NCBI GenBank assembly: GCA_903908605.1
Contig: CAIVSQ010000204.1
Coordinates: 1 to 33,391, forward strand
Direction: 5' to 3'
DNA length: 33,391 bases
From: an uncultured Anaerolineae bacterium
GTDB lineage: Bacteria > Chloroflexota > Anaerolineae > Anaerolineales > Villigracilaceae
Every line of letters starts with the position of its first letter. Within the stretch, counting starts at the first letter, position 1. A program made the translations under genes and the position numbers. Below the pieces are notes generated by a model. The model was not told the origin of the DNA and did not search any database. It saw only the letters and a list, made by a program, of their open reading frames with translations. Positions 1 to 33,391 of the stretch are shown in pieces.

Positions 1-503
1 AGAAACTGGCCCGCGATGTCTACACCGGCCTCTACAGCACCTGGAAGCTGCCCATCTTCCAGAACATCGCCGCCGCCGAACAAAAACACATGGACGAGCT
101 GGCCCTCCTGCTCAATCGCTACAACCTGGTCAGCCCGGTCAAATCCGCCGGCGTCTTCACCGACCCCAAGCTGCAGGACCTGTATAACAGCCTGATGGTC
201 CAGGGTAAATCCTCCCTCGCTGCTGCACTCAAGGTAGGCGGCGCCATTGAAGAGATCGATATCCTCGATCTGCAAACCCGCTCCACCCAAAGCGATAGCG
301 CCGATATCCTGCAGGCCTACACCAATCTGCTAAATGGCTCCTACAACCACCTGCGCGCCTTCTCCAACACCCTCGCCAGCCAGGCCGGCGGAACCTATGC
401 CCCGCAGTATATGAACACCAGCCAATACCAGGCCGCCCTGGCCAACACCGGCAGCGCCGGCGTACGCCCAACCTGGGCTGGCAAAGGACAGGCACGACCA
501 TAA
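1..503 (+). CDS. DUF2202 ferritin-like protein, C-terminal part (5' end outside window)
   Basis: The reading frame is open from base 3 to the TAA at 501-503, so the start lies upstream of the window. The visible ~166 residues match the C-terminal part of the DUF2202 family, a four-helix ferritin-like fold. The opening KLARDVYTGLY and the segment AAAEQKHMDEL give the conserved helix with an ExxH pair that would be a metal ligand site. This is followed by KVGGAIEEIDILDLQ and a last helix with SYNHLRAF. The family's exact reaction is not established; a di-metal or redox role is inferred from the fold. The Gly/Ala/Thr-rich tail after the last helix is ordinary for secreted members. Whether this copy has a signal peptide cannot be seen. 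A terminator follows 18 bases after the stop. Confidence 0.85.
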   Translation, partial: KLARDVYTGLYSTWKLPIFQNIAAAEQKHMDELALLLNRYNLVSPVKSAGVFTDPKLQDLYNSLMVQGKSSLAAALKVGGAIEEIDILDLQTRSTQSDSADILQAYTNLLNGSYNHLRAFSNTLASQAGGTYAPQYMNTSQYQAALANTGSAGVRPTWAGKGQARP

Positions 504-520
504 AATAACCCAACCTACAC

Positions 521-555
521 AAAGTCCCGGCCAAAAACCGGGGCTTTTCTTTTTC
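521..555 (+). terminator. Intrinsic terminator after the DUF2202 gene
   Basis: AGTCCCGG and CCGGGGCT form an 8-bp stem (one G-T pair) around a CCAAAAA loop. TTTTCTTTTT follows directly. Confidence 0.85.
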
Positions 556-623
556 CCAACCAGCCCTCGCCCCAAAACATGCCCAACTTGTAGTAAGATT
601 ACGCTACCGAAAGAGAGCCACTT

Positions 624-893
624 ATGCCCAAAGCCAGACCGATCGATTATATTGCCACCCGCTTCAAAATCTCCGCCGAAAGTGCCCGCTACTTCCTTAG
701 CGGCGTCCAAAAAAGCTTCAAAACCGTACGACCCACCCACCAGGTCATCGTAGAATTCATGCAAGATCAAAAATTCAAAGCCCTGCCGCGCCCCTACCAG
801 GTCGCCGCCATGATGAATGATTACGGCATCTGGGCCCACCCAATGATCTCTGAACCGCACGTCGGCGAAGACGAACCGGATATCTATTTCTAA
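624..893 (+). CDS. Small hypothetical protein, 89 aa
   Basis: I do not recognise the family. The ATG at 624 has a purine-rich AAAGAGAG ribosome binding site 6-8 bases upstream. The gene is framed by terminators on both sides (521-555 and 918-960), so it is a single-gene transcription unit, which supports it being real. The product is basic in its first two thirds, with predicted helices such as YIATRFKISAESARYFLSGV that could be a helix-turn-helix-like segment. The tail is acidic (GEDEPDIYF). There is no signal peptide, membrane segment or cysteine. It is likely a small cytosolic protein; DNA binding is only a guess. The much longer open frame on the opposite strand (330-941) crosses both terminators and is a composition shadow. 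Confidence 0.65.
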   Translation: MPKARPIDYIATRFKISAESARYFLSGVQKSFKTVRPTHQVIVEFMQDQKFKALPRPYQVAAMMNDYGIWAHPMISEPHVGEDEPDIYF

Positions 894-917
894 CACGCTT
901 TTCTTTTCCATAACACC

Positions 918-960
918 AACAGCAGGCCCCGGGCACTCCATCCGCCCGGGGCCTGCTGTT
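918..960 (+). terminator. Strong hairpin, terminator of the 89-aa gene
   Basis: A perfect 17-bp stem runs from 918-934 (AACAGCAGGCCCCGGGC) to 944-960 around a 9-base loop. The T tract is short (CATTTTCC), so termination relies mainly on the very stable stem. Confidence 0.7.
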
Positions 961-1068
961 CATTTTCCATCCCCCATCGCATACCAAAAATCGCCAAACA
1001 TGTTAATATATCTATATTCACTGCAAACATTACAGCTCAGCCCGGCCAATCCCAATTAACAGGTCAAT

Positions 1069-4000
1069 ATGAAAATTGGCACACTGCTCGCAAATCGTTA
1101 CAGAATCGATGCCGAATTGGGGCAGGGCGGGATGGGGACCGTCTACCGCGGCTTCGACTTGCGTCTGAGGCGCTTCGTCGCCATCAAGATGATCTCCAGC
1201 ACCGGGTCCGATCCGGCTGCGCGGGCACGCCTGCTGCTCGAAGCCCAGGCCGTGGCGCAGCTCAATCACCCCAACGTCGTCAACGTCTATGACACCACCG
1301 AAACCGATGACCAGCCCTACATGGTCATGGAACTGGTCGATGGCAAAACACTCAATCACATCGAAGCCCCCACCCTCGAACAGGGCATCGAATATGCCCG
1401 CCAAATCTGCCTGGCTCTGGCGCACGCCCATGAGAAAGGCATCATCCACCGCGACCTGAAACCAGAAAATGCCATCCTGACCGAAACCGGCACCATCAAA
1501 CTGATGGATTTTGGCCTGGCGCGCCTCCCCACCGGCACACGCGTAACCCAGACCGGCACACTCCTCGGTACCCTGCCCTACCTCGCCCCTGAATTAATCA
1601 AGGGTGGCGACCCCAGCCCTCAATCTGATCTTTACTCGCTGGGCATCATGCTTTACGAATTTGTCACCGGCCGGATGCCCTACGACCACAAGGAAAGCTA
1701 CCAGATCCTGGCCTTTCATCTATATGAAGAGCCAACCCCGCCGCAGCTCTATCGCCCCGACCTGCCCCAGCGCCTGGGCGACCTGATCCTGCGCCTGCTC
1801 AGCAAAGACCCGCTCGACCGCCCCAGCTCAGCCCTCGAGGTGGAAGCACTGCTGCAAGACCTGCAAAACCCCATCCACACCAGCCGGCAGTTTGACCGGT
1901 CAGACTTCCCTACCGCGCATGATCTGAAGGTCAGCAACCCACGCACAACCAACCGTCACCTGAATGCCTCCATGCCAGCCCTCGAAGCCGGCGAGAGCCG
2001 CCTGATCCTGGCCAACCGCTTCGTAGAATTGGCATCTGGCATCGATCATCTCAAAAACCATAACCTGCTCATCATCACCGGCATGCCCGGTATCGGGAAA
2101 AGCACCCTCGCCCGCGCCCTGCTGGATTACGCCCCCACCGACACCCCACCCGCCTTTTGGTATGACTTTGAACGCCAGCAGACCAGCGGCAATTCCATCG
2201 GAGTGCTGCTCGACCGCCTCTCCTCCTACCTGGAAAAACACCTCGGCCCCGAAGCGCGTCGCGAGTTGATGGCCTTCCGCAATTCACCCGATGGACAGGT
2301 CTCAGCCCACGAAATTGACCTGCTGGTGGAATACCTGAACCATCAGCCGCCCTTCTGGCTGGTTTTTGACAATCTCGAAGCCGTGCTCACCCGCGGCGCC
2401 AGCACCTTTAGCGACCCTGGCCTCGATCTGCTTTTCCACGGCCTAAAAACCAGCACTCATAACGCCCGCATCATCATCACCAGCCCATTCGTTCCCCTGC
2501 TGCACAGTGGCTCACACCTGCTCGATTTTGGCACCCGCGCCCTCCACCTGCAAGGCCTCAAGGATCAAGCCGCCCTGGCCTGCCTGCGCGCCAACGGTCT
2601 GCAAGACCTGCCCGACCAGGACTTACTGAGCCTGGCTCACAACCTGGGTGGCCATCCCTTCGCACTCATCCAGGCTGCCCGTTACGTTGAGGACTGGGGC
2701 GGCGTTATACCACCCGATTTCCTCGAAGGCAGCTTTGAGATCCTCTCCTCCCGTTTCCATGCCTCGCTGGGTCAGCGCCTCACCCCGGCCGAGATGAAGG
2801 CCCTGCTGGCACTGACGGTTCTTAACCGCCAAGCATCGCTCGCTGGCCTGTGCCAGGTTGCCCAGGCCAGCCCGGCCACCATCAAACGGCTGCGCGAAGA
2901 GGGCCTGCTGGAGGCCAACGAGGGCGGTAATTTTTGCTTAAAACCCATCGTACGCGCCAATATCCGCCCCCAGGACCCCGATCAGCAAATTGAAGTTCAC
3001 CGCCGGGCTATGCAGTACTACCGCGCGCTCGGCGCGCCAGCCATGCTGACAGGCATCGAAGATTTCAGCAACGTCCTCGAATGGCACATCCATGCTGTAC
3101 AGGCTCAAGATGCCCCCAGCGCGCATGCCGCCCTGTTCTCCACCGGCCTGGCCGAACAGCTAAAAAAGTGGAATGAATTTGAATTAATGGCTGACCTGGC
3201 CCAGGCTGTTCTCGGTAATCCCGAATCCACCGACCCCACGCTCACCCCCATTGAGCAGGCCAGGCTGCACGAGTACCTCGGCATCGCCTGGTTCATGCAA
3301 GAGAAATACCCGCTCAGCAGTGCCGCGTTCGAGACCGCCCTGCAGTTGATCACCCCGGACGGGCACCCATCACTGCACACCCACCTGTTGGTGGAATTGG
3401 CTGATTCTCTCAGCAACCAGGGCAAACTGCCTGCCGCCATGGAAAATATCAACCAGGCCTTGCAAGTCCTGGGGCAGCCTGGGCAGGATATCTGGCAGGC
3501 CCGGGCCCTGCATGGCCGCGGCATCATCCATCGCAAGCTCAACGACCCCGCCCTGGCCATCAGCGACCTGGAGCAGGCCCGCGCAATCTATGCCGATCTG
3601 GATGACCTGACCGGCCTGGCTTATGTCACCGGCGAACTGGGCATCGTTTATTTCTACCAAAACCAATTCGATAAGGCCCTCGAAAACTACCGCAATGCCA
3701 CCCAAAATTGCGAAGAAAAACACGACCGGCGCGGTGCCATCATCGGCTACTACAACCAGGGCGATATCCTGCTCCAGCAGGGACAATACCAGCAGGCCTG
3801 CGAGCAGTTCGAAAAAGCCTTTATCCACTCCGGACGCAAAAACTTTTACTTCCTCGAAATTTCCGTTGGCCTCTGCCTGGCAGAATCCCAACTCGGGCTG
3901 GGGCTCACCCCCCAGGCCGCCGACCTGCTCGCAATCCTCGAGCCGCATATCATCCGCCAACCCATCACGCCCTTCCTCGCTCATTTCACCTGGCTGCGGG

Positions 4001-4257
4001 CCGAAATACTCTCGCAGCAGGGCAGTCCACAGCAAGCCCGTGATAGCTTTGAACGCGCATTCGAGATCCTGCCAGAGACCGGCTGCGCCTACGAGCGTGG
4101 CCGCGCCGGGCTGGCCTTCGCGCGCCATCTATCCTCTCAAGCCAAAACAGGCAAAGCCCGCACAGCCTTGCAAGCCGCCAGGCGAGAATTTTCCGAAATT
4201 AACAGCCAGCTCGGCCTTCAAGCCGTGGCAGCCGCGCTCCAGGAACTGGACCAATAA
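1069..4257 (+). CDS. Cytosolic Ser/Thr protein kinase with P-loop NTPase and TPR domains
   Basis: This is a 1062-residue Hanks-type kinase joined to a STAND-like module. Kinase residues 11-265 carry the glycine loop GQGGMG (18-23), Lys40 in [13 protein letters not shown] (127-134), DFG (147-149) and APE (173-175), so all catalytic residues are present. After a linker, an NTPase starts near 310 with Walker [10 protein letters not shown] (338-346) and a Walker B-like [12 protein letters not shown] winged-helix-like stretch follows around 590-650. From about 720 to the end there are TPR-type repeats of around 40 residues, for example [20 protein letters not shown]. No signal peptide or membrane helix is visible, so it should act in the cytoplasm. 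This architecture is known in signalling proteins where TPRs sense partners and the NTPase switches the protein. The ATG has only a weak AGG upstream. Substrates are unknown; the FHA protein at 10588 is one possible downstream partner, but this is speculation. Confidence 0.9.
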
Positions 4258-4259
4258 AA

Positions 4260-4297
4260 AAAAACGGGACCCGTAAATTTCTACGGATCCCGTTTTT
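4260..4297. terminator. Bidirectional terminator between convergent genes
   Basis: AAAAACGGGA-CCGTA pairs with TACGG-TCCCGTTTTT, a 16-position stem with one mismatch and a 6-base loop AATTTC. A-run and T-run flanks serve both the kinase gene (plus) and the lipoprotein gene (minus). Confidence 0.85.
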
Positions 4298-4307
4298 AAT
4301 TTAATCC

Positions 4308-5006
4308 TTACTTGGGCACCCCCCAGCCAATTGGCTGGTCGCCCCACAGGGTAAACGACAGGGTGGCTGTCTTGGTATCCACATTCACCTCACCACCTGC
4401 CAACGAGAATTTTTCCCAGGCGGTCGGGTTGCCAGCACTGTCAAATGCCAGGTATACTGGCGTAAAGTCACTTTCGGTATATTTCCCGTTGCAAACACTG
4501 GCAGTGAGCGAGTCAATTTCAGGTTGGGCATAAGAGAAGCTCATCTGCACCGCAGTGTCAAAATTGGTGACCAGTACGCCATCGCGAATAAAGACAATGT
4601 TTGCAGGCATCGAAAGCAAGCAAACAAAGCCTTCCAGGGGTGCCGCGGGATAATCTTTCAACTGGGTTTCACTGAATGCAATCAACCATACTTCTACTTT
4701 ATCCGGTACACCTGTAAAAACCACCGTGCGCTCATTCGCCAGGGTGCATGTCCAAACACCGTCGAGGAAATCACACCTGGCATCCGCTGCAGTAGTTGCA
4801 ATGGCCTGCGGAGTTTTGGTCGGCGTGACCTCCGGTGTGTCAACAGGCGTGTCAGTCGGAGTGATTGTCTCCGGGATTACGTGAGGCGGCTCTGTTGCCG
4901 TGACGGTCGGCGCACCGCACCCCGATATACTGCCCACCAGGATCACAATCAACAAAACAAAACCTATCATGGCAAACCTGCCACCCTGCCCTGCACGATT
5001 CTTCAT
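4308..5006 (-). CDS. Lipoprotein of unknown function with Thr/Pro-rich linker
   Basis: This 232-residue product has a basic N-terminus, a hydrophobic stretch (FAMIGFVLLIVILVG) and a lipobox ending SGC with Cys30 as lipidation site. A low-complexity Thr/Pro/Val linker (about 31-70) rich in TPT/TPV units follows, and then a compact domain (75-232) with cysteines in CDFLDGVWTC, VCLL and SVCNG that may form disulfides outside the cell. This build is typical of surface lipoproteins of Anaerolineae. I do not recognise the C-terminal domain. The ATG at 5006 has AGGGAG about 8 bases upstream. A promoter predicted at 5181-5208 would give an unusually long leader of about 170 bases. It ends against the kinase gene with a shared terminator. 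Confidence 0.85.
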   Translation of the reverse strand: MKNRAGQGGRFAMIGFVLLIVILVGSISGCGAPTVTATEPPHVIPETITPTDTPVDTPEVTPTKTPQAIATTAADARCDFLDGVWTCTLANERTVVFTGVPDKVEVWLIAFSETQLKDYPAAPLEGFVCLLSMPANIVFIRDGVLVTNFDTAVQMSFSYAQPEIDSLTASVCNGKYTESDFTPVYLAFDSAGNPTAWEKFSLAGGEVNVDTKTATLSFTLWGDQPIGWGVPK

Positions 5007-5180
5007 AATTCAGGCTCCCTTTGGCATTGCATAATGAAATCCGGATATCGATTAACCAGGCGTGTCCCTCCCAGGGGTGACAACGCGCCCGGCAGATTCC
5101 CTCATGGTAGCCTTCCATAGCGCAATGAGTGCAAGGTGGTGGGTCGGCTATAATTTTTTAAAAGTCACAGGATTTAATTA

Positions 5181-5208
5181 ATTATAGCACGGCAGTTTTC
5201 AACTTCAA
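5181..5208 (-). promoter_or_regulatory. Promoter for the lipoprotein gene
   Basis: On the minus strand TTGAAG (-35, 5203-5208), a 16-base spacer and a perfect TATAAT (-10, 5181-5186). It overlaps the stop codon of the upstream response regulator gene. Confidence 0.6.
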
Positions 5209-6041
5209 GCTGATAATCTACTCCCGGCCTCCTCAATTTCCGGCAGAGTCAGCAGGTGAAATGCCAGGGTCTCTTTGTCCTTTATCTTGTGTGCCATCCC
5301 TCCCGGCTCTTTACCACGCAAGCTCTCAAGCGTCTCGCGGATGTGCGCCTGCACAGCCGGGTGACTGCCAAAATACTGCTCGGGGCTGGCTTCGCCCTTC
5401 AATATATCGTTCAAGCCCATCTTCTCATACAGCGAGCTGACCAGGCCGTACGAATATTCCTCGCTGATCTCCAGTTCATCCGCAAGGTCACGGCGCTCCA
5501 TGCTAAACATAAATGCCAGGCGGGCCGCGTCGGCATCACGCTTGCTAAAATTAGCCACTGGGTTGCGCCCATCCAGCACCAGCGAACCGGCCGGCAGCGG
5601 GTTGCCAGGGCCAAACAAATCGCGCACTCCTGGCGTCAACACAAAATGGCCTTCAACCACCAGCGAGACCGCCCAGGCCAGTGCATATCGGATCTCGTCC
5701 TTCAGCACGTACCCGCCGAATTGACCCACACCAGGGGCCTGCGCCACCCCCGGGTTGGGGCGCACCCCGCTCAGCAAAACCCGCGCTTGCGGCAGCTGCC
5801 TGGCAACCATCTCCAACATTTCCGGCAAGCGCCCACCCGCTGCCAGGATGTCGGTATCAATCAACGCCAGGTCGACCCTGGTCTGGCCTGCGCGCAGTTC
5901 CTGCAGCAGCAACGCCAGTCCGCGCACCTGGTCCGCTTCACCCACCACCTTGGTGCGCCAATCACGCCGCAGCAGCATTTCCATCCAGCTGCGCGCATAA
6001 AAATCATCTTCCACCAACAAAACACGAACCTCGCGAATCAT
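5205..6041 (-). CDS. Response regulator with atypical C-terminal helical domain
   Basis: The start is set at the ATG at 6041 because GGAGG (6047-6051) lies 5 bases from it. An adjacent ATG (6044) and one at 6065 are possible but worse placed. Residues 3-125 form a receiver domain: E11-D12-D13, phospho-acceptor Asp62 in ALIDTDI, Ser91 in VLLSG and Lys114 in YVLKDE are all present, so it should accept phosphate. The C-terminal part (about 165-215) has FSKRDADAARLAFMFSMERR and LADELEISEEYSYGLVSSLY, which read like a LuxR-type HTH in which the second helix selects DNA. The tail after 225 is unrecognised. No histidine kinase gene is adjacent, so it is an orphan regulator here. DNA binding is likely but not certain. 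Confidence 0.8.
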   Translation of the reverse strand: MIREVRVLLVEDDFYARSWMEMLLRRDWRTKVVGEADQVRGLALLLQELRAGQTRVDLALIDTDILAAGGRLPEMLEMVARQLPQARVLLSGVRPNPGVAQAPGVGQFGGYVLKDEIRYALAWAVSLVVEGHFVLTPGVRDLFGPGNPLPAGSLVLDGRNPVANFSKRDADAARLAFMFSMERRDLADELEISEEYSYGLVSSLYEKMGLNDILKGEASPEQYFGSHPAVQAHIRETLESLRGKEPGGMAHKIKDKETLAFHLLTLPEIEEAGSRLSA

Positions 6042-6088
6042 CATCACCTCCACTGGCCAGGACATATAGCTCTTTAAGAATATATCAG

Positions 6089-6116
6089 ATTATCTGAGGT
6101 TGGGATGGGTGAACAA
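6089..6116 (-). promoter_or_regulatory. Promoter for the response regulator gene
   Basis: Minus strand TTGTTC (6111-6116), 16-base spacer, GATAAT (6089-6094), about 48 bases before the chosen start codon. Confidence 0.5.
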
Positions 6117-6164
6117 GCTGCATAATCCTAACATCAATTCAAATCATTCAAAAGGAGAGCAACC

Positions 6165-6497
6165 ATGTTCCAGCACACATCCCATTCCGCTTCTCGCTCC
6201 GCCCATCGCGGTCTTTCTGATGACGATATTGAATATGTCCTATACCATGGCACGCGCTATTACCGCGATGGCGCTTGCATCTACTTCCTGCGCCAACGAG
6301 ATCTGCCGCCCTCAGACCGGCGCTTCGCCTGGGCCAGCGCCCTGGTTGGCACCGCCCTGGTCCTCTCGGCCGATGACAGCCGTTCACTGATTACCGCCTG
6401 GCGTAACCGTCGCAACGGTCTAAAGAACATCCGTCATAAGCCAGACCACCGCACCCGCAATGGGCCCGGTTGCGCCCGCCAGGCGGTCACAGACTAA
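6165..6497 (+). CDS. Small hypothetical protein, 110 aa
   Basis: The ATG at 6165 is preceded by AAAGGAGAG at ideal distance, and a strong terminator follows, so the gene is well supported. Residues 16-80 form a compact domain: GLSDDDIEYVLYHGTRYYRDG, then a short strand pair (ACIYFLRQRDLP) and ALVGTALVLS. The order (helix with D/E-D-I-x-x-V-L-x-x-G, then strands) resembles the DUF4258/BrnT-type small fold in which a helix precedes a sheet, but the similarity is weak and I do not assign it. The C-terminus is basic (RNRRNGLKNIRHK), suggesting nucleic-acid contact. There is no signal peptide. It stands alone between the divergent response regulator and the convergent NBR1-Ig gene. Confidence 0.7.
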   Translation: MFQHTSHSASRSAHRGLSDDDIEYVLYHGTRYYRDGACIYFLRQRDLPPSDRRFAWASALVGTALVLSADDSRSLITAWRNRRNGLKNIRHKPDHRTRNGPGCARQAVTD

Positions 6498-6522
6498 ACC
6501 AGCGCCCGGCAGGTTAATATAG

Positions 6523-6578
6523 AAACGACCTTCCAGTCAACTCCGCTCAACGCGGGATCTTCTGGAAGGTCGTTTTTT
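6523..6578 (+). terminator. Intrinsic terminator after the 110-aa gene
   Basis: A 14-bp stem AAACGACCTTCCAG / CTGGAAGGTCGTTT encloses a 25-base loop that holds a second small stem (CCGC/GCGG), followed by a T run. It may also stop the converging minus-strand transcript. Confidence 0.85.
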
Positions 6579-6610
6579 ATAACGGGGGCTTAAGGCCACC
6601 CACAAACAGT

Positions 6611-8578
6611 TTAGCGTTCGATGCGCGGGTGGATCCAGGGCGCATGGTCATCGGTCGGGGCACCGTTGGCGCCAACCGCGATGATGAAGTTGCCGGTCTT
6701 GCCAATCAGGGCAGTCAATGCGGCATCAATGACAGGGGTCATACCAGGGCTTTCAACAGCCTCGGTCCGGTCAAGGACGGTGTAAATCGTATCGCCTACC
6801 TTGAACAGCACCCAATACTTGACAGTGCAGCTCGGGAAGCCCGACTGGCAGCCAATGCGTGCCTTGAAGTGATCACCAGATACCACGGTGTAAGCGGTGG
6901 TGTAGAGACCCTGGACGTAACCATCTGTGGCCAGGTTCTCAGGCACCATTACCAGCGACGGGTCGGTGTATGTCACACCATCTTCAAGCTGGACGGTCGT
7001 AACCTTGTTGGCATAACCAATGTCACCAGTCGTGCCACCAAAAGTCAGGACAGTACCAGATCCATTCTTCCACTCGGCGGCTGTGCCCGGGTTGGTGGTA
7101 AAGTCAAACACGATCGTGCCCGAAGGAGGCGGGGCGGGCGTGCTTGGGGTGGGTGTCACCAGGCTGGAGTTTGGGGTATTGGTGGCAGCAGCGTTGCCGC
7201 TTACCACAATATCCACCCACCAGGGTTTGTCAGCCGCGGCACCAATGCCAAAGAGTTGACCGGTGCCATTCTTGAACTGCCAGTAGCCACGGTAAGACCC
7301 AGCTGCAGAAGGTGCGGTCAGGTTGACAGAAATGTTGAAGGACGTGTTCGGGGGCACAGTCGAAGCCAGGTTGATCGGTGAGGTTCCACCCATCTGATTG
7401 CCGCTCACATAGACCAGGGAGTAGCTGTTGGTCCAGGTGCAGGTACCCACGTTCTTGACACGCCAGGTCTTGGTGAAGGTGGTATTGGGTGCAAATACAG
7501 TCCCATCTGGCACGTTCACGTCTTCAATGAAAGTGACACGATCGCAAGAGCTGCTGCTGGCGGTTGGGCTTGGGGTGACGGTCGGGCCACCAGGGGTGAC
7601 AGTCGGCGAAACACTGCCACTGCCAACAATACGCGGTCCGCTCCATACAGCGCGGTCACCGGTGCCATAACCAGCGGCGCCAACATACAGGATGAACTTG
7701 ACACTCTGACCAGCCAGGAAGGACAGGTCAATATTCGGGCTGTAATAAGCGCCTTCGTAGGCCTCATTAAAGCTCCACAGGGTCTGCACAGCCCCGCTGC
7801 CGATCTGGTAATTCAATCGGAAGTTGACATAGCAGGAAGTGGCGTTGTATTCGCAGTTGACAATCGACTGGAAGCGATCGCCACTCTGCACGGTATAAGC
7901 GGGGTAAATACCCTGGATATAGCCGTAGTAAGCATTCTGCGGGACGGTCAGCAAGCCAGCCGAGCCGGTGGAGCCATTCTCCAATACCGGGGCGTCCAAC
8001 TTTTTGGCAAAACCATTCGCATCCCCGTCGGCGCCAGGGAAGGACAGGATGCCAGTCGCGCTCGACCAGATCGCAGATGCGCCGTTGGCGGCGAAGTCAT
8101 AACCGGTGCCACCACTGCCAGCGATCTTGATTTCGACCCAGAATGGGCTGGTTGCGCCCGCACCGATGCCAAATTGCACAGCGCTGGCGTTCTTCAGCTT
8201 CCAATTGCCACGGTAGGTGCCGGCGGCGCTGGGAGCAGTCATGGCGGCGGTCAGGTCAACCGTGCCACCAGGAGCCACGTTGGCAGTCAGAGCGACAGAT
8301 GCTGGCGCGCCCATCTGGGAGCCATCCACAAATACCAGGCTATAGCCCGAAGTCCAGGTACAGGTACCGATATTCTTCAAGCGCCAGGTTTTATTAAATG
8401 AAGCGCCCGCGCTGAAGTATGTTCCGTCCGGCACTGTCACATCCGCGACAAATTGGGCCCAGTCGCAGGTGCTAGTGGCCATGACAGGTTGGCTGGTGGC
8501 TGGCATAAAGCCAAACATCATCACCATGACCAACAAAACCGAAATAAACGCATTGCTCTTTTTCAACGAAAGTTTCAT
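6611..8578 (-). CDS. Secreted protein with two NBR1-Ig/beta-sandwich modules
   Basis: The start is taken as the ATG at 8578 (MKLSLKKSN), because AGGAG lies about 8 bases upstream; the ATG at 8584 is too close. Residues 1-35 are a Sec signal peptide (SVLLVMVMMFGFM, cleavage near MATS). Residues 38-152 and 345-460 are NBR1-type Ig domains, each with C-D-x-x-x-F-x-x-D-V-x-V-PDGT, KTWR(L/V)KN(I/V)GTCTWT and a Y-R-G-x-W-x-(L/F)KN strand. Each is followed by a ~160-residue beta-rich domain (158-320 and 492-655). These two are clearly homologous: GYIQGIYPAYTVQSGDRF matches GYVQGLYTTAYTVVSGDHF. Thr/Pro/Ser-rich linkers separate the modules. Bacterial NBR1-Ig domains are thought to bind proteins or polymers outside the cell; the second domain type is unknown to me. 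It is divergent from the cohesin gene cluster. Confidence 0.85.
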   Translation of the reverse strand: MKLSLKKSNAFISVLLVMVMMFGFMPATSQPVMATSTCDWAQFVADVTVPDGTYFSAGASFNKTWRLKNIGTCTWTSGYSLVFVDGSQMGAPASVALTANVAPGGTVDLTAAMTAPSAAGTYRGNWKLKNASAVQFGIGAGATSPFWVEIKIAGSGGTGYDFAANGASAIWSSATGILSFPGADGDANGFAKKLDAPVLENGSTGSAGLLTVPQNAYYGYIQGIYPAYTVQSGDRFQSIVNCEYNATSCYVNFRLNYQIGSGAVQTLWSFNEAYEGAYYSPNIDLSFLAGQSVKFILYVGAAGYGTGDRAVWSGPRIVGSGSVSPTVTPGGPTVTPSPTASSSSCDRVTFIEDVNVPDGTVFAPNTTFTKTWRVKNVGTCTWTNSYSLVYVSGNQMGGTSPINLASTVPPNTSFNISVNLTAPSAAGSYRGYWQFKNGTGQLFGIGAAADKPWWVDIVVSGNAAATNTPNSSLVTPTPSTPAPPPSGTIVFDFTTNPGTAAEWKNGSGTVLTFGGTTGDIGYANKVTTVQLEDGVTYTDPSLVMVPENLATDGYVQGLYTTAYTVVSGDHFKARIGCQSGFPSCTVKYWVLFKVGDTIYTVLDRTEAVESPGMTPVIDAALTALIGKTGNFIIAVGANGAPTDDHAPWIHPRIER

Positions 8579-8937
8579 AATCATTCTCCTCTATTTGGTA
8601 CAGATCGCCATCTGTTATAGGATGGACGATGGCGATTTATTCTAAGTTCCTGCCAACCATTACAAATACATTACACCCATTTGTCTACATTATTATATAC
8701 TGTTTTTGCGTTACACGAATACATTTAATTGCAAAAAACACACTATTTCGCAATGAAACCAACTATTAATAACAAATTTTACAATATAATCAGGTATAAC
8801 AATATTTCCGGCCCACGACAAGAGGCCTATCCACGCCTGCAAGCATATTGTAATGCAGGAGCAACCAGATCGCAACGTTTTGTCTAGTCCAGCGAATTAC
8901 AATGTTGTTGGGTATGTTATTTTCAAAGGAGAAAAAC
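8579..8937. other. AT-rich divergent control region between NBR1-Ig and cohesin genes
   Basis: No gene is seen here and the AT content is far above the surroundings. Toward the NBR1-Ig gene there is a perfect TATAAT (minus strand, 8692-8697) with a poor -35. A 9-bp inverted repeat ATCGCCATC/GATGGCGAT (8604-8612 and 8628-8636) would form a hairpin in the leader. Toward the cohesin gene there is a TATAAT at 8785-8790 without a convincing -35, and a small CCTGCA/TGCAGG hairpin (8836-8859). AAAGGAG precedes the ATG at 8938. Confidence 0.5.
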
Positions 8938-9900
8938 ATGAAACACACCAATCTTTTCCGTCTTGTTGGCATCTTATCTCTGCTGGTTTCACTCGCCGCC
9001 AGCCCGGCCAGCGTAATGGCAGCCACCCCGTCGCAAAGCACCGGCCCGATCGCCACCATCCACGTCGACAGCATGGTGATGTCCCTCACCACCACCAATG
9101 TCGGTGTTGGGTCCACGGCCACCTACGCCATCGACCTGCAAAACCTACCGGTTGAAGGTCTTACCAGCGCCGAGTTTTCCTGCACCTATAACGCAACCAT
9201 CGTGGAAGTGTCCAACATTGTCAAAACCAACATGTTTGGCTCTGACGCCGTTACCGTTCTCAATGGCCCAGCCTCAGGCACCTTTGTCTTCGCCATTGCT
9301 GGCGTCACCGGCAAAGCCACCACCGCTGGCACCGTCTTCAAGTTGGATATGAAGGGCCTGACCGCCGGTTCCTTCTCCTTCTCCTGCACCGTACGCGCAT
9401 CAAAGGATGGCAGCTCCCTCTTTAGCATCACCTTCACCCCGGCCACCATCACGGTCGCTGCTGCCAGCACCAATGGCACCGTCAGCGGTACAGTCACCTC
9501 AGCCACCAAGCCAGTCACCGTCACACTCTACTCCGGCACCACCCCGGTAACTTCCGCCACCGCTTCTGCTGCTGGTGCTTATACCTTCAGCCTGACTGCG
9601 GCTGCCGGCACCTATAAAATCGTAGCCAGTTCTTCCGGCTACCTGGATGCCCAAAATACCTCCATCACCCTCACCACCGGCGGTACCCAGGGCATGGCCA
9701 CCATTACCCTCAACGCTGGCGATATCAACCACAACGGCTCGGTTGAAGCCCTGGACGTCTCCACCATCGGGACCAACTATAACCTGACCACCCCAACGGC
9801 CGCCGATCTGAACAACGACCACATCATCAACGTCTTGGATCTGCAAATACTGGCTCCCAACTGGGGCAAGACAATTCAGACCTGGGCTGTCGCACCCTAA
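8938..9900 (+). CDS. Secreted cohesin-dockerin protein
   Basis: The start is the ATG at 8938 with AAAGGAG six bases upstream; an in-frame ATG at 8902 has no ribosome binding site. The 320-residue product has a signal peptide (1-28, cleavage after SVMA). Residues 38-175 are a cohesin-like beta-sandwich, with GSTATYAIDLQNLP, GLTSAEFSCTYNATIVEV and AGTVFKLDMKGL. Residues 178-258 are an Ig/carboxypeptidase-regulatory-like domain (GTVSGTV, TYKIVASSSGY). Residues 260-312 are a type I-like dockerin with two calcium loops: D-x-N-x-N-G at 262-267 with Asp273, and D-x-N-x-D at 290-294 with Asp301. Cohesins bind dockerins tightly, so chains could polymerise head to tail or plug into the cohesins encoded next door. 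No catalytic or carbohydrate-binding module is visible. Confidence 0.85.
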   Translation: MKHTNLFRLVGILSLLVSLAASPASVMAATPSQSTGPIATIHVDSMVMSLTTTNVGVGSTATYAIDLQNLPVEGLTSAEFSCTYNATIVEVSNIVKTNMFGSDAVTVLNGPASGTFVFAIAGVTGKATTAGTVFKLDMKGLTAGSFSFSCTVRASKDGSSLFSITFTPATITVAAASTNGTVSGTVTSATKPVTVTLYSGTTPVTSATASAAGAYTFSLTAAAGTYKIVASSSGYLDAQNTSITLTTGGTQGMATITLNAGDINHNGSVEALDVSTIGTNYNLTTPTAADLNNDHIINVLDLQILAPNWGKTIQTWAVAP

Positions 9901-9919
9901 TCTTTTACCAGCATGGAAC

Positions 9920-9955
9920 CACACCCTGGCAGAGTTTCCGCCCTGCCAGGGTGTG
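9920..9955 (+). terminator. Strong hairpin between cohesin-dockerin and cohesin lipoprotein genes
   Basis: A perfect 13-bp stem CACACCCTGGCAG / CTGCCAGGGTGTG encloses a 10-base loop. The nearest T run (CTTTT) begins 6 bases later, so termination may be only partial. It could set unequal dosage of the secreted and anchored proteins, or protect the 3' end of the mRNA. Confidence 0.6.
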
Positions 9956-10032
9956 AATAGCTTTTGATACCTTCATTCATACATGCCCCTGCCTGCGCTG
10001 TACCCCATCACCATACCCAGAAAACATACCCT

Positions 10033-10557
10033 GTGAAAATTCATCTTCGTCTCACTCTCGCAGCTCTTTTTCTTTTATTGGTCTTACCCGCCTGCCAGGC
10101 CAGCCAGCCCCAAGCCACCCAGGCCCCGCAGCCAGCGATCACTGGCCCATATGCCGCCATGCAGTCAACAGATAGCGGCGTACTGCCTGCTTCCATCCAG
10201 GTCGGAACGTCCATCAACCAGGCCATCACCCTGCAGAACCTGCCCGGCGAAGGCCTGACCAGCGCCGAGTTTAACTGCGGTTATGATGCCAACCTGGTCG
10301 AAATCACTGGCCTGGCCAATGCCGATATCTTCGGCGCCGATGCCCTGGCAGCCATCAACGGCCCGGCCGATGGCAAGTTCATTTTCGCCATTGCGTCGGT
10401 CAGCCAAAAAGCCAGCGCAGGCGGTAAAGTGTTTAAATTTGATATTAAAGCCACTTCGCCCGGTACACTCACCCTCAGCTGCCTGGTTAAGGCCTCCTCT
10501 GGCGGCCCGCTCTTTGATATCGTCTTCCAACCGGCCACTGTTACCATTACTCCCTGA
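10033..10557 (+). CDS. Cohesin-domain lipoprotein
   Basis: The start is assigned to the GTG at 10033, which places a classical lipoprotein signal at the N-terminus: VKIHLRL, a hydrophobic core, and lipobox LPAC with Cys21. An upstream TTG (9964) would add a non-signal-like extension. No clear Shine-Dalgarno is visible. After a Gln/Ala/Pro linker the remaining ~125 residues are one cohesin-like domain. It is strongly similar to the cohesin of the preceding gene: both read NLPxEGLTSAEFxCxY, followed by I-F/M-G-x-DA and a G-K-(V/T)-F-K-(F/L)-D strand. It would be a membrane-anchored receptor for dockerin-bearing partners, plausibly the neighbouring cohesin-dockerin protein. There is no other domain. 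The gene sits 30 bases upstream of the cohesin-FHA gene and was likely duplicated from its neighbour. Confidence 0.8.
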   Translation: MKIHLRLTLAALFLLLVLPACQASQPQATQAPQPAITGPYAAMQSTDSGVLPASIQVGTSINQAITLQNLPGEGLTSAEFNCGYDANLVEITGLANADIFGADALAAINGPADGKFIFAIASVSQKASAGGKVFKFDIKATSPGTLTLSCLVKASSGGPLFDIVFQPATVTITP

Positions 10558-10587
10558 ACTTCGCCCCCTCATTCCCTGGAATATCCT

Positions 10588-11610
10588 GTGAAACGTCTGA
10601 CCGCCCTCATCCTGGCTCTACTGATCGCCTTCCTCGCGCTGCCCGTGGCACGCGCCCAGGCAGCCGAAACGATCTGGATTGAAACCAGCCAGGATTCTTA
10701 CACAGTCGGCGAACCCATTACCATCACCCTAAAAACCAACACCACGCGTTCCATCCAGGGCTTCACTTACAAACTGCGCTTCGACCCGGCCTGCATGCAA
10801 CCCGAGGTGCCCGTCAGCCTGTTCTCTGAAATAAATTACATGGCTGTTCCGCAAACTCCGGGCCAGGTGGAGGCCATCTTCGCCAGCACCAAGCCCATCC
10901 AGGCCACCGGTGGCATCTCCGAGATTCACTTTTCCACCATCGCCAGCTGCCAATCAAGCATCAAGCTGGAAGAAGCCCGCCTGATCATCGCCGGCACAGA
11001 TGGCATGGCCGTACCCATGAATGGCGTCAGCCAGGGCACTAGCAGTCTGGTTATCCGCATCGCCGGTGCAGCCGCCCCCGCTGCCATTGCCATCACCCCG
11101 CAAGCCGTAAATACCGATCCCCAAACCAGCTCCACCGCCGCCCCTCAGCTCACCCCCGAGCCTGCCAGCCCAACCAATACCTGGAGCTGGTTGCTTGTAC
11201 CGCTTGGCATTTTACTTGCGCTGGTCCTTTTTATCGGAGCCATCGTCGTCACGGTGCAATATGTGCGCTCAAAGCGCATGATTACCACCCGGCGAGAAGC
11301 CCCCGCCCCACGCCAAATGCCGGCTCTCTTTGTCAAGCGCGGCCCACAAAGTGGCACAACCATCGTCATCCCGGTCTTTCCCTGTCGGATCGGCAGCGAC
11401 CCCGATAACGAAATCTGCCTGGTGGATGTACGCATCGCACCCGCCCACGCCGAAATCCTGGCCGACGAGTACGGCTACACCCTGCTGGATCTGGGCAGCG
11501 AATATGGCACCTACCTCAACGGGCACCTGGTGAAAAATCAGCAAGCCCAACTCAAGGTCGGCGACACGCTGCGCCTGGGCAGTATTATCATGATGTTTGG
11601 CCCAGCCTGA
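10588..11610 (+). CDS. Cohesin-like, transmembrane and FHA-domain protein
   Basis: A GTG start at 10588 gives a signal peptide (1-25, ending ARAQA). Residues 28-158 are a cohesin-like sandwich (DSYTVGEPITITLKTNT, then GFTYKLRFDPACM, and I-S-E-I-H-F). A Thr/Pro/Ala linker leads to one membrane helix (about 199-224), a basic stop-transfer (RSKR) and a cytoplasmic FHA domain (247-340) with RIGSDPDNEI, HAEI, LDLGSEYGTYLNG and a final LRLGSIIMMFG. FHA domains usually bind phosphothreonine. Here the conserved IGR is IGS and the S-R-x-H motif reads A-P-A-H, so the key Ser and Arg are missing and binding may be lost or changed. The topology links an outside cohesin to the cytoplasm. It is probably co-transcribed with the two genes upstream; dinB follows 29 bases later. 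Confidence 0.8.
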   Translation: MKRLTALILALLIAFLALPVARAQAAETIWIETSQDSYTVGEPITITLKTNTTRSIQGFTYKLRFDPACMQPEVPVSLFSEINYMAVPQTPGQVEAIFASTKPIQATGGISEIHFSTIASCQSSIKLEEARLIIAGTDGMAVPMNGVSQGTSSLVIRIAGAAAPAAIAITPQAVNTDPQTSSTAAPQLTPEPASPTNTWSWLLVPLGILLALVLFIGAIVVTVQYVRSKRMITTRREAPAPRQMPALFVKRGPQSGTTIVIPVFPCRIGSDPDNEICLVDVRIAPAHAEILADEYGYTLLDLGSEYGTYLNGHLVKNQQAQLKVGDTLRLGSIIMMFGPA

Positions 11611-11639
11611 CGCCACCCTACTCCCTTCACAACAACCAC

Positions 11640-12818
11640 ATGCCTCGAACCATCCTGCACCTCGACCTGGACGCCTTTTTCTGCGCGGTCGAAGAACTGC
11701 GCGACCCGACCCTGCGCGGCAAAGCTTTTGCCGTTGGCGGTCGCCCGGAAGAACGCGGCGTGGTGGCATCCTGCTCGTATGCCGCCCGCGCCATGGGTGT
11801 ACACTCCGCCATGCCCATGAGCCAGGCCCTGCGCCTCTGCCCCAGCCTGCTGATCGTTTCATCCGGGCGGGGCCGGTATTCCGAGAAATCCGCGCAGGTG
11901 ATGGACCGGCTCAACAACCTGGCCCCGTTGGTGGAGCAGATCTCAATCGACGAGGCCTTTGTCGATATCAGCGACATCCGCTCACCCGCTCACCAAACCG
12001 CCGAAAATCTGCAGCGCCAGGTCATCAACGAATTGGGGCTGCCTTGCTCGGTGGGGGTTGCCTCCAATAAGCTGGTCGCCAAGATCGCCACCGAAACCGG
12101 CAAAAAAACCAAACGCGCCGCGGATAGCTTTGGACTGCCCGGCTACCCTTGCGGGCTGACCATCGTGCCACCAGGTACCGAAGCCCAGTTCCTTTCCAGG
12201 CTGCCGGTATCCATGCTGTGGGGCGTGGGTCCAAAAACCGAAAAACGCCTGGCCGAACTGGGTATCCACCACATCGGTGAGCTGGCCGCCCTGGGCGAAA
12301 ACACCCTGGCAGGCCTATTTGGTGAAAATGGCCGTGATCTGGCCCGCCACGCCCTCGGCCAGGATGACCGCCCGGTGGTTACCGAACATGCCGCCAAATC
12401 GGTCAGCCAGGAAACCACCTTCGCCCGCGATGTCAGCGATGATCACCTGTTGGAAGATACCCTGCGCGAGCTCTCCGCCTCCGTGGGCCACAGCCTGCGA
12501 AGCGAAAACCTGGCCGGAACCACCATCAAACTCAAATTACGCTGGCCCGATTTCACCACCCTCACCCGCCAGGCCACCCTCCCCAGCCCCACCAACCTGG
12601 ACGAAGAGATCTTCCACACCGCCCGTGAGCTGCTGCACAAGATCCGCGAAAAAGGCCGCCCGGTCCGGCTGATCGGCGTGGGTCTCACCAACCTGGGTCC
12701 ACCCATTCGCCAGATGGAATTATGGGGACAGGAAAACGAAAAGGCCCGCAAGCTCCAGGAAGCCCTGGATAGCCTGCAGGCCCGTTATGGTCGAAAAGTG
12801 GTCGATCGCGGCCGTTAG
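11640..12818 (+). CDS. dinB: DNA polymerase IV (Y-family)
   Basis: This 392-residue translesion polymerase has the expected full length. Its catalytic carboxylates are in HLDLDAFF (Asp9, Asp11 region, with aromatic steric gate at 13-14) and SIDEAFVDI (Asp104, Glu105). The finger motif SYAARAMGVHSAMPM is typical of DinB. The thumb has helix-hairpin-helix DNA contacts (LPVSMLWGVGPKTEKRLAELG), and the little-finger domain runs from about 235 with VSQETTFARD. The C-terminus RYGRKVVDRGR does not end in a recognisable beta-clamp motif. It extends undamaged or damaged primers with low fidelity. The start has no clear ribosome binding site and lies 29 bases after the FHA gene, so it may be translated from that transcript. 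It converges on fmt with only 4 bases between the stops. Confidence 0.95.
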   Translation: MPRTILHLDLDAFFCAVEELRDPTLRGKAFAVGGRPEERGVVASCSYAARAMGVHSAMPMSQALRLCPSLLIVSSGRGRYSEKSAQVMDRLNNLAPLVEQISIDEAFVDISDIRSPAHQTAENLQRQVINELGLPCSVGVASNKLVAKIATETGKKTKRAADSFGLPGYPCGLTIVPPGTEAQFLSRLPVSMLWGVGPKTEKRLAELGIHHIGELAALGENTLAGLFGENGRDLARHALGQDDRPVVTEHAAKSVSQETTFARDVSDDHLLEDTLRELSASVGHSLRSENLAGTTIKLKLRWPDFTTLTRQATLPSPTNLDEEIFHTARELLHKIREKGRPVRLIGVGLTNLGPPIRQMELWGQENEKARKLQEALDSLQARYGRKVVDRGR

Positions 12819-12822
12819 CCGT

Positions 12823-13731
12823 TTACCAATCCTTACTGTAACCCGACAAAAAGGCCTTGCCCAACATCGGCTTTTTGCCGGCAGGCTGTAGCTCATCCAA
12901 CACCAGCAGGCCCGCAGCACAGCCCACCGCCGGTAACCCATCCACCACCAACCGCTCACCGACTCCGGCCCGGCCATCCACCACATGTGCCCGCTGAATT
13001 TTCAATGGACCACCGTTCCAGGGCATGGACGTACCCGGCCAGGGCGAAAAGGCGCGAACACGTCGCTCCAATTCCTGCGCAGTGGACGTAAAAGCCAACA
13101 GACCATCTTCCTTCTTAATCATCCCAAAATACGAAACGCCCTCCACCGGCTGTGGCTCTGGTTGAATCTCCCCCGCCAGGTAAGGGGGCAGAGTCTCCAA
13201 CAGCAGCTCGCCACCCAGGCGCGAAAGCTTCTCAAACAGGCTGCCGCCCGTATCCTGCTTCTCAATCGGGATGGAGCGCCGGCGGATCATCGGGCCGGTA
13301 TCCAACCCCACATCCATCTTCATAATCGTTACACCCGTCTCAGCATCCCCAGCCAAAATGGCCGCCTGGATCGGTGCCGCCCCGCGATGACGCGGCAGCA
13401 GCGAGGCATGGATATTGACACAGCCATAACGCGGCAAATCCAGCACGTTGGCACGCAAAATCTGCCCAAAAGCCGCCACCACAATCAGGTCAGGCGCCCA
13501 ATCGATCAACGGTTGGACGGCCTCAGGCGTGCGCAGCTTTTCGGGTTGGAACACCGGCAACCCCAGCTCAAGCGCCGCCACCTTCACCGGCGGCGGGCTG
13601 AGAGTCATCCCCCGCCCCGAGGGCCGGTCTGGTTGAGTGACAACCCCACAAACGAAGTAATGCGCCGCAAGCGCCCGCAGTGCAGGCACGGCAAAATCAG
13701 GAGAACCCATAAAAACAATACGAATCGTCAT
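12823..13731 (-). CDS. fmt: Methionyl-tRNA formyltransferase
   Basis: The 302-residue product has the standard two-domain form. The N-terminal Rossmann-type formyltransferase has MGSPDFAVPAL, the loop QPDRPSGRGM, and the active-site set Asn106, His108 (NIHASLLPRHRG) and Asp144 (MKMDVGLDTGPM). The C-terminal OB-like domain (about 205-300) contacts tRNA (RVRAFSPWPGT). It formylates Met-tRNAfMet using 10-formyl-tetrahydrofolate. The usual partner def is not in the window. No strong Shine-Dalgarno precedes the ATG. It is divergent from the DUF4870-like gene at 13820, with 88 bases between them. Confidence 0.97.
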   Translation of the reverse strand: MTIRIVFMGSPDFAVPALRALAAHYFVCGVVTQPDRPSGRGMTLSPPPVKVAALELGLPVFQPEKLRTPEAVQPLIDWAPDLIVVAAFGQILRANVLDLPRYGCVNIHASLLPRHRGAAPIQAAILAGDAETGVTIMKMDVGLDTGPMIRRRSIPIEKQDTGGSLFEKLSRLGGELLLETLPPYLAGEIQPEPQPVEGVSYFGMIKKEDGLLAFTSTAQELERRVRAFSPWPGTSMPWNGGPLKIQRAHVVDGRAGVGERLVVDGLPAVGCAAGLLVLDELQPAGKKPMLGKAFLSGYSKDW

Positions 13732-13759
13732 AAAACTATTTTACCCGATAATAATCTGG

Positions 13760-13788
13760 TTGATTTTTGTCTGATTTCGTTGTACAAT
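13760..13788 (+). promoter_or_regulatory. Promoter of the first small membrane protein gene
   Basis: TTGATT (13760-13765), a 17-base spacer and TACAAT (13783-13788) form a good sigma-70-type promoter 31 bases before the ATG. Confidence 0.65.
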
Positions 13789-13819
13789 CGGTTTATCACA
13801 TTCCCCGGAGGAAGAATCT

Positions 13820-14122
13820 ATGTCTGACTTTAATGCAGAAGTAACCAGTGATGACAAACTTTGGGCTGCCCTCGCCTATGTTTTCTCACCGCTCGTTCCC
13901 GTCATATTGATGTTAATGGAAGATAAAAAGAATCGTCCATACATCAAGTCTCACAATGCCCAGGCACTTATTCTTGGCGTTATCGCAGTGGTCACTTCAG
14001 GTTTTTGTGTCGGTATTTTAGTCTGGTTTTACGCCCTCTACCTGGCCTACCAGGCTTACCAGGGCCAGACTGTGGTCATCCCTCTCATCACCGATTTTTG
14101 CAAAAACCAGGGTTGGGCTTAA
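13820..14122 (+). CDS. Small DUF4870/Tic20-like membrane protein, 100 aa
   Basis: The ATG has GGAGGAAG upstream. The protein begins with a soluble stretch (SDFNAEVTSDDKLWAAL) and has two to three hydrophobic helices: AYVFSPLVPVILMLM, ALILGVIAVVTSGFCVGILVWF and the neighbouring ALYLAYQAY. The segment KNRPYIKSHNAQAL between helices matches the DUF4870/Tic20-like signature, in which F/Y-x-x-x-H-(A/N)-x-Q-(A/S) joins two helices. The function of this family is not established. The gene has its own promoter and terminator. A second family member lies 160 bases downstream. Confidence 0.8.
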   Translation: MSDFNAEVTSDDKLWAALAYVFSPLVPVILMLMEDKKNRPYIKSHNAQALILGVIAVVTSGFCVGILVWFYALYLAYQAYQGQTVVIPLITDFCKNQGWA

Positions 14123-14145
14123 GCTTCACAGCCTAAACCACCCAG

Positions 14146-14176
14146 GCTCCGCGTATCCTTTACGCGGAGCTTTTTT
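14146..14176 (+). terminator. Intrinsic terminator
   Basis: GCTCCGCGTA / TACGCGGAGC is a perfect 10-bp stem with a 5-base loop (TCCTT), followed by TTTTTT. Confidence 0.93.
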
Positions 14177-14228
14177 ATTTTCTTGCCTGTTTTTTTGCAA
14201 CCCCACACACCCAAACCTCGTAAACAGA

Positions 14229-14258
14229 TTGTGAAGATCACTACAAGTGAAATAATAC
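14229..14258 (+). promoter_or_regulatory. Probable promoter of the second DUF4870 gene
   Basis: TTGTGA (14229-14234), 18-base spacer, TAATAC (14253-14258), about 28 bases before the ATG at 14286. Confidence 0.45.
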
Positions 14259-14285
14259 TCCACCATCCTTCAAAATGAGGTCATA

Positions 14286-14729
14286 ATGACAACTGAAACC
14301 GTGCAATCCCACCCCATCCCCGCCCCGCTCAGCCAGGGCGAAGAACGCACTTGGGCCATGCTTGCCCACCTGAGTGTGCTCGTCAACCTGTTCACCGGCA
14401 TCCTCGGCCCGGTCGTGGCCCTGATCATCTACCTGATGTTCGCCAATCGCTCAAAATATGTCGCTTACCATGCCATGCAGTCCTTCCTTTTCCAGCTGGT
14501 TGTCTGGTACGGCATCGGTGTCATGTGGGGCGTGGTTGGCTTCCTCAGCCTGCTGGTCGTCGGGCTGATCTTGCTGCCCTTCGCCTGCCTGCTGACCCCA
14601 CTGCTGCTGATCGGCATGGCACTCGCCCCCATTTACGGGATCATCGCCGGTGTTCAAACCTCGCAGGGACGCGACTTCCAATACCTGTGGATTGGTAGCT
14701 GGGTCCGCGGGCTGCTCGATCACGAGTAA
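14286..14729 (+). CDS. DUF4870 family membrane protein, 147 aa
   Basis: The start ATG has a GAGG sequence 7 bases upstream. The layout is that of DUF4870 proteins: a short soluble N-terminus ending in SQGEERTWAMLAHLS, a first helix (VLVNLFTGILGPVVALIIYLMF), the signature loop NRSKYVAYHAMQSFLFQL, two more hydrophobic stretches (GIGVMWGVVGFLSLLVVGLI and a proline-broken LLPFACLLTPLLLIG), and a last segment with IYGIIAGVQTSQGRDFQY. It sits in the cytoplasmic membrane; no reaction is known. It differs from the gene at 13820 in length and loop sequence, so the two are diverged paralogues rather than a recent duplication. It has its own terminator at 14753-14783. Confidence 0.88.
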   Translation: MTTETVQSHPIPAPLSQGEERTWAMLAHLSVLVNLFTGILGPVVALIIYLMFANRSKYVAYHAMQSFLFQLVVWYGIGVMWGVVGFLSLLVVGLILLPFACLLTPLLLIGMALAPIYGIIAGVQTSQGRDFQYLWIGSWVRGLLDHE

Positions 14730-14752
14730 AGTACCCCTTAGCAACCAACCAT

Positions 14753-14783
14753 GAGACGCCCCAAACGGGGCGTCTCTATTTTT
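14753..14783 (+). terminator. Intrinsic terminator
   Basis: GAGACGCCCC / GGGGCGTCTC is a perfect 10-bp stem with an AAAC loop, then TATTTTT. Confidence 0.92.
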
Positions 14784-14840
14784 CGCAGACACTGTCCGCT
14801 AAATATGTCATACAGGTGATATTAACCTGACATTTTTCAC

Positions 14841-14869
14841 TTGACTTGCCCTACCCAAGGCAATAGAAT
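14841..14869 (+). promoter_or_regulatory. Promoter of the glycine riboswitch-gcv operon
   Basis: TTGACT (14841-14846), a 17-base spacer and TAGAAT (14864-14869) lie just upstream of the riboswitch. A second TATAAT at 14875-14880 lacks a good -35. Confidence 0.65.
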
Positions 14870-14887
14870 AACACTATAATTTAACGG

Positions 14888-15121
14888 TTACAGGGAAGAG
14901 ACTCGCGCGGTTCCATTTTTGCGTGGGCGCCGAAGGTGCAAATCCGAGACGGGCGCGTCCGGACGAAACTCTCAGGCAAAAGGACCCTGTTCCGCAATAC
15001 TCTGGAAAGTCCCGCAAGGGACACCGACGGGGCAAGCCTGCCGGGTGAGTCAAACTCACCCGCGGCGAATCTCTCAGGTTACGGACAGAGGGCGTGCGAT
15101 TAAATTCGTGCGCCTTTTTTT
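14888..15121 (+). promoter_or_regulatory. Tandem glycine riboswitch
   Basis: Two glycine aptamers stand in line ahead of gcvH. Aptamer 1 has the conserved GCCGAAGGTGCAA (14929-14941) and CTCTCAGG (14969-14976), closing with AGGACCCTG. Aptamer 2 has ACCGACGGGGCAA (about 15022-15034) and CTCTCAGG (15071-15078), followed by GGACAGAG. A terminator (15091-15121) follows aptamer 2 immediately and is the expression platform. The expected action is an ON switch: glycine binding to aptamer 2 prevents the terminator and lets the cleavage genes be made. The order promoter, aptamers, terminator, gcvH and the conserved cores make the identification firm; the ON logic is family knowledge. Confidence 0.95.
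15091..15121 (+). terminator. Riboswitch-controlled terminator
   Basis: GGCGTGCG pairs with CGTGCGCC (8 bp with two G-T pairs) around ATTAAATT, followed by TTTTTTT. It directly follows aptamer 2, whose closing GAGG could compete for the stem. Confidence 0.85.
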
Positions 15122-15162
15122 GCGCTTAGCAACAAACCCAAAGTCCAAAGGAGCAGTACATA

Positions 15163-15540
15163 ATGAATACCCCCGCACACCTCAAATATACCAAAAGTGA
15201 TGAATGGTTTGACCCCACCACCGGCAAAGCCGGCCTGACCGATTTCGCCCAGGGCCAGCTCTCCGATATCGTCTTCGTCGAAATCCTGGTCGCCGCCGGC
15301 GACACAGTCGAAGTCGGCACCGCCATTGCCTCAGTAGAATCTGTCAAGGCTGCCGCCGAAATCTATTCGCCCGTTGCTGGCCAGGTCGTAGCCATTAACG
15401 CCGACCTGTCCTCTGCCTCTGAAACCCTCAACAGCGATCCCTTTGGCGCTGGTTGGATGATCCAGGTCACCGGTGCCGATGGCTCCGGCCTGATGGATGC
15501 CCCCACCTACGAAGCGGACTGCGCCGGAAGAGCCCACTAA
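15163..15540 (+). CDS. gcvH: Glycine cleavage system H protein
   Basis: The 125-residue lipoyl carrier has the standard fold: HLKYTKSDEWF at the N-terminus, GLTDFAQGQLSDIVFVEI, and the lipoyl loop ESVKAAAEIYSPV with Lys62 as attachment site, followed by NSDPFGAGWMIQV. It carries the aminomethyl group from the P protein to the T protein and is then reoxidised by the L protein. AAAGGAG stands 11 bases before the ATG. Expression should follow the glycine riboswitch directly upstream. gcvPA begins 15 bases downstream. gcvT and lpd are not in the window. Confidence 0.97.
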   Translation: MNTPAHLKYTKSDEWFDPTTGKAGLTDFAQGQLSDIVFVEILVAAGDTVEVGTAIASVESVKAAAEIYSPVAGQVVAINADLSSASETLNSDPFGAGWMIQVTGADGSGLMDAPTYEADCAGRAH

Positions 15541-15555
15541 CCCGGGCCGACAACC

Positions 15556-16908
15556 ATGACATACATCCCGCACTCTCCCAAGGAGCGGGACGCGATGCTG
15601 GAGACGATCGGCGTAAAAAGCCTCGACGGGCTCTTTGACTCCATCCCTGCCAAGTACCGCTTCCCCAAGCTCGACCTGCCCCAGGCGCTGACCGAAATGG
15701 AAGCTGCCTCGCTGTTGGATGCCATGGCCTCCAGCAACGAAACCGCTCGCCAATTGGTTTCCTTCCTGGGCGCTGGCATGTACAACCACTACATCCCCTC
15801 GGTGGTCGATCATGTCCTGCGCCGCGGTGAGTTCTACACCGCCTACACCCCTTACCAGCCCGAAATCTCGCAAGGCACCCTGCAAGCCATCTTTGAATAC
15901 CAATCACTGATGACCGCCCTGACCGGCATGGAACTCTCCAATGCCTCCCACTATGATGGCGCCACCGCCACAGCCGAATCGGTCAACATGGCCTTCGCCA
16001 ATTTCCGTGGCAAACGCCGCAAAGTGGTGCTCTCGCCAGCCGTTCACCCGCAGTACCGTGAAACCGTACGCACCTACACGCAGGGTATGGAAATCAACGT
16101 CGCCGGTGATGACGCCAGCGCCGACCTGCAAGCCTCTCCCGATGCCCTGCTGCCCCTGGTTGACCAGGATACCTGCCTGGCCATCGTCCAGTACCCCGAT
16201 TTCTTCGGGCGCGTCTTTGATTACACCAAGTTCATCCAGGCCGCCCATGCCCAGGGTGCGCTGGTCTGTGTCGTGGCTAACCCCACCGCCCTGGCCATGC
16301 TCAAGACCCCCGGCGAAATGGGTGCCGATATCGTCGTTGGCGAAGGCCAGCCGCTCGGCCTGCCGCTCTGGTTTGGCGGCCCATCACTGGGCTTCTTCAC
16401 CACCCTCAAGAAATACGTCCACAAGATGGCCGGCCGCCTGGTCGGCGAAACCGTCGATTCTCGTGGCGAAAAGTCCTACGTGCTGACCCTCACCGCCCGT
16501 GAGCAGCATATCAAGCGTGAGAAGGCCACCTCCAACATCTGCTCCAACCAGGGCCTCATGGCGCTTGGCTCCGCTGTCTATCTCTCGGTGGTTGGCAAGA
16601 CCGGCCTGCAGCAAGTGGCCAACCTGTGCTACCAAAAAGCCCACTACGCCGCCGCCGAACTGAGCAAAATCCCCGGCATGGGCCTGTGCTTTGCCCAACC
16701 GTTCTTCCATGAATTCGCCCTGTGTGTGGGTCGCCCGGTCGAAGAAGTCAACGCCCACCTGCTCGAACACGGCATCCTGGGTGGTTACGATCTCGGCAAC
16801 GATTACCCCACCCTCAAGGACCACATGCTCATCGCCGTCACCGAGATGAACACCAAGGAAGAAATCGACATGCTGGTGGAAGTCCTATCGGAGGTGGCCC
16901 ATGCGTGA
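15556..16908 (+). CDS. gcvPA: Glycine dehydrogenase (decarboxylating) subunit 1
   Basis: This is the N-terminal half of the P protein in its split form, 450 residues as usual. It begins MTYIPHSPKERDAMLE, with the family's TYIPH opening. It also has the conserved GAGMYNHYIPSVVDH, a YQPEISQGTLQ segment, DGATATAESVNMA and a glycine-rich GGPSLGFFTT. It is a fold-type I PLP-family subunit without the PLP lysine; that residue is in subunit 2, with which it forms the active alpha-beta enzyme that decarboxylates glycine and loads GcvH. Its last eight bases overlap gcvPB (ATGCGTGA), which implies translational coupling and equal amounts of the two subunits. Confidence 0.97.
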   Translation: MTYIPHSPKERDAMLETIGVKSLDGLFDSIPAKYRFPKLDLPQALTEMEAASLLDAMASSNETARQLVSFLGAGMYNHYIPSVVDHVLRRGEFYTAYTPYQPEISQGTLQAIFEYQSLMTALTGMELSNASHYDGATATAESVNMAFANFRGKRRKVVLSPAVHPQYRETVRTYTQGMEINVAGDDASADLQASPDALLPLVDQDTCLAIVQYPDFFGRVFDYTKFIQAAHAQGALVCVVANPTALAMLKTPGEMGADIVVGEGQPLGLPLWFGGPSLGFFTTLKKYVHKMAGRLVGETVDSRGEKSYVLTLTAREQHIKREKATSNICSNQGLMALGSAVYLSVVGKTGLQQVANLCYQKAHYAAAELSKIPGMGLCFAQPFFHEFALCVGRPVEEVNAHLLEHGILGGYDLGNDYPTLKDHMLIAVTEMNTKEEIDMLVEVLSEVAHA

Positions 16909-18370
16909 GCCAACCATTTTTGAACTGTCCTCACCCGGCCGTACCGGCGTAACCTTCCCCACCTCGGACGTGCCAGCCTACGCCCTGCCAGATGCCTCCC
17001 TGCTGCGCGCTGAACTGCCGCTGCCCGAACTGGCCGAAGTAGACGTGGTGCGCCACTACATGCACCTCTCACGCTACAACTACAGCGTCGATGAAGGTTT
17101 CTACCCGCTCGGCTCCTGCACCATGAAATACAACCCCAAGATCAATGAAGATACCTGCCGCCTGCCTGGCTTCGTTTTCAGCCACCCGCTGCAGCCCATT
17201 GAGACCGTCCAGGGCAACCTGGCCTTGCTGTTCGAGATGCAGGAATGGCTCAAGGAAATCAGCGGTTTCAATGAAGTCACCCTGCAGCCGGCAGCCGGCG
17301 CCCACGGTGAATTCTGCGGCGTGCTGATGATGCGCGCCTACCATAAGGCCCGCGGCGACGCCAAACGCATAAAAATGCTCATCCCCGATGCCGCCCACGG
17401 CACCAACCCCGCCTCGGCCGGCATGCTCGGCATGGAAGTCGTCACCATCCCCTCCGACGCCCATGGCAACGTGGACCTGGTAGCCCTCAAAGCCGCCTGT
17501 GACGACACCGTCGTCGGCATGATGCTCACCAACCCCAACACCCTCGGTCTCTTCGATCAAAACATCGTCGAAGTCGTCCGCTTGGTGCGTGACTGCGGCG
17601 GCCTGATGTACGGCGATGGCGCCAACCTCAACGCCCTGCTTGGCATCGTGCGCCCCGGCGACCTGGGCTTCGATGTGATGCACTTCAACCTGCACAAGAC
17701 CTTTGCCGTTCCACATGGCGGCGGCGGCCCAGGCTCCGGCCCGGTCGGCGTCAGCGAACGCCTGGCGGAATTCCTGCCCTCGCCCCTGATCGGCATCGTC
17801 GAAGAAGCCGAAGAAGACACCCCGCCTCTCTATGGCTACATCACCCCCAAACAGACCATCGGCCGCATGAAAGCCTTCCACGGGCACTTTGGCGCGATCG
17901 TGCGTTCTTACACCTACATCGCCATGCATGGTCCCCAGGGTCTCAAGGATGTCTCCCAGTACGCCGTGCTCAACGCCAATTACCTGATGGCGCGCCTCAA
18001 GACCTACTACAAAGTACCCTTCGACCGCATCTGCATGCACGAGTTTGTCATGGAAGGCCGTTTTGAAGGCACCGACATCCGCGCCCTGGATATCTCCAAG
18101 CGTCTGATGGACTACAAGTTCCACCCGCCCACAAACTACTTCCCGCTCATCGTGCACGAAGCCCTCATGATCGAGCCGACCGAGACCGAAAACAAGCAGA
18201 CCCTCGATGCCTTCGTGGATGCCCTCGTCTCCATCGCCAACGAAGCCCACACCAATCCAGACATCATCAAGACCGCCCCACACGACACCCCCTTCGGTCG
18301 CATGGACGAGGTCAAAGCCGCCCGCGAGCTGGTCTTGTGCTGCTGGCTTCCTGAGAATTTGGAAGACTAA
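16901..18370 (+). CDS. gcvPB: Glycine dehydrogenase (decarboxylating) subunit 2
   Basis: The 489-residue second half of the split P protein carries the PLP site: Lys266 in HFNLHKTFAVPHGGGGPGSG. Other marks are GSCTMKYNPKINE near residue 72, the substrate-side AAGAHGEF, and DAAHGTNPASAGMLG. It decarboxylates glycine together with GcvPA. The start codon lies inside the end of gcvPA. The operon ends at a strong terminator 19 bases after the stop. Confidence 0.97.
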   Translation: MREPTIFELSSPGRTGVTFPTSDVPAYALPDASLLRAELPLPELAEVDVVRHYMHLSRYNYSVDEGFYPLGSCTMKYNPKINEDTCRLPGFVFSHPLQPIETVQGNLALLFEMQEWLKEISGFNEVTLQPAAGAHGEFCGVLMMRAYHKARGDAKRIKMLIPDAAHGTNPASAGMLGMEVVTIPSDAHGNVDLVALKAACDDTVVGMMLTNPNTLGLFDQNIVEVVRLVRDCGGLMYGDGANLNALLGIVRPGDLGFDVMHFNLHKTFAVPHGGGGPGSGPVGVSERLAEFLPSPLIGIVEEAEEDTPPLYGYITPKQTIGRMKAFHGHFGAIVRSYTYIAMHGPQGLKDVSQYAVLNANYLMARLKTYYKVPFDRICMHEFVMEGRFEGTDIRALDISKRLMDYKFHPPTNYFPLIVHEALMIEPTETENKQTLDAFVDALVSIANEAHTNPDIIKTAPHDTPFGRMDEVKAARELVLCCWLPENLED

Positions 18371-18389
18371 TTCCAACCAACCCAACCCT

Positions 18390-18425
18390 AAAAGACTCCA
18401 TCCAAATCAGCGGATGGAGTCTTTT
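18390..18425 (+). terminator. Terminator of the gcv operon
   Basis: AAAAGACTCCATCC / GGATGGAGTCTTTT is a perfect 14-bp stem with an 8-base loop. The A and T ends would also allow action on the other strand. Confidence 0.93.
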
Positions 18426-18583
18426 CATGAAAAAACATCCGCCGCAATTCACTCATCATCTTCTGTTTCACGAGGCCTGGCATTACATTGCTATTCCCCC
18501 AGCGATCTATCAATGCCCCACAAAGATAATTCCTGAACAACTGCTGATAATCAGATTGCCCGGAGTGATTATTCGGCACATTC

Positions 18584-18592
18584 TGGTATACT
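18584..18592 (+). promoter_or_regulatory. Extended -10 promoter of the DUF1786 operon
   Basis: TGG-TATACT is an extended -10 element without a good -35, 43 bases before the ATG at 18636. The rest of the 18426-18635 gap shows no gene. Confidence 0.5.
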
Positions 18593-18635
18593 TTTAATCG
18601 CAGATCCACATCTTTCCTCAATAGCCCCTATTTCC

Positions 18636-19796
18636 ATGAAAATACTCACCGTCGACATTGGCACAGGCACCCAGGATATCTTCCTGTACGATTCCTCATT
18701 GGACGTAGAAAACGGCTTCAAGCTGGTCTTGCCCTCTCCCACCATGATCATCCGCAAGCAAATCCAGGCCGCCACTGCCCGGCGCCAACCCATCCTGTTG
18801 ACCGGTGGCATCATGGGCGGTGGTCCATGCGCCTGGGCCGCCGAAGATCACGTGCGCGCAGGCCTGCCGGTCTATGCCACGCCCTCCGCTGCCCGCACCT
18901 TTAACGACGAGCTCGAAAAAGTCGAACGTATGGGCATCCACATCATCCCGGAAGAAGAAGCCCACAACCTGCCCCCCACCGTGCAGCGCCTGGAATTACG
19001 CGATTTCAACTTTCCCCTGCTGGCTGAAACCTTCGCCCGCTTCCAGGTCTCGCTGGCTGATCTGGCGGCTGTCTGCGTGGCCGTCTTCGACCACGGCGAC
19101 GCCCCGCCCGGCGTCTCGGACCGCCAGTTCCGTTTTGATTACCTGGACGACCGCATTCGCGCCAAAAACTCGCTATCCGCCTTCGCCTATCACGCCGCAG
19201 ACATCCCCGCCAGCCTTACCCGCCTGCGTTCTGTCGCCCAGGATGCCAGCGCCCTGCCCTGCCCACTACTGGTGATGGATACCGCCCCGGCCGCCATCCT
19301 TGGCGCTGGCTTTGACCCAACCTGCGCGGCACGCGAACGACGATTGGTGCTCAATATCGGCAACTTTCACACCATCGCCATCCGGCTCGGCCCGGGTGGG
19401 ATAGAAGGTATTTTCGAACACCATACCGGTGAAATCGACCGCCCACGCCTCGAAACCTTCCTGCGCGCCCTGGCCGATGGCAGCCTGAAACATGCCGATA
19501 TCTTCAATGACATGGGCCACGGTGCCCTGGTCTATCACGCCAGCCCGCTGCCCCTCTCCAACCCGGGCTGGGACCTGGTGGTCACTGGTCCGCGCCGCTC
19601 CCTCTTCAGCGGAACCCCCTCACCCGATCTCAAGCCATACTTCGCCACCCCATTCGGCGACATGATGCTGGCCGGCAACTTCGGCCTGCTGGCCGCCGCC
19701 GCCGACCTGCTGCCAGCCGACCTTTCCGAACCGCTGCGCCACGCACTCTCCAGCTCAACCCGCCGCGCACGCGCCCCCTGGGACATGGAGGAATAA
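18636..19796 (+). CDS. DUF1786 family protein (ASKHA-like fold)
   Basis: The 386-residue protein opens with KILTVDIGTGTQDIFLYD and ENGFKLVLPSPT, which are marks of DUF1786. Members are often labelled as related to pyruvate formate-lyase activating enzyme, but the sequence holds no radical-SAM CxxxCxxC motif. The VDIGTGTQD segment looks like the first phosphate-binding loop of the acetate-kinase/Hsc70/actin superfamily, and RLVLNIGNFHTIAIRL (about 245-260) like the second. An ATP-dependent role is therefore plausible but unproven. LTGGIMGGGPCAWA near 55 and the invariant-looking VFDHGDAP are probable active-site parts. No good ribosome binding site precedes the ATG. The next gene starts 4 bases after the stop, so they form an operon. 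Confidence 0.8.
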   Translation: MKILTVDIGTGTQDIFLYDSSLDVENGFKLVLPSPTMIIRKQIQAATARRQPILLTGGIMGGGPCAWAAEDHVRAGLPVYATPSAARTFNDELEKVERMGIHIIPEEEAHNLPPTVQRLELRDFNFPLLAETFARFQVSLADLAAVCVAVFDHGDAPPGVSDRQFRFDYLDDRIRAKNSLSAFAYHAADIPASLTRLRSVAQDASALPCPLLVMDTAPAAILGAGFDPTCAARERRLVLNIGNFHTIAIRLGPGGIEGIFEHHTGEIDRPRLETFLRALADGSLKHADIFNDMGHGALVYHASPLPLSNPGWDLVVTGPRRSLFSGTPSPDLKPYFATPFGDMMLAGNFGLLAAAADLLPADLSEPLRHALSSSTRRARAPWDMEE

Positions 19797-19800
19797 TCCC

Positions 19801-20889
19801 ATGACAAAATCAATCCAATTTGGCGTCACCCCCCAATTCATGGCCCGTGAAGGCCTGACAGAAACCATCCAACCCTGGGAGGATGGCATCCGCGCCCCCA
19901 CCGGGCCTGGGAATTTTGAGTGGTGGTATTTCGACGCCCACTTCGACGACCCCGCCAACCATGAGCGTCTGCGTGGCGCTACTGCGGTTATCGTCTTTGC
20001 CACAAAACCCCTGCTCGAACGCGGCGGCCCGCTCAAACCCACCCTGTTGATGACCATTACCCTTCCGGATGGCCGTAAAATAAGCCATTTTCCCGTTTTT
20101 CAGGCCAGCCAATTCTCAGCATCCAAAGAGGGTTGTGACGTAAAGCTGGGCTCCAACTGGACGCGTGGCGACCTGCAGCGCTACGAACTGCACGCCACTC
20201 ACCAGGGAATCACCGCAGACCTGCTCTTCACCGGCCTTGTGCCCGCCTGGCGTCCTGGAGCCGGCAAAGCCTACTTTGGCGATCTCGATCACTCTTTTGG
20301 CTGGCTGCCCTCCATCCCTTACGGTAGCGTGGAAGGCACCATCACCATCGATGGCCAGACCTACAACGTACGTGGCACCGGATACCATGACCACAACTGG
20401 GGCAATGTCGGTCTCAACGAAGTCATGGATCACTGGTACTGGGGCCGTGCCCACCTGGGCGAATACACGCTCATCTTCGTCCAGCAGATCGGCGCCGCCT
20501 CCTATGGCGGCACCGCCATGCCCGTCTTTATGCTGGCCCGTGGTTCTGAGATCCTGCTTGGCGATGGACAGCCACTGACCCTGCGCACCGCCGATTTTAT
20601 CGCCCACCCCGGCGGCCGCGCCTACCCGCGTGAAGTCGATTTCACCTGGCAAGACGGCTCGCAAACCATCAGCCTGGTCTTGCGCCAACCCAAGTTAATC
20701 GAAGCCGTCAGCCTGCTGGCCTCCTTCCCGGCCTGGCAGCGCATCCTCTTCCGTCTGTTCGCCAACCCCTATTACTTCCGCTTCAACGCCGATTTGCACT
20801 TATCCATCCACCTGGACCATTTACAAGCCGAAGAACACGGCCAGGCACTCTACGAAATCATGATCATGCAAGGCAAAAAGCACCCCTGA
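19801..20889 (+). CDS. AttH/CrtC-like lipocalin-family protein
   Basis: The 362-residue product has the twin marks of the AttH/CrtC (carotenoid 1,2-hydratase-like) family: FEWWYFDAHFDD at about residue 39 and GTGYHDHNWGNV near 197, followed by HWYWGRAHLGEY. These proteins build two lipocalin-like barrels; studied members hydrate carotenoids or act on other hydrophobic terpenoids. Here the substrate is unknown. No carotenoid genes are nearby, so a direct CrtC role should not be assumed. GGAGG lies 10 bases before the ATG, overlapping the end of the DUF1786 gene. There is no signal peptide. It is followed after 8 bases by the YjbQ gene. Confidence 0.82.
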   Translation: MTKSIQFGVTPQFMAREGLTETIQPWEDGIRAPTGPGNFEWWYFDAHFDDPANHERLRGATAVIVFATKPLLERGGPLKPTLLMTITLPDGRKISHFPVFQASQFSASKEGCDVKLGSNWTRGDLQRYELHATHQGITADLLFTGLVPAWRPGAGKAYFGDLDHSFGWLPSIPYGSVEGTITIDGQTYNVRGTGYHDHNWGNVGLNEVMDHWYWGRAHLGEYTLIFVQQIGAASYGGTAMPVFMLARGSEILLGDGQPLTLRTADFIAHPGGRAYPREVDFTWQDGSQTISLVLRQPKLIEAVSLLASFPAWQRILFRLFANPYYFRFNADLHLSIHLDHLQAEEHGQALYEIMIMQGKKHP

Positions 20890-20897
20890 CCCATACG

Positions 20898-21335
20898 ATG
20901 AAATGGCATATCTCTACCCTCCATATTTCCACCCGCTCAAAAGGGTTGGTTGCCTTCACCGGGCAGGTCAACCAGCAGCTGCGTGACTGGCAAGTGCGCC
21001 AGGGCATGTGCTTTCTATTCTGCCCGCACACCTCCGCATCGCTCACCATCAATGAAAACTATGACCCCAGCGCCCGCGCCGACCTGGAAACCTCGCTCGA
21101 AAGGCTCGTCCCCGAAAATGCCAGCTGGTACACTCACGACCTGGAAGGGCCAGATGATGCCACCTCGCACATCCGCACCATGCTGACCGGCAGCAGCCTG
21201 ACCATCCCGATCGATGAGGGCCAACTCACTCTCGGCACCTGGCAGGGAGTCTACCTCTTTGAGCACCGCTCCCACCCCCACGGCCGGGAGGTCTGGCTGC
21301 GCGTCCTCGATATGAGCCTCCCCACGCCCGGGTAG
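20898..21335 (+). CDS. YjbQ family (UPF0047) protein
   Basis: The 145-residue protein shows the YjbQ core: CPHTSASLTINENYDPSARA, DLETSLERLVP, GPDDATSHIRTMLTGSSL and LGTWQGVYLFEHR. The conserved Thr/Ser, Asp and His residues of this trimeric fold are present. Escherichia coli YjbQ has a weak thiamine-phosphate synthase activity when overproduced; the natural role is not settled. It lies 8 bases after the AttH-like gene and is the last gene of this operon. Its stop is 3 bases from the stop of the converging GyrI-like gene, and no terminator fits between them. Confidence 0.93.
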   Translation: MKWHISTLHISTRSKGLVAFTGQVNQQLRDWQVRQGMCFLFCPHTSASLTINENYDPSARADLETSLERLVPENASWYTHDLEGPDDATSHIRTMLTGSSLTIPIDEGQLTLGTWQGVYLFEHRSHPHGREVWLRVLDMSLPTPG

Positions 21336-21338
21336 ACC

Positions 21339-21800
21339 CTATTCACGCACCGGCAGATACAGATCCAGCGTAAATTCCACCCCATCCGACCCATCCTTGG
21401 GGTCAATATGCTCCTCCAGCCACTGATGCGCACCGTGACTGTATGCACTCGCATCCAACCAGCTCACCAGCTTCTGCCATGCCGCCGGGATATCCTCCCA
21501 CGGCCTGACCACCGGGCAGCGCAGCACAGCATACAGCCCACCGGCAAAATCCACCAGCTTGGCTTCCCCCTCCGGTTGCACATCCTCATCGACAGCCATC
21601 CAAACTTCGTAGCCGTAATTCGGGCTCCCCACGCTTGGATTCGGGTTGTTGAACCCAAACACCCGCCCATGCAAGCCATATTTTCCCGCCCAATTATGCA
21701 GTTTTTCCAACGCCTGTCCTTCCGGCGATTCACCAAAACCGCTGAAGCTGATCATACGCATGGCATCCAACTTGCTCACTGTAACCTGTAGTTCGCTCAT
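21339..21800 (-). CDS. GyrI-like / AraC effector-binding domain protein
   Basis: The start is the ATG at 21800 because GAGGAG sits 7 bases upstream; an earlier ATG at 21821 has no such site. The 153-residue protein is a stand-alone GyrI-like small-molecule binding domain (SHS2 repeat). It has the paired pattern MRMISFSGFGESPE ... GYEVWMAV ... AVLRCPVVRPWEDIPAAWQKLVSWL, and ends in the typical strand VEFTLDLYLPV. Such domains bind hydrophobic or cationic ligands and are fused to AraC/MerR-type regulators; alone they may sequester a ligand. It is divergent from the WYL regulator, with a small palindrome in the shared gap. Confidence 0.85.
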   Translation of the reverse strand: MSELQVTVSKLDAMRMISFSGFGESPEGQALEKLHNWAGKYGLHGRVFGFNNPNPSVGSPNYGYEVWMAVDEDVQPEGEAKLVDFAGGLYAVLRCPVVRPWEDIPAAWQKLVSWLDASAYSHGAHQWLEEHIDPKDGSDGVEFTLDLYLPVRE

Positions 21801-21855
21801 TTTTTTCTCCTCGATCACCATTTTTTGACTACGTATCCATTTTATCGCCCATACA

Positions 21856-21870
21856 TGACACCTTATGTCA
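21856..21870. promoter_or_regulatory. Palindrome in the divergent GyrI-like/WYL control region
   Basis: TGACA-CCTTA-TGTCA is a perfect 5+5 palindrome with a 5-base centre, in an otherwise AT-rich gap. It may be an operator for the WYL regulator. This is based on position alone. Confidence 0.35.
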
Positions 21871-21922
21871 GGTATTTCGAGTAAAATTTAATGAATCCCA
21901 ACCGACAGCATAAATAAGGGCA

Positions 21923-21951
21923 TTATCAAACCCATTAAAATGTGCTATTGT
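21923..21951 (+). promoter_or_regulatory. Promoter of the WYL regulator-ABC operon
   Basis: TTATCA (21923-21928), 17-base spacer, TATTGT (21946-21951). Transcription would begin near 21958, after the ATG at 21940, which supports the TTG at 21976 as start. Confidence 0.5.
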
Positions 21952-21975
21952 GTAAGAGGAAATCCCGGAGGTTCA

Positions 21976-22950
21976 TTGCGCGCTGACCGTTTACTCGCCA
22001 TGCTCTTGTTGCTCCAGTCCCGCGGCCGGATGACCGCCCGCGACCTGGCCCAAGAGTTGGAAGTGACCGAACGAACCATCTACCGTGACCTGACCGCCCT
22101 CAGCGCGGCAGGCGTGCCAGTCTATGCCGGGCGCGGACCGGGGGGCGGCATCTCCCTGCTGGAAGGCTACCGCACCAACCTGACCGGCCTGACCCCCGGC
22201 GAACTGCGCGCCCTCTTCCTGCTCAGCGCAGCCGCCCCGTTCGATCAGCTTGGACTGGGCACTGACCTGCGTACCGCCCTGCTGAAGCTCACGGTTGCCC
22301 GCCGGCCCACAGCGGAACCCCTGCCCCAGCGCCGCATCCACCTGGACCCCACCGGTGGGCAGCCTGGCAGCCTGCCCACCCCTCAATTGGCCCTGTTGCA
22401 ATCCGTGCTCTGGCAAAACCAGCCGCTCGAGATCACCTACCAGGCCGAATTTGGCACACATGTGGAAATGTGTATCGAACCCTACGGGCTGGTGGCACGC
22501 GCCAACCACTGGCACTTGGTGGGTGCCCGCAGCGGGCGGGTGGACGCCTGGCAAGTTTCGCATTTCCTCTCCGTACGCGCCTGCCCCGGCAGCTTCCAAC
22601 CACCTGCCAATTTTGACCTGGCTGCTTTTTGGCAAGACTGGCTGGAGCGGCAGCAGCGCGAACGACCCGCCTACCGCGTACAAGCCCGTGTAACCCCGGC
22701 CCTGGCGCAACTGCTCTCCAAAAACCAGCCCGAGACTCTGCCAGGCGCGCCTGCCAACCAGCCCGATGGCTGGATCAGGCTCGAACTGCACTTCGAAAAC
22801 CTGGAGACCGCCCGCGCCCGCATCCTGGCCTATGGGGGCGCCATCGAAGTCCTCAGCCCCCAGGCCCTGCGCCTCAGCCTGGCGGATTACGCCACCCAGG
22901 TGACCGCACGCTACACCAACCTCCTGCCCGCCCACAAGGAACCTGCATGA
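21976..22950 (+). CDS. WYL-domain transcriptional regulator (YafY/DeoR type)
   Basis: The start is a TTG at 21976 with GGAGG four bases upstream. The in-frame ATG at 21940 lacks a ribosome binding site and would lie upstream of the likely transcript start. The 324-residue protein has an HTH_11-type winged helix at 4-57 (RADRLLAMLLLLQSRGRM, TARDLAQELEVTERTIYRDL, YAGRGPGGGISL). A WYL domain follows at about 135-215, with LEITYQAEF, IEPYGLV and HWHLVGAR in place of the usual WYL triplet. A C-terminal WCX-like extension follows. WYL proteins sense nucleic acids or nucleotides in some cases. Its stop overlaps the start of the ABC ATPase gene (ATGA), so it probably controls that transporter. Confidence 0.9.
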   Translation: MRADRLLAMLLLLQSRGRMTARDLAQELEVTERTIYRDLTALSAAGVPVYAGRGPGGGISLLEGYRTNLTGLTPGELRALFLLSAAAPFDQLGLGTDLRTALLKLTVARRPTAEPLPQRRIHLDPTGGQPGSLPTPQLALLQSVLWQNQPLEITYQAEFGTHVEMCIEPYGLVARANHWHLVGARSGRVDAWQVSHFLSVRACPGSFQPPANFDLAAFWQDWLERQQRERPAYRVQARVTPALAQLLSKNQPETLPGAPANQPDGWIRLELHFENLETARARILAYGGAIEVLSPQALRLSLADYATQVTARYTNLLPAHKEPA

Positions 22951-23885
22951 CCGCTCCTGCCATCCGAACCACCAATCTCTCACACAATTTTGGCTCCCTG
23001 CGCGCCCTCGATGACATCTCATTCGAGGTTCAGCGTGGCACCATCTTTGGCTTCCTGGGCCCTAATGGCGCCGGCAAGACCACCACCATTCACCTGCTGC
23101 TCGGCCTGCTGCAACCCCGCTCCGGCCAAATCGAAGTGCTCGGCTTCAACCCACTTACCCACGCCAGCCGCATAAGAGAGCAATGCGGAGCCCTGCTCGA
23201 ACACAATGGGCTGTACGAACGCTTGAGCGCCTACGAAAATCTGGATTATTACGCCCGCATCTGGCACCTGCCCACCCGCGCACGCCGCGCCCGCATCCAG
23301 GAGCTGCTCGAGAGCCTGCAGCTTTGGGATCGCCGAAAAGAAACCACCAGCACCTGGAGCCGTGGGATGAAGCAAAAACTGGCCCTGGCCCGCACCCTGC
23401 TGCACCGGCCCGCCCTTGTTTTCCTCGATGAACCCACCGCCGGGTTAGACCCGCTCGCCACTGTCTCGGTCCGTGAAGACCTGCAAAACCTGGCCAACAG
23501 CCAGGGTGTCACCATCTTCCTCACCACTCACAACCTGACCGAAGCCGAGAAAATCTGCCGCCAAATCGCCGTCATCCGCCGCGGACGCTTGCTGGCCACC
23601 GGCAGCCCAGACGAGGTGCGCCAGTCTGGCGGAAAAGCCAGCCTGGAAATTAGCGGTGACGGTTTTGATGAAACCATGTTAGCCGCCCTGCATACCCAGC
23701 CGGGCATCGAAAGCATCCAAGCCACCGGCACCAACCTGCGCATTATCTTCAACCGGCCCGTCTCATCTGCCCCACTGATCAATCTACTGGTCGGGTTGGG
23801 CGCGCAGATCGAAGAAGTACGCAAAGGCAAAAACGATTTTGAAGATGCTTTTCTATCCCTGCTGGAAGAGGAACCCACCGCATGA
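22947..23885 (+). CDS. ABC transporter ATP-binding protein
   Basis: The start is the ATG at 22947 in an ATGA overlap with the WYL gene, with AAGGA upstream. The 312-residue subunit has Walker [11 protein letters not shown] (38-47), signature WSRGMKQ (137-143), Walker B LVFLDE (157-162), the D-loop AGLDPLA and switch His in LTTHN. The signature deviates from LSGGQ as is usual in ABC-2 exporters of the drug/NatA type. The C-terminal ~80 residues form the small accessory domain typical of DrrA/NatA ATPases. It powers the permease encoded next, whose start overlaps this stop. The substrate is unknown. Confidence 0.93.
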
Positions 23886-24616
23886 TCCAGGATCTCTTCA
23901 CCATCATCGACAAAGAACTAAAAGACATGTATTTCCAGCGCGGTCACCGGCTATCCAACTTCTTGCGCCTGCTCTTCATGATCGAGATCCTCTGTATATC
24001 CATGCTCATGCAGTATGGCCCGCGCACGCTCAGCTCACCCGCCACCTTGCTCCAGTGGGCCTGGTTCCCCTATGTTTTTATCTTTGGCGAAACAGCCGAT
24101 AGCTTCGCAGGCGAGCGTGAACGCCACACACTGGAGACCTTGCTAGCCAGCCGGCTCTCGGACCTGGTGATCCTGTTTGGCAAGCTGATCGCCATCGTCA
24201 TCTACGGTTGCTCCCTGGCAGGCATCATGCTGCTCAACAACCTGCTGATCGTAAACAACTCCTTTGGCCAGGGCCATTTCATCGGTTATGTACCGCGCCT
24301 GTTTGGTGAAGCAGTACTGATGATCCTGGGTGTTTCCATCTTTACCACCGCCCTGGGTATCCTGGTTTCACTGCGCGCCAAAAGCGTGCGAACCGCCAAC
24401 CAGACCATGAGCCTGCTGGTTTTTCTCCCGGTCATCCTGGGCATGGTCGTGCTCATGCTGCCGCGGCCCTCACTCGATCAGCTCGAATTTTTATTACCGC
24501 TCCTGAAAAATAAATCCATCCTTCCAGGCCTGTACATCCTGCTTTACTCTGTTGACCTGCTTCTTCTCGGGTTGTGCATTCAACGCTTCCGACGCCACAA
24601 GCTGGTCAGCGGCTGA
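23882..24616 (+). CDS. ABC-2 type permease
   Basis: The 244-residue protein has six hydrophobic segments, starting with [17 protein letters not shown], and the ABC-2 coupling signature [20 protein letters not shown] between helices 2 and 3. A six-helix single-domain permease would dimerise to form the pore. Its ATG lies within the end of the ATPase gene (ATGA at 23882-23885), so the two are made together. It resembles NatB/YhaP-like and multidrug ABC-2 exporters. Sequence alone does not give the substrate. Confidence 0.88.
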
Positions 24617-24654
24617 AGCACACCCGGGGCATGTTCATAAAAAAGGAGAAACCT

Positions 24655-25404
24655 ATGTTACAGCCTCATCATGTATGTGCCATCCTGCTCGCCGGCGGTG
24701 GCAAGGCCTTCCTGCCCCTGCCTGCTCAACCCGGCCTTCCCGCGGTCCCCGTCGCTGAACCGCTCTGCCCGGTTGATTTTTCGCTCGCCAACCTGTTCTA
24801 CTCCGGGCTGCCGCACGCTGCAGTCCTCACCCAGCCGCCCGGCCCCGGCGACGATCACATTACCCGCAAGCTGACCGCCTGGCAGACCCACCTGCCCGGG
24901 CTGCTGCACTGGCTGCCCTCGCTCGAACGCACCGGCAGCGCACTCTACCTCGGCACCGCCGATGCCGTTCACCAAAACCACGCACCGCTCACAGCCGGCG
25001 GCTTTGATGCCCTGCTCATCCTGGCCGGCGACCAAATCTACCAGCAAGATTACCGCGACCTGCTGCGCTTTCACCACGAAAAAGAAGCCGACCTGACCAT
25101 CTGCGTCACCACCGTAGCCCCGCAGCAATCCCACCGTTACGGCATGTTGACCATGGATGCCGACCAGCGCATCACCAGCTTCGTAGAAAAACCCACTCAA
25201 CCGCTTGGCAGCCACGCCTCCATGGGCATCTATGTTTTTAAAACAGCCTTCCTGCTCGATCTGCTTGCCGCCGACGCCCGCGATCCCCACTCAAGCCATG
25301 ATTTTGGCCGCGATATTATCCCACCCATGGTTCATAATCAGCGCGTCTTTGCCTATCACTTCAACGGCGCCTGGGCCGATGTTCGCGGACTGTTAGAAAA
25401 ATAA
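24655..25404 (+). CDS. Degenerate GlgC-like nucleotidyltransferase domain protein
   Basis: The start is the ATG at 24655 with AAAAGGAG seven bases upstream. The 249 residues follow ADP-glucose pyrophosphorylase (GlgC) along its catalytic domain: ILLAGGG at 10-16, PAVPVAEPLCPVDFSLANLFYSG at 29-51, the ligand segment GTADAVHQN (100-108), LAGDQIY (124-130), FVEKP (176-180), HDFGRDIIP (215-223) and a final GAWADV. Two things differ. The substrate loop G-T-R-L and the R-A-K-P motif are replaced (KAFL and QPGLP), so key Arg and Lys are gone. The protein also stops before the left-handed beta-helix domain of full GlgC (usually ~400 aa). It is probably an inactive relative with a binding or regulatory role; glycogen genes are not nearby. 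It follows the ABC permease by 38 bases. Confidence 0.75.
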   Translation: MLQPHHVCAILLAGGGKAFLPLPAQPGLPAVPVAEPLCPVDFSLANLFYSGLPHAAVLTQPPGPGDDHITRKLTAWQTHLPGLLHWLPSLERTGSALYLGTADAVHQNHAPLTAGGFDALLILAGDQIYQQDYRDLLRFHHEKEADLTICVTTVAPQQSHRYGMLTMDADQRITSFVEKPTQPLGSHASMGIYVFKTAFLLDLLAADARDPHSSHDFGRDIIPPMVHNQRVFAYHFNGAWADVRGLLEK

Positions 25405-25465
25405 TCCTTCCATTTTTCAATAAGACAGGGAATATCCTATGGATGCACTCCCCGCCAATGAATTG

Positions 25466-25474
25466 TGGGATAAT
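25466..25474 (+). promoter_or_regulatory. Extended -10 promoter of the diguanylate cyclase gene
   Basis: TGG-GATAAT, an extended -10 element 24 bases before the TTG start. No clear -35. Confidence 0.4.
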
Positions 25475-25497
25475 CACATGTCTAGGAACCAATTGAC

Positions 25498-27798
25498 TTG
25501 ACCCTCGACCCCCAAACCCTCATCGTCGTCCTCGCCATCGCAGGGGTCCTGCAATTCATTGGCCTACTGGGGCAGCACCTCAACAACAAAACTGAAAACG
25601 GCCCAGGCTGGTGGGCCGCTGGCACAGCTTTCACTGCCGTGGGCTATATTTTTAGTCCATTCCACGGCAGTGCCACTCCCTTCCAACTTTTTGCCACTTT
25701 TGCCAACAACCTGTTCGTGGTGATTGGCGCTATTCTTATTTATATCGGCGTCCAGCGTTTCTTCGGCCGGCGTGAGAACCGCGTCAGGCTGCTGCTCGTC
25801 CTGGGTTTTTCCACGCTCTTTTTAATCTATTTTACCTACGTGTATGACGATATCAATGCCAGGCGCATCACCCTTTCCACTTTCATCCTCTTTTTCTCCT
25901 TCCTGATCGCCCACGCACTGCTCCACGGGGTTCCAGTTGAATACAAATCGGCCGCCCGTTTTGTCGCCATCTTCTTTATCGCCAACGGCTTCTCGTTCAT
26001 CCTGCGCGCAGCGGTGCCCCTGTTTCACCTTACCGAAAACGGGCTGCCCAATGAAATCGCCTACAAAAATTTCACTGCCCTGGTAATACTGATGCTCAGC
26101 AGCCTGTGGACCTTCGGGCTGATCAACCTGGTCAGCCAGCATCTCATCATCCAGAGCCACCAATCGAACGCCTATATCGAAAATATCCTAAATTACGCTA
26201 ACGCACCCATCATTGTCTGGAATCCCCAATTCCTGGTCACGCGCTTCAACCACGCCTTTGAAAATCTCACCGGGCGCAGCGAAGCCGAAATGCTGGGTCA
26301 ATCTCTTGAGGTGTTGTTTCCACCCTCCCAGGCTGCCACTTCCATGAATCTCATTCGTGAAACCCTCAAGGGCATGCGTTGGGAATCAGTCGAAATCATC
26401 ATCCAACACCTCGATGGCAGCCTGCGTAACGTACTCTGGAACAGTGCCACCCTCTTAGCCCCCGATGGGAATTCCACCCTGGCGACCATCGCCCACGGGC
26501 AAGATATCACCGCCCGCATGCAGGCAGAATCTGCACTGCGCGAGAGCGAGGAAAAATACCGCACCCTCTTCAGAGATTCAACCGAAGCGCACCTCATTAT
26601 CGTCGATGGCGTTATTGTCGACTGCAACCGCGCCACCGAACTGCTGGTCCAGGCCGACCGCTCCTGGGTGATCGGCAAAGCCCCACATGAATTGTCACCT
26701 TCCACCCAGCCGGACGGCAAATCCTCGCTCGAAAGCGCCCGCGAAAAAATAGAGCTTGCCATACAAATAGGCTCCCTGCGCTTCGAGTGGATCCACCAAC
26801 GAGCCGATGGGGTTGATTTTTTCGCCGATGTCGCCATTACCAGCATCACCCTTGAAGGCAAACCAGCCCTGTTTATTACCTGGAGTGATATCAGCGCCCG
26901 TAAACTGGCCGAAGAAGCCCTGCGTGCCAGCCAGCTCTTCCTCTCCGATCTGATCGACAACAGCGGCTCGGTCATATACGTCAAAAACCTGGCCGGTGCA
27001 TACGAACTTGTCAATAAGCAGTGGGAAATCACCACCTACATCTCCCGTGAGAAAGCCCTCGGTCACACCGACATTGAGCTCTTCCCCGGTGAAACCGGCC
27101 AGAAGTTCCGCCAGGCCGACCTGGCTGTCATGGAAAACGACGTAACCCGCGAGTTTGAAGAAATCTTCCCCCATGCAGATGGCCCACAGTATTTTCTCTC
27201 GGTTAAATTCCCCCTGCGTGATAAAAACCAGCTCGTTCGCGGGCTTTGCGGAATTTCGCACGATATCACCGAGATGAAGCTGCTTCAAGATAAGCTCAAA
27301 CAACAGGCCATCACCGATAGCCTGACCGATGTCAGCAATCGCCGTCATTTTATAGAGCTGGCCCAGCTCGAGCTGAAACGTGCCAACCGGCGCGGCCATC
27401 CCCTCGCCATCAGCCTGATCGATATCGATCTGTTCAAATCCATCAACGACACCTATGGGCACGCTGGCGGCGACCAGGCCCTCATCCTGTTAACCCGCAT
27501 ATTCAAGAAAAATATCCGCGAAATCGATGTCTTCGCCCGCTTCGGCGGGGATGAATTCGCCCTGCTGATGCCCGAAACCAACCAACAGCAAGCCTACGAA
27601 GTGCTCGAGCGTGTCAGCCGGCAGTTGAACGAAACACCCCTCAACCTGCCAGGCGCCCCGGTCACCCTCAGCCTCAGCGCAGGCATCAGTGCGCTCACCA
27701 ACCCACAGGACACCCTCGACACCCTGCTCGAACACGCCGATCACGCACTCTACACAGCTAAGAACAATGGCCGCGGCCTGATCGAAACCTGGCAATAA
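25498..27798 (+). CDS. Membrane diguanylate cyclase, 7TM-PAS-PAS-PAS-GGDEF
   Basis: A TTG start at 25498 with AGGAA upstream gives 766 residues. Seven hydrophobic helices fill 8-215, an integral sensor region without a motif I recognise. Three PAS-type domains follow: about 222-340 (ending ATIAHGQDITARM), 350-470 (ending FITWSDISARKL) and 478-595 (ending CGISHDITEMK). The GGDEF domain (598-766) has LTDVSNRR, DIDLFKSINDTYGHAGGD, the active-site GGDEF at 683-687 and an intact inhibitory I-site R674-x-x-D677. It should make cyclic di-GMP from two GTP and be subject to product inhibition. Ligands of the membrane and PAS parts are unknown. A terminator follows. Confidence 0.93.
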   Translation: MTLDPQTLIVVLAIAGVLQFIGLLGQHLNNKTENGPGWWAAGTAFTAVGYIFSPFHGSATPFQLFATFANNLFVVIGAILIYIGVQRFFGRRENRVRLLLVLGFSTLFLIYFTYVYDDINARRITLSTFILFFSFLIAHALLHGVPVEYKSAARFVAIFFIANGFSFILRAAVPLFHLTENGLPNEIAYKNFTALVILMLSSLWTFGLINLVSQHLIIQSHQSNAYIENILNYANAPIIVWNPQFLVTRFNHAFENLTGRSEAEMLGQSLEVLFPPSQAATSMNLIRETLKGMRWESVEIIIQHLDGSLRNVLWNSATLLAPDGNSTLATIAHGQDITARMQAESALRESEEKYRTLFRDSTEAHLIIVDGVIVDCNRATELLVQADRSWVIGKAPHELSPSTQPDGKSSLESAREKIELAIQIGSLRFEWIHQRADGVDFFADVAITSITLEGKPALFITWSDISARKLAEEALRASQLFLSDLIDNSGSVIYVKNLAGAYELVNKQWEITTYISREKALGHTDIELFPGETGQKFRQADLAVMENDVTREFEEIFPHADGPQYFLSVKFPLRDKNQLVRGLCGISHDITEMKLLQDKLKQQAITDSLTDVSNRRHFIELAQLELKRANRRGHPLAISLIDIDLFKSINDTYGHAGGDQALILLTRIFKKNIREIDVFARFGGDEFALLMPETNQQQAYEVLERVSRQLNETPLNLPGAPVTLSLSAGISALTNPQDTLDTLLEHADHALYTAKNNGRGLIETWQ

Positions 27799-27822
27799 GC
27801 ACTCAGTTCACCATCCTAAAGG

Positions 27823-27843
27823 CTCCCCCAGGGGAGTTTTTTT
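27823..27843 (+). terminator. Intrinsic terminator of the diguanylate cyclase gene
   Basis: CTCCC(CCA)GGGGAG hairpin followed by seven T. Confidence 0.85.
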
Positions 27844-27997
27844 ATGCGCTCACATCTTCCCCCAGGGTTGGCAGGTGTGAATTAAAATAAAGAATGCGAA
27901 AAGTCCCCCAAACGCATCCTGGAAACCTATCCAACCCGTCTATCAGGCCAGTTGGGATAAAAATGCTACCAAACAAACCGGAACACCGGGAGTTATG

Positions 27998-28981
27998 ATG
28001 AAAATTGCCACTATTGGAACTGGTTTTATCGTCAATACTTTTCTAGAATCCCTGCAAACCATCCCCGGCACGCAGTGCATTGCCATGTTTTCGCGCAAAC
28101 AAGAGACCGCCGCCGCCCTGGCCCAAAAATACCACGTCGGTCAAATATATACCGACCTGGGTGCCATGCTGGAAAACCCTGCTATCGATTTTGTCTATGT
28201 AGCCTCACCCAACAGCCTGCATTACCCACAGGCCCTCAAAGCACTGCAGCACGGAAAAAATGTCATCTGTGAGAAACCCTTCACATCAACCGAAAAAGAA
28301 ACCCGCCATTTAATTACCACTGCCAAAGAAAATGGATTAATGTTATTTGAAGGCATCACCACCATCCACCTGCCAAATTACCTCTTTTTAAAAGAAAACC
28401 TGGCCCGGCTTGGGCAAATACGCGTCATTCAATGCAACTACAGCCAATATTCCAGCCGCTACAACAAACTATTGGCCGGCGAAACCCCCAATATTTTCAA
28501 TCCGCAGTTTTCAGGCGGCGCACTGGCCGATATCAACATTTATAACCTGCACTTTGTCGTCCATCTTTTTGGCGCACCCCACAACGTACATTACTACGCC
28601 AATAAACACCCCAACGGAATCGACACATCCGGCCTGCTTGTTTTGCAATACCCGGGCTTCCTGGCCGAATGTGTCGGCGCCAAGGATACAGCCAGCCTGA
28701 GCTTCGCCATGATCCAGGGCGAAAAAGGCTACCTGCACGTCGAAAGCGGCGCCCATGGCTGCCGAAAGGTGGCTTTCCATACCCCCACAGAAGACATTAA
28801 TTATAACGAGCAGACCAATACCAACCTGCTCTATTATGAGATGAAACGTTTTTGCGAGATTTATGAACAAAAGGACTACCCGGCCTGTTACGCCCTGCTC
28901 GAACACAGCGCCCAGGTCATGAATGTTTACGAAAGAGCCCGCAAAGATGCGGGCGTCCTCTTTCCGGCTGATCTTGCGTAA
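27998..28981 (+). CDS. Gfo/Idh/MocA family oxidoreductase
   Basis: Of two adjacent ATGs the second (27998) is preferred, being 5 bases after GGGAG. The 327-residue protein has an N-terminal Rossmann domain with GTGFI (7-11) for NAD(P) and the conserved EKP at 92-94 in ICEKPF. The C-terminal alpha/beta domain has GGALADINIYNLHFVVHLFG, which contains the catalytic Asp/His region of the family. Members oxidise or reduce sugars, inositols and related diols; the substrate cannot be read here. This gene is somewhat richer in A/T than its neighbours. It stands alone. Confidence 0.9.
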   Translation: MKIATIGTGFIVNTFLESLQTIPGTQCIAMFSRKQETAAALAQKYHVGQIYTDLGAMLENPAIDFVYVASPNSLHYPQALKALQHGKNVICEKPFTSTEKETRHLITTAKENGLMLFEGITTIHLPNYLFLKENLARLGQIRVIQCNYSQYSSRYNKLLAGETPNIFNPQFSGGALADINIYNLHFVVHLFGAPHNVHYYANKHPNGIDTSGLLVLQYPGFLAECVGAKDTASLSFAMIQGEKGYLHVESGAHGCRKVAFHTPTEDINYNEQTNTNLLYYEMKRFCEIYEQKDYPACYALLEHSAQVMNVYERARKDAGVLFPADLA

Positions 28982-29240
28982 GTTGGTAGTATTCTCCCCA
29001 AAAACGACCAGTTCGAGACTCAATTCGAACCCATCATAATGACCATTGATATTAAGACTGCGCGCCTTTGGCTATTGTTCTCAGAGGTAAACCCGCGCGC
29101 GTCCCGAACAAGTAGTAGCGCTTTCAACCGCGCCTTTTGCCCATATCACATCCGCCCCCCTCGCAAGTGAATTTCTATCTCGCCCACACCACCAACAACC
29201 CCTGCAGTACAGCCGGAATCAGTAGCAGAAGCAAGGTTTA
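28982..29240. other. Gene-free stretch next to the IS110 fragment
   Basis: No gene, tRNA or clear terminator is seen. Read on the minus strand directly after the transposase stop, the same frame continues with TLLLLLIPAVLQGLL, vaguely like the IS110 LLxSIPGIG segment. It then breaks down, so this may hold decayed 3' transposon sequence. Confidence 0.35.
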
Positions 29241-29846
29241 CTAGAAAGTCGGATTACTGTCGATCAAACGCTGAATTTCCGCATCGATCTGTCTCATTTG
29301 TTTGTCGATATGCGCAATGATCTCCTGATGGGCGTTTCTGGCGACTACGGATAAGACCCTTTTGCGATTTACGGCCTGCAGCCCATTCTTATGAGAAGCT
29401 ATTTGCGCTGAAAGCATCTGTCGCGTGCTCAAAAGCACCTCAACTTGCTCCAAAATCTCATTTCTGGGCTGCCAGATAGCCAGTTTGTCTGCATAACGGC
29501 AGGCGTACTCGCTGATAGTTGTGCAATCGAGAAGATCAGGCTTGGATGCATTGACCCGAAACTCGCGCGCGATGTTAAGTGGCGGCTCTACTGCAGCAGG
29601 ATAGCCGCTGGCGCATAAGAAATAAGCCAGACCTTCACTATACGCGCCGTTGGCCTCCATGCACACCACCGTATGCTCCGGCTTCAGGTTGTGATCCTTC
29701 ATCCAGTCTAGAAAGGATGCATAACCATCCTCGGAATGATCAAGTTGCACCGGTTGGACCACCAGCTTCCATGGTGCTGTACCGGCACAGGCCGTAAAAG
29801 TAGCGAAAGCAATATCTACACCAACAAAATGAGTAAATTGTGACAT
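29241..29846 (-). pseudogene. IS110 family transposase, truncated after the RuvC-like domain
   Basis: The ATG at 29846 has a strong AGGAGG six bases upstream. The 201 residues match the N-terminal DEDD (RuvC-like) half of IS110 recombinases: Asp11 in FVGVDIAFATF, Glu64 in VVCMEANGAYSEG, and Asp104/Asp107 in KPDLLDCTTISEY. A helical region up to IQRLIDSNPTF follows. Full proteins run to 300-400 residues and continue with the Tnp_IS116/IS110 domain (SIPGIG motif) that carries the catalytic serine. Here TAG and TAA follow at once, so the serine domain is missing and the copy should not transpose by itself. The upstream gap is unusually structured (see the ncRNA entry). Confidence 0.85.
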
Positions 29847-29913
29847 CACAAACCTCCTGGACCAGGCGTGAATGAGCTGTCTCCATGGTGTATACTACTT
29901 TTGCTTTATTCAT

Positions 29914-30108
29914 AACAAGAGTTGGGTCTTATTCGCAATTTGAACTTTTAATAATCATGGTTCTCCTGCCGCCGGTAGACTTATTCAACTCTTGTTTGGC
30001 AAAATAATCATACTTCAAGTCTACTGGAACCGGCGCTTTTGATTCCCGAAGTAGGCCCTGGTTCTTGTAGGGCGCCGGGTGTGGCAATCTCGCTCCCCTG
30101 CGCACACC
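29914..30108 (-). ncRNA. Candidate IS110 bridge-RNA-like structured region
   Basis: The 359-base gap 29847-30208 before the transposase holds no convincing gene but several paired segments. From 5' to 3' on the minus strand these are: GGTGTG/CACACC (30103-30108 with 30078-30083); GCCCT/AGGGC (30069-30073 with 30055-30059); and a long hairpin CGCCG plus GTAGACTT (30031-30035, 30017-30024) with AAGTCTAC plus CGGCG (29970-29982), with a bulge on one side. There is also an 11-base perfect complement, AACAAGAGTTG in the loop of that hairpin (29986-29996) with CAACTCTTGTT further on (29914-29924). IS110-group elements are known to encode a multi-stem bridge RNA upstream of the recombinase. The position and structure fit; the end points are a guess. 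Confidence 0.4.
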
Positions 30109-30208
30109 GTCCCAGCACTTCCAGATATAACGGCAAGAACCGTACGGAGGAGAAAATGACAATTTATCTTATCAGTAGCAATATCCCCTCTGAACAGCCA
30201 ATCCCTTT

Positions 30209-30496
30209 TTACAGCTGAACTTCCAACTTCAGGTTAACCTCATCGCCCTCTGCCAGGTTTTCCGCATTTCGAACATTCAACCGGATCGGCACAATATAAC
30301 CACCATCCTTGGGGAACAGCGAGGTCTGCCACTCCGTGCCACCGATTCGCACAATCACCGGGATCATCCCCCAGCCATAGGTCACAAGTCCGGCGATCAC
30401 CCGCAGTTCACCACTTTGCTCCACCGGGACACTGACGAAGTAATGCGGCGCAGGGCCGCGCCAATACCAAATTTTGCCGTTAAATTCAATCTTCAT
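30209..30496 (-). CDS. DUF1905 domain protein, 95 aa
   Basis: The start is the ATG at 30496 (MKIEFNGKIWYWRG). A longer frame up to 30574 would run through the promoter. The protein is a lone DUF1905 beta-barrel, with IWYWRGPAPHYFVSVP, GWGMIPVIVRIGGTEWQTSLFP and a C-terminal LAEGDEVNLKLEV. The function of DUF1905 is not established; it often accompanies YdeI-type DUF1801/OmdA domains, absent here. A TGG-TATACT extended -10 stands 6 bases before the ATG, so the mRNA may be leaderless. It lies downstream of the four-gene operon but is separated from it by a strong terminator. Confidence 0.82.
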   Translation of the reverse strand: MKIEFNGKIWYWRGPAPHYFVSVPVEQSGELRVIAGLVTYGWGMIPVIVRIGGTEWQTSLFPKDGGYIVPIRLNVRNAENLAEGDEVNLKLEVQL

Positions 30497-30502
30497 ACCC
30501 AC

Positions 30503-30511
30503 AGTATACCA
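30503..30511 (-). promoter_or_regulatory. Extended -10 promoter giving a probably leaderless mRNA
   Basis: TGG-TATACT on the minus strand, identical to the element at 18584-18592. Six bases (GTGGGT) separate it from the ATG, placing the transcript start at or next to the A of ATG. A TTGGAT lies 19 bases upstream. Confidence 0.5.
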
Positions 30512-30595
30512 AAAGCCCGCCAATAAAATCCAAGCCTTATGCGCCCATGGTCGCTCTTTTTTCTTAAAAATCAAGAAATTCGCCTGGCGAATTAA

Positions 30596-30626
30596 AGCAA
30601 AAATCTCCCCACGGGAGGTTTTTGCT
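30596..30626 (-). terminator. Terminator of the DUF2089-SHOCT operon
   Basis: AGCAAAAATCTCCC / GGGAGGTTTTTGCT forms a 14-bp stem (one G-T) with a 3-base loop, about 33 bases past the stop of the last gene. A second perfect hairpin, AATTCGC-CTG-GCGAATT (30577-30593), follows it. Confidence 0.85.
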
Positions 30627-30658
30627 AATTATTGAACATTGGCCACACGCACGCCAGG

Positions 30659-31042
30659 CTACTCTACAAAAATCTCCACGTGTTCGCCGTCCTTCTCATC
30701 GACCACATCCACAATTTTACCGGTCATGCCCGAGCGCAGCGCTTCCATAATGGTGGGCATATCCACACCCTCCACCTCGGGGGCAAAGTGTGCCCCAATC
30801 TTCATGCCCGCTTCCAGCAGCGCCAGCGGGATCTGCACAGTGGCTTTTGAGCGCCCAGTGGCCACATCCGTCACACGCACACGCAGCCAGCGCGCGGCAC
30901 CTGCGGCACGCTGAACAACCGGCGCATTTGGTCCGCGTTTCGGTTCGCTTAACGCCGAGAGCAGCTTCGCGCCTTCCTCGGCACTGATCTTACCCTCATC
31001 AATCATCTTTAAAATTCGCATTCGTTCTTCAGCGGTTGCCAT
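30659..31042 (-). CDS. Small SHOCT-like domain protein, 127 aa
   Basis: AAGGAGG stands 7 bases before the ATG. Residues 2-32 are a SHOCT-like helical hairpin (EERMRILKMIDEGKISAEEG, then AKLLSAL). A basic linker and a C-terminal domain (50-127) follow, with RWLRVRVTDV, VQIPLALLEAG, IMEALRSG and DGEHVEIFVE. That domain is found again at the end of the 216-residue protein encoded just upstream, so the two are paralogues, this one without membrane helices. It should be cytosolic. The hairpin is probably a protein-binding element. The last gene of the operon, 11 bases after its neighbour. Confidence 0.85.
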   Translation of the reverse strand: MATAEERMRILKMIDEGKISAEEGAKLLSALSEPKRGPNAPVVQRAAGAARWLRVRVTDVATGRSKATVQIPLALLEAGMKIGAHFAPEVEGVDMPTIMEALRSGMTGKIVDVVDEKDGEHVEIFVE

Positions 31043-31053
31043 ATCAGGCCTCC

Positions 31054-31704
31054 TTAACCAATATAAACCTGCACGTGTGTGCCATCATCGTCATGCACAT
31101 CCACCATCAGCGGTTCACTCGTCAAAGCACTACCCGTCAGGGCCTTCATCACTTCGCTGACAGCGAAATCTTCTTTTTCCGGAATGAAATTACCAGCCAG
31201 ACCCACACCCCAGCTCACCAACGAAAGCGGGAAGCCAAAGGCAATCCGCTGGGGCGATTCGCCCGGTTTCTGCCGGATGTTAAGGTAGATCCAGCGCGAG
31301 GTACGCGAGGAAAAACCCAGTGCAGTCAGCAGCACACCGATCATAAAAGGCAGCCAGGCAAAGAAGAACCAGAAACCCAACCCGCCCGCCTGCATGGCCG
31401 CGTACATCATATAAGCCCCGCCGATCGTCAGAATTACACCCGCCACGAGTGGGATAATCCACAGGTTGCGGAACTTCTTCAACTTTCGCTCAAAATCCGG
31501 GCTTGAACTGGCTTCCACGCCACTCTGCCCAGCCTGAGACTGCGGCTCTTCCACCACCACGTCCACATCGCTGCCGGCTTCTTCCAGTTCAGGCTCCTCA
31601 TTGGCAGCCTCCTCCAACGCGCGCATCAGCACCAGGCCCTGCTCGGCGGAGATTTTACCATCATCAATCATTTTTAAGATTTGTTGTCGCTCAGATTCGG
31701 TCAT
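31054..31704 (-). CDS. Membrane SHOCT-like domain protein, 216 aa
   Basis: The protein starts with the same helical hairpin (MTESERQQILKMIDDGKISA, then EQGLVLMRAL). An acidic linker (32-68), a basic stretch (FERKLKKFRN) and two membrane helices (82-103 and 111-131, the latter aromatic-rich) follow. Residues 136-216 repeat the C-terminal domain of the 127-residue paralogue: RWIYLNIRQ, FGFPLSLVSWG, VMKALTGS and DGTHVQVYIG. The simplest topology leaves both ends in the cytoplasm. An AAGGTG sequence precedes the ATG. It lies 9 bases after the DUF4097 gene. Confidence 0.85.
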   Translation of the reverse strand: MTESERQQILKMIDDGKISAEQGLVLMRALEEAANEEPELEEAGSDVDVVVEEPQSQAGQSGVEASSSPDFERKLKKFRNLWIIPLVAGVILTIGGAYMMYAAMQAGGLGFWFFFAWLPFMIGVLLTALGFSSRTSRWIYLNIRQKPGESPQRIAFGFPLSLVSWGVGLAGNFIPEKEDFAVSEVMKALTGSALTSEPLMVDVHDDDGTHVQVYIG

Positions 31705-31713
31705 GGTAACACC

Positions 31714-32934
31714 TTATTTACCATCCAGGGCTGAGAGCAATTTCTCGGCATCCTGGATCGATATTTTCTTTTCTTGCAACATCTTCAAAATCGTCAACCG
31801 CTCGGCATCGCTGACTGGTTCGGAGGGCGGCTTTTGCACCCCACCCCATGATGGTGGCGTGGGTGGCATGGGCGACATCGGCGCGACAGGCGGTATGGGC
31901 GGGATGGTCACCCCAAATCGCCCAACCTTTATCCCCATATGGCTGGATTTCCGCTCGGCAGTCCGCATTTTATCCTCGGCCCGTCGCATGGCGCTATCCA
32001 CCCGGCGCTGAACCTGGTCACTTCGCTCCTGGGCGCGCATCGAAGCCTCGAGCGCCCGGCGCGTGGCTTCCTCCACCCGGCGTGAAATACGTTCGTGCAG
32101 TTCCGAAGACAGACCGGGAAATTCCCCGGGAGCAAAAGGGCCTTCGCGCCCCAATGGGTCAAAAGCAGCCACGCTCTCCCATTCTTCATCACGGCTGGTG
32201 ACAATCACCTCAGACCCGGCCTGCAGGTTAATTTGCGACCCACCCGAGCCTACCACCACCTTGCGGACCATGCCCACTTGTTCCGGCTCCACACCTGGCA
32301 GATCCACGCGGATCGATTCGTCATCACAACCGACCAGTGATAATTCCACGTTAGATTTGGGCGGCAAGCGCAGCAGGATATCGCTGCCAGCCTGCACGTT
32401 GACATGCTTGCCTGGTTCAGGGCACAGGTACAGTGCCGCATCCGCGCCTACCTTGGCCTGTACATTAAAATCAGCCCCGCGCAGGTACAAATCCGCACCG
32501 ACCACCACGTTGATATCGCCCAACACATCGTGCAGTGAGGCATCCCCGCCAATGCCCTCCGCCAGCAAATCGCCGGCACAGGTGCGCAGCGACATATCAC
32601 CGCCAACACTCTTAACTTTTACCCCTGACACATTGCGCATCTGCAAATCGCCGCCAACCGACACAATCTCCGTACTGCCGCCCAGGGCACGCAGATCGGC
32701 GTCGCCGCCCACGCTCTGCACACGCAGATCCGCATCGCGCGTCACGTATAGAATCAGATCGCCATCGCTGTGCGTGCGGATGATCTGATCAGCATCAATC
32801 TCCAAGTCCAGGTCATCATCATCCGTCTTGGCCACAATCTCGGGCCGCTCCCAGCCCACCACCTGCAGATCTCCGCCAACATGGTCCACCTGCACGGTGA
32901 CACTACCATTCACCTGCAAAACAGACTGTTTCAT
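31714..32934 (-). CDS. DUF4097-like beta-repeat protein with C-terminal SHOCT-like hairpin
   Basis: The 406-residue protein begins with repeats of a DUF4097/YvlB-like beta-helix: (V/I)GGD turns at 19-22, 75-78, 93-96, 110-113 and 128-131, then GAD turns at 146-148 and 163-165. Residues about 270-330 are a highly charged coiled coil (RISRRVEEATRRALEASMRA and on). A Pro/Met-rich linker (IPPIPPVAPMSPMPPTPP) follows, and the last 32 residues form the SHOCT-like hairpin (AERLTILKMLQEKKISIQDA, EKLLSALDGK). There is no signal peptide or membrane helix, so it is probably cytosolic, in contrast to the adhesin label often given to DUF4097. Its start overlaps the stop of the DUF2089 gene (ATGA). Confidence 0.87.
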   Translation of the reverse strand: MKQSVLQVNGSVTVQVDHVGGDLQVVGWERPEIVAKTDDDDLDLEIDADQIIRTHSDGDLILYVTRDADLRVQSVGGDADLRALGGSTEIVSVGGDLQMRNVSGVKVKSVGGDMSLRTCAGDLLAEGIGGDASLHDVLGDINVVVGADLYLRGADFNVQAKVGADAALYLCPEPGKHVNVQAGSDILLRLPPKSNVELSLVGCDDESIRVDLPGVEPEQVGMVRKVVVGSGGSQINLQAGSEVIVTSRDEEWESVAAFDPLGREGPFAPGEFPGLSSELHERISRRVEEATRRALEASMRAQERSDQVQRRVDSAMRRAEDKMRTAERKSSHMGIKVGRFGVTIPPIPPVAPMSPMPPTPPSWGGVQKPPSEPVSDAERLTILKMLQEKKISIQDAEKLLSALDGK

Positions 32935-33314
32935 GCTTCCTCCCCGCGCAAAATGCGCATGGCAGCGTCAGCATTCAACCGGCCTTTATCCAGGTCTTCC
33001 AGCACCTGGCGGCGGCGATCTTCGCTGACTTCTGGCGCTTCTTCCTTGCCCGGTTCATAGCCCAGGGCTCGAATGACATCATGCAACCGGTTGCGCAGAG
33101 TCGGGTACGAAAGACCCAACTCCACCTCCACCCGGTTAAGTTTCCCTTCGCAACGGATAAAAGTCATAATAAAATCCATCTGCTCACGGGTTAAATGCGC
33201 AAACAAACCACCACTAAAACGACCCTCCAGCGAAGTATCGCAAGATTCGCAATGCAAACGGGTGATGGTTAATTCATTCTGGCAGACCGGGCAACGTGTA
33301 AGAACATTATTCAT
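32931..33314 (-). CDS. DUF2089 family regulator
   Basis: The start is the ATG at 33314 with GAGGAG five bases upstream; the frame extends further but without a ribosome binding site. The 127-residue protein has a zinc-ribbon-like pair CPVC (8-11) and CESC (22-25). A helical segment LTREQMDFIMTFIRCEGKLN follows, then VEVELGLSYPTLRNRLHDVI, an HTH-like helix pair with the DUF2089 SYPTxR motif that probably reads DNA. Residues 97-124 (SEDRRRQVLEDLDKGRLNAD, AAMRILRG) form the same hairpin module as in the three proteins downstream. First gene of the operon; likely its regulator. Confidence 0.88.
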   Translation of the reverse strand: MNNVLTRCPVCQNELTITRLHCESCDTSLEGRFSGGLFAHLTREQMDFIMTFIRCEGKLNRVEVELGLSYPTLRNRLHDVIRALGYEPGKEEAPEVSEDRRRQVLEDLDKGRLNADAAMRILRGEEA

Positions 33315-33391
33315 AGGTTCTCCTCTGTAAATCATCGCAAATAACAGACCGGCAGAGTAAAATATATGCAAACAACCAGATCACCAGCGAC

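Follow-up and report, generated by a model that had tools for sequence, protein, structure and literature searches.

The window, that is, the whole stretch of 33,391 nucleotides analysed here, comes from an uncultured Anaerolineae bacterium and carries three cohesin-type genes that, by its sequence and by domain calls, are arranged head to tail. The first gene, P1 (gene A; 8938..9900, +), encodes a secreted protein of 320 aa in which Pfam places a cohesin (~9076-9462), an X module (CarboxypepD_reg; 9478-9711) and a dockerin (~9715-9873). P2 (10033..10557, +) specifies a cohesin lipoprotein with an LPAC lipobox, whose cysteine codon lies at 10093-10095, followed by a cohesin at ~10198-10554 (Pfam Cohesin, 4.3e-7). 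The third gene, P3 (gene B; 10588..11610, +), encodes a protein with a signal peptide, a cohesin fold (~10657-11070), a transmembrane (TM) helix (~11185-11271) and an FHA-fold domain (~11314-11607), which we place in the cytoplasm because basic residues follow the TM helix. A preliminary description of this DNA had proposed a trio of adjacent cohesin-type genes with a cohesin-like outer domain in P3; Pfam and fold evidence confirm the trio, and profile and fold comparisons bear out the cohesin fold of P3.

Between P1 and P2, folding predicts a hairpin (9920..9955, +) with a 13-pair outer stem, a weak U tract behind it, and a folding energy of -29.1 kcal/mol; compared with 200 shuffled sequences, its z is -4.7. 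The hairpin is possibly terminator-like and is absent from the output of a consensus scan. An IMS-family (DinB-type) polymerase gene (11640-12818) comes next after P3. Elsewhere in the window, one gene (1069-4257, +) joins a Ser/Thr protein kinase to a NACHT/AAA-like ATPase region and to TPR repeats; another, divergent from P1, encodes a secreted protein in which two stretches match N_BRCA1_IG, the NBR1-type Ig family (6611-8584, -); and a 202-aa ORF has an IS110-type transposase match (29241-29849, -).

A cassette conserved in one Anaerolineales family

P1 and P3 are one case of a cassette that is conserved in one Anaerolineales family and consists of gene A (cohesin–X–dockerin), gene B (cohesin–TM, with or without FHA) and gene C (M23 peptidase–cohesin–X–dockerin). 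When P3 was searched in 152 genomes of the family, near full-length matches were found in 12 other genomes, and the remaining strong matches covered only its N-terminal part. Of the 48 other genomes counted as B-bearing, 34 supplied a set of 35 loci, and B was present in 34 of these loci. Gene A lay directly upstream of B in 29 of the 32 loci with at least 600 bases of room (the misses being L062, L064 and L065), and gene C directly downstream in 27 of the 32 with at least 900 bases (misses L039, L047, L062, L064 and L065); loci with less room were left out of these counts. A second set of 40 loci from named records (Anaerolineales, Anaerolineae, Anaerolinea, Chloroflexi and one Candidatus Villigracilaceae) gave B in 38/40, A in 32/34 and C in 31/34, the two sets sharing many contigs, so that they are not independent, and both having been picked by their resemblance to B. 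In each set, a contig end truncates four C genes, which were recognised by M23 alone. L045, whose match has an inner TGA, was counted as lacking B, as were L081 and L101, and gene C of L047 and L080, seemingly hidden by the choice of the longest ORF (the cohesin there lies in an 893-aa + frame of G137), was kept as a miss. The gaps between cassette genes are mostly 15-80 bases.

Among the aligned proteins, at E up to 0.01, Pfam finds Cohesin and Dockerin_1 each in 28 of 29 A proteins, and Peptidase_M23 in 23, dockerin in 21 and cohesin in 20 of 23 C proteins; with the E limit raised to 0.1, cohesin is found in 33 and FHA in 13 of 34 B proteins, P3 included. At the mapped loci, all proteins of types A, B and C have a single cohesin stretch. 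A glucose/sorbosone dehydrogenase match occurs in two of the 23 C proteins and N_BRCA1_IG in one, and the C protein of relative L034 matches, after its cohesin, the secreted protein encoded at 6611-8584 (-) in the window. The one-contig genome G011 has two cassettes (L039 and L060), one being A–B with FHA and no C, the other A–B–C without FHA.

The preliminary description had treated P1, P2 and P3 together as one candidate assembly. The A–B part of that order is kept among relatives, but the exact trio is not: P2 is seen only here, and the conserved partner is gene C. Among the matches found in the 152 family genomes, P2 is the sole cohesin match in an open frame shorter than 230 aa, and we therefore rejected it as a conserved part of the cassette, its short free form occurring in 1/152. 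The P2 and P1 cohesins share 60 identities over 119 positions and are sisters in a tree (support 100/98), so that P2 is, by sequence, a local duplicate of a P1-type cohesin; in the same tree, the cohesins of A and those of C are not cleanly separated into two clades. P1 itself is without the N-terminal domain that an alignment shows in most other A proteins (Pfam calls it PPC in 8 of 29). Gene C is not adjacent to P3, and elsewhere in the window genome the only M23-region match, of 31% identity on contig C119, has no Pfam cohesin or dockerin there; because the genome is 91% complete, this does not prove that gene C is absent from it. Two other genomes of the genus, G064 and G068, carry the A–B–C order (A being cut by a contig end in G064). 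The window would accordingly represent a rearranged variant with a shortened P1, a missing C and a duplicated P1-type cohesin, now the lipid-anchored P2, which would provide a second cell-bound cohesin. As this variant is without the C peptidase, the assembly here may be structural or adhesive.

Across the 152 family genomes, B (E up to 1e-13) and A/C-type cohesins (P2-type cohesin, E up to 1e-6) occur together in 47, B alone in two (G143, G069), the cohesins alone in three (G010, G097, G100) and neither in 100 (Fisher p 5e-33, with kinship between genomes ignored). Of 26 genomes chosen by B status, the 17 with B have Pfam dockerins and cohesins and the nine without B have none. In these genomes 30 of 33 dockerin matches sit in A- or C-type genes, two of the 30 being a pair of cohesin–dockerin frames in G099 that lie away from its B gene; the other three are on contigs C507 and C510 of the window genome and C83 of G064. 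In the one-contig genomes G011, G136 and G142, all Pfam dockerin and cohesin matches are at cassette loci. A and C dockerins thus have few cohesins available to them beyond those of the cassette itself. When 400 genomes were sampled phylum-wide, the B profile (E up to 1e-8) matched seven, all of the same family, and Pfam cohesin and dockerin (E up to 1e-4) matched 36 and 44, respectively, so that the domains as such are not special to the family.

In the window genome, C510 encodes a 1244-aa protein (L066:4384-8115) that combines a dockerin with a C39-like peptidase domain and two stretches of cohesin type; L066 was set aside from the count of loop residues. C507 encodes an X–dockerin protein of 245 aa with a signal-like start and no cohesin match (L067:6299-7033, -), which is a possible free ligand for the cohesins of the window.

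Predicted docking at the cell surface

The A-family profile aligns through to the Coh–X–Doc of CipA (3kcp_A, E 7.7e-10), and the X module and dockerin are packed as one unit, as in CipA or ScaA. By its sequence, the X-dockerin of A thus resembles a type II X-dockerin, and the dockerins of A and C are nearly the same. The profile of B favours a type II cohesin, and the fold of the P3 ectodomain is nearer to C. perfringens cohesins. The first cohesin matched by P2 and by the A profile is of type I (4ums), while that matched by the C profile is the Ruminococcus ScaC cohesin (5lxv). When the A X-dockerin of a relative was fused to the B cohesin of the same relative, the predicted structure had a pTM of 0.83 and placed the X-dockerin confidently on B, in line with the cohesin–dockerin docking that the preliminary description had suggested checking by structure prediction. 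We prefer docking on the membrane anchor B because the X-dockerin is type II-like and because of this fusion model. That the domains are plain surface beta-sandwiches, acting as adhesins that bind no dockerin, with a gene order reflecting inheritance only, seems improbable to us.

On balance, we consider it reasonably probable that P1, as A, and P3, as B, form part of a small cohesin–dockerin assembly at the surface, one that is non-cellulosomal and largely self-contained. In this assembly A and C would be secreted, each ending in a type-II-like X-dockerin, and these X-dockerins would dock on B, a membrane cohesin held by one TM helix, in a calcium-dependent manner on which loop residues and the fusion model bear. 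Docking of this kind, which we infer for the window's own P1 and P3 from the relative's model, would retain at the cell surface both a peptidase and a protein serving as scaffold or adhesin, whose targets there might be the cell's own wall or sheath, or its neighbours.

The same proteins could in principle join to one another. A dockerin of P1, A or C might bind the cohesin of the next P1, A or C protein, or P2, to give a chain or coat for which B is only one possible end anchor. Chaining of A and C into a surface polymer is conceivable because each combines a single socket with a single plug and because the genome offers hardly any other partner; few other dockerins are present to fill the A and C cohesins, and the two dockerins are nearly identical. 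Against this, the dockerins are of the type II X-dockerin kind, whereas the first cohesins matched are type I (P2 and the A profile) or ScaC (the C profile), and a type I cohesin and a type II X-dockerin are usually not cognate in cellulosomes. We regard such self-polymerisation as rather unlikely. The combined arrangement, a filament that bears M23 peptidases and starts from B, whose FHA form would link the filament base to the cytoplasm, is likewise a speculative one. Docking on B remains the reading that we carry forward.

The N-terminal domain of the gene C protein is a LasA-like M23 domain (LasA, E 2e-17 for L031), and H65, D74, H112, H161 and H163 are invariant in all 23 aligned C proteins. 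Aligned with LasA, whose zinc ligands we take as the reference, H112 and H161/H163 match, whereas H65 and D74 are off LasA's own His and Asp. The conserved positions suggest that the peptidase is likely active, and in its general form the cassette probably serves to keep an enzyme that cuts walls or peptides at the surface.

The preliminary description had further cast P3 as a cytoplasmic readout of assembly, and this part of the proposal is weakened. P3 does join a cohesin on the outside to an FHA fold through a single TM helix, and a Ser/Thr kinase gene lies ~6 kb upstream (window 1069-4257), as would suit a sensor that signals surface assembly through the FHA domain. FHA is, however, without a Pfam match in 21 of the 34 aligned B proteins. 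At the three OdhI-aligned positions where Arg, Ser and Asn hold phosphothreonine, P3 has S, A and Y; of its 12 FHA-bearing relatives, seven keep the Arg, four the Ser and none the Asn, which falls in a two-residue gap, and the complete set is absent from all 13 B proteins with FHA. A sensing role therefore seems improbable to us, and phosphothreonine readout is weakened as a candidate. Most likely, judging from these residues, the FHA-fold domain of P3 would serve in the cytoplasm as a phosphate-independent protein contact.

Comparison with known cohesin–dockerin systems

The view of the preliminary description that this is not a classical cellulosome was borne out. Pfam (E up to 0.01) finds no glycoside hydrolase family in the 29 A and 23 C proteins, nor in the C507 and C510 proteins, and no carbohydrate-binding module (CBM) is listed for the aligned A, B and C proteins or for C510. 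A scaffoldin would combine many cohesins with a CBM; the C510 protein has two cohesin stretches and no CBM. With neither a dockerin-bearing glycoside hydrolase nor a multi-cohesin CBM scaffoldin, we rejected a cellulosome. The cassette does share with CipA Coh9–X–DocII (3kcp, 4fl4) and ScaB/ScaA (4u3s) the cohesin–X–dockerin order (in A and C), the X-dockerin fold and a separate anchoring cohesin. In contrast to cellulosomal type II anchoring, it has one cohesin per protein, no CBM and no glycosidase; the type II anchors of cellulosomes use SLH domains or a sortase signal, whereas B uses a TM helix with or without FHA, and the cassette enzyme is an M23 peptidase. The glycoside hydrolase cohesins of C. 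perfringens (2vo8, 2jh2), nearest in fold to the P3 ectodomain, differ in belonging to enzymes and not to a membrane anchor.

Peptidases on cohesins have precedents: a cysteine peptidase of R. flavefaciens on the ScaE cohesin and an S8 protease of C. thermocellum with a double dockerin (PMC12484212). The cassette has in common with these a putative peptidase on a surface-anchoring cohesin via an X-dockerin (PMC12484212), but they involve other peptidase families within a cellulosome, and the passages describing them give no fixed three-gene cassette. A single cohesin with a C-terminal TM helix is reported for Lachnoclostridium sp. MSJ-17 (PMC11557425). In the terms used there, A and C are similar to monovalent adaptor scaffoldins, while B is similar to an anchoring scaffoldin of the non-SLH kind that ends in a TM helix; the MSJ-17 scaffoldins, though, stand beside 39 possible dockerin proteins, the passages concerned mention no FHA, and neither Chloroflex nor Anaerolin occurs in the paper.

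Non-cellulosomal cohesin–dockerin pairs with verified bonds are described from archaea, and in ANME dockerins are linked to ABC substrate-binding proteins or S-layer domains, with proteins combining a dockerin and up to five cohesins (PMC9012536). In syntrophic sulfate reducers such pairs appear as putative adhesins (PMC10553843). Like the cassette, the systems of Archaeoglobus, ANME and the syntrophic sulfate reducers place cohesins and dockerins outside cellulose degradation with a proposed surface role; in the account of the ANME proteins, the passages concerned mention neither M23 nor FHA, nor any set A–B–C order (PMC9012536). Five Anaerolineae genomes and UNI-1 are reported to have neither dockerin nor cohesin, the latter printed as "cohension" (PMC4877987).

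Closer at hand, two tandem loci of a sister family (G307 and G339) have genes for a secreted cohesin, a cohesin–dockerin and TM-ended cohesins in a head-to-tail row next to one for a large dockerin protein. At both (L108:684-11884, L109:3925-18000), the large dockerin protein comes first, followed by the secreted cohesin, the cohesin–dockerin and two cohesin genes with C-terminal hydrophobic ends. Unlike the cassette, they have a pair of TM-ended genes and match neither FHA nor M23, and their match to our profiles is weak.

In the open-licence PMC literature, we found neither an account of the A–B–C cassette nor a dockerin and cohesin combined with an M23 peptidase. Cohesin–dockerin pairs outside cellulosomes being already known, we regard the cassette as a new variant among such systems. 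These pairs are known by their domains and seldom as a defined system; here the gene set is compact and its possible partners lie nearly all within it, so that the role of such pairs without cellulose becomes testable with a handful of proteins. If our model is right, the cassette would represent, in uncultured bacteria, a peptidase that a plug-and-socket pair ties to a cohesin in the membrane.
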